Shown in pieces: positions 1 through 53,138 of a stretch of DNA of 53,138 bases (position 1 is its first letter; each line of letters begins with the position of its first letter). The notes below the pieces were generated by a model. That model had not been told where the DNA came from and did no database searches. It saw only the letters and a program-made list of their open reading frames with translations. The translations under genes and the position numbers were made by a program. The DNA is from Nitrospirales bacterium (GTDB lineage: Bacteria; Nitrospirota; Nitrospiria; Nitrospirales; UBA8639). The stretch covers positions 1 to 53,138 of the forward strand of contig JAJDBR010000162.1 of NCBI GenBank assembly GCA_029261275.1, written 5' to 3'.

Positions 1-228
1 GCGACCCCACGGGAAATTTCTTCGCGTTCCGATAGGCTCAGGGCGAATCGTGACCATGTTCTCGTGGGGGGGGCGAATCCCCCCGCTGGGCGCAAGTATC
101 GGATAAATGGAGGAGGACTCTCGATCAAAGAGGCGGCCAATCGAACTCATGGATTCGCCACGCTGCCAGCGCTTCCAAATGTTTGCTCGTTGTTCAGTGT
201 TAAAGTAAATGCGGGTTCGGTGTGTCAT
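1..228 (-). mobile_element. IS30-family transposase, N-terminal part, frameshifted, cut by window edge
   Basis: Reading leftwards from the ATG at 228, the protein begins MTHRTRIYFNTEQRANIWKR and continues with GESMSSIGRLFDRESSSIY, the helix-turn-helix start of IS30 transposases. After SGGIRPP the IS30 reading (RFALSLSEREEISRGV) is found in a different frame. The switch falls at a run of eight G (66-73 on the plus strand). The rest of the gene lies outside the window. The A/T-rich stretch from 229 to about 290 should contain the element's terminal inverted repeat, but I cannot define it from one end. It is either a decayed copy or one that needs slippage at the G8 run. Confidence 0.75.
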
Positions 229-454
229 CGTCACACTCCATCTCTAGAAAATAAGATAAAGTGTTGCGTTGATCAATTGAACTCACCGCCGAGAGCGGAC
301 CATCAAAACACGATCCGATCTGCCATCGTCTGTTAGATCGGATGGCGATAAATTCAGTTAATCTCTTCCAGCCATCAATTCGAAACAGGTCCTAAAACAG
401 GTTTTTCTCAATCGGCACTTATAGCAAATCCTTCATCACAAAGGATTTTTCTCC

Positions 455-730
455 TACCCGCCCCCTAACTGTTGACCAGCCGCTCTGATTCTTAGTGGAC
501 TTTACATCGTTCAGAGGGGTTCAGCCCTCATTTCCGATCAGCTCCTATTATTAGGTTTTTCGGTTGCTATTTCCCTCAAAGACCAGAGCGGGCCTCTGGT
601 AATGGAGCGCGCTATGGGGCCGTTCGTGATTGTAACGATGGCGCCATACGGCGATCACAACACGGGCTTCGGGCACCGTCTAAAATAACTCCGCATCTAA
701 ACCGCGGTCTTGCCATCCCTGGTCGTTAAG
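455..730 (-). pseudogene. IS3-family transposase (OrfB) C-terminal remnant
   Basis: On the minus strand from about 727 the frame reads NDQGWQDRGLDAELF, a TAG stop, then TVPEARVVIAVWRHRYNHER and PHSALHYQRPALVF. The second half is the classic end of IS3-type DDE transposases (the pattern AR..I..WR..YN..RPHSALGY). Most of the catalytic domain is absent and an in-frame stop is present, so this is dead. The stretch at 455-520 may hold the element's right end. I see nothing else between 300 and 455 or between 730 and 935 beyond the A/T-rich leader of the next gene. Confidence 0.7.
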
Positions 731-935
731 CCAATCCTTTTTTATATGTGGTTTGGATCAAGTTGCCCACAAAGAGGGTACTCTTTGCCTAGCAGTCCTG
801 ATCTTACCTTCCAGTCACCTATCAATGGTCTATGTTTATTGAGGTTCCTCTTCCTAGGTTTGCGGCATAAAACTTGAGAACGTTTCAACAGGTTTTTGGA
901 ACTCATGATGCTGCGATTAAAAGATTGATGTCGAG

Positions 936-2156
936 ATGACCAACACGTTCAGTCTTTGGGAATTTTTAAGCCGTGACGTCGCCTTCTTGGGCGGGCCGTC
1001 TAGCCCTATGTTGAGCTGGCTGGGGGTTTTTGGGATTCTGCTCTTTTTTCTATGGCATGTCATGAAGTTGAAGAAGGAGGTTACTTCGGTTCAGCAGGGT
1101 TTCGAACGGGTACGTCCCGCGTTGATGTCCCTCGTTCATGAGCGGGGCGATGTCGATGGTGACCGGTTCACTCTTCGGCCTGAAAAAGGGACCGCTACTC
1201 AGGCTAATCGTAGAGTGGATCCGACCATGCGTAGTGACTGCAACGATCTACAGAGGCTCGATGTCGAGATGAACCAAGAGCCCCTGTTTCGTGAGGCATG
1301 GGCGCAATATCGGATGACGCTGGTCCTGGAACATGTGCCATGGTTTGTGGAACCGCGGCTGTTCAGTACCCGGCGCGCGGAGGATGTATTGACGCAAGAA
1401 GCCCTTATGGGTAATCGAGTTAATCTAGCGTTTTATAGTCAATTTCCATCTTTAGTCACTGGGATAGGGTTGTTGTTGACCTTTCTCGCTTTGTTTGTTG
1501 GCTTGGGGAAGCTCCATGCCGAAGGAAGTGAAATTGTCGGAATTCAGGGACTCATTAATGGATTGGCGGGAAAGTTCTTGACCTCGATTGTCGGATTGAT
1601 GGTGGCCAATTTGTGGACGTTCATTGAAAAACCGACGGTGTCTCGGCTTCTGCATGCCCATCACACATTTCTTGGGCTCATCGATCAACTCTTTCCCCGC
1701 AAAACTATGGAGCAGATGTTGGAACAGCTCACCTCAATTGACGGCCAACAACAAAGTGAGCAAGTGACGACAAGCGAGGCGTTCCCTCCTACGGGTGGCG
1801 GATGGGGAATGGGACTGGCCGGGCCGATGGCTAGCCTGACTTCGAGTATTCAGTCGTTGACGACATTACAGGAAGCGGCGCATGCGGAGACGCGACGCAC
1901 GATGGCGAACCTGCCGGGAGTCCTTAGAGATGAATTGCGGGGTTCCCTTCACGAATTAACGGAGAGGATTCATGAACTCACTCAGGCTCTAAAAGACGCT
2001 CCACATCTGGCGCGGGTGGAGCTGCCTTCTCCATCTCGACCCCTTTTATGGAAAGCCCCGACTGACCCTTCAGCCTCTTCCGATGATCATCCTTCCGGAA
2101 AAGCCAAATCGTGGCCCCGGTGGCCGCGAATGTCTATGCAGCGGCGTACGGGATGA
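936..2156 (+). CDS. MotA/TolQ/ExbB-type (ZorA-like) membrane channel protein
   Basis: This 406-residue protein has a membrane helix at about residues 25-45, a long soluble stretch, then two helices near 170-190 (PSLVTGIGLLLTFLALFVGL) and 210-230 (GKFLTSIVGLMVANLWTF). The Thr-bearing helices are the signature of the MotA/TolQ/ExbB proton-channel superfamily. The remaining ~175 residues form a Gln/Glu/Leu-rich cytoplasmic tail with coiled-coil character. It overlaps the next gene by ATGA, so the pair is translationally coupled, as for MotAB and ZorAB. ZorA of the Zorya defence system is the closest architectural match I can name, but its tail is usually longer and zorC/zorD are missing here. 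It may power an unknown cell-envelope function. Confidence 0.7.
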   Translation: MTNTFSLWEFLSRDVAFLGGPSSPMLSWLGVFGILLFFLWHVMKLKKEVTSVQQGFERVRPALMSLVHERGDVDGDRFTLRPEKGTATQANRRVDPTMRSDCNDLQRLDVEMNQEPLFREAWAQYRMTLVLEHVPWFVEPRLFSTRRAEDVLTQEALMGNRVNLAFYSQFPSLVTGIGLLLTFLALFVGLGKLHAEGSEIVGIQGLINGLAGKFLTSIVGLMVANLWTFIEKPTVSRLLHAHHTFLGLIDQLFPRKTMEQMLEQLTSIDGQQQSEQVTTSEAFPPTGGGWGMGLAGPMASLTSSIQSLTTLQEAAHAETRRTMANLPGVLRDELRGSLHELTERIHELTQALKDAPHLARVELPSPSRPLLWKAPTDPSASSDDHPSGKAKSWPRWPRMSMQRRTG

Positions 2157-2866
2157 AAGACACGACGAATCACGGGACATTTTCCTCCCACACGGCAAAC
2201 GGCATGACGGACCTGATGACCTCGCTGGTGATGGTCTTTATTCTGCTGTTTGTGGCCTTTATCACGCAGACCTCATCTGAAGCACAGACGGAGTTGCAAG
2301 CACACAAGGAGGATGTACAGTTGGCATTGCGTGATCATCTTTCGCGTTTGGGTCTGTCGCTGGATGCCGATCCTCGTGATCCTCTCACTCTCTTGATTGT
2401 TGTCCCGGAGAACTTGCTAACGTTCGAGTTTGGTCGAAGTCGGCTTTCGGCACAGGCGGATCAATTTTTAGAAGAAGCCATGCCCTTTTATGCTGCGGCC
2501 GTCTGTGGGTCATTGCGGGACACCATCGACTCCCTTGCCATCCAAGGACATACCGATGATCGTGGTGGCGATGCCTATAATTTGCAATTGAGCCAAGAAC
2601 GATCATTAGCGGTGATGGTGAAAGGGCTGGAGGTTATTCGAGCCCAAACACCTTCTGCCTACCAATGCTTTCAAGAAATGACGTCAGCTTCCGGTCGTGG
2701 CCGACAAGAGTTAATCTATGACCATGCCAACCGAGTGAACCGTGCAAAAAGCCGTCGTGTCATCTTTAAAATCCGCCTCCGTTCAACCGAACAACGCCAT
2801 GTGGTGGAGCAGTCAACCAAAATAGTTGTACCTCAAACCATTAATGGAATTCCCCTTCCTACATAG
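2153..2866 (+). CDS. MotB/OmpA-type (ZorB-like) peptidoglycan-binding stator partner
   Basis: I chose the ATG at 2153, which overlaps the upstream stop (ATGA), giving 237 residues; an upstream GTG would add 14 unlikely residues. Residues ~17-38 form one membrane helix preceded by an Asp (GMTDLMTSLVMVFILLFVAF). That matches the ion-binding Asp at the start of the MotB/ZorB helix. The C-terminal half is an OmpA-like domain: TFEFGRSRLSAQA, IQGHTDDRGGDAYNLQLSQ and NRAKSRRVIFKI. The expected role is to anchor the MotA-like partner to peptidoglycan and form the ion channel. The next gene, pdxB, is convergent and unrelated, so this is a stand-alone two-gene unit. Confidence 0.75.
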   Translation: MKDTTNHGTFSSHTANGMTDLMTSLVMVFILLFVAFITQTSSEAQTELQAHKEDVQLALRDHLSRLGLSLDADPRDPLTLLIVVPENLLTFEFGRSRLSAQADQFLEEAMPFYAAAVCGSLRDTIDSLAIQGHTDDRGGDAYNLQLSQERSLAVMVKGLEVIRAQTPSAYQCFQEMTSASGRGRQELIYDHANRVNRAKSRRVIFKIRLRSTEQRHVVEQSTKIVVPQTINGIPLPT

Positions 2867-2884
2867 ACTGCTCGGAAATTTGCT

Positions 2885-4051
2885 TTAGATTTCTTCTCTC
2901 ATATTCTGAAAGCCTAAGCCATCTAATATTTGTCGGAGTTTGTTCGTCCCTTCAGAAAGTATTACTGTAGATTGGTGGAATTCCCTTCGAACGGGGTAGT
3001 TTTTGCGAAGAGCATCAAATAGGGGAGGGCGTTCTTCGGATGAGGCCGTCAGCAATGCTTGCATCCGACCATAATCGGCTTGAATGTCATAAATGTTGGT
3101 GATGATTGCCCGAATCAGTTCTTGATCGTATGGTGCTTGAGCGTCAATCTCGATCAATGGCACTGTGGACGGGGGAAGGGACTGTATCGGTTGCCAAGTG
3201 GGCTGTATATCCAAGTGTTTGCACAGGGCTGTGTAGATCATAAAGGTACCATTGGCTTTGCCATCTAGTGAGTGCCCGGCAATATGGGGAGTGCCGAGTG
3301 TGGCGGCTTGAAAGAGCTCCCAATTAATTTCTGGTTCCTGTTCCCATACATCGATAATCGTCGGCCCAATTCGTTGGTGGGTGATGGCGTCCAGCAAGGC
3401 CGATGTGTCGACGACTTCTCCTCGTGCTGCATTGATGAAGATGGCCGAGGGTTTCATGTGACTGAGTGTCTGTTCATTGAGTAAGTGAAACGTCGGATAG
3501 GGGCCGTCGGTGGTCAGAGGTGTATGGAGCGTCACTACATCACAGCGCAGGGTTTCTTCTAAGGAATGGTGTTCGATCTTTCCGATTTTTGCCAGAGGTG
3601 GATCATTGAGAATCGGATGCATGCCTAGCGCCTCGGCTTTTCTTTTAACCAACCTACCAATATTCCCCACTCCAACAATGCCAATGGTTTTGCCTTCTAG
3701 AGAAATGTCTTGTTGTTTGCCAAGGAACAGTAAGGCCGCTATGACGTATTCGGCCACTGAATTGGCATTGGAGCCTGTCGCTGAGGCGAAGCCAATGTTT
3801 CCCGATTGAAGATAGTCCGTATCCATGTGATCTGTGCCTGCGGAAGCCGACCCGACAAATTCCACGGGCGTATCTTTCAATAACGCTTCATTCACTTGTG
3901 TGATCGATCGAATAAGCAAGATGTTGGTGTCTTTGAGATTGGCAGAGGTGGTTGAACGTCCTGGTACAATCCTAAGATTTCCTAGATCTTGGAACGCCTC
4001 GTGTACATAAGGAATGTTTTCTCCGGCGATAATGTTGAGTGGCTTTTTCAT
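2885..4051 (-). CDS. pdxB: Erythronate-4-phosphate dehydrogenase
   Basis: The product belongs to the D-2-hydroxyacid dehydrogenase family and matches PdxB, which oxidises 4-phosphoerythronate in the DXP-dependent pyridoxal-phosphate pathway. It has an N-terminal catalytic lobe (GSASAGTDHMD), a Rossmann motif GIVGVGNIG, the catalytic INAARGEVVD and DVWEQEPE regions, and the PdxB-typical GTPHIAGHSLDGKANGT. A C-terminal dimerisation extension of ~100 residues distinguishes it from SerA and other relatives. The ATG at 4051 (MKKPLNIIAGE) has GGA seven bases upstream; an in-frame TTG at 4069 is less likely. It converges on the MotB-like gene with only 18 bases between stops. Confidence 0.93.
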   Translation of the reverse strand: MKKPLNIIAGENIPYVHEAFQDLGNLRIVPGRSTTSANLKDTNILLIRSITQVNEALLKDTPVEFVGSASAGTDHMDTDYLQSGNIGFASATGSNANSVAEYVIAALLFLGKQQDISLEGKTIGIVGVGNIGRLVKRKAEALGMHPILNDPPLAKIGKIEHHSLEETLRCDVVTLHTPLTTDGPYPTFHLLNEQTLSHMKPSAIFINAARGEVVDTSALLDAITHQRIGPTIIDVWEQEPEINWELFQAATLGTPHIAGHSLDGKANGTFMIYTALCKHLDIQPTWQPIQSLPPSTVPLIEIDAQAPYDQELIRAIITNIYDIQADYGRMQALLTASSEERPPLFDALRKNYPVRREFHQSTVILSEGTNKLRQILDGLGFQNMREEI

Positions 4052-4244
4052 ATTTTTTCCGTATGCCAATATTTTTTTAGATATACGCTTTCCAGCTTGT
4101 CCTCTATAGTATCATGGCCCTTCGGGTCAGTCTTCTGTCACGAATCTCATTGCATTCTTATGATGGTTTTGATATTCCTGTTTGAGAGCGAACAATGAAT
4201 CTTTATACATGTTCTCAGGTTGTGAGTGAGAGGGGAAGTTACTG

Positions 4245-5132
4245 ATGAGTAAGGGCCGTAAACGACAACGACAGGGAAGTGAGGAACCTATACAGAGTAC
4301 TTCGAATTCGGCTTTGCCCGGTATTTTTCAGGCATCGTCAATATTGGATATGGTCCTGCTGGTGCTTGCTGGGATCGGCATTCTCTTAACCAGCTATCTG
4401 ACTTATGTCGCATGGTTTGATGCCCATCCTGCTTTTTGCAGCGAGGGGTCCGGCTGCGATTTGGTACAAGCGAGTCGATGGGCGACCTTGCTTGGCCTCC
4501 CGATGGCGTTTTGGGGATGGCTGACCTACGTGCTATTGACCTATTCTATCTGGCGGGCAAAAAGGAAGCCCGGCAGTTGGACAATAGTAGTGTTTCTGGC
4601 AGTGTGCGGGTTTGCCATCAGCGCTTATCTGACTATTGTCTCGGTGGTCGAGATTGAAGCCACTTGCCCTTATTGTCTTGCCTCATTTGCCATCATGACG
4701 ACCATCATGATTCTTACGCTTGTGCGACAGCCTCCCAATTGGTCCATTTCGTTGAAAGAGGCACTCGTGATCGCCGCGCTTCTTGTCGGTGGTTTGCACC
4801 TCCACTATAGCGGGGTATTCGATGCGGCAGCAGGTCCTGAAGATCCGCAACTCCAGGCTTTAGCCATTCATCTAGCCGACAAGGACGTGAAATTCTTTGG
4901 GGCCTACTGGTGCCCCCGTTGTCAGGAGCAAAAGGCCCTATTTGAAGCATCTGCCAAGCGGTTGCCCTATGTAGAATGTAGTTCTGGAGGTCGAGGCAGT
5001 GCGCTGACCAAAGCGTGCGCCGCAGCGAAGGTCAAAAGCTATCCAACTTGGATCATTGGCGAACGCCGTTTTACCGGTCTCCAAACTCCTCGTTCTCTGG
5101 CAGCTGCCACGGCCTTCGATTGGAAGGAGTAG
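4245..5132 (+). CDS. VKOR domain fused to a thioredoxin-like domain
   Basis: This 295-residue integral membrane protein has a VKOR domain at about residues 35-165. It contains the loop Cys pair (FCSEGSGCDL), a conserved Ser/Trp region and the active-site CPYC near residue 141. A hydrophobic helix near 180 leads into a thioredoxin-like domain with FFGAYWCPRCQEQKALFE (CPRC) and a cis-Pro region KSYPTWII. VKOR-Trx fusions reoxidise DsbA-like oxidants with quinone and so drive disulfide formation in the periplasm. A purine-rich GAGGGGAAG lies about ten bases before the ATG. The gene stands alone; 5133-5436 downstream shows no gene I can support. Confidence 0.92.
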   Translation: MSKGRKRQRQGSEEPIQSTSNSALPGIFQASSILDMVLLVLAGIGILLTSYLTYVAWFDAHPAFCSEGSGCDLVQASRWATLLGLPMAFWGWLTYVLLTYSIWRAKRKPGSWTIVVFLAVCGFAISAYLTIVSVVEIEATCPYCLASFAIMTTIMILTLVRQPPNWSISLKEALVIAALLVGGLHLHYSGVFDAAAGPEDPQLQALAIHLADKDVKFFGAYWCPRCQEQKALFEASAKRLPYVECSSGGRGSALTKACAAAKVKSYPTWIIGERRFTGLQTPRSLAAATAFDWKE

Positions 5133-5436
5133 AGGTTGGTGGCCAAAAGTTCTTTGAAGCATGATTGAATACATTCTCTGCAGATGACTCTCTAAGTTTG
5201 TCCCGTTCTTGGCCGTATTGGCATTCAGTTTGGCCTCCCCCAATTCGTACTTTTTCAACAGCTTTCTTCGTTATTTTTTCAGCTTACTCTGCCATGCCGG
5301 TGTAATAAATTTTTCAGAAAAATGACTGCCCAATATTTTGGTGAGAGGGCAAGAGTCTTTATCTCGTAGTTATTTCCGGACATCTGATTGATTTTTTCAT
5401 ATTCATTCAGCCTCTTTCTCAGGCTGAGTATTCCTT

Positions 5437-5999
5437 ATGGAAAGATGGATTCGAGTTTTGTTTTTAATAGTCTTGTTGATCCTTTCTTCCGAACCTAGCT
5501 CCGCAGAGAATGTTGAATCGACTTCGTCGTTATACGTGGAGCAGTGAACTTTAAAGACGCCGGATTGGCTCCAGGAGAAAAAGTTGATTTTGGACATTTC
5601 GATGTGGTGGGGACCTTGGGGTTTCCCGGACGTTGGGCGGTTCCCTGGGATTGGCAAGCCCGGTATCAACTTACTAACACCGCCTGGGCATTGAGGGGTA
5701 CTGGGGATACGGGGTTTATTCACACGATGACTGTGGGAATAGCGGTCACCAAAATAGGTTGGCGAACAACTCTGGATTTCGGCCTTGGGAGTGCGCTGCT
5801 TAGTAAATGGAATTTTCCTGGCCAGAACGTCGGAGACCTGTTTCAATTTATTTCCCTTGGTGGCTTGCTCTTTCATCTCCCATGCAACCTCCTGGCTGGG
5901 TCTCGTTTTCATCATTTGTCCGATGCCACAATCTGTGGGAATAATCGCGGGGTAGACTTACACATGTTGAAAGTGCGTTATAAATTTTCCACTCCCTGA
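5437..5999 (+). pseudogene. PagL-like lipid A deacylase, single-base frameshift
   Basis: The ATG at 5437 starts a signal peptide (MERWIRVLFLIVLLILSSEP, then cleavage near SSA-EN) that runs into a TGA at 5545. The remainder of the protein continues in another frame from about 5540: FKDAGLAPGEKVDFGHFDVV, then FQFISLGGLLFHL, then GSRFHHLSDATICGNNRGVD. The H-x2-S/D-A and N-x-G pattern near the C terminus resembles the catalytic region of PagL/acyloxyacyl hydrolase outer-membrane barrels. One added G at about 5538 would restore LYVGAVNFKDAG, so a single-base deletion explains the break. It could also be an assembly error. Confidence 0.65.
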
Positions 6000-6143
6000 C
6001 GAATGTCTTGAGATGGCAATCTGTTGATTATGAGAAGTTGTTCACTTTTGGTGAGGTCTAGGGCGCATCAAGCAAGGAATATGGCCAAGGTGCCGAAAAG
6101 GAAGGATACTTGATGAGACTCATCAGAAAATGGAGGAAAGCCG

Positions 6144-6617
6144 GTGCGGTCCCGATTGCGTATTTTTTTTATTCTTCTTTTGTGCATGCTTTCCGTTGGT
6201 CTTTTTTCTTCGGATATCTTGGCCGGGCCAACTTTTTTAAACCGACTCACCTACCCCCTACCACTTGGCTTAACCGAAATTGGTCATTTCCATGAGAATG
6301 ATTTAAAGACCTTTGAAATCTGGACGCAATGGAATAATTCCTCAAATGAGAAAATTGTCGTGCAAATGACTTTTACGTTTTTTGATAAAGACTCCGCGAA
6401 CTCCCAATTAGGAGAAGATGGGAAGGATGATTTTCTTATGTCTGTGACCGAGACAGTCACGATTCCGGAACAGGCGAGTAATTGGGGGAAATACTTTCAA
6501 CTAACGGCCATTGGGCACAAGCTAAATCAAGGGTTTGATCATTCCGCGGAAGGCGCGGGGTTGGAGCTCTATCTCGATGCCCAAATCAATTCAGTGCAAC
6601 ATCTCTATTCAGAGTAG
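6144..6617 (+). CDS. Small secreted protein, member 1 of a local three-copy family
   Basis: The product has 157 residues with a strong N-terminal signal peptide (MRSRLRIFFILLLCMLSVGL, cleavage near ILAGP). The mature part is about 125 residues with alternating polar/hydrophobic strands, for example FEIWTQWNNSSNEKIVVQMT and ETVTIPEQASNWGKYFQLTA, which suggests a beta-sandwich. I do not recognise a named family. It is about 75-80 % identical by eye to the protein at 8981 and to the broken copy at 8599. The neighbour on the opposite strand is a secreted spondin-domain protein, so this locus makes several exported proteins. Function is unknown; the start is set by homology with the 8981 copy. Confidence 0.75.
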   Translation: MRSRLRIFFILLLCMLSVGLFSSDILAGPTFLNRLTYPLPLGLTEIGHFHENDLKTFEIWTQWNNSSNEKIVVQMTFTFFDKDSANSQLGEDGKDDFLMSVTETVTIPEQASNWGKYFQLTAIGHKLNQGFDHSAEGAGLELYLDAQINSVQHLYSE

Positions 6618-6811
6618 CTTTTTTCTTCTAAAGGTTTTTGTTTCTCTTTGATAAGCGTTGAAAATCCCATTTTCAATAGTACTTACCGAAAAACATACTA
6701 GCCTGAAATCTTATTCGTTTCTCTTTCAGGGGAAGGCGGATAAGAATTCTTTCATGGAGTTGTAGTTGAGGTCCTGGTGGCCGCCGGTCTGGCTTATGAT
6801 TGATTGTTGAT

Positions 6812-8041
6812 CTAATTGGCAGCAGCAATAGTAAAGTCCCATTCGAAGCTATCACAAAAGTCGTTCTCTCCCGGGCCGACCGCCACATAGATATGATCCC
6901 CCACGGCTAAGCCCCCGACTTCGATGTCAAAGGTGCTTGTGGTGCCGTTGCCCACGGTAGCCGTATTGACCAGCGTATCATTCACATAGACGTGCACCAC
7001 ATTCCCATCGCCACAGTCGGTGTCTGCCGCGACGAGGGAGCTGGTCGTCACGGCATAGTCTCCCTCTATGGGCACTGCATAGGCGGCAATCACATAGCGG
7101 TCAGTGGCTTCGCCTTGTTCAACGGAACGCCCTGGATGTCCGCCGAGTGCTCGCAGATGGAGAATGCTACCATTGCTGTAGAACAGGCCATCCCCGGTCA
7201 AGGGGCTGTACTGGGCAGCCGTCCCAATCGGTCCCGAGGCATTCCACAGATACCCCCAATTGGGAGCGGGGTTGTCGGGCCGGAGATCAGTGCGATAATT
7301 GGCGACCGGGATAAACGGCCCTGGGTCGGGTGGATCGGTTCTCGTGAACGTAAAGGTCCCAATTGGTTGATTGGAAAAAGGCGAAAGGCCTTGCAGTCTT
7401 TTTATAGGCTCGGGTGGTGCGGTGATGTTGTTCTCAGAGAGGTAGTTTGTACCACTGTCAGTTCCAGCGTCCTAGGGGTACAACATGACGACTCTTTCAG
7501 GAATCCAATTGCCCTGTCCATCTAATAAGGACATACCTGAAACGCCGACAAACCAATCGGGGCTTGGGGCGATCATCGACGTGAGGGTGATCAGGGGATA
7601 CTCTTTGTTCATAGAGAAGGAATTAATCGATACTGATGCCGGCGAGAGAGGAATCCCTCCACCAGAAATGACGGCGTTTGCGTTTCCAGCACTTATCGCA
7701 CTCGTGACTTCATTCTGGAGATCAGTCTTTGCTCCCAATTCGGCCATATTTTTAATGCCCAAACTTGCTAATGCTCCGTTTTGCCAAAAGGTTACATTCC
7801 CATTATGACTCCCGCCGATTAAACCTGACAGATGTGGGTTTGATGGAAAAGAAGTCACCCCGTTTGGATGTGGGTGGGTGGTTTGACTCCAGGTTGAATC
7901 AAAGGTCACCCGAAAGGTTGCTGTTTCCTCCACTTGTTGGGCTTGGACGAATCTAGGATGCAGCGCTGGTAACAATGTCATCCAGATGACCACCGCAGTG
8001 ATAAGAGACATCTTTTTTGATATAGAGGTTGAGGTCGACAT
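6812..8041 (-). pseudogene. Secreted spondin-N domain protein interrupted by one amber codon
   Basis: Starting at the ATG at 8041 (GGAGGAA just upstream), the frame gives a signal peptide and then a bacterial spondin-N domain: ATFRVTFDSTWSQ, HPNGVTSFPSNPHLSGLIGG, MAELGAKTD and DWFVGVSGMSLLD. Codon 190 (7474-7472) is TAG. In the same frame the family pattern continues immediately: DAGTDSGTNYLSENNITAPP. The expected residue is Trp (PWDAGTDSGT), one base from TAG. The frame then stays open to 6812, adding a C-terminal beta domain (DTDCGDGNVVHVYVND ... FCDSFEWDFTIAAAN). Intact length would be 409 residues. It is probably inactivated by one nonsense mutation; read-through or error cannot be excluded. 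Confidence 0.8.
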
Positions 8042-8291
8042 TTCAATTCCTCCGTGGCTTTCAAAGTAGAGCAAATTCGCTAACAAGAGATAATCTCGCA
8101 TTTTCCATATAGTGCCCACCGTAATAAATACCACGAAAGACTGGTCTAACGTTAAGAAGGGGGAAAAGGTTTGGGGTCGGGTGTAGCGTATATACCTTAG
8201 ATTAACAAAGCCCTTATTTTCTTACATAAGCGAACCTTTGCGCGGTTCCTGTCAACTTTGCAGTGAGCAATGTTTATGATGGTGAGCTCAT

Positions 8292-8570
8292 TTAATTGGC
8301 AGCGGAAATGGTAAAGTCCCATTGAAAGCTATCACAAAAGCTATTGTCGCTCGAGCCGACAGCCAGATAGATCCGTTCTCCCACGGCTAAGGTCCAGACT
8401 TCGACATCTAAAGGTGCCGGTGGCGCCGTTGGCCACGCTGATTGTCTTGAGAAACCTATCATTTACATAGACGCGGACCACATTCCCATCGCCACAGTCC
8501 GTGTCTACCGCTAAGAAGGAGCTCGTCGTTATGGCATAGGCTTGGGTTGTGGGGTCTAACGTTCTCTCTG
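8292..8570 (-). pseudogene. Second, truncated and frameshifted copy of the spondin protein C-terminal domain
   Basis: On the minus strand the sequence from about 8555 downwards repeats the end of the 6812 gene: YAITTSSFLAVDTDCGDGNV, VRVYVNDRFLKTISVANGAT. An extra base in the TTTAGATGTC stretch near 8412 shifts the frame. The family ending then continues in another frame (FCDSFQWDFTISAAN and a stop at 8292-8294). The spondin domain and signal peptide are missing. The 5' break lies next to another broken gene on the opposite strand (8599), so this point looks like a recombination junction. Confidence 0.75.
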
Positions 8571-8598
8571 GGTGTTTAGATAAAAAATCTGTGACGTT

Positions 8599-8811
8599 CA
8601 ATTAAAGGAATTTGGTAAAGATGATCCTTGGATGACCGTGAAGGAAGCCGTCATCATTCCTGCACTAGTCAGTAAGTGGAGGAATTATTTTTAGCGGACG
8701 GCATTTTGGCGGAAATTCAATTCAGGGATTAGTCCCTTCCAGGAGAAGGCGAGGCTGGAGCTCTATCTCGACGACCAAGTTAATTCGGTGCAACATCTCC
8801 AGGTTGAGTAA
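8599..8811 (+). pseudogene. Broken third copy of the small secreted protein
   Basis: An open frame of 71 codons, without a start, encodes the C-terminal half of the 6144/8981 protein family: QLKEFGKDDPWMTVKEAVII, then VSKWRNYF, a TAG stop where relatives have Gln, then RTAFWRKFNS and LELYLDDQVNSVQHL. The 5' half and signal peptide are absent. It abuts the truncated minus-strand copy at 8292-8570. The region 8812-8980 holds only the A/T-rich leader of the intact copy. Confidence 0.8.
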
Positions 8812-8980
8812 AGCATTTCTCATACTCTGTACCCTTCCCTTTTCTTCCTTTCACTCTAAAATGAGTCTTACGTACCCCAAAGAAGAATAGATAAACTCTC
8901 GAATAGCGAGGTATTGCAAATTTATTAAAAAAGAGCGAAACTAAAACTAGAGAAATTCAGTTGACAGGGGAGGTAATCTG

Positions 8981-9499
8981 GTGCGGTCACGATTACATTT
9001 TTTCCTGCTTCTTCTTTTCTGTCTTTCCACTATTAGTCTGTCTTCTACTTCCCTCTGGGCGAGTCCAACCTTTTTGAATCGACAGGTATTCCCTCTTCAA
9101 CTTGGCTTAACAGAAATTGGACAGTTTCATATTAATGACTTAAAGACATTTGAAGTCTGGACGCAATGGAGTAATCCCTCCAATGAGAAGACTGTGGTCC
9201 AAGTCACTTTCACGGTTTTTGATAAGGATTCTGCTGACTCTCAGTTAGGAGAAGATGGGAAAGATGATTCCCTCATGGTCGTGACCGAGACGGTCACGAT
9301 TCCGGAACAGGCGAGTAATTGGGGGAAATACTTTCAACTAACGGCCATTGGGCACAAGCTTAATCAAGGGTCTGATCATTCCGAGGAAGGGGCAGGGTTG
9401 GAACTCTATCTTGATGCGCAAGTCATTTTTGGCAAACATCTCCCGTCGGAGTGTAATTTATTATTTTCTCTAATTCACTTTTCTCTCTTATTGACATAG
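8981..9499 (+). CDS. Small secreted protein, second intact copy
   Basis: The product has 172 residues and opens with GTG at 8981 (GTG CGG TCA CGA), preceded by GGGGAGGTAATCTG, a good ribosome site. The signal peptide is about 25-28 residues (hydrophobic LLLLFCLSTISLSST, cleavage near LWASP). The mature domain matches the 6144 protein: FEVWTQWSNPSNEKTVVQVT, FDKDSADSQLGEDGKDD, IPEQASNWGKYFQLTAIGHK. The last ~18 residues diverge from the other copies (SVQHLYSE is replaced by a longer hydrophobic tail), probably after a frame slip near the end. Function is unknown. Confidence 0.75.
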   Translation: MRSRLHFFLLLLFCLSTISLSSTSLWASPTFLNRQVFPLQLGLTEIGQFHINDLKTFEVWTQWSNPSNEKTVVQVTFTVFDKDSADSQLGEDGKDDSLMVVTETVTIPEQASNWGKYFQLTAIGHKLNQGSDHSEEGAGLELYLDAQVIFGKHLPSECNLLFSLIHFSLLLT

Positions 9500-9591
9500 A
9501 TTCCAAAGTCTCGAATAGTCTAAGCCGGTGTTAACTCATATTCGGGTATTCGAGTTCTCTCTTCTCCGTTACTTTTCCTATTTCAAACCCT

Positions 9592-9965
9592 ATGGTATTA
9601 AATATTCGACGCCTCTCTCCCGTATTGCCCGTATTGAATTTCCAGGAAGCGATTGATTGGTAGGGGCAGGCATTAGTGGTTTTACCTAGTCCCACCAATG
9701 ATCAGGATGAAGATGAAATTGGAGCCTCATGGACTTACGCGCTTCTCGAAAACGGCGAGATAAAAATCCACCTGTGCAAAACCCAACCGAACGACGAAAC
9801 CTTGTCATTACCATCAAACTGCTATGTGTATGTTCATGACGGCACACCCATTTGATCGCCATGAATGCGAATGTGTCCGACTGAACTGAGTTGTCTTGGG
9901 GAAATATGAAATGTTGGCTCCACGATCCCTATGGTAACCGGATCCTCCTGAGTTCACCGACGTGA
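9592..9965 (+). pseudogene. Glyoxalase/VOC-fold gene with stops and frameshifts
   Basis: From the ATG at 9592 the frame reads MVLNIRRLSPVLPVLNFQEA, IDW, then TAG where VOC proteins have Tyr (the family pattern is DWYGQAL). It continues through GEIKIHLCKTQPND and CYVYVHD before further stops. The expected C-terminal motif WLHDPYGNRILLSSPT appears in another frame and ends at 9965. The order of motifs is that of a small bleomycin-resistance/glyoxalase-like protein of ~120 residues. Several independent lesions make this a clear pseudogene. Confidence 0.75.
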
Positions 9966-10013
9966 GTGAGATGTCTGCAGACATGTAACAGGAATATTTT
10001 TTTTGGTTTCTTA

Positions 10014-10961
10014 CTATTCTTTGGTGTAAACCGGTAGAAGGAAGTAGCTGTGGAAATCCTGGCCGGGTCGTTGGCCTTGGACTTCCAGTTCCCAGAATGT
10101 AGCGGGGCGCTCGCTCGGAGTGCTGGTGAGGTGTTTGTCGTCTGGTAGATTCCACAAACAACGAAGTTGCCCTGTCTCATTAACCAGTTCCCCGCGGATC
10201 ATTTGGGTATCGTGATAGATTTGGTAACAGACGACGATTGATTCTCGTTTCCGTCCTCCTTCCCTTTCTCGAATTTCATAGGCTTCCTCGATACACCGAA
10301 GGTCGAATTGCACAGTAATGAGATTTTCCGGTAATCGCTCAACGGTGAGTTGCATTTTTTTACCTAAAAAAAATGGAAAATTCTGAAAGCTGACTCTTCC
10401 GTTTCCAAAGGTGAGATACTGGCCGAAATTTTTAAGGAGGTAGCCCCCAACCCCCAGGACAATAATCACATCAAAAAGCCCAGTGAGAATTTGCCAAAAG
10501 AGCCCGCCAAAATCAGAAACGAAGGCGATCCAATTGAAGGGAGCAAGAAAAACTCCAAAAACAGCTAGTGCCACAACGCTGCCTAGGGATTCTTGGAGTT
10601 TGTTGTCGGTGATGCCTTGGGCCTGCCAGGGATAATCCCAGAGCCATGGGCTGTCACGAAACTGTCGTTTTCCATGCGACATATTCCATAGGCGACGCAA
10701 GCCTTTGGTGCCATGAAGAGTAAGCCATAGCCCACAGGAGGCAAAAAGTCCCCCAATTACACCAATGACCCAGAGCGGGGCATGAATAGACGAATTGGAA
10801 GCATCAATCCACCCCATCCCAAGGGCCAGGATGGGTGAGCCCATTATGAGAAAGGCGACACCACATGCAATGGCTGGCCAGCCATGGAGTGTGGTGCGAC
10901 TTAAGGGCTTGTGCCCGTTCAAGGGGATTCGTTTTGTGTTTGGCTGTGGGGCCGTGGTCAT
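10014..10961 (-). CDS. Multi-pass membrane protein of unknown function
   Basis: The 315-residue protein has four predicted membrane helices: two in the first 85 residues (ending around GGLFASCGLWL) and two around 130-185 (VVALAVFGVFLAPFNWIAFV and TGLFDVIIVLGVGGYLL). The C-terminal ~130 residues are soluble and probably beta-rich (LTVERLPENLITVQFDLRC, YQIYHDTQMIRGEL). The layout resembles DUF3592-type or similar envelope proteins, but I do not recognise a specific family. It is divergent from panE, with ~175 bases between starts. Confidence 0.75.
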   Translation of the reverse strand: MTTAPQPNTKRIPLNGHKPLSRTTLHGWPAIACGVAFLIMGSPILALGMGWIDASNSSIHAPLWVIGVIGGLFASCGLWLTLHGTKGLRRLWNMSHGKRQFRDSPWLWDYPWQAQGITDNKLQESLGSVVALAVFGVFLAPFNWIAFVSDFGGLFWQILTGLFDVIIVLGVGGYLLKNFGQYLTFGNGRVSFQNFPFFLGKKMQLTVERLPENLITVQFDLRCIEEAYEIREREGGRKRESIVVCYQIYHDTQMIRGELVNETGQLRCLWNLPDDKHLTSTPSERPATFWELEVQGQRPGQDFHSYFLLPVYTKE

Positions 10962-11138
10962 CTTCTTAGCCTTGTACCGTCACCAAGTTAGCCGAGGATG
11001 CAGTTTTTTGTCTCTTGTCGGTGCCTCCTCACAATTTATTGATTGTTCCCTCACCACCCTGAGAGAGATAGTGCGCTGGTTTGCCTTTGGGTATACTGTC
11101 TGGCTTGAGGATATTTTTTTTCGGAGGCAAAAGGAGAG

Positions 11139-12506
11139 ATGACGCGAATGAAAGAAATTATGGTAGTAGGGGCTGGGTCGGTTGGGGGGTATTTTGGGGC
11201 GCATTTGGCGCGAACGCATTCGCATGTCTCCTTTGTGTTACGGCCAAAAACTCAAGCTGCCGTGGCCGCAAATGGTTTGCGGATTCGCAGTGCGATTGGG
11301 GACAATTTTACGGTTCATCCGCAGACTTCTTCCAATCCTCAATTTTTGCCGCAACCCGATCTGATTGTTTTGGGTGTGAAAGCCTATGATTTGCCTGAAG
11401 TCATGGATCAGGTTGAACCCATCCTGAAGTCGGATACGACTATTTTGAGCTTACAAAATGGGGTGACAATTGAAGATACGTTGAAGATGCGATTTGGGCG
11501 AGAGCGCGTAGTTGGGGGTGTGGCGTTTATTTATTCTAAAATTGTCGAGCCTGGGGTGATCGACCATTTCAAAAAAGGAATGGTCACGATTGGCGAATTG
11601 ATGGGGTTGGAGACACCGCGTCTGTTCCAGGTTCAAGCTATTTTTAAGGAGGCGGGGATTCCGTGTTTTCTGACTGAAGACATTCGTAAAGCCAAGTGGG
11701 AGAAGATGTGTTGGAATTGTGTGTTTAATCCGCTCACCGTGGTGTTGAATGATTCTGTGGCAAAAGCCTTGGATGCGACTGAATTGCAACCAGTGATCGC
11801 AACCATTGTGCGAGAAGTGGCCGCTGTGGCCATGGCGGCTCACCGAGTCCCCTTGGATGAAGATATGCCCGAGAAGGTAGTGAAATGGTCGCAAGAGCTG
11901 CGAGATATTCATACCTCGATGTATGATGATTGGAAGGCCGGGCGGCCCACGGAAATTGATGAGTTAAATGGCTATATCGTCAAGCGCGGGAAGGAGTTTG
12001 GAGTGCCGACGCCTATGAACGAGATGTTAACCGGCCTCATTAAAGGCATGACCATTCGAGAATCTTCAGATGAGCTGTTTATAGCCGTGGAAGGCGCCAT
12101 TCAGCGTCCCTTACGATTTTCCCGAACGCATCTGAGTAGATTAACGCAGAAGTATCAAATCTCAGATATTGGAACGGTGATGCCAGCTATGCACGGGACC
12201 GGAATTAAAATTCAAGCAATACTTGAGGTCGTGACGCTTCAGGCCGGTGCTGATCATGTGACATTTTTTTCTAACGATGGAAAGTATTCCGCATGTGTCA
12301 CGCTCCAGCAGGCAAGGGAGTTTGGCATTCTAGTGTATGAGCAGGATGGGGGAGTTTTTCCCGTTGAACGAGGAGGCCCGTTTCGACTGGTAACCCCAGG
12401 GCTGGGTGACCTGTGTGCCAATGTGAAGCAAGTGGGCCGCATGGTCTTTTCAAAAGGGTTGGCTTCTGATACCCGACCACCTGAAGCTTGTGCAGAGGAT
12501 CGATAA
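11139..12506 (+). CDS. panE: Ketopantoate reductase (PanE-like) fused to a molybdopterin-oxidoreductase-like C-terminal domain
   Basis: Residues 1-310 form a PanE/ApbA enzyme that reduces 2-dehydropantoate to pantoate with NADPH in coenzyme A synthesis. It shows the Rossmann motif VVGAGSVGGYFGAHLA, the KAYD and SLQNGV segments, the KWEKMCWNCVFNPL helix and the GRPTEIDELNGYIV motif. Residues ~330-455 are extra. LEVVTLQAGADHVTFFSNDG, ILVYEQDGGVFPVERGGPF and RLVTPG resemble the core of sulfite-oxidase-type Mo-pterin-binding domains. The usual Moco Cys lies outside this stretch and is not recognisable. The domain may bind a ligand or be structural. Start could be 11139 or the ATG at 11148; AAGGAG at 11131 suits the latter. 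Confidence 0.85.
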   Translation: MTRMKEIMVVGAGSVGGYFGAHLARTHSHVSFVLRPKTQAAVAANGLRIRSAIGDNFTVHPQTSSNPQFLPQPDLIVLGVKAYDLPEVMDQVEPILKSDTTILSLQNGVTIEDTLKMRFGRERVVGGVAFIYSKIVEPGVIDHFKKGMVTIGELMGLETPRLFQVQAIFKEAGIPCFLTEDIRKAKWEKMCWNCVFNPLTVVLNDSVAKALDATELQPVIATIVREVAAVAMAAHRVPLDEDMPEKVVKWSQELRDIHTSMYDDWKAGRPTEIDELNGYIVKRGKEFGVPTPMNEMLTGLIKGMTIRESSDELFIAVEGAIQRPLRFSRTHLSRLTQKYQISDIGTVMPAMHGTGIKIQAILEVVTLQAGADHVTFFSNDGKYSACVTLQQAREFGILVYEQDGGVFPVERGGPFRLVTPGLGDLCANVKQVGRMVFSKGLASDTRPPEACAEDR

Positions 12507-12747
12507 GCTCAATAGAGTTTTTTTTGTTCCCTCCTCCTATAGCTAATCTTCGATCTCGTTCCCTACTTTTTTTGTCTTGGCCTTTGGGTCATGTTGTGTC
12601 TTTCCCACAATCTCTGTGGTTTCTTGCCAGTAACATGCTATTTTTTCAGGTCTTTTAGTCTGGCTTCCTGATTGCAAGTTTGTCAGATGCGCCGTAAAAT
12701 GACCCCTTATCATTTACTTAAATTAATCTCTGAAAGGATCTATTTGT

Positions 12748-13164
12748 ATGGCAGAGCGAACATTGGCAATTATTAAACCTGACGCAGTAGCGAAACATGC
12801 GATTGGTGATATTACTCGACGGTATGAAGAGGCCGGATTGCATCCAAAGGCCATTCGCATGATGCGTCTATCGAAAGCGAGTGCTGAGGGCTTTTATGCC
12901 GTGCATCGGGAACGCCCATTTTTTAACGATTTGACAACGTATATGTGTTCAGGTCCTGTCGTGGTGTTGGTATTGGAAGGGGTAGATGCGGTGAAAACGA
13001 ATCGGGATCTCATGGGAGCCACAGATCCGAAAAAAGCCGATGCAGGAACGATTCGCGCGGTGCATGGTGCGTCGATTGAAGCGAATGCCGTGCATGGGTC
13101 TGATTCAGTCGACAATGCGCAAATCGAAATTCGCTATTTTTTTTCTGAATCCGAATTTAGCTAG
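12748..13164 (+). CDS. ndk: Nucleoside diphosphate kinase
   Basis: The 138-residue protein is full length for NDK. It carries [10 protein letters not shown] at the N terminus, the VHRERPFF loop, [10 protein letters not shown], the [17 protein letters not shown] segment and [15 protein letters not shown] with the catalytic His. It transfers the gamma-phosphate of ATP to nucleoside diphosphates through a phosphohistidine. GAAAGGAT sits before the ATG. The stop is TAG, showing that amber is used normally here. Confidence 0.96.
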
Positions 13165-13180
13165 GAGCGGTTGACGTCGT

Positions 13181-14743
13181 ATGGTGCTGTTATCTTTCAC
13201 GCTTTCAAAATTCTTCCACCGAGCATTTGTGTGTTTGCTGTGTGTTGGGATTCTTGTCTCTTGTGGGCGTACGCGGCCTTCCCAGCCATCTCCTGGGACA
13301 GGCCCGCCTCCCGTTTTCGAAAGTCGGCCAGATCAAGGGAGTCCTCTGGCGGGCCAACAGGCTCAAAATATTCGCCGGATTCATGAACAGCTTTTCCAGA
13401 ATGCTCAAGACCATTTTGACGCGGGTAATTTTCAGGACGCCATTCGAGAATTAACTCGTCTGTTAGCGTTGAAACCTCAAGCTGATCTTGAAAGAGACGG
13501 GCATTGGTGGCTAGGCCAATCATACGATCAGGAAAAGAATTGGAAGTCTGCTCAGCAGGAGTATGGTCTTTTGGCTTCGGCACCAAAGGGCCAACGCTAT
13601 CAATCCAACTCGTCTCAGCGACTAAAAGAAATTCACGGGTTGCTTACGCAAGAGGAGGCGCCTCCCAAGATTACCCAAGCCATTCGATTTGCTTTGAACC
13701 AATTGCCGGGGGCTGATGGATTTGTTCAAGGCATCAATAAAATGAAACAAGATGGCGTCACTACTTTGTTGATTGATCTGGGGTGCCAGAGAACCGTCTT
13801 GCATAATGTCTCATCAATGAGCTCTGAGAGTGCTCCAGAAATTGGGCAACTCCAAGCGCTCTTGCGATCGTATGCTGACCGTAGTCATCGTGCCGGGTTG
13901 TTGTTGTATGTGGGGGTAAATCTTCGCTGTCTGGGTACCTGGGCGCCTTCCGACCACCAGATTTGGCACGACCGAATGTATCAGGTCGACACTGGTCGCC
14001 TTACGTTCACCAAACGGTTTGATCTTTTTCATCCGGCGTATCAGGAATTTCTGACACGTTTTCTGGGGCGGCTTTGTAAAGAAGGTGTTGATGGCTTGGT
14101 ATTTCTAAATGATTATCCTCTCGGACTGTATGAAGGCGTGACTCGAATCGGGCTAAAGCGATTCGAAAAGCAATTTGGCGTGGGCTTGGACCCATCTCAG
14201 GTTTTCTATTTGGGATTTAATCCGCTAGGGACAGCAAAAGGTTCACCAGGATTTGATGATCAGAAAGGGTCGCGTGCCAAGGATTCACGGTTTTGGCGAT
14301 GGGCTGGATGGAAGGCTCGTGAACGTTTGGCGATTCTCGAATCAATTGTTGGACGCCTACGTCCGCCGTATCCCTCGGTTCAATTTGGGCTAGAACTGCA
14401 TCCTCATGGCTTAACGGATCCTGTTGGCGCGTTGGTCGAGTATGCGGAGGATGCCATGGATGCTGCAGGACGCTCGTTCTCGTTTTTCTTTGTGCGGCCA
14501 GAAATTGATCGACAGTCAACATTTACGGAGGAGGCTGTGATTGCAAAATTACGACGCATTTCTACGAAGGCCGTACTTGACCGATTACTTCCGGTCGTTG
14601 ATGATCCACGGCGGGTATGGGTGAGTCTGCCGGCCAAGGGCGGGCAGCGCCTTCGGCCTCAGACAGCAACGACCGATGTGTCTCCTCTGCAAGATTTTCC
14701 TTCAGGAATTGGCGTGGTTCACGATCTCCGTGCGTTTTCGTAA
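13181..14743 (+). CDS. Lipoprotein with TPR-like and PgaB/GHL-type glycosidase-like domains
   Basis: The 520-residue product begins with a lipoprotein signal ending VGILVSCGRTRPS, with the lipidated Cys at about residue 28. Residues ~65-160 contain paired helices (HFDAGNFQDAIRELTRLLAL, WWLGQSYDQEKNWKSAQQEY) typical of tetratricopeptide repeats in outer-membrane assembly proteins. From ~170 on, segments such as GINKMKQDGVTTLLIDLG, RAGLLLYVGVNLRCLGTW, LFHPAYQEFLTRFLG and GVDGLVFLNDYPL resemble the C-terminal (beta/alpha)8 barrel of PgaB and related GHL glycosidases. A role in processing an exopolysaccharide is plausible. It starts 16 bases after ndk. Confidence 0.7.
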   Translation: MVLLSFTLSKFFHRAFVCLLCVGILVSCGRTRPSQPSPGTGPPPVFESRPDQGSPLAGQQAQNIRRIHEQLFQNAQDHFDAGNFQDAIRELTRLLALKPQADLERDGHWWLGQSYDQEKNWKSAQQEYGLLASAPKGQRYQSNSSQRLKEIHGLLTQEEAPPKITQAIRFALNQLPGADGFVQGINKMKQDGVTTLLIDLGCQRTVLHNVSSMSSESAPEIGQLQALLRSYADRSHRAGLLLYVGVNLRCLGTWAPSDHQIWHDRMYQVDTGRLTFTKRFDLFHPAYQEFLTRFLGRLCKEGVDGLVFLNDYPLGLYEGVTRIGLKRFEKQFGVGLDPSQVFYLGFNPLGTAKGSPGFDDQKGSRAKDSRFWRWAGWKARERLAILESIVGRLRPPYPSVQFGLELHPHGLTDPVGALVEYAEDAMDAAGRSFSFFFVRPEIDRQSTFTEEAVIAKLRRISTKAVLDRLLPVVDDPRRVWVSLPAKGGQRLRPQTATTDVSPLQDFPSGIGVVHDLRAFS

Positions 14744-14789
14744 TCATTTCAGAAATGTCATCTGAGCGAATCTTAAAGAGTCCTGGTGT

Positions 14790-14813
14790 CTCATGACGGC
14801 AAGGCCTCATGAG
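14790..14813. other. Short inverted repeat in the gcvH leader
   Basis: CTCATGA at 14790-14796 pairs with TCATGAG at 14807-14813 around a 10-base loop. There is no T-run, so it is not a simple terminator. The leader of gcvH shows no glycine-riboswitch layout. It may be an operator or an mRNA structure of the gcvH-lpdA transcript. Confidence 0.3.
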
Positions 14814-14882
14814 CGATGCTATTGAATGACTAATTGAGGCTCTCTAAAAGGCACATCATGTTTTTGAGAAAAGGGGGTAAGG

Positions 14883-15266
14883 ATGGAACCGCAGGATTTG
14901 CGTTATCACAAAGAACACGAATGGATTCGAGTCGACGGCAACAAGGTGACCTTAGGGATCAGTAACTTTGCCCAAGATGCCCTGGGTGATGTGGTCTTTA
15001 TTGACCTTCCTGAAGTCGGAGCCAATCTTGCGGCAGAGGCTGAGCTTGGCGAAGTAGAGTCGACAAAAGCCACGTCCACTATTTATTCGCCAGTGACAGG
15101 GTCCGTCGTACAGGTGAATCAGGAATTAGAAGAGCATCCTGAATTTCTGAATCAAGATCCGTATGGTCGTGGATGGATCGCCGTGTTGGAGTTATCTAAC
15201 CCTTCCGAAGTTGATTCACTGATGACCGCTGAGCAGTATGACGCCTTTTTGACATCTGAAGCGTAA
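14883..15266 (+). CDS. gcvH: Glycine cleavage system H protein
   Basis: The 127-residue protein matches GcvH throughout: LRYHKEHEWIRVDGNKVTLG, DALGDVVFIDLPEVG, and the lipoylation site in GEVESTKATSTIYSPVTG (the Lys of ESTKA). It carries the aminomethyl intermediate between the P and T proteins, or serves as lipoyl donor in lipoate relay pathways. GGGGGTAAGG lies upstream. Its stop overlaps the start of lpdA (TAATG), so the carrier and its reoxidising dehydrogenase are made together. P and T genes are not in this window. Confidence 0.96.
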   Translation: MEPQDLRYHKEHEWIRVDGNKVTLGISNFAQDALGDVVFIDLPEVGANLAAEAELGEVESTKATSTIYSPVTGSVVQVNQELEEHPEFLNQDPYGRGWIAVLELSNPSEVDSLMTAEQYDAFLTSEA

Positions 15267-16669
15267 TGTCTTCTCCCAAACGCATGATCATTATTGGTGC
15301 AGGGCCTGGTGGGTATGTCGCCGCTATTCGTGCTGCACAATTGGGTGCACAGGTGACGGTTGTCGAAGAGCAAGCTGTGGGTGGGGTCTGTCTCAATTGG
15401 GGATGCATCCCGAGTAAAACCTTGTTGAATCTTGTCGATCTTGGCGAACGGGCTCGGCATGCTGAAGCCTGGGGGTTAACCGTGGAAGGTCCAATTGGGT
15501 TTGATCTCAAGCGAATGATTTCCCGAAAGAATGAAGTAGTAGCGTCTTTGGTCAAAGGTATTGCTACGTTATTCAAACAATGGAAAATTCAGCATGTGGC
15601 TGGCAGAGGAGAGTTAGTTAGTGATCGACAGGTTCTGGTCACCCATGTTGATGGCGCCACCAACCTCTTAGAGAGCGAAGCTATTGTGGTTGCCACCGGT
15701 TCTTCTTGGCCACAATTACCGCAATTTCCAATTGATGGCCATACCGTCCTTTCGAGCAAGGAGGCTCTAGATCTTACAGACATTCCTCGGAGTATCATTA
15801 TTGTTGGTGGGGGAGTTGAAGGTTGTGAGTTTGCCTGTCTCTTCAGCGGGCTGGGGAGTCAGGTGACGCTGGTTGAGATGCTGCCGACATTGCTGTCTAT
15901 GGAAGATGACGATACAGTGGCCATCCTGACACGTGAATTTAAAAAACGGAAAATCCAGTTAGCTCTGAATACGACCATCCAAGATTGGCAATCCACCGCC
16001 GGGAGAATCCATGCGACACTTAGTTCGGGACAGGCGGTTGTTGCAGAGAAAATGCTCATTTCTGTCGGGCGCCGTATGAATTCTCCTGGGCTGGGCTTGG
16101 AGACAGTTGGTGTACAAACTGGAAGCCGTGAAGAAATTTTGGTCGATGACCATATGGAAACCTCGGTTCCGGGCGTCTATGCTGTTGGCGATGTAACAGG
16201 GAAATCTATGTTGGCGCATGTGGCCTCGGCCCAAGGGAAAGTGGCCGCCGCCAATGCGATGGGGATCACTCAGTCGATCAACTATGAGGTCATACCTGCG
16301 GGGATTTTTACCCTTCCCGAGATTGGACGCGTGGGGTTGACGGAAAAACAAGCGAGTGAGCAGGGATTCCAACCCACGGTTGGGCGGTTTCGCTATGGAG
16401 GTCTTGGAAAAGCGCAAGCTGTAGGAGAAACAACCGGTCAGTTTAAAATTATTGCCGATGAACAATCAAAAAAAATAATCGGAGTCCATATAATTGGTGC
16501 ACATGCGGCTGATCTCATTCACGAAGGTGCATTGGCTATGCAAGGTGGGTTAACCGTGCAGGATGTGGCTCATATGATTCACGCCCACCCGACGTTATCA
16601 GAAGGGCTCATGGAGGCAGCGGAAGATATAGATGGTCTGGCCATTCATCAAGCACGAAAACGAACATAA
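15266..16669 (+). CDS. lpdA: Dihydrolipoyl dehydrogenase
   Basis: The 467-residue flavoprotein reoxidises dihydrolipoyl groups with NAD+. It has an FAD-binding GAGPGGYVAAIRAAQLGA, the redox-active disulfide GGVCLNWGCIPSKTLL, an NAD-binding GGGVEGCEFACLFSGLG, the second FAD motif VPGVYAVGDVTG, and the dimerisation-domain catalytic HAHPTLSEGLMEA. Coupled by a one-base overlap to gcvH, its most likely partner is the lipoylated H protein, although it could also serve a 2-oxoacid complex. Confidence 0.96.
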   Translation: MSSPKRMIIIGAGPGGYVAAIRAAQLGAQVTVVEEQAVGGVCLNWGCIPSKTLLNLVDLGERARHAEAWGLTVEGPIGFDLKRMISRKNEVVASLVKGIATLFKQWKIQHVAGRGELVSDRQVLVTHVDGATNLLESEAIVVATGSSWPQLPQFPIDGHTVLSSKEALDLTDIPRSIIIVGGGVEGCEFACLFSGLGSQVTLVEMLPTLLSMEDDDTVAILTREFKKRKIQLALNTTIQDWQSTAGRIHATLSSGQAVVAEKMLISVGRRMNSPGLGLETVGVQTGSREEILVDDHMETSVPGVYAVGDVTGKSMLAHVASAQGKVAAANAMGITQSINYEVIPAGIFTLPEIGRVGLTEKQASEQGFQPTVGRFRYGGLGKAQAVGETTGQFKIIADEQSKKIIGVHIIGAHAADLIHEGALAMQGGLTVQDVAHMIHAHPTLSEGLMEAAEDIDGLAIHQARKRT

Positions 16670-16699
16670 TCTTATTTTGGTAAAAGAAAAGCATGGGTC

Positions 16700-17197
16700 A
16701 TGACAGGTAGGAATACTTATTTGAGGCAATGGTCTTGGGGGAAGTCTCTGCTTTTGAAAAGCGGCGTTTTGGGGATGGGTATAGCAGCCGTGTTGTGGGC
16801 AGATTGGCCCCAATCCCATAATCGTCACCATGATCTTTTAACGCCTGTGGTTCACCAATCGACGGTGACTCACTCATCTCCTTATTCGTCGACCCAGGCC
16901 GCGAGTACATCCACCATTGCTCCTTTACAACTAAGCGGAGAAGGCGAAGCGAAAAGCCTTCAAACTGTCGGAACAACATTCTTGGTTGATCTTAATCTGG
17001 CTTCTCGGATGGAATTGGAAACGCTTCCTGGCATTGGCGTCATATTAGCGGATCGCATTCTGTCCTATCGAACCCTTCATGGGGACTTTCAGCAATTTGA
17101 TGATTTAGTAAAGGTTTCGGGTATTGGTAGGAAACGACTCCAACGACTAGAGCCGTTTGTTACAATCCAACCAAGAGTTAAAGAGAGAGTAAGTTAA
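16700..17197 (+). CDS. ComEA-like helix-hairpin-helix DNA-binding protein
   Basis: The 165-residue protein has a hydrophobic N-terminal anchor (LLLKSGVLGMGIAAVLW), a Ser/Thr-rich linker, and a C-terminal HhH pair: VDLNLASRMELETLPGIGVI, LADRILSYRT, then VSGIGRKRLQRLEPF. This architecture matches ComEA proteins that bind double-stranded DNA outside the cytoplasmic membrane during uptake. No other competence genes are in the window. The first GTG/ATG choices are uncertain because of weak ribosome sites. Confidence 0.8.
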   Translation: MTGRNTYLRQWSWGKSLLLKSGVLGMGIAAVLWADWPQSHNRHHDLLTPVVHQSTVTHSSPYSSTQAASTSTIAPLQLSGEGEAKSLQTVGTTFLVDLNLASRMELETLPGIGVILADRILSYRTLHGDFQQFDDLVKVSGIGRKRLQRLEPFVTIQPRVKERVS

Positions 17198-17236
17198 TTC
17201 AGCGAATCAATTTCCCCAATTTCCCCGAAAGTTATT

Positions 17237-18463
17237 ATGGCCATTTCAGAACTTGAACGACAATTAGATCTCATTCTTCGGGGAACGGTGGAAGTGCTTC
17301 AGCTCGATGAGCTGAAAGCTAAGTTGGCTGAGTCATTGAGGGAGCAACGTCCTCTCAAAATTAAGGCAGGATTTGATCCAACCGCTCCAGATCTTCATTT
17401 AGGCCATACCGTCCTCATTCAAAAGCTGAAGCATTTCCAGGATTTAGGCCATCAGGTCATTTTTCTGATCGGTGATTTTACGGGGATGATCGGAGACCCT
17501 AGCGGTGTATCCGAAACGCGCAGGGCCCTGACGAAAGAACAAGTGCTAGCAAACGCTAAGACGTATGAGCAGCAAATTTTCAAGTCGTTAAATCCTGAAA
17601 AGACACGAATTGAATTTAATAGTCGTTGGATGAGTGCGATGCCAACAGAAACCATGGTGGAAATCTGTTCGCATTATAGTGTCGCGCGGATGCTGGAACG
17701 CGATGACTTTTCTAAACGTTATCGCGATCAAAAGCCCATTAGTATTCATGAGTTTCTATATCCCCTCGTGCAAGGCTACGATTCGGTGGCATTGGAAGCG
17801 GACGTGGAGTTGGGAGGGACTGATCAAAAATTCAATCTATTAGTTGGTCGAGATTTGCAGCGTGATTATGGCCAAAAGCCTCAAGTCGTTCTGACGATGC
17901 CACTATTGGAGGGGACCGATGGTGTGAGGAAAATGAGCAAGAGTTTCGGGAACGTCATAGCGTTAGAAGATCCTCCAGCAGATATGTTTGGGAAATTAAT
18001 GTCCATCAGTGATGACCTCATGATGCGGTATTATGAATTGCTGACTGTTTCCAACTTAGAGGACGTGAAGCAGCAGCATCCTATGGAAGCCAAGAAAATA
18101 TTGGCCGAACAGCTCGTACGGCAATATCATGGAGACGCTGGGGCAGAGGAGTCCAAGGCGGATTTTCAACAACGTTTTCAAAGACGGGATTTCCCAGATG
18201 AGCCAGATGCTCATATCCGGCTCAAGCCAACAGATTTTATGGACCCAAAAGACCCCTCGTTGTCGCTCGTCGATATTTTAATAAAGACCGGGTTAGTGCC
18301 GAGCAAAGGGGAAGCCCGCCGTCTTATCTCTCAGAAAGCCATTCAAGTTGATGGAGAGAAAATGGATGACATCAATGGGGTACTGAACTTTAAGCCAGAA
18401 CAAAAATTTTCCATGAAAATTGGAAAACGCAAATTTGCGATTATTGAAATGGCGGGTCACTAA
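17237..18463 (+). CDS. tyrS: Tyrosyl-tRNA synthetase
   Basis: The 408-residue class I enzyme belongs to the longer TyrZ-like bacterial type. It has the HIGH-type motif ([10 protein letters not shown]), the tyrosine-pocket [20 protein letters not shown], the KMSKS loop and a C-terminal S4 RNA-binding domain ([20 protein letters not shown]). It charges tRNA-Tyr. The ATG follows a short A/T-rich gap after the ComEA-like gene. A tRNA-Gly gene lies 80 bases downstream. Confidence 0.96.
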
Positions 18464-18543
18464 CGCGTCGCCAATGGCCTATACAGAAGGTTTCTTGACT
18501 AACCTCTCGATCGTACATAGAATGCCCATCCTAACCTAATTGA

Positions 18544-18618
18544 GCGGGCGTAGCTCAGTGGTAGAGTTCTTGCTTCCCAAGCAAGCTGTCGGGGGTTCAA
18601 ATCCCCTCGCCCGCTCCA
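18544..18618 (+). tRNA. tRNA-Gly (CCC anticodon)
   Basis: A complete cloverleaf ends with encoded CCA (18616-18618). The acceptor arms GCGGGCG (18544-18550) and CGCCCGC pair fully. The D arm is TAGCTCAGTGGTAGAG, the anticodon arm CTTGC-TTCCCAA-GCAAG gives CCC, and the T arm is GGGGG-TTCAAAT-CCCCT. It lies just before the RiPP cluster; tRNA genes are common integration points, but I see no attachment repeat nearby. Confidence 0.97.
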
Positions 18619-18820
18619 ATTAAATCAATAACTTCCTTCTTTACCCTAGACAACCCCCGTCGATGTTTTCTGGTTTTTTCCCTTTTCCACTTCCTGGCGT
18701 AGATCTCAGTTTTGTGTTGTTTTAACCGATAGGTAAATCATAAGGGTGTTCCTTAATGAAATTGTTAGGTCCCCATTATTTTTTTTGGAAGTAGAAAAAA
18801 GATCTGGGCCTTTCAAAACA

Positions 18821-20059
18821 ATGGATCCTCATGAACAGATGATTCCTTCATCCTTACAAGAGCCAGGTAGTTTTTTTGATTGGCTTAGCAGCTTGGAAAA
18901 TCCTGGTGTTTGGGAAAGTTCGGTCTCTGAGCAATTCAATTGGTCGGCCTTGATTGATCAGGCCGGCCGGCTCAGTATTAGCTCCCTAGTGTATGATCGA
19001 GTGAAATCCAACGGAATGCTAGCCCATGTTCCCCCGGCACTTGCTAGCCAGTGGAAGTTGGAAGTTGTAAATAACCAAGCTCAAAATATGTTTCGCCTTG
19101 GTCGACTAAAGGAAATTCTTAATCTTTTCTCCCTAGAAAACATTCCGGTCATCGTATTGAAAGGTGCAGCGTTAGCAGAAATTGTGTATCCGCAATTGGG
19201 GTTGCGTCCAATGCGAGATGTTGATCTTTTGATCAAAGAAGAAGATATCTCTCGCGCTGAACAGCTGTTGCAGGCTCGTGGGTTTTTTTGTGCGGACCAG
19301 GGCCTCCCTAAAGAATGGTATGACAGTCATCATCACATTGTTCCATATGTTTCTGCTGACCAGATGTTAACTCTTGAGCTTCATCATCACCTGATTGCCT
19401 TCACGATGCCGGTGTTCATTCCTACAGAAGACCTGTGGGAGCGAGCTCTTTCTGTTCAGCTAGCTGGAGTGGCTTGCTGGATACTCTCTCCCGAAGACTT
19501 TCTGATTCATCTGGCACTTCACACGGCTTGTGATGGATTTTTGGGGAAAGTGCGAGTGCTATATGACATCGCCGAAATCATGAAACAATTCAGGAATGAA
19601 TTGGATTGGGGAGCTTTACTTATGTTGAGTGAAAAATATGGAGTCTCCAAATTTCTTTTCTATGTCTTGTGGGTGGCACAGGTGAGAATGCATGCTGGGG
19701 TGCCAGATTTCGTTCTTAATGACTTGTTTTCAAAATTCCAAGGCCTCCCCTTGGAAGATCGTTTACTCAAAAATGTATTGCAGAAAGTGCTGGTATATCA
19801 TGACGCAAGTCAGCATCCGTTTTATTTTTGGTTGCTGAGTACGTTTGGGATGGATGTTCTAAGCAATCAAGGGCGCGGGAAAAAAATTGGTAGTATCTTT
19901 AACAGGTCGACTCAACGCTACCGGGAATTTTCTCGCGAACACGCTCGACAAAATGCCGCTTCTCCATTCTGGAATCTCGCAGTGGGGTACCCGATGTATT
20001 TATTACGAAAAGCTTTTGGTCTCTCCAGCACAAAATTTCTTCCACACAAAAAGTCCTGA
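18821..20059 (+). CDS. NTP_transf_5-type nucleotidyltransferase of the RiPP cluster
   Basis: The product has about 412 residues with the family core IPVIVLKGAALAEIVYPQLG and LRPMRDVDLLI, where the DVD Asp pair is the metal-binding motif of the nucleotidyltransferase fold. EWYDSHHHIVPY, LELHHHLIAF and LIHLALHTACDG are further family features. Members of this uncharacterised family (PF14907) recur in lasso-peptide clusters that also carry an HPr-kinase-like enzyme, such as paeninodin-type clusters. A role in nucleotidyl- or phosphate-type tailoring is therefore inferred. I chose ATG 18821; GTG 18746 (25 residues longer) is possible. It is the first gene of the cluster, and 20060-20417 holds no gene I can support. 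Confidence 0.8.
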   Translation: MDPHEQMIPSSLQEPGSFFDWLSSLENPGVWESSVSEQFNWSALIDQAGRLSISSLVYDRVKSNGMLAHVPPALASQWKLEVVNNQAQNMFRLGRLKEILNLFSLENIPVIVLKGAALAEIVYPQLGLRPMRDVDLLIKEEDISRAEQLLQARGFFCADQGLPKEWYDSHHHIVPYVSADQMLTLELHHHLIAFTMPVFIPTEDLWERALSVQLAGVACWILSPEDFLIHLALHTACDGFLGKVRVLYDIAEIMKQFRNELDWGALLMLSEKYGVSKFLFYVLWVAQVRMHAGVPDFVLNDLFSKFQGLPLEDRLLKNVLQKVLVYHDASQHPFYFWLLSTFGMDVLSNQGRGKKIGSIFNRSTQRYREFSREHARQNAASPFWNLAVGYPMYLLRKAFGLSSTKFLPHKKS

Positions 20060-20417
20060 CATAAGGAAGGAGTCCGGGTTTTTGGTTTCTTGGATTATTC
20101 ATCGTAGCCAAGAGGACAAGCTGAGGTGTATCAACGGAACAGCCTATCTTCTTTTTGGATACTTTTCCCATGGGAAGAGCAGGAAAAGGGGTTTCTTAAA
20201 AGGTAGATAACTATTTCAAAGCGTTAATCAATTCTAATGATTCTTCACTCGTTTTTTATCCCCTTTTCCCCAATGGAATTCTATTCCCGTCTGAAGATTT
20301 ACCTATCCCTGAATGTGTTTTAAGGTGTGAAGTATGTTCGCCGAAGATGTTGTTTATTTCTCGAGTGTTTTTTGTTGGGGGTTTCCCCATGCGGCAGTTT
20401 AGGATTTCTGGGTCAAG

Positions 20418-20816
20418 ATGAAAAAATATTTGCGCATTCTTCGAATTAGTTTTCTGATGGTCGTGATTAGGCTGGCCTTGAAATGGATCAAATTGACGAA
20501 TCTTCTTTCCTGGTTACAACCCGCCAGGAGTTCAAAAATGAAGGACGAACACTATATTGCCAAAATGGCTAATTATACTGATGCGCTATTAGGTATCTTT
20601 CCTGCCAATCCGAAAGGTAATTGTCTACCCCGATCACTTATTCTCTTTCGGTTAGCCAGATTGCAGGGTTTTCCTGTGGTGTTTCATTGTGGTGTGCGTC
20701 GGAGTGAGGAAGGCTTAGATGGGCATGCTTGGTTGACTCTTTTTAATAAACCATTTCTCGAGCCTTCAAACCAACATGAGGAAATGGTGAAGACGGTGAC
20801 TTTCCCAACGCAATGA
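20418..20816 (+). CDS. Lasso-peptide-type B2 leader protease (transglutaminase fold)
   Basis: The 132-residue protein matches the Transglut_core3 family, known as lasso peptide B2 proteases that cut the precursor after the conserved Thr-x site. The catalytic Cys is in NCLPRSLILFRLARLQGFPV. The His is in DGHAWLTLF, and the acidic third position lies in LEPSNQHEE. The N-terminal ~45 residues contain a basic, hydrophobic helix as in B2 proteins. It works with a separate PqqD-like B1 recognition protein, found at 27597. No fused cyclase is present. This gene is strong evidence that the small peptides at 23768-25322 are processed lasso-style. Confidence 0.88.
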   Translation: MKKYLRILRISFLMVVIRLALKWIKLTNLLSWLQPARSSKMKDEHYIAKMANYTDALLGIFPANPKGNCLPRSLILFRLARLQGFPVVFHCGVRRSEEGLDGHAWLTLFNKPFLEPSNQHEEMVKTVTFPTQ

Positions 20817-20907
20817 AGCCAGGAGAACGTAATTTGTACTTTCTGACACTTTTAAAAAATTCAGTATTTCTAATATCTTTGGTTGGTGTAATTTTCAATT
20901 CCCTTTG

Positions 20908-22719
20908 ATGCTTGCCTCTATGAAAAATCGAATTCTGCCCTTATATGGCAATTTGTGCCTAGCACTCTCGTTTGTGTGGAAAAGCGGGCACAAATGGACG
21001 CTTGCTAGTATTGGGTTGCTTGTTATTCAAGGACTTCTCCCCTTAGCCACGTTGTATTTAATGAAATTATTAGTTGATCATGTGGCGGATGCCCTAACGC
21101 AACCAGATCCTCAATTTCAATTAAATGAAGTGGCTTTTATTATGATGGGGATGGGGGGTGTGGCCTTATTAAGCAGTGTGATTTCCATCCTGGCAAACTG
21201 GGTATCCCGCGGACATTCCCTACTAGTTGTTGACCATATGCAACATATTTTGCATACCAAATCGCTGGAAGTTGATTTGGAATATTATGAAAATTCACAG
21301 TATTACGATCGTTTACATCGAGCACAACAAGAAGCTGCCTCTCGTCCCATTGCCATTTTACATTCACTCATTCAGGTGGGCCAAAATGGGATTTCCCTTG
21401 TGGCGATGGGAGGGTTGTTGATTGTTTTTCATTGGGCGGTCGTGCCGATTCTCATGTTGGGAGCCCTTCCTGAATTCTTGGTTCGTCTTCGGTATGCCAA
21501 CAAGATATATGATTGGGAACGGAGCCGAACCGGGGAGGAACGCAAAGCTTGGTATTTAAATTGGATATTGACTCGGGATACTCATGCCAAAGAAATTCGA
21601 TTATTTCAGTTAGGCTCCTATTTTAAAGATATGTATCAAGAGATACGGGCGTTGTTGCGTTTTGAAGAGCTTAGTTTGGAAAAGAAACGAGCCTTCGCGA
21701 CTTTAGGTGCCCAAGTGGTGGCCACCATTGGAATTTTTGGTGTGTACTTTTTTCTGGCCCATCGTACCTTGCAGGGTTTTCTGACCTTGGGCGATTTAGT
21801 TATGTATTTTCAAGCCATTCAACGAGGAGCAAGTTTCCTGCAGCAATTTAGTGGGAGTCTTTCAGGATTATATGAACATAATTTATTTCTCAATAATCTC
21901 GATGAATTTTTGAAAGTGAAATCTCGGATAGAAGAGCCGATCCTCCCCATAGCTGTTCCGGTCAGTTCTTCCAGAGGATTGGAATTTGATGGCGTGACGT
22001 TTACCTATCCTGGAGATACTCAAAAGAGGCTGTCTAACTTCTCCTTCTCCGTGAAACCTGGAGAACATATTGCCTTTGTCGGAGCAAATGGGGCTGGAAA
22101 AACGACACTCGTAAAGGTGTTATGTCGTTTGTATGACCCGGATGAAGGGCAGATTCGATTTGATAATCACAATATTCGTGACTTTTCTGTGGAGGGATGG
22201 AGAAGTGAAATCAGCGTGATCTTCCAAGACTTTGCGCGCTATTTTCTGAGCGTGCGAGAAAATATTGCGTTAACTAAACAGGGTGCTCCTGATTTGAGTC
22301 GAATCAAGACCGCTGCAACCCAGGCTGGGGCCCATGAATTTATTGAAAGTTTACCTTTTGGTTATGACACCATTTTGGGGAAATGGTTTGAAGGGGGGCA
22401 AGAACTGAGTGTTGGTGAATGGCAAAAAATTGCCCTGTCTCGTGCGTTTTTCCGCAACTCCCAAATTTTAGTCCTGGATGAACCCACTAGTGCCATGGAT
22501 GCCAAAGCCGAAGCCCAATTATTTGAACGGTTTCACCAATTGACGATGGGGAGGATGGCCATTTTAATCAGTCATCGATTATCAACCGTCAAAATGGTGG
22601 ACCGTATTTATGTGGTAGATCACGGAGAAATTGTGGAATCCGGGACGCACGATGAGTTAATTCTTCAAGAAGGATCTTATGCAGAGCTTTATGAAATCCA
22701 AGCCAAGAATTATCAATAA
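20908..22719 (+). CDS. ABC exporter (fused membrane and ATPase domains), likely peptide exporter
   Basis: The ~603-residue protein has six predicted membrane helices in residues 1-330, then a nucleotide-binding domain. The latter has Walker A (GANGAGKTTLVKVL), Q loop (VIFQDFARYFLSV), an unusual signature LSVGEWQKIALSRAF in place of LSGGQ, Walker B (ILVLDEPTSAMD) and the switch His (LISHRLST). Half-size exporters of this type serve as the D/export component of lasso and graspetide clusters. There is no N-terminal peptidase domain, consistent with leader cleavage by the separate B2 protease. Start is ATG 20908 or 20920; neither has a strong ribosome site. Confidence 0.9.
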   Translation: MLASMKNRILPLYGNLCLALSFVWKSGHKWTLASIGLLVIQGLLPLATLYLMKLLVDHVADALTQPDPQFQLNEVAFIMMGMGGVALLSSVISILANWVSRGHSLLVVDHMQHILHTKSLEVDLEYYENSQYYDRLHRAQQEAASRPIAILHSLIQVGQNGISLVAMGGLLIVFHWAVVPILMLGALPEFLVRLRYANKIYDWERSRTGEERKAWYLNWILTRDTHAKEIRLFQLGSYFKDMYQEIRALLRFEELSLEKKRAFATLGAQVVATIGIFGVYFFLAHRTLQGFLTLGDLVMYFQAIQRGASFLQQFSGSLSGLYEHNLFLNNLDEFLKVKSRIEEPILPIAVPVSSSRGLEFDGVTFTYPGDTQKRLSNFSFSVKPGEHIAFVGANGAGKTTLVKVLCRLYDPDEGQIRFDNHNIRDFSVEGWRSEISVIFQDFARYFLSVRENIALTKQGAPDLSRIKTAATQAGAHEFIESLPFGYDTILGKWFEGGQELSVGEWQKIALSRAFFRNSQILVLDEPTSAMDAKAEAQLFERFHQLTMGRMAILISHRLSTVKMVDRIYVVDHGEIVESGTHDELILQEGSYAELYEIQAKNYQ

Positions 22720-22913
22720 CCGGAAAAGGTTCTCTCAAAGGGTCGATGCAAATGACATTGGACCCATGTGAAAACTTTAAAAGACATTTTTCTAGCCTTT
22801 TGGGAAAGTTTTAGCGTAAAAGTTATAGGGGTATGGTCCATTTGAATTGGAAGAAACAAGTGGAGTGATGAAAAGAAAAAATTTGAAGGTTTAGTCTAGG
22901 TGATTCAAGAAAA

Positions 22914-23522
22914 ATGCCTCCTATTGAATTCTTTTCTCAATTCGGAATCTTCTTTGAACGAAACTTTGTGGAAGAATCTTTTCGAAGAACATACTGTCAT
23001 AGTTTACTCAGTAATAAGGAATTCTCAAAAGGTACGGTGGTCGGCGAAGGTGATCAGGGAATTGAAAATGAAGAATGGCGGAAAGTTCTGGGTGGGACAG
23101 TGGGCGCAAATATTCAGGATGACCTCTCTCATCGATTGACAATATTGCAATCAAGGCTTGAACAGCATTTTCGGTTGAACCTTCATTGGTTCGAACCTCC
23201 ACAGTTTTTGTTGTATCAAGCAGGAGATTTTTATCGCCATCATCAAGATGTACTCATTCGTGAAGGAGACGAACATTTCACCAAAAGACGAAGAGTGTCC
23301 CTGGTGTTGTTTTTGAATGGCCAAGGCGGCAACAAGGAGACGGATTTTGCTGGTGGGTCGCTTTCTTTCTATGGCCTTGTGAAAAGTAAATCCAAAAAAT
23401 ATTTTGGCATTCCCATTCAAATAGAGCCAGGGTTGTTGGTGGCTTTTCCTTCAGGAACTTTCCATGAAGTTCTTCCGGTGACTCAGGGTCAACGAATGAG
23501 TGTAGTTACCTTTTACTCCTAA
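22914..23522 (+). CDS. 2-oxoglutarate/Fe(II)-dependent oxygenase (prolyl-4-hydroxylase type)
   Basis: The 202-residue protein shows the double-stranded beta-helix motifs of P4H-type oxygenases: LYQAGDFYRHHQDVLI (iron ligands His and Asp), SLVLFLN, GGSLSFYGL, then the distal His in FPSGTFHEVLPVTQGQRMSV with the 2-oxoglutarate-binding Arg. Such enzymes hydroxylate peptide side chains. Lying between the exporter and the precursor genes, it is the obvious candidate for hydroxylating the core peptides, for instance Pro, Lys, Asp or Tyr. Confidence 0.85.
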   Translation: MPPIEFFSQFGIFFERNFVEESFRRTYCHSLLSNKEFSKGTVVGEGDQGIENEEWRKVLGGTVGANIQDDLSHRLTILQSRLEQHFRLNLHWFEPPQFLLYQAGDFYRHHQDVLIREGDEHFTKRRRVSLVLFLNGQGGNKETDFAGGSLSFYGLVKSKSKKYFGIPIQIEPGLLVAFPSGTFHEVLPVTQGQRMSVVTFYS

Positions 23523-23678
23523 GTCCTCTAAATTTCTTCTCCTGCAACTAAAAAAACCTGTATAACAAAATGCTAAAAAGAAGGCGTTGTAGCTGTAATA
23601 ACGTTCAACAACTTGTAGGAAAATTTATTTTAAAATATTTAAAGAAAAACCTTTTAGGAAGATCATTGAGTGACGCCA

Positions 23679-23707
23679 TTGACAATTTTAAAACTGTCTT
23701 TTAGTTT
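23679..23707 (+). promoter_or_regulatory. Promoter of precursor 1
   Basis: TTGACA (23679-23684) is followed after 17 bases by TAGTTT (23702-23707), a good sigma70-like spacing. The A/T-rich leader of ~50 bases leads to AAGGAG (23753-23758) and the ATG at 23768. A similar TTGACG/TAGTTT pair precedes the second precursor. Confidence 0.55.
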
Positions 23708-23767
23708 GTAGGGCAGCGACCATGTCCTCTTAAATTTTTATTTAAAAATTTCAAGGAGCATAAAACT

Positions 23768-23923
23768 ATGGACAATCAACAACGCAAAGAAAAGTATGCT
23801 ACGCCTCTTGTGATCAAGCATGACATACTCAAAGAAATGACCGGATTTCAGCGCTATCATAATCATAGCTATGGGGATAAAACTCCAAGTTATACTAGAT
23901 ACATACGCCGTTGGTGGAGTTAA
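23768..23923 (+). CDS. RiPP precursor peptide 1 (51 residues)
   Basis: A short gene with its own promoter, ribosome site (AAGGAG) and strong terminator. The first 26 residues share position-by-position identity with the other two precursors: Y10, A11, P13, L14, I16, K17, H18, L21, T25, G26. Y-x2-P...L...T-x matches the leader motif bound by lasso B1/PqqD-type proteins and cut by B2, with the usual Gly replaced by Asp19. The predicted 25-residue core after T25-G26 is FQRYHNHSYGDKTP followed by SYTRYIRRWWS. It is basic and aromatic, has no acidic residue at core positions 7-9 (needed for a lasso ring), and ends in Ser, the residue phosphorylated by lasso kinases of the PadeK type. Confidence 0.85.
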   Translation: MDNQQRKEKYATPLVIKHDILKEMTGFQRYHNHSYGDKTPSYTRYIRRWWS

Positions 23924-23968
23924 TACCCCTGTTGGTCATCACCAAATGGCCGTAGTTGGATACCTAAA

Positions 23969-23993
23969 GAAGGGAGTGAGTAGCACTCCCTTC
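23969..23993 (+). terminator. Intrinsic terminator after precursor 1
   Basis: GAAGGGAGTG (23969-23978) pairs perfectly with CACTCCCTTC (23984-23993) around AGTAG and is followed by TTTTTAT. The same hairpin type recurs after the other precursors. 24001-24430 shows no gene I can support. Confidence 0.9.
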
Positions 23994-24431
23994 TTTTTAT
24001 AGGCCGTCTATTGCCTTTGGAAACTGGAAGGCCTTTTTATTTTGATGGGAAGTCCTACGTTCGACCTCTCTTCGGTAACCTTCTTTTACTCTTCCCCTCT
24101 TTGTGAAAATAGCTTTTTTGGGAGAAGCTCTATTCCGGTTTTCCGGCATTAATTGTATATCCCAAGCGATGCGATAGTTACCATTAGGATAGAGCTAAGA
24201 TAGGTTGTGCCTTTCCCTAGAAAACATTGCAAGAAGTTTTCCGTGGAGTGATGGAAGAATGAGCATAGTCATTGTTAATGGGTTAGGTCTACAAAAGTTC
24301 CTGACCGAAAAAACTTCACGAAAAAGCTAGAAAAGTGTTGCAACGTTTTTCCATATCCAGCAACTTCAAGGAAATTCCTGTGCCACTATTTCACTGACCA
24401 ACTTTTTTGAGAATTTCATGATGTGAAATCA

Positions 24432-24461
24432 TTGACGAATAAAAATTGGATCTTGTAGTTT
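24432..24461 (+). promoter_or_regulatory. Promoter of precursor 2
   Basis: TTGACG (24432-24437) and TAGTTT (24456-24461) are spaced by 18 bases. The surrounding bases (ATTGAC...TAGTTTGT) match those before precursor 1, suggesting the promoter was duplicated with the gene. Confidence 0.5.
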
Positions 24462-24521
24462 GTTTGAAGTCGACAATTCTCTCTCGTAATGTTATTCACA
24501 ATCTATAAGGAGGTTGACCCT

Positions 24522-24665
24522 ATGAAAGAAGAAAAAACAAAAGAACTGTATGCTGAGCCCCTCGTCATTAAGCATGAATCTCTACGAGAAATGACGGGAA
24601 ACGGATCCCACTATAATGGGCATAAGGATTATGAGGTCCCCACAAAAATGGGAATGGAGGGCTGA
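24522..24665 (+). CDS. RiPP precursor peptide 2 (47 residues)
   Basis: The ATG at 24522 follows a near-consensus ribosome site TAAGGAGGT (24506-24514). The leader aligns without gaps to precursor 1 (Y10, A11, P13, L14, V15, I16, K17, H18, L21, E23, M24, T25, G26). The 21-residue predicted core is NGSHYNGHKDYEVPT followed by KMGMEG. It keeps a Tyr and a [TV]P.K-like segment shared with the other cores, and has Lys, Thr, Asp and Glu side chains that an ATP-grasp ligase could join. It ends in Gly rather than Ser. Confidence 0.85.
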   Translation: MKEEKTKELYAEPLVIKHESLREMTGNGSHYNGHKDYEVPTKMGMEG

Positions 24666-24720
24666 TATACAAAAAAAGTGGTTGGCCTTCATTGCCATGA
24701 TTTGGTGAATGAAATATTTG

Positions 24721-24752
24721 AAAGGGGGTGAGTCATCACCCCCTTTTTTTTT
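24721..24752 (+). terminator. Intrinsic terminator after precursor 2
   Basis: AAAGGGGGTGA (24721-24731) pairs with TCACCCCCTTT (24736-24746) over a 4-base loop, and the T run reaches 24752. The strong hairpin confirms that the precursor is a separate transcription unit. Confidence 0.92.
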
Positions 24753-25004
24753 ACGAAAAATTTCATGAGGACCTTAGAGATTATAATTATTTTGAAATGA
24801 TACTCTGCTTCGGATGTTAGTTCTCCTACTCTTTGCTATCTACATTTACTCTTATCATTGCCTTTTTGAATTTTTTTGCTTTTAAATAATCGACCAGACA
24901 ATTCCAAGAAATGCAAACGCCTTGTTTGCGTGGTGGCTTGGGAGAATGTGTCAATATATTTTGATATTTTTGTTTCATGCGGATTCTTGAAAGTTTGGGT
25001 AAAG

Positions 25005-25121
25005 TTTTTGAGAATTTGAATATGAATCAGGAAGACTGAAGTTTCTATTTATTTTCATCAAGATTGTCGGGATTAAGACGATAGGAAGGTATGAAGGGAT
25101 TGAGTTGTTACTCCCTTTTTA
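25005..25121 (+). other. Relic of a fourth precursor unit (hairpin without a gene)
   Basis: TTTTTGAGAATTT at 25005-25017 repeats the sequence upstream of precursor 2 (24414-24426). At 25094-25117 AAGGGATTGAGT-tgtt-ACTCCCTT followed by T residues aligns with the precursor terminators (AAGGGAGTGAGT...CACTCCCTT). No leader-like reading frame lies between them; only a five-codon ATG...TGA frame at 25022-25039. This looks like a precursor unit from which the gene was deleted. The rest of 24753-25193 shows no gene I can support. Confidence 0.5.
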
Positions 25122-25193
25122 TTCTTGTCTCATAATGCTCCCCATGGGAATTAATTATTGTTAACCCAATGTGACCAAAGGAGTTTAAAAGTT

Positions 25194-25322
25194 ATGGAGA
25201 ATGAAAAACAAAAAGAATCGTATGCTGAACCGCTTGCCATTAAGCATGACGCCCTCAAAAAATTGACGGGAAATTCAAAGCAATACCATGAAGTTCCCGG
25301 TAAAGATTTTGAAGATTCTTAA
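25194..25322 (+). CDS. RiPP precursor peptide 3 (42 residues)
   Basis: The ATG at 25194 follows AAAGGAG (25177-25183). The leader keeps the family positions: Y10, A11, P13, L14, I16, K17, H18, L21, T25, G26. The predicted 16-residue core NSKQYHEVPGKDFEDS is short and acidic, the opposite of the basic core of precursor 1. It has Glu at core position 7, and Lys, Ser and three further acidic residues. Like core 1 it ends in Ser. The three cores differ strongly in length and charge while the leaders are nearly fixed, the usual pattern of RiPP precursor families served by one enzyme set. Confidence 0.85.
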   Translation: MENEKQKESYAEPLAIKHDALKKLTGNSKQYHEVPGKDFEDS

Positions 25323-25394
25323 TAGGCATCAGGAAATCGAAATTTCATTTTTTTTGTCATCTCCATTATTTCGGTTTAGAGGATAGGGACATGT

Positions 25395-25423
25395 AAAGAG
25401 AGTGAACCATCGCTCCCTTTTTT
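25395..25423 (+). terminator. Terminator-like hairpin after precursor 3
   Basis: AAAGAGAGTGA (25395-25405) pairs with TCGCTCCCTTT (25410-25420) with one A-C mismatch and one G-U pair, and the T run ends at 25423. It is the weakest of the set. 25424-25712 is A/T-rich and probably holds the promoter of the ATP-grasp operon; I see no gene there. Confidence 0.7.
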
Positions 25424-25712
25424 ATGGGGTGACGTTCCTGCGCTACCCCATTATATCTTTTTTGGTTTTTAAAAGCCGCACTGAAATTTTTTAAACAATA
25501 TCTCGTTGAGGAAAAAGCGAGGTTTGTTTAAAGGCAATCTTTGTTGCTTATTTTTGAGCGCTGCATATTCTTTCCACTTCGTTTCTTTTTATTTATTTTT
25601 TTTCTTCGTTTGCACTATAAATTCTCTAGAGGAATAAAGATTTTTCTAAGTATCGTTTGATAGTGAATGACAAAAAAGATGAAGGATGAGGGCATATATG
25701 CCGATATGAAAT

Positions 25713-26636
25713 ATGATGATTATCCTTTTTGGACATTCAAACGACCCCATTATTCGAGGCGTACGTTCTGAGCTTGAGGCCCAGGGTCATGTGTTTGCGG
25801 TGGTCGACCCGAATGATGCGGTGTTTGAGAGTCAACTAACATGGGATGTAGGATCTTCCTGGAACCTCCAATTGAATCCTGGCAAAGGAAAAGCCGTTGA
25901 AATCTCTGGTTCAGTCGTGACCGCTGCTTTTTGGCGAAGCCAATTCCCCCTTTCTCCCTCTACTACTGAATTCTGGTCTTCACAGGACCTTTCCTATATG
26001 GCCAAGGAAGGGTATGCGACGTTGTTAGGCTTATTGCATGGTTCTACATGTGTCATTGTGAATGAACCTATTCCAGGAGGGCGTAGCCGATTCTTTTTTG
26101 CGGATTATACTTGGGAACGCTTATTGGAAGATCATTCCATAGGGATCCCCGAAATGTGCTTGGCTACCTCGACCACTGGTTCAACGCAATTTTGTCAGGA
26201 AGTGCTTGGAAAAATCAGAATCTTGCCACTAGGTAGTGCGGTTTCCCAAAAAGCATTCGCGAATCCGATGGGTCTGTCGGATTGGAATTATTCGAAATCC
26301 CCCCTGTGTTTACAGGCCATTGCGCCTGGAGAATGGTTTCATATGATAAATGTGGGATCGGAAGTACGAGGTGGACCTATTGCGCCGCAAATTGGATATG
26401 GGTCCTTTGAGACTGGCGTCGAACCTCAATTCTGTCCTTCGCCACTAATCACGAAATACTTAACATTGAGTAATGCCTATGATTTGGAATTTTCCGAAAG
26501 TATCTGGATGCAGGATGAATATGAGCAATGGTTTTGCCTTGATTGGAATTGTGTGCCACAACTGCATCATTGGGGGCCGGCCATGCAGCAGGAAGTGCTG
26601 CCCTTATTAGCTCATTTGCTCGCTCCTAAAGTATGA
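25713..26636 (+). CDS. ATP-grasp-like protein, probably degenerate partner
   Basis: The 307-residue protein is a diverged paralogue of the next gene. MIILFGHSNDPIIRGVRSEL corresponds to YILLIGPISDPMVAIVSEKL there. The C-terminal metal site survives in form (CLDWNCVPQL against CFEVNTSPAF). The ATP-binding positions are altered: the Lys strand VIFKSLSAE becomes IRILPLGSA, the QEYIPG hinge becomes QAIAPG, and the Arg of FRVHVVGS becomes His in FHMINVGS. The start (25713) has no strong ribosome site. It overlaps the next gene by ATGA, so the two are made together. I infer a pseudo-enzyme or a peptide-binding subunit for the ligase; a divergent active enzyme is possible. Confidence 0.7.
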   Translation: MMIILFGHSNDPIIRGVRSELEAQGHVFAVVDPNDAVFESQLTWDVGSSWNLQLNPGKGKAVEISGSVVTAAFWRSQFPLSPSTTEFWSSQDLSYMAKEGYATLLGLLHGSTCVIVNEPIPGGRSRFFFADYTWERLLEDHSIGIPEMCLATSTTGSTQFCQEVLGKIRILPLGSAVSQKAFANPMGLSDWNYSKSPLCLQAIAPGEWFHMINVGSEVRGGPIAPQIGYGSFETGVEPQFCPSPLITKYLTLSNAYDLEFSESIWMQDEYEQWFCLDWNCVPQLHHWGPAMQQEVLPLLAHLLAPKV

Positions 26637-27586
26637 AATTTGAACCGTATATTCTTTTAATCGGACCTATCTCCGATCCGATGGTCGCTATTGTAAGCGA
26701 AAAACTAACGAGACGAGATTGCACGTTGGTGGTGTTGGATTTTCAACAATCTGCTCATAAATGGCCTATTGCCATTTCCACAGGAAGGAGAGGAAGGTCA
26801 GGGATTTTTCGATTCGGAGCTCGCAAGATTCCCCTTGAGGCGATTCGTTCAACCTATGTCAGAAGAGGAGGGGCAATCGTTCAGGAGAATGATGGGGAAT
26901 ATTTACGGAGAGATCAGCCTCATCATCAAGCCCTGTTTCCGAATTTGTTAGGGTGGCTTCCTGGATTAGTTATGAATCCCTATCGGGCGGCTTGCTCTAA
27001 TGGATCTAAGCCTTATCAGCAATTGCGGATTACTCAGTTAGGATTTCGAATGCCAAAAACTCTGGTGACGACGGTACCTCAAGCTGCTCACCAGTTTTAT
27101 ATCGAATGCCAGGAAAAAGTGATTTTCAAGTCTTTAAGTGCAGAGCGATCAGTGGTGAAGCGTTTGACCGAAGAAGATCTTCCCCGGTTGGATCAACTTC
27201 AATGTTGCCCGGTTCAATTTCAAGAATATATTCCTGGAATTGATTTTCGTGTTCATGTGGTTGGTTCACGAGTTTTTGCCAGTCAGATTGAAACAAGTTC
27301 TACGGATTATCGGTACGTCGAAAAGAACCATTTTCGTAACATTCGAGCAGTAGAACTTTCTTCGGAGTTGCAGGAGAAATGTGTGGCCCTCACCAAGGGC
27401 CTAGGGTTAGTACTTGCCGGGATCGATCTGCGGCGAACCTTTGATGGGGACTATGTGTGTTTTGAGGTCAATACGAGTCCGGCCTTTATGTTTTACGAGT
27501 CCCAAACCGGGCAGCGAATTGGTGCGGCCGTTGCTGAATTATTATTTCAAGGACAGTGCGTTGAGTCTGGGTGCTATCATTCATGA
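26633..27586 (+). CDS. RimK/graspetide-type ATP-grasp ligase
   Basis: The 317-residue protein has the ATP-grasp order: a pre-ATP-grasp domain (YILLIGPISDPMVAIVSEKL, YVRRGG), SKPYQQLRITQLGFRMPKTL, the nucleotide-binding strand EKVIFKSLSAE, the hinge VQFQEYIPGIDFRVHVVGS and the Mg-binding LAGIDL...YVCFEVNTSP. These features match RimK-like ligases such as MvdD/graspetide enzymes, which activate a side-chain carboxylate as acyl phosphate and join it to Ser, Thr or Lys. In this cluster it sits where the lasso cyclase would be expected. Its stop overlaps the ribosome site of the PqqD-like gene. Confidence 0.85.
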   Translation: MKFEPYILLIGPISDPMVAIVSEKLTRRDCTLVVLDFQQSAHKWPIAISTGRRGRSGIFRFGARKIPLEAIRSTYVRRGGAIVQENDGEYLRRDQPHHQALFPNLLGWLPGLVMNPYRAACSNGSKPYQQLRITQLGFRMPKTLVTTVPQAAHQFYIECQEKVIFKSLSAERSVVKRLTEEDLPRLDQLQCCPVQFQEYIPGIDFRVHVVGSRVFASQIETSSTDYRYVEKNHFRNIRAVELSSELQEKCVALTKGLGLVLAGIDLRRTFDGDYVCFEVNTSPAFMFYESQTGQRIGAAVAELLFQGQCVESGCYHS

Positions 27587-27596
27587 GGAGGAAGGG

Positions 27597-28076
27597 ATGA
27601 GCGATACTAATCAATCTGCAAAAAAAACACTATTTATTGGGTCTGAGTTGCGACCAGCATTAGGAAGAACTGAAACTGCGGATACTCCGCACGTGGCTTC
27701 TTCAGCAACGAATCAGGATATCCAAACAGCGGCAATAAAAGCCTTAGAAATGGATGGGACATTATCTTGTGCTTCTCATGAGCCTAATGATTGGGAAGCC
27801 CAAAAACACGATGTACTTCACTGTGCGGAAGATGTTCATTGCACGATTTTAGAGGGCGAGGCCGTCCTATTGAACTTGGATAATGGGCATTATTATTCCC
27901 TCAATAAAGTCGGGACAGCCATTTGGGAATGTTGTGATGGAAGCCGTACTTTACAAGATGTCCTTATGCACATTTGTGAACGATTTGAAGTCATGGAAGA
28001 CCAAGCTCGTAAAGATTTGCTAATCATTTCTTCTCAATTAATTAAAGAAAGCCTTCTTCTGCAGTCAAAAGCTTGA
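27597..28076 (+). CDS. PqqD/lasso B1-like leader-binding protein with N-terminal extension
   Basis: I chose the ATG at 27597, preceded by GAGGAGGAA, giving 159 residues. Residues ~78-155 are PqqD-like: DVHCTILEGEAVLLNLDNGH, YYSLNKVGTAIWECCDGSRT, LQDVLMHICERFEV. That is the RiPP recognition element that binds the Y-x2-P leader in lasso systems and hands it to the B2 protease. The first ~75 residues are a low-complexity Ser/Thr/Ala/Glu-rich extension not usual for B1. It follows the ATP-grasp gene directly and precedes the kinase by 63 bases, so it may deliver the precursors to all three enzymes. Confidence 0.88.
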   Translation: MSDTNQSAKKTLFIGSELRPALGRTETADTPHVASSATNQDIQTAAIKALEMDGTLSCASHEPNDWEAQKHDVLHCAEDVHCTILEGEAVLLNLDNGHYYSLNKVGTAIWECCDGSRTLQDVLMHICERFEVMEDQARKDLLIISSQLIKESLLLQSKA

Positions 28077-28139
28077 GGCAAAGGATCCTCTGAAATTACT
28101 ACATATATGCCTGATAAATAACATTTGATTGGAGTTTCC

Positions 28140-29180
28140 ATGCAATGCTTTGAAGTGTCGATCCATAATAATAATATAAAAGTGTCCTCTTCTTCTCCGC
28201 TCCTGTTTGAACCGATTCAAAAATTCTTGCGATATTTCACTCAAAATGAACGGGAGGGGAATCAGGTTCTTGATTTCACGTTTTATGCAGTTTCCAGACG
28301 AGAGCAAATCCCAAAGGTTCTGTCATCTCAGGCTAAAGAAGTCATTTCTCGCTCAGGCACCACCAGAGGGGACGCAAAGCGTTCGACGTGGAACTATACC
28401 CTTTATATGGAACCCCAAAAAACTATCGCTGATTACCATGACCAAGGGTTGATTGTAATAGATTTTGCCTCCGAAACCGCTCAAATCTATGTCGTAGAAC
28501 CAGAAGCGATGCATGAAGATGTTCGAGTGAGTTATTTTCATTATGCGTTGATTGAGCTTCTGAAGCGTCGCGGGTTCTACACTCTTCATGCTACGGCATT
28601 AGAAAAAAATGGACTGGGTATTTTGATTCCTGGATGTAGCGGAAGAGGCAAGACGACGGCCTTTGTCTCTTTACTTCGCTCAGGGTATCGCTGTCTTTCT
28701 GATGATCATCCTCTTCTTCATGAAATCCATGGAGAGCTAGAGTTGTTAGCTTTTGAAGAGAAGGTGGATATTTTGGAAAGTTCTCTCAAATTTTTCCCGG
28801 AATTTCACAATGCGGGAAAAGATATTTTGCCCGATGGTCTTTGGAAGCGATTTTTCTACATCGAAGACTTTTACAAGGACGGCTTTGCGATGTCCTGTCA
28901 ACCACGAATGCTGGTATTTCCACAGGTCGTTGATTCGCCTAAAAGTTGGGTGGAGCCTTTAGGGAAATCAAGGGCGTTGGAAGAATTGTTGCCAGAAACT
29001 ATGGATGTCTTTGATAAAACCATTGCCAAACTGGAATTTTCATTTTTATCTCGCCTGGTCAATCAATTGGACTGCTATCAATTATACTTTGGTCATGATG
29101 TGTTGGAATTACCGAACTTAATCACTCCTCTTTTAGAAAAGAGTTCCGTCAACTGCGAGTCAAAGGTGCTCTCCACGTAG
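28140..29180 (+). CDS. HPr-kinase-like enzyme of the RiPP cluster
   Basis: The 346-residue protein carries a P-loop GILIPGCSGRGKTTAFVSLL and the following CLSDDHPLL Asp pair of HPr kinase/phosphorylase relatives. The HPr-kinase N-terminal domain is replaced by a different one (residues 1-150). Homologues in paeninodin-type lasso clusters phosphorylate the C-terminal Ser of the precursor. Precursors 1 and 3 end in Ser, which fits. ATG 28140 has GGAG five bases upstream; the TTG at 28125 is less likely. This is the last gene of the cluster and converges on rsmJ. Confidence 0.82.
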   Translation: MQCFEVSIHNNNIKVSSSSPLLFEPIQKFLRYFTQNEREGNQVLDFTFYAVSRREQIPKVLSSQAKEVISRSGTTRGDAKRSTWNYTLYMEPQKTIADYHDQGLIVIDFASETAQIYVVEPEAMHEDVRVSYFHYALIELLKRRGFYTLHATALEKNGLGILIPGCSGRGKTTAFVSLLRSGYRCLSDDHPLLHEIHGELELLAFEEKVDILESSLKFFPEFHNAGKDILPDGLWKRFFYIEDFYKDGFAMSCQPRMLVFPQVVDSPKSWVEPLGKSRALEELLPETMDVFDKTIAKLEFSFLSRLVNQLDCYQLYFGHDVLELPNLITPLLEKSSVNCESKVLST

Positions 29181-29214
29181 AGCTTCGTTATCGCCATTCA
29201 AAGCATGGAATTAG

Positions 29215-29874
29215 TTAAGTGAAAATGAGATAGATATCAAAACGATATTTTTTTGTTTTGATAGAGGTATGTGGTTCCACGTCACCTAGGAAATCTGCAT
29301 AAAACGGGCGTTTAACGACCACACGGTTGGTGGCAATCGTCAGCGCCAGTTTCAGTAATTCACCGGCATCATCATCTCGCCCTACCACTTCTTGTAGCAT
29401 TCGCATGTCTTTCTTCACGAGCGCGGATTTTTCTTTATGGGGAAACATGGGGTCGAGGTAAATGACCTCCGGTTCAAACGGAGTATGCAAGATCTCTCGC
29501 AGACTTTCTCCGCAGATTAGAGATAGGTTGTTTTTGATAAGGGTGCCGATTTTCTCATCCTGTTCGGCGCGACGCAATCCATCTTCTAGAAGTTTAGCAA
29601 TCACCTCGGAACGTTCGATCATATGCACCCGGCATCCCATGGTCGCAAGTACAAAAGCATCACGACCCCAACCGGCAGTGGCATCTACAACGTTGGGTCG
29701 ATGGCCTTTTTTGAGCCCCACCGCTTTACTGATTGTCTCGCCACCTGCATGACCATATTTTCTCCTGTACGCCGTTTTGCCGGAGACAAAATCGATGATT
29801 ACTGGCGTCATGTCCTGTTGATCGTAATAGACCAAACCCAATTCTTGATCTTTCATTTGAAGAAAATAGTTCAA
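29215..29874 (-). CDS. rsmJ: 16S rRNA m2G1516 methyltransferase-like protein
   Basis: The product has RsmJ hallmarks: VDFVSGKTAYRRKYGHAGGE, SAM motif I VVDATAGWGRDAFVLATMGC, VHMIER, YLDPMFPHKEKSALVKKDMR and KRPFYADFLG. Length (219 residues) is shorter than most RsmJ because the N-terminal ~25 residues are missing. No good upstream ATG exists; the frame opens with TTG (29874) or ATG (29856). It methylates the small-subunit rRNA and is unrelated to the RiPP cluster it faces. Confidence 0.88.
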   Translation of the reverse strand: MNYFLQMKDQELGLVYYDQQDMTPVIIDFVSGKTAYRRKYGHAGGETISKAVGLKKGHRPNVVDATAGWGRDAFVLATMGCRVHMIERSEVIAKLLEDGLRRAEQDEKIGTLIKNNLSLICGESLREILHTPFEPEVIYLDPMFPHKEKSALVKKDMRMLQEVVGRDDDAGELLKLALTIATNRVVVKRPFYADFLGDVEPHTSIKTKKYRFDIYLIFT

Positions 29875-30118
29875 AGAAGCCCTACTTAGGCTAGAGACGT
29901 GGGGACCCTCGGCTCTCTTCTGGCCGACCCCATGCTACCCAACCCTTCAATTATTGTACAGATGGCATATTCTGAGGAGATAGCTAAGATAGATTCCCGC
30001 TTCAAGCTCGCGGAAATGACGGAGAATAGCTTTTGCCTATGGGTCTAAATGTAGGGAGAATGTTTGTGGTAGTTGCTTGCAGTTTGGAACGTTCGAAAGA
30101 CTTCCCTGTCTTCTCATA

Positions 30119-30146
30119 GTTGGCGAAGGGATGGCCCTTCGCCAAC
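30119..30146. other. Perfect 12-bp inverted repeat
   Basis: GTTGGCGAAGGG (30119-30130) and CCCTTCGCCAAC (30135-30146) pair perfectly around ATGG. No T-run follows on either strand. It lies downstream of the small Lys-rich gene and may end its transcript or bind a regulator. 29890-30110 shows no other feature. Confidence 0.5.
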
Positions 30147-30176
30147 AGGGGTAGAAGAAACAAGTGGTGGGTGGGG

Positions 30177-30269
30177 TTATTTCTTGGCCTTTTTATCGGC
30201 CCGTTTTTCTTTTAGGGATTTGGTTGGTTTCTTTTTGGCTTCCTTTTTTGAGTCCTGGCTTTTTCCCAT
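30177..30269 (-). CDS. Small Lys-rich protein (30 residues)
   Basis: An ATG at 30269 with AAGGAG (30277-30282 complement) opens a 30-residue frame: MGKSQDSKKEAKKKPTKSLK then EKRADKKAKK. This looks like a short, highly basic protein type that I have the impression occurs widely in bacteria, often annotated hypothetical. Size and charge suggest nucleic acid or ribosome contact, but that is inference. It precedes the 137-residue gene at 30316 in opposite direction of travel along the same strand. Confidence 0.75.
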   Translation of the reverse strand: MGKSQDSKKEAKKKPTKSLKEKRADKKAKK

Positions 30270-30315
30270 GGACACGCTCCTTGTGAATGTATTGTTGAGG
30301 GTTTCTCGATGATGG

Positions 30316-30729
30316 CTATGATGTTGGTGCAGCTAGTTTTTTTGCCTCGGCCGCAGCCGCGGCCTCAGCTTTGGCAGCTGCGGCGACATTGGCTTTGAAG
30401 GCTTTGTCCTGTTGCTCCCAGTCTAATCGGAGCCGTTCCGACATGGCTTTCGTATTGTTTTGTTTTTCTAACATCATATCTGCGTTAAGGGCCGCTGCTC
30501 CAATGGCATACCCAACGGCTGGTGCTTGATATTGATCGTGGAGGACCCGAAGGGTGGCTACCATGGGCGCCGAATAGCCTCGTCGTTGACAATACTTAAG
30601 GCCAGCGGCTGTGAGTGTGGTTCCGTCTTCTTCTACGAGCGCCGTCGTCCCTTCCGGGGCATTCTTCCCCGTGTATCCATGCAATTCCCCAGATTTTCCC
30701 TCAGCATATTGCTTGTGTTGTTCGGCCAT
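30316..30729 (-). CDS. Hypothetical protein with Ala/Lys/Glu-rich tail
   Basis: The 137-residue protein starts at ATG 30729 with AAAGGA eleven bases upstream. The middle part (TALVEEDGTTLTAAGLKYCQ, RRGYSAPMVATLRVLHDQYQ) is mostly helical; the C-terminal 30 residues are Ala/Lys/Glu repeats (VAAAAKAEAAAAAEAKKLAA). I do not recognise a family. The gap 30730-31164 contains no gene I can support; a 34-codon frame at 30852-30956 (minus) lacks a ribosome site. Confidence 0.65.
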   Translation of the reverse strand: MAEQHKQYAEGKSGELHGYTGKNAPEGTTALVEEDGTTLTAAGLKYCQRRGYSAPMVATLRVLHDQYQAPAVGYAIGAAALNADMMLEKQNNTKAMSERLRLDWEQQDKAFKANVAAAAKAEAAAAAEAKKLAAPTS

Positions 30730-31164
30730 GAGTGCTGCATCCTTTCTAAAATTTGAAGATCAAAATACAATGAGTGATATTTTGAGATCGGGTTCACGGT
30801 TTCCTGAGATATAGTGTAGTTGGTTCGTGGCCGTTTTGCCTACTGGTTTTTTTACTTGTGGATAAAAAAATGAGAGTGGTAGAGCAGGAGAGGTGGTTTT
30901 TCATCGAGGTAGTCATTAAAAAAGGTATTGGTAGCATCAGTGGCTGGTGGTGGCATGGTAAAAGGTTGAAAAAATTGAGACGATTTCTAATGTTGTTGAA
31001 AAAAGGTACGTAGGTTGACTATTCAATGGATGCTTCGAGACCTGGAGAGGTGTCGGAATGATTCTGAGTGGCTTGGAATACTGGTTTTTTGGCTGGCGGT
31101 GGAGCGTCACTGAAATGAGACTGACTGATTTAGGAATGACATCGTTTGTGTTGAGATGTCTCCA

Positions 31165-32445
31165 TTATACTCCTTTTACCACACTTTTGAGGGGGCTCAC
31201 CACAGAGATGGCCAAGGTCTTTTTCTTTGAAGACGCAGGCTTGGGTTGGGTGATCACCACGACACCTTCGTCTGTCAGAGTGAATCGTTTCCGATCCTGC
31301 TCGGCGTCGTAGCCGATGACCGTGTCCGGGGGGATCACGACGCCTTTGTCGATGATGGCCCGACGGATGCGAGCTCGCTCGCCGATTACCACATTTTCCA
31401 TGATAACGGACTCGTGGACTTCCGCGTGATGTTCGACGCGGACGTTGGGTGAGAGGACGCAGTTTTTTACCTGACTCCCTGAGATAATACACCCCCCTGA
31501 GACAATGGAATCCAGCGCCATGCCCATGCGGCCATTGTCGGTTTCCTCTGCGAAGACAAATTTGGCTGGGGGGAATTGACCTTGATAGGTGCGGATGGGC
31601 CAAGCTTGATCATAGAAATTGAACAGGGGGTCAACCGAGACGAGGTCCATGTTGGCTTCATAGTAGGCGTCTAGGGTGCCGATATCCCGCCAGTATTTGA
31701 CCTCCTTTTTATTTTCATCCTGAAAGTTATAGGCAAAGACTCGCCCGTCTTCAATCATAGACGGAAGAATGTTCTTGCCGAAATCGTGTGCGCTGTCTAG
31801 GCGGGCCTCTTTTCGTAATCTCTCATACAGCAGATCCGTGCGGAACAAATAAATACCCATCGACACGAAGGCATGAGTGGGATCATCCGGGAGGGGAAAG
31901 GGATCTTGGGGTTTTTCTTCAAATCGGTGCACACACATTGTCTCATCGACCCCCAACACACCGAAATCGGTGGCTTGCTCCCTCGGCCATTCAATGGCTC
32001 CCACGACTGCGTCGGCATTCTTGTCCAGAAAGAACTGATACATATCGGCATAGTTCATCTTGTAGACATGGTCACCAGCCAGGACTAAGAGATGTCGTGG
32101 TTGCTCTTGCTCGAGAAGAAAAAGATTTTGGAAGACGGCGTCGGCGGTCCCACGGTACCAATCTTTGCTGATTCGTTGTTGCGGGGGAATCGACATGAGA
32201 AATTCCCCCAATTCAGGATTGAGTACGTTCCATCCCGTGCGAAGGTGACGATCAAGCGAATGGGACTTGTATTGAATCAATACCGCCATTTTTCTGAGCC
32301 CAGAGTTGAGGCAATTACTGAGTGTGATGTCGATGATTCGATATTTCCCACCAAAGGGGACGGCGGGTTTGGCGCGGTGTTGGGTGAGTGGCAATAAACG
32401 CTCTCCGCGGCCTCCTGCTAAGATCATGGTATAGAGGTCACGCAT
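31165..32445 (-). CDS. glgC: Glucose-1-phosphate adenylyltransferase
   Basis: The ATG at 32445 follows GGAGGT and gives 426 residues; an upstream frame extension (to 32502) has no support. Motifs: [20 protein letters not shown] (nucleotide binding), [32 protein letters not shown], the [20 protein letters not shown] substrate site, and a left-handed beta-helix C terminus ([18 protein letters not shown]). It makes ADP-glucose for glycogen. No other glycogen gene is adjacent. Confidence 0.95.
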
Positions 32446-32781
32446 GGGACACCTCCATTGTAAAGATGATGGGTACGAGAAAAGGGAGAGGGATGGAACC
32501 ACTGGGTTCCCAAGGCATGTAGTTGTTCATTGGACTGGGCATGTTATGCGTACCCTTTATTGTCCAGAGAATCGTTCTGTTGAAGAGGAGGGTAATAGCC
32601 TAGCTCACTTTTAGGGGAAAGTATAGATGAGTGAACGGGGATCTCGACCGGGATGCGGGCTTGTGGGTAGGGTTGGGGCGCTGGATGTCGGTTGAAAACT
32701 TTTCTTCTCAAGAAGAAATTTCCCTTCCTTGAGAGATAAAGGAGGGGAAAGAGAAATGTGAATTTCTGATTTGGTACGTGC

Positions 32782-33060
32782 TTAATGTTTCTCTGGCATG
32801 GCCTCCCAATGGCCTTTGGGATTTTTCTCACAATCGGCTTTCGACATTTTGACCCAACCTTTGCCTTTGCAAGCATTTTTGCCTTCACATTCATGTCCCA
32901 TGCCCTGGCAATCTCCTTTGCCTTTACAGGCATTGACCCCATGACATTGTCCGGCATTTCCCATAGCCTCGGCGTGGGCAAAAGTCGTTGATCCAAAAGC
33001 GCCCGCAGCCAGTAAGCTCGTTAGTGCTGCGCCCACTAATAATGATTTCTTTGCGTTCAT
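32782..33060 (-). CDS. Small exported Cys-rich protein, bufferin (BufA2)-like
   Basis: The 92-residue product starts MNAKKSLLVGAALTSLLAAG, a signal peptide cleaved near FAHAEA. The mature part has six Cys in CHGVNACKGKGDC, HECEGKNACKGKG and ADCEKNPKG. The repeated C-x-G-x-N-x-C-K-G-x-G pattern is that of bufferin-type copper-binding peptides, whose Cys are modified by an MNIO enzyme (BufB, DUF692) with BufC. Neither gene is present in this window, so the peptide is an orphan precursor or is unmodified. The leader has AGGAGG before the ATG. Confidence 0.7.
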   Translation of the reverse strand: MNAKKSLLVGAALTSLLAAGAFGSTTFAHAEAMGNAGQCHGVNACKGKGDCQGMGHECEGKNACKGKGWVKMSKADCEKNPKGHWEAMPEKH

Positions 33061-33178
33061 GCACGAACCCTCCTTTGAAATGTGATGGTAACCGGTGCCT
33101 AAATTTAAGCTAAGCCTGTCCAGTTTCAGGCACTAGCTGATTGGTGGGAAGTCCTGATTTGATGGAATTTATTACAGG

Positions 33179-33679
33179 TTATTGTTGATTGGAAGTGGTT
33201 TGTAAGAGTTTTTGAATGACCGGTCCAATGTCTTCAGGTTTGGTCGTAGGGGCCAAACGGTCCCTAACGTTTCCGGATTGATCCACAAGGAATTTGGTGA
33301 AGTTCCATTTGATGGCTTCTGAACCCATAAGGCCAGGCGCTTGTTTTTTGAGATGTTGATAGAGAGGATGCGTATTGGGCCCGTTTACCTCAATTTTGCC
33401 AAACATGGGGAAGCTGACGCCGTAGTTGGCTTGGCAAAACTGTTGGATTTCCTGGTGGGTGCCTGGATCTTGGCTGCCAAATTGGTTGCAGGGAAACCCT
33501 AGGACCTCAAATCCTTGAGCCTGGTATTGTTGGTAGAGGGCTTCTAACCCATGAAATTGCGGGGTGAAACCGCATTTGGATGCCGTGTTGACAATGAGCA
33601 GGACCTTATCCTTATAGGTAGAAAGAGGCTGATCGTTTCCGGTAATGGATTGGCAAATGATGCTGTAGATACTGCTCAT
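33179..33679 (-). CDS. Glutathione peroxidase family protein (Cys type)
   Basis: The 166-residue protein has the family motifs VNTASKCGFTPQF with the peroxidatic Cys, GFPCNQFGSQDPGTH with the Gln and resolving-Cys region, and IKWNFTKFLVDQSGNV with the catalytic Trp/Asn. It reduces hydroperoxides, probably with thioredoxin. Length is typical. It is transcribed in the same direction as the bufferin-like gene, ~120 bases apart. Confidence 0.93.
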   Translation of the reverse strand: MSSIYSIICQSITGNDQPLSTYKDKVLLIVNTASKCGFTPQFHGLEALYQQYQAQGFEVLGFPCNQFGSQDPGTHQEIQQFCQANYGVSFPMFGKIEVNGPNTHPLYQHLKKQAPGLMGSEAIKWNFTKFLVDQSGNVRDRLAPTTKPEDIGPVIQKLLQTTSNQQ

Positions 33680-33942
33680 AGGTGCGTCCTTTTGTTGGTG
33701 AGTGGAAGTGACGTCTTTTCTTAATTGGGCAATTCATTAATTTGACAGGTTTCAGATTGTGTTGTATTCTAAACACTGTTCATGCTGATTCGGTCCGACG
33801 GCGAGAACATTCAACATACTTCGGGCCTCGCGATCGTATCGCGACCAGATCCTGCTCGGAGCGGACATCCTACCTAACTTCTGCTTCCCTCGGTTTTCTG
33901 ACTACGTGTAGATACGATCCTTGTAACAAAAGGAATAGTGCT

Positions 33943-35247
33943 ATGTCTTCAACTGTGTTGTCTCAGTTTGGTGCGCTTGGTGTGTCCGAGCGCTTAGTTC
34001 AAGCCTTATCGAAGGCTGGGTTAGACGAACCCACTCCCATTCAGGCCAAAGCCATCCCCCCAGGTCTAGAAGGCCGCGATGTATTGGGGTGTGCGCAAAC
34101 CGGTACCGGGAAAACAGCAGCTTTTGTCATCCCTATGATTGAGCGTTTGGCTGCTGGCCCCAAAGGCCATCCTCGAGGGCTCATATTAGCCCCGACTCGA
34201 GAATTAGCATTTCAAATTCAAGGAACAGTGGATAAGCTTGGTCGGTCGTGCGGGATTTTTGGGACGACGGTAGTCGGGGGGGCTGATATGCATGCCCAAG
34301 TCCGTGGGCTACGTCAGCGTCCTGATATCATCATCGCCACGCCTGGTCGGTTATTGGATCATATGTGGCAAGGGACGATCTTGTTCACGAAACTGAGCAT
34401 TGTAGTGTTAGATGAAGCTGATCGGATGTTAGATATGGGATTTGCGCCTCAATTGAATCAAATTATCGAGGCCCTACCGGATAAGAGGCAGACATTACTC
34501 TTTTCTGCCACGATGCCAGACAATTTAGATGATTTGGCGCGGATGTCCTTGAAAGACCCTGTCAAAGCCCTGGTAGCGAAATCCGCAACAGTTGCGGAAG
34601 GGGTCACTCATAACGTGCATCACATCAATAATTCCGAAAAAACGTCGTTGTTACTCTCAATCTTGAAAGAGACCGAGGGTTCAGTGTTAGTTTTTACTCG
34701 AACGAAACATCGGGCTGATCGAATTGGAGAAACACTGGAAAAGGTTGGCTGCAGCTCTGCCGTCTTGCATTCCGGTCGTCGTCTCCCACAACGTCGAGCC
34801 GCGCTTGAAGGATTCCGACGAGGGCGTTTCGAAGTGTTGGTCGCGACAGATATCGCCGCCCGCGGACTGGATGTGGATAATATTCGACACGTGATCAATT
34901 ATGATTTGCCTAATGTGCCGGAAGACTATGTCCATCGTATTGGCCGCACCGCTCGGATGAAGGCCATCGGTTGGGCCACGAGTTTTGTGACGGGCGAAGA
35001 TCATCGGTCTTTGCGGATGATTGAAAAACTATTAGGCAAAGCAGTGCCATGTGCTCCGGGTAGTCGGGCTCCAGAAGCCAGCCATGTTGCGACTCGGGCG
35101 CCGCGTCCGGGTTACGGCAATTCGAATGGTCCAAGAGGCTCGCGTCCTGGATTTGCCAATGGTAATGGTCCGAGAGGCCCGCATTCGGATCGTCCAGGGC
35201 GAAACCAATCAGGTGGTCGTCCGCGTTCGACTTCGTATACATTTTAG
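33943..35247 (+). CDS. rhlE: DEAD-box RNA helicase
   Basis: I chose the ATG at 33943 with AAAGGAA upstream (434 residues); the in-frame extension to 33742 looks non-coding. Motifs: EPTPIQAKAIPPGL (Q), AQTGTGKTAAFVIP (I), PTRELAFQ (Ia), VLDEADRMLDMGF (II), LFSATMP (III), DIAARGLDVDN (V) and HRIGRTARM (VI). The tail is Gly/Pro/Arg/Asn-rich (YGNSNGPRGSRPG), an RNA-binding type tail of RhlE proteins. It unwinds RNA in ribosome assembly or mRNA decay. Confidence 0.93.
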   Translation: MSSTVLSQFGALGVSERLVQALSKAGLDEPTPIQAKAIPPGLEGRDVLGCAQTGTGKTAAFVIPMIERLAAGPKGHPRGLILAPTRELAFQIQGTVDKLGRSCGIFGTTVVGGADMHAQVRGLRQRPDIIIATPGRLLDHMWQGTILFTKLSIVVLDEADRMLDMGFAPQLNQIIEALPDKRQTLLFSATMPDNLDDLARMSLKDPVKALVAKSATVAEGVTHNVHHINNSEKTSLLLSILKETEGSVLVFTRTKHRADRIGETLEKVGCSSAVLHSGRRLPQRRAALEGFRRGRFEVLVATDIAARGLDVDNIRHVINYDLPNVPEDYVHRIGRTARMKAIGWATSFVTGEDHRSLRMIEKLLGKAVPCAPGSRAPEASHVATRAPRPGYGNSNGPRGSRPGFANGNGPRGPHSDRPGRNQSGGRPRSTSYTF

Positions 35248-35277
35248 CTTCGTACCTTACAGGGTATTGATGCATAG

Positions 35278-35314
35278 CCCCAAAGGGTCTTGTTGGCTCT
35301 TTGGGGATTTTTTT
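35278..35314 (+). terminator. Intrinsic terminator after the helicase gene
   Basis: CCCCAAAG (35278-35285) pairs with CTTTGGGG (35299-35306), followed by ATTTTTTT to 35314. Confidence 0.85.
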
Positions 35315-35387
35315 GTTCTGATGAGTTTCGCGTGAGGAGAGAGTCGATGTTACAGATCCCACTTTCTTTCTATGATAGACTTCTTGT

Positions 35388-36542
35388 ATGAGTCGTTGGG
35401 TCATTCGTGCGGGAATGGTATTAGCCCTGGTGGGGTTGGTCGCATTTCTTAAATTTTCCGTATTTACTCCTGATCCTCTACCCGTAACAGTATTGCAAGT
35501 GGAGCGTGGGCGCGTCGAAGAAACTGTCACCAATTCGCGGGCTGGTACGGTAAGGGCTCGTCAGAGGGCCAAGTTGTCTCCAGAAATTGGTGGACGTGTC
35601 GTAAAGCTTCCTTATCAGAAAGGCGCTTTGGTGCATACAGGTGATGTGCTCATTCGTCTGCATGATGTTTCTCAACGAGCGGCTGTTCGGATGGCTGAGC
35701 AAGAGTTAGCCGTTGTTGAAGTGAAGCGAGAACGGGTTTGCTTAGAAGCTGACCGAGCCGAACGAGAGTTTGTTCGCCATCAGCAGTTGAAGGCACGTGA
35801 TCTGATATCCACAGATTTGTTGGACAAGTATGAAAATTTAGCCCAGACAACTCAAGTGTTCTGTAAGCAAACTCAAGCCGAAATTGCTCGCTCTCGTACG
35901 GCCATAATCGAGGCAAAGGCGGAGTTGGCAAAAACCGTGTTGACGGCTCCTTTTGATGGTGTCATTGCGGAATTAGATGTTGAAGTGGGGGAATGGGCTA
36001 CGCCTTCGCCACCTGCGCTGCCTGTCCCTCCTATCTTGGATTTGATTGATCTTTCTTCCATTTATATCAGTGCGCCGATGGATGAAGTGGATTCGTCAAA
36101 AATTCATGTGGGCCAACCGGTTCGGGTTACTCTTGACCCCTATCCTGGGCAGAAGTACCAAGGGCATGTTCGGCATCTCGCGCCGTATGTGTTGGATATC
36201 GAGGAACAGAATCGTACCGTGGAAATTGAAGTGGAATTAGATGATCGAGCATTTGCGTCGACCTTATTACCTGGAACCTCGACTGATGTTGAAATCATTC
36301 TCACGGTGAAAGACGAGGTTTTGCGAATTCCCCCGTCAACACTCTTTGAAGGACAAAACGTCTTTGTCGTTGAACAGAACAGACTTTCGATTCGACCTGT
36401 TGAAACCGGCATACGGAATTGGGATTTTGTGGAAATTCTCAATGGGGTTTCCGAACACGACCTGGTGGTTGCATCATTAGATCAAGAAGGATTGGAAGAG
36501 GGTCTTCAGGTCCTGGTCCGTTCCTCTCCTGGCACGCGGTGA
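35388..36542 (+). CDS. Periplasmic adaptor (HlyD/MacA-type) of an ABC efflux system
   Basis: The 384-residue protein has one N-terminal membrane helix (WVIRAGMVLALVGLVAFLKF), a split lipoyl-like domain (GRVVKLPYQKGALVHTGDVL, APFDGVIAELDVEVGEW), a coiled-coil hairpin at about residues 105-185 and a beta-barrel (GQPVRVTLDPYPGQKYQGHV). It links the FtsX-type permeases to an outer-membrane channel. Its stop overlaps the GTG start of the ATPase gene (GTGA), so the operon is translationally coupled. Confidence 0.88.
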   Translation: MSRWVIRAGMVLALVGLVAFLKFSVFTPDPLPVTVLQVERGRVEETVTNSRAGTVRARQRAKLSPEIGGRVVKLPYQKGALVHTGDVLIRLHDVSQRAAVRMAEQELAVVEVKRERVCLEADRAEREFVRHQQLKARDLISTDLLDKYENLAQTTQVFCKQTQAEIARSRTAIIEAKAELAKTVLTAPFDGVIAELDVEVGEWATPSPPALPVPPILDLIDLSSIYISAPMDEVDSSKIHVGQPVRVTLDPYPGQKYQGHVRHLAPYVLDIEEQNRTVEIEVELDDRAFASTLLPGTSTDVEIILTVKDEVLRIPPSTLFEGQNVFVVEQNRLSIRPVETGIRNWDFVEILNGVSEHDLVVASLDQEGLEEGLQVLVRSSPGTR

Positions 36543-37246
36543 TTGAACTTCAACATATTGCAAAAAGTTTTGAAGTTGGAGGGCAGCCGATCTTTGCCCT
36601 GCGGGACACGAGTGAAAGCATCCAGGCAGGCGAGTATGTGGCCATTGTGGGGCCCTCGGGATCGGGCAAATCTACGTTGCTGAATATTATCGGATGTTTA
36701 CTCCGGCCTAGTGAAGGCGCCTATCTCTTTAATGGTGAAGACGTCAGTCAATTAGAGGACCGGGCACTGAGCCATGTCCGCCAACACCAAATTGGATTTA
36801 TCTTCCAATCCTTTCATCTCGTTCCTCGTCTGACAGCCTTGGAAAACGTGGCGTTGCCCATGGTGTTTGCAGGCATTGCATCTTCAGAACGCCAACTTCG
36901 GGCAAAGGACGTTCTTGAATCTGTCGGGTTGTCGGATCGGGCACATCATCGGCCCAATCAATTGTCGGTTGGACAACGTCAACGAGTCGTGATTGCCCGA
37001 GCCATCATTATGCAACCGGCAGTGTTGTTAGCGGATGAACCCACAGGCAATTTAGACACGCATTCGGGGCAACACATTATGGAACTGTTGGAATCGCTCA
37101 ATGCGAAGGGTCTAACCCTGTTGGTGGTTACCCATGATCCCAATGTCGCCCGACGTGCCAATCGAGTGATCGTGTTGGCAGATGGTCAAATTGTGAAACA
37201 TGTCAAGGGTGAAGAGATGTCAGCGGGCTCCATGCCTTTTGTCTAA
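36539..37246 (+). CDS. ABC transporter ATPase, MacB/LolD type
   Basis: Starting at GTG 36539 the 235-residue ATPase shows Walker A (GPSGSGKSTLLNIIGCLLRP), the Q loop (IFQSFHLVPRLTALENVALP), signature (LSVGQRQRVVIARAI, a Val in place of the usual Gly), Walker B (LLADEPTGNLD) and the switch His (LLVVTHDPN). It energises the two FtsX permeases that follow. Confidence 0.92.
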   Translation: MIELQHIAKSFEVGGQPIFALRDTSESIQAGEYVAIVGPSGSGKSTLLNIIGCLLRPSEGAYLFNGEDVSQLEDRALSHVRQHQIGFIFQSFHLVPRLTALENVALPMVFAGIASSERQLRAKDVLESVGLSDRAHHRPNQLSVGQRQRVVIARAIIMQPAVLLADEPTGNLDTHSGQHIMELLESLNAKGLTLLVVTHDPNVARRANRVIVLADGQIVKHVKGEEMSAGSMPFV

Positions 37247-37281
37247 ATTTCCGCAGATAAAAAAATGTTGAGGAACCGACC

Positions 37282-38481
37282 ATGCTGCTAGATCTCATGT
37301 CGTTAGCCTGGGCGGCTCTCGCGGGGCATCGTTTGCGAACGGCACTGAGTGTGGTTGGAGTCGCGGTGGGCATTGCAGCAGTTGTCGCGTTAACGGCATT
37401 AGGAGAGGGGGCTCGTCAATATGTGATTCAGGAGTTTACTGCCATCGGCAGTAATCTGTTATCCGTGCTTCCTGGAAAAACAGAAACCACTGGGGCGATG
37501 CCGGGAATGGGAGGCGTGCCCCATGATCTTACCTTACAAGACCTGTTGGCGTTGCGCCGGAATATTCATGCGGCGCAGTACATTGTGCCCGTATCCATGG
37601 GTACGGAAACGGTTAGTCATGGTGAGCGGCGACGTCAAATAGCCGTCATAGGGAGTACCACGGAATTTTTACAAGCTCGAGAACTGAAGATGGCCCAGGG
37701 ACAATTTCTTCCCGCAAGTGATGTGGAGCGGGGGACGCCTGTCGTAGTGCTTGGACATGTGACAGCCCGGGAGTTATTCCCAGGACAGCAACCCTTAGGA
37801 CAAGTGGTCCGAGTTGGTGAATGGCGGATGCGGGTCATTGGCGTGTTAGCTGAAATTGGGACGCAATTGGGAATCAAAATGGATGAAGTCGTCATTGTTC
37901 CCGTGGGGACAGGCATGAAGATGTTCAACCGGTCATCCCTCTTTCGAATTTTGGTGAAAGTGCGGTCACCAAAAGATTTAGATGGTACGTGTGCCCAAGT
38001 TATAACCATTCTGACCGAACGCCATGATGAGGAAGATGTCACCTGTATCACCCAAAAAGCGGTCATCTCGACCTTCTCGTCGATTCTTCAAACGCTGACG
38101 TTGGTGCTCGTGGCGATCGGTGCGATTTCGCTGACCGTCGCGGGCATTGGTGTCATGAATGTCATGCTAGTGACGGTGGCAGAGCGCACCGAGGAAATTG
38201 GATTACTTCGCGCGTTAGGCGCGACGCGGGGGAATATTCTCGGGGTGTTTCTTGTGGAAGCGTTGATGCTAGCTGGATTAGGTGGAATGGTCGGGCTTCT
38301 CGTGGGATTGGGAGGAGTGCATCTTCTCACTTGGTGGTATCCCGCTGTCCCAGCTGCTGCTCCGGCATGGGCGATAGGGGCGGCCTTAGCATTGGCCCTG
38401 ATTGTAGGAGGGATGTTCGGTGTTATGCCAGCCCGACGTGCGGCCAAACTTGATCCTATTATGGCATTGCAACGGCGGTGA
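37282..38481 (+). CDS. FtsX/MacB-type ABC permease 1
   Basis: The 399-residue protein has the MacB plan: one N-terminal helix (LRTALSVVGVAVGIAAVVAL), a ~220-residue periplasmic domain and three C-terminal helices (TLVLVAIGAISLTVAGIGVM and others). It contains the conserved VAERTEEIGLLRALGATRGN and the C-terminal PARRAAKLDPIMAL. GAGGA precedes the ATG. Confidence 0.92.
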   Translation: MLLDLMSLAWAALAGHRLRTALSVVGVAVGIAAVVALTALGEGARQYVIQEFTAIGSNLLSVLPGKTETTGAMPGMGGVPHDLTLQDLLALRRNIHAAQYIVPVSMGTETVSHGERRRQIAVIGSTTEFLQARELKMAQGQFLPASDVERGTPVVVLGHVTARELFPGQQPLGQVVRVGEWRMRVIGVLAEIGTQLGIKMDEVVIVPVGTGMKMFNRSSLFRILVKVRSPKDLDGTCAQVITILTERHDEEDVTCITQKAVISTFSSILQTLTLVLVAIGAISLTVAGIGVMNVMLVTVAERTEEIGLLRALGATRGNILGVFLVEALMLAGLGGMVGLLVGLGGVHLLTWWYPAVPAAAPAWAIGAALALALIVGGMFGVMPARRAAKLDPIMALQRR

Positions 38482-39686
38482 CAATGACAGTCATGGATCT
38501 CATCCAATTTGCGGGAGGCGCCGTATGGGCACATCGTCTCCGATCCATTCTTTCCCTTATCGGGATCGCGATTGGCGTCGGAGCGGTCATCCTCTTAACC
38601 GCCATTGGAGAGGGCACGCGCTATTTTGTGTTGGCGCAATTCACACAATTTGGTACGAATATCCTGGCGATTAATCCAGGTAAAACTCAAACACTGGGCA
38701 TTCCAGGAATTTTGGGGGGCACCACGCACAAACTCACCTTAGAGGATGCCGTTGCTTTATCGCGAATCCCTGGTGTTGAGGCGGTGGTGCCCATGGCCAT
38801 GGGCATGGGACGTGTTGAAACAGAAGGACGGGGGCGGAGTGTCAATGTATTCGGCGTGACGGCCGACATGCCAGAGGTCTGGCGATTTACGATTGGGCAA
38901 GGGGAATTTTTGCCGATAGGGGATTGGGACCGCGCGACGGCGGTCACGGTCCTGGGTCCGAAAATGAAACATGAACTGTTCGGAGATCAGAATCCGTTAG
39001 GCGAAATCATTCGTATTGCGGGGTATCGCTTTCGTGTCATAGGGGTGATGGAACCCAAAGGGCAAATTCTGGGATTTGATTTAGATGATGCGGTATATGT
39101 TCCCGTGGCGAATGCGATGCGGATGTTTAACTTAGATGAATTAATGGAAATCGATGTGACCTATCAATCGGCGCAAATGGTTGAGCGAGTGTTGGAAGCG
39201 GTTCGACGAATATTGATTGACCGTCACCATGGAACGGAAGATTTTTCAATTACCACCCAGGCCGCCATGTTGGAGTCGTTAGATGAGATCATGCGGATTG
39301 TCACACTGGCCGCGGCTGGGATTGCTGGAATTTCGTTGGTTGTTGGGGCACTGGGCATTGTGACGATGATGTGGATTTCGGTTGGCGAACGTGTGTCGGA
39401 AATTGGGCTTTTACGGGCCATGGGAGCACAGCCTCGGCAAATCTTCCTGATCTTTATCGTAGAGTCTGTGCTGCTGTCGGTACTGGGCGGGGCTCTTGGT
39501 GTGTTCTTAGGTCTGGTGGGAGCATTAGCGTTAACATGGCTCCTTCCAGGCTTGCCGATCTTCGTGAATGAACAGTATCTGATGCTGGGACTTTTAGTCG
39601 CAATCGGAACTGGATTGTTATCCGGCGTCGCGCCAGCACGCCGTGCCATTCGCATCAATCCCGTCGAAGCCCTTCATGCTGAGTAA
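38478..39686 (+). CDS. FtsX/MacB-type ABC permease 2
   Basis: A second full-length permease (402 residues) that is a paralogue of the first: LRSILSLIGIAIGVGAVILL, VGERVSEIGLLRAMGAQPRQ and PARRAIRINPVEALHA. It begins at GTG 38478, overlapping the upstream stop (GTGA), or at ATG 38484. Two permease genes with one ATPase gene suggest a heterodimeric exporter. Substrate is unknown. 39687-39935 downstream shows no gene. Confidence 0.92.
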   Translation: MTMTVMDLIQFAGGAVWAHRLRSILSLIGIAIGVGAVILLTAIGEGTRYFVLAQFTQFGTNILAINPGKTQTLGIPGILGGTTHKLTLEDAVALSRIPGVEAVVPMAMGMGRVETEGRGRSVNVFGVTADMPEVWRFTIGQGEFLPIGDWDRATAVTVLGPKMKHELFGDQNPLGEIIRIAGYRFRVIGVMEPKGQILGFDLDDAVYVPVANAMRMFNLDELMEIDVTYQSAQMVERVLEAVRRILIDRHHGTEDFSITTQAAMLESLDEIMRIVTLAAAGIAGISLVVGALGIVTMMWISVGERVSEIGLLRAMGAQPRQIFLIFIVESVLLSVLGGALGVFLGLVGALALTWLLPGLPIFVNEQYLMLGLLVAIGTGLLSGVAPARRAIRINPVEALHAE

Positions 39687-39936
39687 ATAATTTCATTAGC
39701 GCTGGTTCCTGAGTGTGGTGTGGACAGTGTCTTAAAACTCTGTTGGATCACCAAGCGGCCTACCTTCGTCAGATCCTCTTGTGAATCACGCCATCTCGAT
39801 ACGCAGTTCCAACTATTTGTTTCGGCCTCTCTGTTGCGGCAGAAATCTGCAATCTACCAGCAGTTGAACCCAGTGCATGTGTGAACGTGTGGAACAAGGA
39901 TCATGGTTGTGACCTGGAAATCCTTCTCAACGTAAG

Positions 39937-41155
39937 CCGATTTTACCTATCCTTGGCGAATTCCTAATGTCCGCCCTAGCAGGCTCTTTTGTTCGGCTTG
40001 ATCTTATTCACAACTCTCCGTAAGCTCATCCGCCATGAAATATCTCTTCATGGTTTTCACGTATATGGTCTCTCTCGCTCCCACACTCTTGAGGCATGGT
40101 GGCATGAAGGCGGTGGTCGCGGAAAATCTGCTGTTGAAGCAACAGTTGCTCGTCCTGACTCGGTCACGAAAGCGTGCTCCTCATTTATCATCTTTTGATC
40201 GGTTCTTCCTTGGCCTGTGGTCTACCTATCTAGATTCTGGCCGGATCAAGCGAGTGGCCTTTCTGGTACAACCGTCGACTCTCCTGAAATTTCACCAAGC
40301 CCTGGTGAAGAGAAAATATCGTTTATTGTATTCGTCACCGAATCGAAAGAAGCCCGGTCCGAAGGGGCCTTCCCGGGACGTGATTGAACTGGTACTGGAG
40401 ATGAAACGGCGCAATCCCAACTTTGGGTGCACCAAAATTGCTGACCAGATAGCCAAAACCTTTGCCTTGTCTCTCGATAAAGACGTGGTCCGACGAATCC
40501 TTACTACCTACTTTCGGCCAGAGCGAGGCGATGGTCCTTCCTGGCTGTCCTTCCTCGGTCAAACCAAAGATAGTCTGTGGAGTATCGATTTCTTTCGGTG
40601 TGAGTCTCTTCGACTCACAACCCATTGGGTCCTTGTTGTCATGGACCATTGCATGCGTCGGATCATCGGGTTCGGGATTTACAAAGGTTCTGCTGTAGAT
40701 GGGAAAACACTCTGTTACCTGTTTCATCAAGCGACAAGCCCTATGGGGGCGCCCCATTGTCTCAGCTCTGATCATGACCCGGTCTTTCAGTTTCACCAGT
40801 GGCAAGCGAATTTGAGGGTTCTGGGAATCCAAGAGATCAAAACGATTCCGCACGTGCCGGTCTCCCATCCCTTTATTGAACGGCTGATCGGCACCATTCG
40901 TCGAGAGTATTTGGATCAATTCCTGTTCTGGAATGAATCAGATTTGGAGCGGAAGTTAGAGGCTTTCAAGGAGTATTATAATAACTATCGGATTCATCAG
41001 AGTTTGAAGCAGCACACTCCGGAGGAAGTCGCGGGGAAGGCCCAACCGCTGTTGGCAGATCCGAAAGCTTTTGTGTGGCAGTCACATTGTCAGGGATTGT
41101 TTCAGACACCAATGGCAGCATGATGAGGAATTCGCCAAGCACAGGTTAAAAACGG
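39937..41155. mobile_element. Complete single-ORF insertion sequence with inverted repeats
   Basis: CTTGGCGAATTCCT at 39952-39965 has its exact complement AGGAATTCGCCAAG at 41126-41139. The similarity extends outwards imperfectly: CCGATTTTACCTAT (from 39937) against CCGTTTTTAACCTG on the complement of 41155. The terminal repeats are thus about 30 bp. They enclose one integrase-core transposase. I see no convincing target duplication. The right end lies within two bases of the carbonic anhydrase stop codon. Confidence 0.8.
40035..41123 (+). CDS. Transposase with integrase core (DDE) domain
   Basis: The 362-residue protein has a helical N terminus (AENLLLKQQLLVLTRSRKRA), a linker RRNPNFGCTKIADQIAKTF and an rve-type catalytic core. 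The Asp in LWSIDFFRCES, the Asp in LSSDHDPVF and the Glu in HPFIERLIGTIRREYLD form the DDE triad, and the end YNNYRIHQSLKQHTPEEV is typical. The gene appears intact and no frameshift is needed. It is enclosed by the inverted repeats at 39937 and 41155. Confidence 0.92.
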   Translation: MKYLFMVFTYMVSLAPTLLRHGGMKAVVAENLLLKQQLLVLTRSRKRAPHLSSFDRFFLGLWSTYLDSGRIKRVAFLVQPSTLLKFHQALVKRKYRLLYSSPNRKKPGPKGPSRDVIELVLEMKRRNPNFGCTKIADQIAKTFALSLDKDVVRRILTTYFRPERGDGPSWLSFLGQTKDSLWSIDFFRCESLRLTTHWVLVVMDHCMRRIIGFGIYKGSAVDGKTLCYLFHQATSPMGAPHCLSSDHDPVFQFHQWQANLRVLGIQEIKTIPHVPVSHPFIERLIGTIRREYLDQFLFWNESDLERKLEAFKEYYNNYRIHQSLKQHTPEEVAGKAQPLLADPKAFVWQSHCQGLFQTPMAA

Positions 41156-41156
41156 T

Positions 41157-41981
41157 TTAATCGTCGTCGATGTGGCGGTTGCCGAGGGGCTGAATGGGAC
41201 GAGCGTTATGGCCGATGATTTGGACGAATTGATCGACGTCTTGTTGGGTGACGTGCATAGGTTCTTTGAGGACTATCCATTGGACGCCCTCCGTGCAAGG
41301 TGGGGTGGTGAGTGACCCCGAATAGGTGTAGTGATCGGTATTCGTGGGAAGCACATCCGTCAACTTCACTTCTAGGGGAATAGAGACTTCCTTTCCCCGT
41401 TGTTCGGGGAGCCAACTCCAAAGTTTCCTGAGGACTGGTTGCGTGGCGTCGGTTTTCATCATGACGGCAATGACCAATACATGTCCTTTTTCATCCTGGT
41501 GGACTAAGTGCATTTCCATGGGAAACGCGGTGTCTTCGATGTGGTGCTCACTGGGTGCATGGAAGTGGAATTGGCGGAGCTGGTATTTTCGGTTATTCAG
41601 ATCGACTCGGCAGCCTGAGAGATGGGAGACTTGAATGGTATGCCCATTATTCATTTCATGAAGTCGCGAGGTTTGGTAATGGAATTCTAGCTTCTGTGAA
41701 TGATCTCCATGATGGGTCATGGTGATGTTAATTGGGGATTGCCGATTCCCGGTTTCACAGGTTCGGTATTCCTTCGAAAGCATGCCCCAATGACTCGGAT
41801 TTTCCACACCCAAATATTCCCAGTGCGCGTGATGGTCCTTCCTTGACGTCTCTTGTGTGTTGGTGGGCTGGTTGGGTGTTTCTGAAGCCAGGACGGGCAG
41901 CGCCAGGAGAGAGCTTTGGATCAGAACCATCAACAGAATTCTCGGCAATAATATCAGGGATGCCCGATTGGTTTTTGTCAT
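41157..41981 (-). CDS. Alpha-type carbonic anhydrase (secreted)
   Basis: The 274-residue protein begins with a signal peptide (LLMVLIQSSLLALPVLAS) and matches alpha carbonic anhydrases: HWGMLSKEYRTCETGNRQSP, INITMTHHGD, the zinc-binding QFHFHAPSEHH and MEMHLVHQDEKG, and SGSLTTPPCTEGVQWIVLKE. It hydrates CO2 in the periplasm. The insertion sequence ends two bases beyond its stop codon without altering the protein. Confidence 0.95.
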   Translation of the reverse strand: MTKTNRASLILLPRILLMVLIQSSLLALPVLASETPNQPTNTQETSRKDHHAHWEYLGVENPSHWGMLSKEYRTCETGNRQSPINITMTHHGDHSQKLEFHYQTSRLHEMNNGHTIQVSHLSGCRVDLNNRKYQLRQFHFHAPSEHHIEDTAFPMEMHLVHQDEKGHVLVIAVMMKTDATQPVLRKLWSWLPEQRGKEVSIPLEVKLTDVLPTNTDHYTYSGSLTTPPCTEGVQWIVLKEPMHVTQQDVDQFVQIIGHNARPIQPLGNRHIDDD

Positions 41982-42090
41982 TTCTACCCCACCTTCATCC
42001 TCCCCTTACAAAGGGGAGGAAATTTGCAAGTGTATTTCAAATGTAAGTGCGAGGAACCTGATCCCTAGGGGAACCCTGGAAGTGCTATTC

Positions 42091-44097
42091 TTATACTAAC
42101 TCGGCATCGGAGTGAATCTCCACCAAACTTGGACCATCATGCGCGAGGGCTTTGGTGAGGGCTTCTTCCAAATCTTCCTTCCGCTTAACCGAAACTCCCA
42201 TGGCTCCACATAATGTTGCATACTCCGCAAAATCAGGATTGTGCAAGGAGGTTTGCCACACGTCCCAGTTCCCCGCTCGTTGTTCTTTGCTGATTTTTCC
42301 AAGCTCATTATTTCTGAGTAGGATATGCGTGATGTTCATTCCATATTTTACTGCGGTATTCACTTCACCCAAATATTGCCCGAACCCACCATCACCCGAA
42401 ACGGATACGACTTTTCGTCCTTGAAAGAGTGGATCTTCCTCCTGCGTGGCGGCCCATGCTCCCATGGCTGCGGGATAAGAAAATCCAATGGAGCCCAAAT
42501 AACCGGACATGAGGACCGCTTGCCGTGAACATTCAAAGTATCGCCCAAACGAATAGGTATTGTTGCCCACGTCCACGGCCATGATCGCATCTTCAGGAAC
42601 CAGGCGCGTCAAGGCCGCAAAGATGGCCGAAGAGTTGACCCCTTGTCCACGATCATCCTGTGATCGTCGATGTTTTTCTTGCCGCCAGATTGCCCAGCGG
42701 TTGGCGACGTCCTCCCGTTGATTTGTCGTATTGAGTTTGTTGGCTAAGCGCTGACGAAAGATTTGGCAGGTTACGCCGATTTCTCCCCAAACCGGGACAT
42801 CTACCGCATGGAATTTCCCCAAGGCCATGGCATCACGATCGACTTGGATGGTAGGAATTTTCGGAGTGATGCCCGTGTGATTACTAAAGCTTGCACCAAA
42901 AACGAGGAGACAGTCAGATTCATTCATGACCCAACTGGCCACGGGAGTGCCGCTACGCCCTAAGACGCCCCCGCCGAGTGGGTGTTGGTCTGAGATTAAC
43001 CCTTTGGCCTTAAAGGTGGTAATGACCGGGCAGTTCATCATCTCTGCCAGTTTGTTAATCCCTTCCATACTAAAACGTGCCCCATGGCCAACAATAATCA
43101 CGGGGCGTTTGGATCGAGACACCAACGTAATGGCCTGATCGATTGAGGAGTCTGGCGGTGTAATATCCAGCGCGGGCATGCGGCCATCAGGTTTGCCCGC
43201 TTCAATTCCTTCAGTAGCGGCGAGCTTCGGCACTTCATCTGGAAAGATGAGGTGCGAGACTCCACGATTCAACATGGCACTCTTACAAGCCAAGTTCATG
43301 AGTTCAGCATGCTTACTGGTATGGAGGGCCGTTTGTGCCCATTGGGCAACCTTGCCAAATGCGGCCATGAGATCAATTTCTTGAAAGGCCCCAGGTCCCA
43401 ATACCTGCGTTTCCACTTGTCCAGTTAAGGCTAAAACTGGCGCCCGATCCACGTTCGCATCCCATAACCCCGTAAGGAGATTGGTTGCACCGGGTCCAGC
43501 GATAGACAAACACGCAGCTGGTCGGCCCGTGAGTTTGCCATACGCGGAGCAGGCAAATGACGCGGCGCCTTCGTGCCGGATTCCATAAAATTTTATGTGG
43601 TTGGCTTCCTCTTGAACCCGTAATGCATCGGCGACTCCCAGGTTCGAGTGACCGACCATTCCGAAGACATGCTTGATACCCCAGTTGACCATCGTTTCCA
43701 TCATGACATCCCCAACTGTCCTCACGTGGGCAGATTCTTTGTGGAGTCCCACATAGATACCGTCGGCCCGTGATTCCACAGGGAAGGTTTCAACTCCATC
43801 GTCATAGCCCGGAGACTTGCCGGATATCGGGTCGTAGTCCCATCCATGCCAAGGACATCGAAGTAGGCCATTTTCAATGGAGCCCTCCCCTAGGGGCCCA
43901 CCTTGATGTGGGCATTTGTTATCCAGGGCGCCGTACTGACCTTTGTGCCGAGTCAGGCAGAGCGTTTTGTGATCACAGGTGACGGGCTTGACTCGACCTT
44001 CCTCCAGTTCCTCGGGTTCGAGTACTTTCAGCCAGGTGAGAGGTTTTGAGGGTTTCGAAGTCATAGATTTTTCCTGTTGGTCATCATGAGAGGGCAT
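42091..44097 (-). CDS. Rieske domain fused to a ThDP-dependent (acetolactate synthase/pyruvate oxidase-like) enzyme
   Basis: The 668-residue protein has an N-terminal Rieske domain (residues ~20-120) with ligands in NKCPHQGGPLGEG and LRCPWHGWDYDP. The rest is a full ThDP enzyme: IRHEGAASFACSAYGKLTGR with the catalytic Glu, SIAGPGATNLLTGLWDANVD, the central domain VIIVGHGARFSMEGINKLAE, and the ThDP/Mg site GDGGFGQYLGEVN...LLRNNELG. The Rieske cluster presumably passes electrons to or from the decarboxylation intermediate. Start 44097 has AAAGGAT; ATG 44064 region is an alternative. Substrate unknown. It is the last gene of the minus-strand string. Confidence 0.9.
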   Translation of the reverse strand: MPSHDDQQEKSMTSKPSKPLTWLKVLEPEELEEGRVKPVTCDHKTLCLTRHKGQYGALDNKCPHQGGPLGEGSIENGLLRCPWHGWDYDPISGKSPGYDDGVETFPVESRADGIYVGLHKESAHVRTVGDVMMETMVNWGIKHVFGMVGHSNLGVADALRVQEEANHIKFYGIRHEGAASFACSAYGKLTGRPAACLSIAGPGATNLLTGLWDANVDRAPVLALTGQVETQVLGPGAFQEIDLMAAFGKVAQWAQTALHTSKHAELMNLACKSAMLNRGVSHLIFPDEVPKLAATEGIEAGKPDGRMPALDITPPDSSIDQAITLVSRSKRPVIIVGHGARFSMEGINKLAEMMNCPVITTFKAKGLISDQHPLGGGVLGRSGTPVASWVMNESDCLLVFGASFSNHTGITPKIPTIQVDRDAMALGKFHAVDVPVWGEIGVTCQIFRQRLANKLNTTNQREDVANRWAIWRQEKHRRSQDDRGQGVNSSAIFAALTRLVPEDAIMAVDVGNNTYSFGRYFECSRQAVLMSGYLGSIGFSYPAAMGAWAATQEEDPLFQGRKVVSVSGDGGFGQYLGEVNTAVKYGMNITHILLRNNELGKISKEQRAGNWDVWQTSLHNPDFAEYATLCGAMGVSVKRKEDLEEALTKALAHDGPSLVEIHSDAELV

Positions 44098-44142
44098 TGG
44101 CGTTTATCCTTTGTCATGCATACAAAATGAATGATACCTGCA

Positions 44143-45018
44143 TTACGAGGGCGACGCCCCTAGCGCGTCAAATGCAAACTCGGAACTCTGTTGGAAAAAT
44201 TGGGGAACTCGTTCGGCTTGCGTCTCTGTCTGCCCGCTCGCAAGTAAATCGGAGGCTGTCAGCACGGCTGCCACAAATCCGTCCGTATGCCATTTGCCTA
44301 TCGTCAGATTTGGAAGTGTGTCTTTTTCCGGATACGGCCAGACCGTGACATAGAAATAGGGTTCCGCATAGCTAGCATCTCCAGGACTCATGCCACATCC
44401 GACGGTTCCGATTGAGCCATTCTTTTGAGGAAGGGGTAATGATATTAATGTGGCGATATCAAAATAATGTGGCCAACATCGAAGAGGTGAGGCTTCTTTC
44501 CACTTCTCTGCGACTGCACGAATGACTTGGTGCGCATTGCCATACCAATGATGGAGTTCTTTAAAAGGAGTGGTACGGCTTAATTGAAAAACACCACTTT
44601 TTTCTACAGAATGAGGGGGCATATTATAATCCCGCAACCTAAACGGTTTCGAAGGTGTCGCCCCAGAAGCATTTGAATAGGTTGCTGCTAACCATTCCAA
44701 CCCCTGCTGAATTGTCTGTCCTGATAATCCGAATTCTTTTTGAATACTATGGTTGGGCGCGAGAAAAATGAGGCTGAGGTCTGCGAGTCGAAGCCCCACG
44801 CTCCAACCATCCACCGTGGCATGACTGCATAAGGCGCCTAAGTGGTCTACCCAATCCAGGTTCGACTGACTGTCATCCCGTTGCGTTTCAAGAAGCGCAT
44901 TCCCGAACGCGGCGACAATTTGTGCAGCCCAATGCAATTGCACTTTTGCATCAACAAGATCAGCGACCGGAACTGTGCCAAGTGTTTGCCAGGAGAAAGT
45001 GAAGGATTCTGCTTTCAT
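44143..45018 (-). CDS. Hypothetical protein (DUF5996-like)
   Basis: The 291-residue soluble protein has the segments CWPHYFDIATLISLPLP, GMSPGDASYAEPYFYVTVWP and LTIGKWHTDGFVAAVLTASD. These resemble a family of uncharacterised proteins annotated DUF5996; I give that with moderate trust. GGAGCATTCCTG precedes the ATG. It stands 45 bases before the Rieske-ThDP gene and may be cotranscribed. 45019-45155 holds nothing clear. Confidence 0.65.
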   Translation of the reverse strand: MKAESFTFSWQTLGTVPVADLVDAKVQLHWAAQIVAAFGNALLETQRDDSQSNLDWVDHLGALCSHATVDGWSVGLRLADLSLIFLAPNHSIQKEFGLSGQTIQQGLEWLAATYSNASGATPSKPFRLRDYNMPPHSVEKSGVFQLSRTTPFKELHHWYGNAHQVIRAVAEKWKEASPLRCWPHYFDIATLISLPLPQKNGSIGTVGCGMSPGDASYAEPYFYVTVWPYPEKDTLPNLTIGKWHTDGFVAAVLTASDLLASGQTETQAERVPQFFQQSSEFAFDALGASPS

Positions 45019-45155
45019 CAGGAATGCTCCTAAAAAATCAAGCCTAGTTACGTGGGAGCGACTGTTATTTCCTCAGACCTCTCACGACCTATTGAGAGAT
45101 CTTACGGGTGTTTACGTTTCAGTCTTCCCAAGTAAGCAATCGTTTCAAATGAAAA

Positions 45156-45500
45156 TCAATGCGCTTCCTGAAATTGCTCGATTTCTTTTCCAAGAAAATA
45201 GCCAATTGCCGTACGAATCAACACAATGAGACCAAGAAAAATTAAATCATCCGGAGATCGAGAAATAAACGAATGAATAATATCGGATGCAATCATAAAC
45301 TCTAACCCCATGAGCAAGTATGTTCCCAACCGACATCGAATTTGGCTTGTGCCCTGAAAAAATGAGATCGTTGCCCCCTGTCTCATTTCTAACATCAGCC
45401 AATCTTTAAAGGACAGGGAAAATCCTCACAAGATCATGCTAATTCCCACGAGATCAATGGCCAAGGCTACATATTCAAATACGGTTTCAAAGTTGCCCAT
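45156..45500 (-). pseudogene. DUF1622 membrane protein with an internal stop
   Basis: From ATG 45500 (GGAGAAGAGAG upstream) the frame reads MGNFETVFEYVALAIDLVGI, SMIL, TGA, then GFSLSFKDWLMLEMRQG and continues in the same frame to LEFMIASDIIHSF and GLIVLIRTAIGYFLGKEIEQ. The later part matches the DUF1622 family (LEF..A.DI, IVLIRT..GYFL.KEI). One nonsense codon splits an otherwise normal 114-residue gene. Translation from ATG 45395 would give only the last 79 residues. Confidence 0.75.
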
Positions 45501-45532
45501 CGTGACTCTCTTCTCCATCCGGTGGATGGATT

Positions 45533-47173
45533 CTAGTACTGCACGCCACCAAAAGGTACACCAGTCAATTCAGCCATGGCCCGTTTATAAGTGGTCAGGT
45601 CATCCAGACAAAACTGATTCAGGTGGGTGTGGCCACAGGCCCGCGCCAAGATACTGATGAGGTCAACGGAGGTTTCAAAAAAACGCGCTAATCGTTGGGC
45701 TGATTCTTCCACGATCAATCGCGCCCGTAGATGGTCTTTTTGCGTGGCAATCCCAACAGGACAATTATTGGTGTGGCATGCGCGCATACCCAAGCAGCCA
45801 ATGGCTTGCATCGCAGAATTTGACAGAGCAATGGCATCAGCCCCTAATGCGAGTGCTTTGGCAAAGTCAGCAGGTTTTCTTAGGCCACCCGTGATCACCA
45901 ATGTCACATCTTGCCGGCTGAGCCGATCCAAATGGCGACGCGCACGGGCCAAGGCGGGAATAGTTGGCACGGAAATATTATCACGGAAAATCACGGGCGC
46001 GGCACCGGTTCCCCCGCCGCGGCCGTCCAAGATAATGTAGTCCACGCCAACTTCCAGGGCCGCATCAATGTCTTTTTCGATATGCTGGGCAGAGAGTTTA
46101 TATCCTATGGGAATACCTCCAGTTTCTTCTCGAACTTTTGCGGCGAAGTCACGGATTTGGGAAATGTCTGTCCAGTCAGGAAAACGAGGAGGGGAGACGG
46201 CCGGTTCTCCTTCTTTCAGTCCACGCACTTGAGCAATTTTGCCTTTGACTTTTGGACCCGGCAGATGGCCACCGGTTCCAGTCTTGGCGCCTTGCCCTCC
46301 TTTGAAATGGAAGGCTTGACATTTTTTGACTTTATCCATGGAAAATCCAAATCGTCCTGACGCCAGTTCATAAAAGTAGCGTGAGTTTTCTGCTTGTTCC
46401 TCCGGTAACATGCCGCCTTCACCTGAACAGATGCCAGTGCCGGCAAGTTCTGCTCCACGTGCTAAGGCAGTTTTGGCTTCTTCCGACAACGCGCCAAAAC
46501 TCATATCTGAGACAAAGAGTGGCATCTTTAGTCGCAAAGGTTTCCGTGAGTTGGGACCAATCACCAATTCTGTGCCTATCGGTACGTCATCAAGCTGAGG
46601 GGGTGTTGCCAATTGTGCCGTTACAAATTGAATGTCATCCCACGTGGGGAGTTCGGTGCGTGACACTCCCATCGCCGTCACCAACCCATGATGGCCGGTT
46701 TTTTCTAATCCATAGGCAGCATAGTTCTGGATCAAGCCCACATGCGGTTCTTCTTCAGCGGGATGCGTATCGGCGTAGGTGCCTAAATACTCATCACGTT
46801 GAAAGGGTTGAGGATTGGCGAACTCCCAGTCTCGTACTTCTTGTTCATCGACATAGACTGCATCATTTTTTGGGTCAAGCCACACCGTGAATTTATGGAG
46901 AGCCTCTGCGTTATTATATTCACTGATTCCAGACTCCAATCGGTAGTCCCACCCATGGAGACCGCAAATGAGATTTTCGCCGTTAACCGTCCCATCAGAC
47001 ATTAAGGCTCCTCGGTGTAAACAGCGACCATAGAACACCGATACCTGTTCGTCATACCGAATTACGACTAGATCAACATTTGCCACAAGTGCGTAAGTAG
47101 GTGTTCGATCTTGCAGCGAACTCCAAGTCGCCACTTTCATTTTCTGAACAGATGTGTGCTGTGTTTCCGGCAT
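45533..47173 (-). CDS. Rieske domain fused to an FMN-dependent glutamate-synthase-like domain
   Basis: The 546-residue protein has an N-terminal Rieske domain with GRCLHRGALMSDG and LICGLHGWDYRLE. From ~145 on it matches the FMN/3Fe-4S domain of glutamate synthase: PLFVSDMSFGALSEEAK, GAELAGTGICSGEGGMLPEE, KGGQGAKTGTGGHLPGPKV, VDYIILDGRGGGTGAAPVIF and a Cys cluster (GCLGMRACHTNNCPVG). The glutaminase domain is missing. The Rieske module may replace the usual electron-donating subunit. AGGAGT precedes the ATG; the next gene upstream ends nine bases away. Confidence 0.9.
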   Translation of the reverse strand: MPETQHTSVQKMKVATWSSLQDRTPTYALVANVDLVVIRYDEQVSVFYGRCLHRGALMSDGTVNGENLICGLHGWDYRLESGISEYNNAEALHKFTVWLDPKNDAVYVDEQEVRDWEFANPQPFQRDEYLGTYADTHPAEEEPHVGLIQNYAAYGLEKTGHHGLVTAMGVSRTELPTWDDIQFVTAQLATPPQLDDVPIGTELVIGPNSRKPLRLKMPLFVSDMSFGALSEEAKTALARGAELAGTGICSGEGGMLPEEQAENSRYFYELASGRFGFSMDKVKKCQAFHFKGGQGAKTGTGGHLPGPKVKGKIAQVRGLKEGEPAVSPPRFPDWTDISQIRDFAAKVREETGGIPIGYKLSAQHIEKDIDAALEVGVDYIILDGRGGGTGAAPVIFRDNISVPTIPALARARRHLDRLSRQDVTLVITGGLRKPADFAKALALGADAIALSNSAMQAIGCLGMRACHTNNCPVGIATQKDHLRARLIVEESAQRLARFFETSVDLISILARACGHTHLNQFCLDDLTTYKRAMAELTGVPFGGVQY

Positions 47174-47182
47174 GTCTTACTC

Positions 47183-48238
47183 CTATGTAAAATGAACGGT
47201 TGTGCATTCCTTTTGGGATGGGGTTGATTGTGCCGCACCACGAATCCCACCACCAGTTCGAAGTTTATCGACAAAGCGATCGGTCACTCCTTTGATTCCA
47301 AGATATTCCAGCCTAAATAAGCCACCGATATTCCCCGCATTAATTTCACTAATCTTCCAGGTGCCGCTGTTATTGAGCAACAGGTCATACCCTAGCAGGC
47401 GAATTCCTGCTTGTTGATAGTACGGGGCAGTGGCCTCGACCATGCGGCGGTCTTCTTCCGTGACGGGCATTAAATCACACGTGGAACCAAAACTCACGTT
47501 TTGTACCCAATGGCCGTTTTTGGATCGACGGATATAGGTGCCGAATATTTCACCATCCATGACGACAATGCGTCGATCTCCCTCCGTCACACGAGGAAGA
47601 TAAGACATCAATAAGGCGTGTTCGGTGGAACCTTTCGTGATGTGGAGAAACATCTCTGAAAAGGAATGAAAGGTGCGGGGATTTTCGGTGACATTGTCCG
47701 TGACGAAGGCCCCGTGAGTATCTGTTGAAACTTTATACACACCGCGTCCACCACAACTATTGGACTGCTTCACGACCATCGTCCCATGCTCGTTCAAAAA
47801 ATCTTGAGCCATATCTTCTTTATTCGTTACCAAGGATGGTGGAGTAAATTGGCTGGCTGCCTCCAAAAGAAATCCTACATCCAACTGGTGAGCAATCCCA
47901 CTTGGGTCGTTCACAAAAGGCACATATGGAGACCATTGAGCTAGGCGGTCCAAATATCCTGTGGGGAAGGGTTTGAGTGTTCGGCAAAAGGCCATATCAA
48001 AATCATCTGCTTCCATATTAATCGTTTCTCGGCTTGACAAATTTCCGAATTCATCCGGCATGAACCCTGGGTGAATGGCGATCGACTTGATTGATTTGTC
48101 AGCGTTCATCATCGTTTCGGTTTCGGCATGGTACAGCTCCACGTCCGGATGGGCAGCCAGTCGTGCATAGCTTAATGGTACATCGGTTATCGCCTGTTGG
48201 TAGGCCTTGGGATTAGCAATGCACAAGAGTTTCATCAT
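47183..48238 (-). CDS. ATP-grasp enzyme, glutathione-synthetase/RimK-like
   Basis: The 351-residue protein has ATP-grasp features: GTMVVKQSNSCGGRGVYKVS (ATP-binding Lys and Gly-rich loop), LLMSYLPRVTEGDRRIVVMD and the metal-binding LLGYDLLLNNSGTWKISEIN with AGNIGG. It should ligate a carboxylate to an amine. Order and motifs resemble glutathione synthetase, but substrate is unknown. Its ATG overlaps the EamA stop (ATGA). It is not closely similar to the ligases of the RiPP cluster. Confidence 0.85.
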   Translation of the reverse strand: MMKLLCIANPKAYQQAITDVPLSYARLAAHPDVELYHAETETMMNADKSIKSIAIHPGFMPDEFGNLSSRETINMEADDFDMAFCRTLKPFPTGYLDRLAQWSPYVPFVNDPSGIAHQLDVGFLLEAASQFTPPSLVTNKEDMAQDFLNEHGTMVVKQSNSCGGRGVYKVSTDTHGAFVTDNVTENPRTFHSFSEMFLHITKGSTEHALLMSYLPRVTEGDRRIVVMDGEIFGTYIRRSKNGHWVQNVSFGSTCDLMPVTEEDRRMVEATAPYYQQAGIRLLGYDLLLNNSGTWKISEINAGNIGGLFRLEYLGIKGVTDRFVDKLRTGGGIRGAAQSTPSQKECTTVHFT

Positions 48239-49218
48239 GACGACGCAGCGACGCTGCCCTCCGCATTGTCCGACGCACCCTTTGGAAAGAATGAGCCCAT
48301 GTTCGAGACGATCAGCCCGAGGGTGATAAATGCCAAAGCCGAAATCTGGACCACCGAAGGCTGTTCACCATTCAGGAAATAGGCAAAGCTTACGGCTAAG
48401 ATCGGCGTAAACACGGTCCATTTTGCGATACTCGCGGGAGGCAATGCCTCGATAGCCCGGAACCAGGCAAACTGCGAGGTGACGATGATAACCAGCGCGT
48501 ACACCACCATGATGATCCACAAAGGACCATAGAAGGCATCGCCGAAATGCGCTGGTCCAAAGAGGACATTGGCGATAATAAAAAACACGATGGCGGAGAA
48601 AAAATTCCGTGCGAATAGCAAAGCAGGCACTCCCGTCTCTGGAAGCAGTCGTTTACTCATGAGCGTCACGATGGCGTAAATAACCGTGGACGCGAGAATG
48701 AGCCAGTCACCTTTAGAAAGAGAAAACCCGCTTCCCGCAAACACCGTGGCAAGGACGCCCAAGGCAATCAATCCAAAGCCAGCCCATTCTGATTTTCCGA
48801 TGACCTGGCCTAACAATACAGCGGATCCGATGACATAGAGCACCGGTCCCAGCCTGGCGAGCAACACGGCATTGGTGACGGTCGTCGTTGCCAAGGCCGT
48901 AAATATGACTGTGGAAAGTAACGCTGCTAGCGAGGCAAATCCAAGGACTTCCAGAAAAAGGGGATATCGTAATCGTTTCAGATCCTGTGCAATTGTTTTC
49001 GGTCCAAAAGAGGCCAGGACCACGAGCGACGCACATAAATTTCCGACGAATAACACATTGCAGAAAGAAATGGCATCTTTCACTTCCCCCCCCAACGTGG
49101 CGGCTGTGGTAATGAGCAGGGCAACCACGGGTGTGGCGAGTGCCTGCAGCCCTCGAGAGATAACCACGAGGAGTTGAGGTGGAATAAGATTAAATGTTTG
49201 TGAAATTGGATTACTCAT
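48235..49218 (-). CDS. EamA/DMT-superfamily transporter
   Basis: The 327-residue protein has ten predicted membrane helices in two similar halves, including LYVIGSAVLLGQVIGKSEWA, FGLIALGVLATVFAGSGFS and ISALAFITLGLIVSNMGS near the end. This is the EamA repeat plan of metabolite exporters. It overlaps the upstream gene (TAATG) and the downstream ATP-grasp gene (ATGA), so it probably moves the pathway's product or substrate. Confidence 0.88.
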   Translation of the reverse strand: MSNPISQTFNLIPPQLLVVISRGLQALATPVVALLITTAATLGGEVKDAISFCNVLFVGNLCASLVVLASFGPKTIAQDLKRLRYPLFLEVLGFASLAALLSTVIFTALATTTVTNAVLLARLGPVLYVIGSAVLLGQVIGKSEWAGFGLIALGVLATVFAGSGFSLSKGDWLILASTVIYAIVTLMSKRLLPETGVPALLFARNFFSAIVFFIIANVLFGPAHFGDAFYGPLWIIMVVYALVIIVTSQFAWFRAIEALPPASIAKWTVFTPILAVSFAYFLNGEQPSVVQISALAFITLGLIVSNMGSFFPKGASDNAEGSVAASS

Positions 49219-51029
49219 TAGAGTCGCCGATATTGATCAGGATCTGCTTTGAGCACGAACAAGTTATCAAGTCGGACGACTTCACCTTTGATTTCCACCG
49301 GGTCCGCAACCATGGATAACACTCGATCATTTACGGTTGAGCCATTGGAATCCACAAGCAAAAAAGACATGATATTACCTGATTCATCTCGAACGAGGAA
49401 AACAGGAGGGATCCCTCCGGCGATGCACCGCACCGTGCATTGACGATGGACCGCCGTGTTTCCAGGCCGCATCGTGCCGAAATAACATTTGCTATCGACG
49501 ATTTCCCCTTGAAGGGTATAGGTGCCCAGGGTCTCGTCGCCTAGGGAGTTGATGCTACTAGCAGTAGTGGAAGGAGCAGGAACTTCTTCTGCCCTTTTGA
49601 CGGAGATCATGGTTCCCCCATCGCGGTAAATGAGCGAACCACGGACCCGAACATATTTTCCATTCAACCCGGCAACATCAATCTTTGGTCCTGATTTGCC
49701 GCGCCCGACGAGCACGTATCGAGAAAAGGCGTGTTTGCCGGTTTCACCAGGACGAACCACCACGATATGTGGCGCGGGTTCGGCCATCAAAAATCCGTCG
49801 AATTCCCGTAGATCACGAAAATCGCTTCGGGCATGGTGATATTCGCCATGGAGCACGGGTAGCACAAACACCAACATGACGACCGCCAGTAATAATGCGG
49901 CAACTCGCCGTGAGATAAAGCGGCTAATTCCTTTCGTCATGGTTGGCAAGTACCCGACAAAGAATTCTTGATTGTCTGGGGATTGCGCGCTGCTTGGATT
50001 TGGGACGATGGCTGGTTCCACAGGGGTCCCAGCCGGGTGGGGAGTCGGATCCAGTAGAACGCGTCCTTGACGAATGAACACAGTAAACGTGGGAATCTTT
50101 TCCGTAAAGGGTGGCGGTGACGCTCCGGAAGCCGGATCATATTGGTAACCGTGCCAGGGACAGGTGACGAGGCCATCGATGATTTGTCCTTCTCCGAGTG
50201 GACCGTTCTGATGCTGACAGGCATTCGAAATTGCCGAAACCTTGCCTTCATACCGAAAGATGGCAATACGCTCTCCCGATGCACAGACAATTTTTGCACG
50301 ATTTTCAGGGATCTGGTTCACGGGCCCCACATCGATCCATCCTTCAGGATCAGTGGATATATCCTGATCCTGTTGACGTTCACCCCCAGAGGTGATCACA
50401 TGAAGGGACACGACCCACAAGGCCGACAGCACGACTAATGTTGCCAGAATTGGATGGGTATTAGACTGTAACGCGCCTAACACCACATGTCCGACGAGGA
50501 ACGCGTAGGCCATATACACCCCCATGTGCAGGGCCTTCCACATGGGTGCGGTGAGATTGGCTAGCCAAAAGTCATGACTGGTCGCCGCCATGACGATCAA
50601 AATCAATAACGCTCCAATGCCGAGAGTCTCGAATGGGAAGCTGAAAAACGAATCGTAGTTGGTGTTACTCGCCAGTAAGCTGACAAGTGGATCGACGTTT
50701 CCGTATTTGTGGTACCAATTCAGGACCAGATACCCGTGGTACAGACCCAATGCACAGGTCACCACACCCATATGCCGGCGGTTATACAAGAGGGGCAAGA
50801 ATCGTGAATCCAACCGGCACAAGGGACCAATGGAGAGAATGATCGTTAAGAGAATAAAGGCCGCTGACCCAAAGGCCCGTATCGGGACGTTCTTGGGGTC
50901 TGCGTTTGCGTCAAACAACGGAGTGAACCAGATAAATCCGGCGATATACAAGCCGACAGCTACCAGGAGAATCCCATCGTAGATTCTTTTTTGCCGGTTC
51001 CATTGAACAGCGCGGTATACCACAGACAT
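49218..51029 (-). CDS. Membrane b-type cytochrome-like protein with a Rieske domain
   Basis: The 603-residue protein begins with ~6 membrane helices carrying paired His (RRHMGVVTCALGLYHGYL; ALHMGVYMAYAFLVGHVV), like ferric-reductase-type transmembrane domains. A Rieske domain follows at about 230-330: SNACQHQNGPLGEG and VTCPWHGYQYDPA. A further helix (VAALLLAVVMLVFVLPVLHG) precedes a C-terminal domain with a Cys/His set (VDSKCYFGTMRPG, HRQCTVRCIAGG). It probably links quinones or periplasmic donors to the soluble Rieske enzymes of the same string. Confidence 0.85.
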   Translation of the reverse strand: MSVVYRAVQWNRQKRIYDGILLVAVGLYIAGFIWFTPLFDANADPKNVPIRAFGSAAFILLTIILSIGPLCRLDSRFLPLLYNRRHMGVVTCALGLYHGYLVLNWYHKYGNVDPLVSLLASNTNYDSFFSFPFETLGIGALLILIVMAATSHDFWLANLTAPMWKALHMGVYMAYAFLVGHVVLGALQSNTHPILATLVVLSALWVVSLHVITSGGERQQDQDISTDPEGWIDVGPVNQIPENRAKIVCASGERIAIFRYEGKVSAISNACQHQNGPLGEGQIIDGLVTCPWHGYQYDPASGASPPPFTEKIPTFTVFIRQGRVLLDPTPHPAGTPVEPAIVPNPSSAQSPDNQEFFVGYLPTMTKGISRFISRRVAALLLAVVMLVFVLPVLHGEYHHARSDFRDLREFDGFLMAEPAPHIVVVRPGETGKHAFSRYVLVGRGKSGPKIDVAGLNGKYVRVRGSLIYRDGGTMISVKRAEEVPAPSTTASSINSLGDETLGTYTLQGEIVDSKCYFGTMRPGNTAVHRQCTVRCIAGGIPPVFLVRDESGNIMSFLLVDSNGSTVNDRVLSMVADPVEIKGEVVRLDNLFVLKADPDQYRRL

Positions 51030-51538
51030 TATGACGTGTGGTTTCCTTTTCTTGCTCTACTAAGTGAGGGAATGAGGAAGGAGGTGAATACGTCTTGATG
51101 TGCGAGGCTATATATGATCAGGGACCCTTGCTCAGTGGTTTCAGTTGCTGGGAGTGTCATATGACGAAAAGAGGTGCCCATGAGTTCTCCAAGTAATATG
51201 GCATTGTCAGGAAGAGAATTATCCTGGATGGATTCCGGAACCCAATACACGAGGAGATCTGGCTTCAAGAGTGGATCGACCGATCGAATGATCAAGGATG
51301 ATGTCGTAGAAGAGTTCCTTACTAATCCGATGTCAAATGACTGTTCTCCGGCCTGAACCCGAGTGAGATTATCTGGAATATTGGAGGCGAATCCGGCTTG
51401 AGCTAGAAGAGTGAGGTCTGGTTTCGAAACAGGTGGAATGTCAGGACGAAATGCCAGGCCCACAAATAAGAGCGCCGGAACCAAGAAGGCCAAGAGGAGA
51501 AACATTTGGCGATGAAGTAGGCGACGGGGGCGAATCAC
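51029..51538 (-). CDS. Membrane-anchored hypothetical protein
   Basis: I chose GTG 51538, which overlaps the upstream stop (GTGA), giving 169 residues; an ATG at 51586 would overlap the neighbour by 52 bases. One N-terminal helix (MFLLLAFLVPALLFVGLAF) anchors a ~130-residue external domain (LLVYWVPESIQDNSLPDNAI, LLGELMGTSFRHMTLPATE), probably beta-rich. No family recognised. Its stop overlaps the start of the Rieske/cytochrome gene (TAATG), suggesting a subunit role. Confidence 0.7.
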   Translation of the reverse strand: MIRPRRLLHRQMFLLLAFLVPALLFVGLAFRPDIPPVSKPDLTLLAQAGFASNIPDNLTRVQAGEQSFDIGLVRNSSTTSSLIIRSVDPLLKPDLLVYWVPESIQDNSLPDNAILLGELMGTSFRHMTLPATETTEQGSLIIYSLAHQDVFTSFLIPSLSRARKGNHTS

Positions 51539-51837
51539 GGTTCGGCCCTGCGGGACGGGGATTGACGAATTTGGGCCAATCCACACATTCGATGAGCGTT
51601 ACATTCCATGGGTTTTTCTTGCCCACGTATGAGACGAGTGAATAAGAGAGGCCAAAACAGCGTGATCCCGGGCAACACCGTCAATCTAAATGGAATGGAG
51701 CTATCCTTTGAGGAGGGATCGACTCTGTGAATGCCAAATATGATAAACGGGATGGCAAACATCAGTCCCAGAACCAGATAGCCCTTCACAATCACGATAA
51801 TCCATTGGGTAACAGCAATGGCATTCATGGCCTTCAC
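51535..51837 (-). CDS. Small membrane protein with two helices
   Basis: The 100-residue protein starts with GTG 51837, overlapping the stop of the dioxygenase gene (GTGA). Two hydrophobic helices (IIVIVKGYLVLGLMFAIPFI and RLTVLPGITLFWPLLFTRLI) precede a polar tail with two Cys. Function unknown; likely a small subunit of the adjacent membrane redox protein. Confidence 0.7.
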   Translation of the reverse strand: MKAMNAIAVTQWIIVIVKGYLVLGLMFAIPFIIFGIHRVDPSSKDSSIPFRLTVLPGITLFWPLLFTRLIRGQEKPMECNAHRMCGLAQIRQSPSRRAEP

Positions 51838-52601
51838 CTTTCAGTATGGGTGGAGAGTCGATCAATGACGATTCGTAAATGATTGGCGCGTTGGCTCAAC
51901 TCAGGGTTGTACCTTTCTGTCTGCAATATGCTTTCCACACGATTCAACATGAGCTGATGGTGGAGCAACGTCGTCTCGCGATCTGCTGCCTGTGCAGTTT
52001 CCCTCCACAGAATCTCACTCTCCGGTAAACCGAAAAAGACCCCGCCGTCGGTGCGCTGAATGCGTTGTTCCCACAGATCAAAAATGCGAGCATTGCCGGT
52101 AATCATTTCTGCTGGGTGGTCACGGCCGTAGAGATGGAGGGAGATGAAGGGAGTCTCGCCAGGGTTGCCCATTAAATGAATCAATGACTGATCCACGGCA
52201 TACACCGACTGTAAAGACATCGTCATTTTTATGTCGGTCGTGAGGATCCCATGATGCTCTTTGAAAATCATATGGTCCGCGGCGCCGAAATATTGTACCG
52301 CTCCCCATTCCGCGATGCCGTGATCATGGATGGCGCTATAATCTCCCGGCAACCAGGACATCACCATGAGTTCAAAGTTCCGACCCTGCTTGACCAATTT
52401 CCGCCCATAACTATCTTGTGCCGGATGGTCGAAATCGTACCAGGGTCGTAAGTCTCTTGGATTGATACAAGCTTCTTGCAATAAGATCGCCGCGCCGTCG
52501 GGATCGATGTGTTCTGTTGTTTCGAGTCTTTGAATAAGTTGAGACAAGGTAGGCCCGATCACAGAGGATTTGGATTGGGGATTTTTGGTCAAAACATTCA
52601 T
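51834..52601 (-). CDS. Cysteine-dioxygenase-like cupin protein
   Basis: The 255-residue protein carries the cupin iron motif WLPGDYSAIHDHGIAEWG and the later ISLHLYGRDHP. This matches thiol dioxygenases of the cysteine dioxygenase type, which oxidise a thiol to a sulfinate with O2. Residues beyond ~190 form an added helical region. Start ATG 52601 overlaps the GNAT stop (ATGA). It may supply or detoxify a thiol in the pathway encoded by the string. Confidence 0.85.
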   Translation of the reverse strand: MNVLTKNPQSKSSVIGPTLSQLIQRLETTEHIDPDGAAILLQEACINPRDLRPWYDFDHPAQDSYGRKLVKQGRNFELMVMSWLPGDYSAIHDHGIAEWGAVQYFGAADHMIFKEHHGILTTDIKMTMSLQSVYAVDQSLIHLMGNPGETPFISLHLYGRDHPAEMITGNARIFDLWEQRIQRTDGGVFFGLPESEILWRETAQAADRETTLLHHQLMLNRVESILQTERYNPELSQRANHLRIVIDRLSTHTER

Positions 52602-53138
52602 GATCTGCTCTCCTTGGGTTGTTCATCAGTAAGAAGGCGCTGCATGATGACAATGTCGTGCCAACTACCATTCAGGAAGCCGATATTTTTTTGAATGCCA
52701 GCGATTTGGTAATCGAAACGATGGTGGAAGCGAATGCTGGTTTCATTCACCGCCAAGATTTTTGTGACCATATGCCGATATCCGAACCCCCAAGCCTTTT
52801 GAATGACCGCTGCCTGAAGGGACGTTCCGACGCCTTGGTTGTGAAAATTTTCGGCTACATAGACGGAGGTCTCACAGGCCAGGGCATATCCAGGGCGATC
52901 GCTATACTGCTTCACGATACCCCACGCGGCGATAGACGTGGCATGTTCAGCTACCAGGAGGCATTCACGATGAGTAAAAGCGTCAGTCAGCTTTCTGAAA
53001 TAATTGGCATCGACCGGAATAAGATCCATTGTGCTTCGACCCGAATGAATAGCCTCATTGTAGATTTGAGCGAGTCGCTCCCAATCGACTGGCGAAGCTA
53101 AACGGATATGAGTGTTTTGGCTTGGTGAATGAGCCGAT
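52598..53138 (-). CDS. GNAT acetyltransferase, 5' end outside the window
   Basis: The frame stays open from 52598 to the window edge. The upstream part reads THIRLASPVDWERLAQIYNE and AIHSGRSTMDLIPV, the normal N terminus of phosphinothricin-acetyltransferase-like GNATs. The acetyl-CoA site is VYVAENFHNQGVGTSLQAAV, and NETSIRFHHRFDYQIAGI follows. An internal ATG at 53029 is therefore not the true start. It acylates an amine of unknown identity. First visible gene of the coupled string. Confidence 0.88.
   Translation of the reverse strand, partial: SAHSPSQNTHIRLASPVDWERLAQIYNEAIHSGRSTMDLIPVDANYFRKLTDAFTHRECLLVAEHATSIAAWGIVKQYSDRPGYALACETSVYVAENFHNQGVGTSLQAAVIQKAWGFGYRHMVTKILAVNETSIRFHHRFDYQIAGIQKNIGFLNGSWHDIVIMQRLLTDEQPKESRS

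Follow-up and report, generated by a model that had tools for sequence, protein, structure and literature searches.

According to their structures, the microviridin/plesiocin enzymes MdnB, MdnC and PsnB bind the leader of their precursor directly. For corallotide, of graspetide group 15, a KxxxD isopeptide made by CorB (TIGR04187) and hydroxylation of the cross-linked Lys by CorC (PF13640) have been described (Carter et al., 2026, PMC13097080). The linear polyphosphorylated peptides (LPP) form a cyclase-free family, described as restricted to Bacillota, in whose pathway LppK phosphorylates Ser3 (Popov et al., 2026, PMC13381572). Here we describe a gene cluster from a Nitrospirales bacterium in which elements of these systems occur side by side. 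The gene set spans 18.8–29.2 kb of the 53,138 nt stretch that was analysed (the window), with all genes on the + strand:

18821–20059, +, NTP_transf_5 nucleotidyltransferase-like protein (N/LppN-like); PF14907, E 5e-58 in a profile search
20418–20816, +, B2 leader peptidase (transglutaminase-like Cys protease); lasso_biosyn_B2 NF033537, 49.6 bits (cut-off 33)
20905–22719, +, ABC exporter, MsbA-like; PF00005, 6e-32; TIGR02203, 1e-82, below cut-off
22914–23522, +, 2OG-Fe(II) oxygenase; PF13640, 2e-13; same family as CorC
23768–23923, +, precursor 1; leader MDNQQRKEKYATPLVIKHDILKEMT, core GFQRYHNHSYGDKTPSYTRYIRRWWS; without K-x2/3-D/E
24522–24665, +, precursor 2; core GNGSHYNGHKDYEVPTKMGMEG; KDYE and KMGME
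24720–24747, +, terminator-like hairpin 3′ of precursor 2 (similar hairpin at 25400–25415, 3′ of precursor 3); a promoter/terminator scan of the region gave no more such sites than expected from shuffles
25194–25322, +, precursor 3; core GNSKQYHEVPGKDFEDS; KQYHE and KDFE
25713–26636, +, GraspA, ATP-grasp-fold protein with most ATP/Mg residues missing; hhalign 99.8% to GraspB, residue table of 19 homologues, fold match
26633–27586, +, GraspB, predicted ATP-grasp ligase of the graspetide type, active site intact; TIGR04187, 1e-38, below cut-off
27597–28076, +, B1/RRE (PqqD) adaptor; PF05402, 9e-17; extra N-terminal region of ∼70 residues with FIGSELRP
28125–29180, +, HprK-like kinase with P-loop GCSGRGKTT; HprK_rel_A, 1e-14 (C-terminal domain), below cut-off

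Profile searches and precursor matches bear out the inventory of the first-pass annotation, which had listed three precursors, B2, PqqD/B1, HprK-like and NTP_transf_5 proteins, an exporter and a 2OG-Fe(II) oxygenase. The start at 18821 given there is an in-frame ATG within the NTP_transf_5 gene, for which an alternative in-frame GTG start at 18746 is possible. This protein has homologues in 14 Nitrospiraceae loci as well as in the Nostoc cluster. In B2, 12 positions including C69, H103 and W105 are invariant across 17 homologues, and a search against solved structures gave no match. The best named relative of the exporter is MsbA, with a score under the MsbA cut-off, and the protein is 84% identical to the exporter of the related locus L012. 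The P-loop residues of the kinase (G170, S172, G173, G175, K176, T177 and T178) and S192-D193-D194 are invariant in 19/19 homologues; among solved structures it has weak matches to HPr kinases only.

The GraspA and GraspB genes share a 4-bp ATGA overlap, and a 4-bp overlap is also seen in L012, L013, L014 and L015. GraspB scores below the TIGR04187 cut-off of 350 bits. Its best solved relatives are the macrocyclases PsnB (3e-31), AMdnB, CdnC and MdnC, and all 12 residues checked are invariant (19/19). GraspA gave no Pfam or NCBIfam match. Profile–profile comparison with GraspB gave a probability of 99.8%, and the predicted fold matches MdnC/PruB/PsnB; judged by profile and fold model, GraspA is a diverged ATP-grasp homologue. 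Most ATP/Mg residues are lost in every member of the family (19 homologues). The “ATP-grasp pair” of the first-pass annotation is thus right as to fold, which both genes have, but GraspA is degenerate and GraspB the single intact ligase. This residue comparison rules out two active ligases of a microviridin-like pair. GraspA is predicted to be a non-catalytic partner of GraspB.

The three precursors have the leader Y-A-x-P-L-x-I-K-H-x-x-L-x-x-x-T-G in common, which, compared by eye, fits the published LPP consensus YxxP....H......T. As they match the precursors of a relative at the same gene position (E 3e-7, 7e-11 and 6e-8), they are not chance ORFs. Precursor 2 has the ribosome-binding site AAGGAGG directly upstream, and precursor 1 has a paralogue with the same type of core elsewhere in the genome. 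Several cores are Cys- or His-rich, and CxxC occurs in orphan precursors. Ser3/4 is present in the cores of precursors 2 and 3 and absent from precursor 1; the core of L013 contains no Ser or Thr whatever, yet a kinase is present. A C-terminal Ser was considered as a paeninodin-like kinase site and rejected, since the Ser that ends precursors 1 and 3 is not conserved among relatives.

Lys followed by Asp/Glu three or four residues downstream (K-x2/3-[D/E]) occurs in 31/33 ligase-linked (type II) cores, in 5/21 type I cores from the same clusters and in 0/19 cores from ligase-less clusters (Fisher 3e-12, for sequences that are related and not independent). Lys to Asp/Glu at i,i+3 was observed 15 times in eight representative cores against 3.6 expected from shuffles (p about 5e-5), and at i,i+4 nine times in the Nostoc cores against 3.3 expected (p 2e-4); the core classes and the eight representatives were chosen by the analyst and the sequences in these enrichment tests are kin. 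Precursors 2 and 3 carry the pairing of nucleophile and acid at recurring spacing that characterises graspetides, and precursor 1 does not. The motif is not universal, being absent from precursor 1 and from four of this genome's five orphan precursors; the L015 precursor also lacks it.

The B1 protein is related to TbiB1 (2.5e-10) and other lasso-type RREs. Its N-terminal FIxxxLRP tail is found in 20/20 GraspB-linked B1 loci vs. 0/35 other B1 proteins. In the Nostoc locus L014 GraspB is naturally fused to B1, which together with the YxxP leader suggests that precursors are delivered via the RRE. In a structure model of this fusion the linker had very low confidence, and the FIxxxLRP region was not docked with confidence. 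At the level of sequence, the ligase, the precursor motif and the B1 tail co-vary across the loci.

The GraspA-GraspB-B1-HprK cassette was found in 19 genomes: the window, L012, L013, L014 and 15 Nitrospiraceae loci. In L013, B2 lies on another contig, not adjacent to the exporter. A search of a plasmid collection gave remote ATP-grasp matches only. The combination that the first-pass annotation had pointed out, lasso-style recognition (YxxP leader and discrete B1) and B2 beside a graspetide-type ligase in a cyclase-free setting, is kept in these genomes. The annotation's view that the ATP-grasp genes stand in place of a cyclase is not supported. Because B1/B2/HprK/NTP clusters without ATP-grasp genes are common in Nitrospiraceae and LPP is cyclase-free (PMC13381572), GraspA-GraspB look like a module added to a cyclase-free adaptor-kinase system rather than a substitute for a cyclase.

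We consider it probable that the locus encodes a RiPP pathway in which a graspetide-type ligase is grafted onto an LPP/lasso-type adaptor-kinase pathway. The RRE of B1 would bind the YxxP leader, and the FIxxxLRP tail would dock the precursor on the GraspA-GraspB pair. GraspB, with GraspA as non-catalytic subunit, would then join Lys to the Asp/Glu at i+3 or i+4 (K-x-x-D/E, K-x-x-x-D/E). The inferred ring chemistry is one to several short isopeptide staples with a loss of 18 Da each. The oxygenase would hydroxylate the peptide, possibly on the cross-linked Lys. HprK would phosphorylate a hydroxyl (that of Ser3/4 in cores that have one), and NTP_transf_5 would elaborate the phosphate. B2 would cut after the conserved Thr or after the next residue, and the ABC protein would export the product. 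Lys-Asp/Glu joining by GraspB appears the most secure of these steps, and the case for phosphorylation and elaboration is weak for precursors without Ser3/4. More tentatively, the locus may represent an undescribed RiPP family in which a FIxxxLRP-tailed RRE delivers YxxP precursors, both clustered and dispersed in the genome, to a two-subunit synthetase (active GraspB and pseudo-ATP-grasp GraspA) to give phosphorylated, Lys-Asp/Glu-stapled peptides.

The ATP-grasp proteins could instead add amino acids in a RimK-like manner, with no cross-link, to an LPP-like linear phosphopeptide whose main modification is made by the kinase. GraspB does match RimK-type amino-acid ligases, the RRE, kinase, NTP transferase and exporter follow the logic of LPP (PMC13381572), and grasp-less versions of the cluster are common. 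However, these matches are weaker than those to the macrocyclases, GraspB's best solved relatives, and the K-x2/3-D/E pattern tracks the ligase, making this reading unlikely.

Our literature search found no paper describing a lasso/LPP-type adaptor, protease and kinase with a graspetide ligase, in agreement with the earlier impression that the pairing is undescribed; groups 33 and 39 of the 2026 RODEO survey are a possible prior bin. Both groups have transglutaminase-fold proteins (Carter et al., PMC13097080) and GraspB is TIGR04187-like, so that an ordinary graspetide cluster with lasso-like tailoring genes could be envisaged. The leader is of the YxxP/RRE type, though, and the co-occurrence section of the survey names no PqqD/B1, HprK or NTP_transf_5 for these groups (PMC13097080), and we rate this somewhat lower still. 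It is improbable that GraspA and GraspB form a binding or delivery complex, with oxygenase and kinase building the product, e.g., a metal-binding peptide: nearby oxygenases are recurrent and belong to different families (PF13640 in the window and L015, FA_hydroxylase in L044) and Cys- or His-rich cores and CxxC-containing orphan precursors would fit, but the intact, invariant active site of GraspB argues for ligation chemistry.

The cluster contains no lasso cyclase, as had been noted before, and none is detectable in the genome; the genome being a 90% complete draft, this absence is strong, not absolute. Asn_synthase (PF00733) is represented in the genome by QueC and one full-length AsnB, which starts MCGICG and lies on another contig next to a sugar-nucleotide gene. 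A discrete B1 RRE, a YxxP leader (YAxPL) and a B2 Cys protease (C69 and H103 invariant) are present as in lasso pathways; the Asn-synthetase-like cyclase and a core with a small residue at position 1 and D/E at 7–9 are not. With Thr at −2 the cores start F/N/N, and an acid (E) at 7–9 is found in precursor 3 only. A true lasso pathway with a cyclase acting in trans, to which the incomplete genome and the B1, B2, HprK and NTP genes typical of paeninodin-/pseudomycoidin-type clusters (PMC8498205) could point, is hardly credible given these cores, the nature of the sole AsnB and the lack of any Asn_synthase match near the cassette in this genome and 18 others.

If the grafted-ligase pathway is correct, graspetide-type ligases can run via an RRE adaptor rather than their own leader pocket, linking two RiPP classes that an engineering study had already combined in 2026 (PMC13003496). 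The locus would be a natural test case of a ligase module added onto an existing adaptor-kinase pathway, with a candidate partner subunit (the degenerate ATP-grasp protein), short isopeptide staples 3 or 4 residues apart, and a RiPP system to work on in Nitrospirota, a phylum whose peptides have received little attention. As motif-bearing and motif-less precursors occur within the same clusters, the idea is directly testable.

Among known systems, LPP shares the discrete RRE, HprK-like kinase, NTP transferase, MsbA-like exporter and lack of a cyclase (the kinase and MsbA matches here being below curated cut-offs), and the leader spacing Y..P....H......T is identical to that of its consensus YxxPxVLxHQxIxFETxxS. 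In contrast to LPP, which uses an SpI-like peptidase, this cluster has a B2 Cys protease and no SpI-like protein among its genes, adds GraspA-GraspB and an oxygenase, has ligase-linked cores with K-x2/3-D/E and belongs to another phylum. Paeninodin/pseudomycoidin-type lasso peptides (PMC8498205) have B1, B2, HprK-like kinase, NTP transferase and exporter, an RRE-bound leader and a conserved Thr near the leader end; here the lasso cyclase is absent, the cores are not lasso-like and ATP-grasp genes are present. Corallotide resembles our locus in its TIGR04187-type synthetase, CorB being of the same subfamily as GraspB, its PF13640 oxygenase and its Lys-Asp i,i+4 isopeptide motif. Its precursor, however, is large and repetitive, and a beta-lactamase-family protein but no RRE/B1, B2, HprK or degenerate ATP-grasp partner is reported for it (PMC13097080). 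With MdnB, MdnC and PsnB, GraspB shares fold and catalytic residues, but here the leader is of the YxxP type, the RRE is separate (fused in Nostoc) and one of the two ATP-grasp proteins, GraspA, is degenerate. In the rosaritide system MirB/MirC, too, a graspetide synthetase requires a partner protein; MirC is a divergent PpiC-type protein (PMC13097080), whereas GraspA is a degenerate homologue of ATP-grasp enzymes.

All genes that the first-pass annotation listed for the cluster are present in the window, all on the same strand:

18821-20059, NTP_transf_5 (nucleotidyltransferase-like protein)
20418-20816, B2 (leader peptidase)
20905-22719, MsbA-like ABC exporter
22914-23522, 2OG-Fe(II) oxygenase (PF13640)
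23768-23923, precursor 1
24522-24665, precursor 2
25194-25322, precursor 3
25713-26636, GraspA
26633-27586, GraspB
27597-28076, PqqD/B1 (RRE adaptor)
28125-29180, HprK-like kinase

Hairpins resembling one another (GGGAGTGA...TCACTCCC type) and carrying T-runs are seen close to the precursor genes (23970-24000, 24720-24747, 25092-25120, 25395-25425) and are perhaps terminators fixing precursor-to-enzyme dosage. A tRNA-Gly (CCC, 18544-18618) between tyrS and the cluster is a possible integration site. As tyrS sits directly upstream of the cassette (GraspA-GraspB-B1-HprK with YxxP-leader precursors) in the window (17237-18463), an uncultured Nitrospirae (L012, 1733-2965) and a Nitrospirales genome (L013, 6469-7695), the locus looks vertically kept within this family.

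The cluster had been described as carrying an ATP-grasp pair. Both proteins are indeed ATP-grasp homologues, but only GraspB keeps the catalytic residues. Its best family match is TIGR04187, its nearest solved structures are the graspetide synthetases PsnB, AMdnB, CdnC and MdnC, and 12 checked positions, including Lys166, Glu198, Arg206, Asp265, Glu278 and Asn280, are invariant in 19/19 homologues. GraspA is homologous to GraspB over its full length (hhalign 99.8%), and its predicted structure (mean pLDDT 73, from a five-row alignment) resembles MdnC and PruB. The counterparts of Asp265 and Arg267 are gone in all 19 GraspA homologues, those of Glu198 and of Arg206 in 18/19 each. Judged by sequence, GraspB is the predicted ligase and GraspA a degenerate partner. 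Their genes overlap by 4 bp in the window, L012, L013, Nostoc sp. UCD121 (L014) and a locus labelled Comamonas sp. KCTC 72670 (L015), which suggests coupled translation.

The three window precursors share the leader MxxxxxKExYAxPLxIKHxxLxxxTG and match equally placed precursors of a relative (E 3e-7, 7e-11 and 6e-8). In a set of 56 precursors from the cassette loci and the window, type I cores start T|AGQSG or similar, with Ser at position 3 or 4 in 21/21, a feature that also served to recognise them; type II cores show patterns like GxKYREKxSDK. A Lys followed by Asp/Glu, as K-x-x-[D/E] or K-x-x-x-[D/E], was counted in 31/33 type II cores, 5/21 type I cores and 0/19 cores from clusters without GraspB (Fisher 3e-12 and 1e-7, for related sequences in classes that we set ourselves). 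Pairing at i,i+3 was observed 15 times vs 3.6 in shuffles of eight hand-picked representative cores (p ~5e-5), and at i,i+4 nine times vs 3.3 in the single Nostoc core (p 2e-4). As far as sequences can tell, the motif goes with the presence of the ligase. Two Cys are found in 14/21 type I cores (e.g., L043-L047, L050, L094, L096, L097); several end in RRWWNND-like tails, and window precursor 1 ends in YIRRWWS.

Outside the window, three contigs of the same genome encode five additional precursors with the leader of the window set (C102, C6 and C32: L168 3642-3806, 4647-4835 and 1531-1662; L169 97-297; L170 1197-1337). One (GFQRYHNHSYGDK) is a precursor 1-like paralogue, another contains KAAEK, and the other three have a new core type in common, GYHTYQPMxPxCxxC. 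No biosynthetic genes were recognised beside them in the stretches read, and the pathway probably serves dispersed precursors in trans.

The cassette with YxxP precursors was found in 19 genomes: the window, L012, L013, Nostoc, where GraspB and B1 form a single polypeptide, and 15 Nitrospiraceae. Many Nitrospira clusters combine B1-type I precursor-HprK-NTP-B2-ABC with a following GraspA-GraspB-B1-type II precursor, often closed by a second HprK. At L015, GraspA-GraspB stands with two PqqD proteins, and the locus also contains a YVPPALRKHDGL precursor-like ORF and an oxygenase of the 2OG type; neither HprK nor B2 was detected there. An N-terminal FIxxxLRP on the RRE is present at 20/20 GraspA-GraspB-B1 loci (19 scanned, including L015, plus the window, FIGSELRP) and in 0/35 other B1 proteins. 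This tail may dock B1 onto GraspA-GraspB; a structure model of the Nostoc fusion was uninformative around it. The presence of two fatty-acid-hydroxylase-family proteins amid type II precursors in L044 (4759-5793 and 6472-7551) suggests that the pathway draws on oxygenases of differing families. The Nostoc cluster has two neighbouring paralogous proteins (6277-7748), one matching the WelO5 halogenase family weakly, below cut-off. ATP-grasp pairs that come without B1 and HprK were also seen, in 18 Nostocaceae genomes and at several Nitrospiraceae loci; these look like a system of a different kind. GraspA/GraspB-like pairs that have neither RRE nor kinase are found at L057 (11197-16285), L075-L092 and L099-L108; in L057 the pair has DUF6519 and Tail_P2_I proteins as neighbours, which might tie it to a phage-tail-like particle.

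The noted lack of a lasso cyclase held. An Asn_synthase search of the whole genome gave one AsnB, which starts MCGICG and neighbours a sugar-nucleotide gene, and QueC. No Asn_synthase was listed near the cassette across the 19 genomes, the closest match on a shared contig being short, QueC-type and ~90 kb off. As the genome is 90% complete, the case for absence from this organism is strong but not absolute.

The gene content and the co-variation are shown by the sequences; we infer each chemical step of the following model. B1 would bind the YxxP leader and hand the peptide to GraspA-GraspB, where GraspB would join Lys to Asp/Glu as isopeptides. Further modification would fall to the oxygenase, the kinase HprK and the NTP_transf_5 protein, B2 would cut close to the conserved Thr, and the ABC protein would export the product. 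The weak points of this model are precursor 1 and most orphan precursors, which have no K-x2/3-[D/E] motif, and some type II cores that have no Ser3/4 as a kinase target.

A full-text literature search, with subscription journals mostly outside it, found no paper combining ATP-grasp, HprK and PqqD and no natural lasso-graspetide hybrid; such a hybrid has been produced by engineering (PMC13003496). Graspetide groups 33 and 39 include transglutaminase-fold proteins (PMC13097080), and the GraspA-GraspB-B1-HprK family might fall in these groups.

The "lasso-type" label needs amending: the background of the cluster resembles that of linear polyphosphorylated peptides (LPP), whose gene set comprises an RRE, HprK, NTP transferase and MsbA-like exporter, with no cyclase (PMC13381572). 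In Nitrospiraceae, the HprK-like kinase is present in 71/172 genomes and the GraspB cassette in 15/175. Of 20 inspected neighbourhoods that lack the GraspB cassette, 16 combine B1 with a YxxP precursor and HprK, in most cases alongside NTP_transf_5 and B2; no ATP-grasp gene turned up in them. Nitrospiraceae clusters of this kind (L139, L140, L142, L143, L147-L158; cores, e.g., TAIQLSR and Gly-rich TAxRSG) appear to form a family that is LPP-like, employs B2 and lies outside Bacillota. The window leaders hold the spacing of the LPP leader consensus YxxPxVLxHQxIxFETxxS; in LPP, Ser3 is phosphorylated (PMC13381572). The protease differs, being B2 rather than SpI-like. The ligase side resembles corallotide, in which the TIGR04187 synthetase CorB cross-links KxxxD to an isopeptide that the PF13640 oxygenase CorC then hydroxylates (PMC13097080). 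GraspB is likewise closest to TIGR04187, the window oxygenase is also PF13640, and KxxxD shares its spacing class with the K-x-x-x-[D/E] of type II cores.
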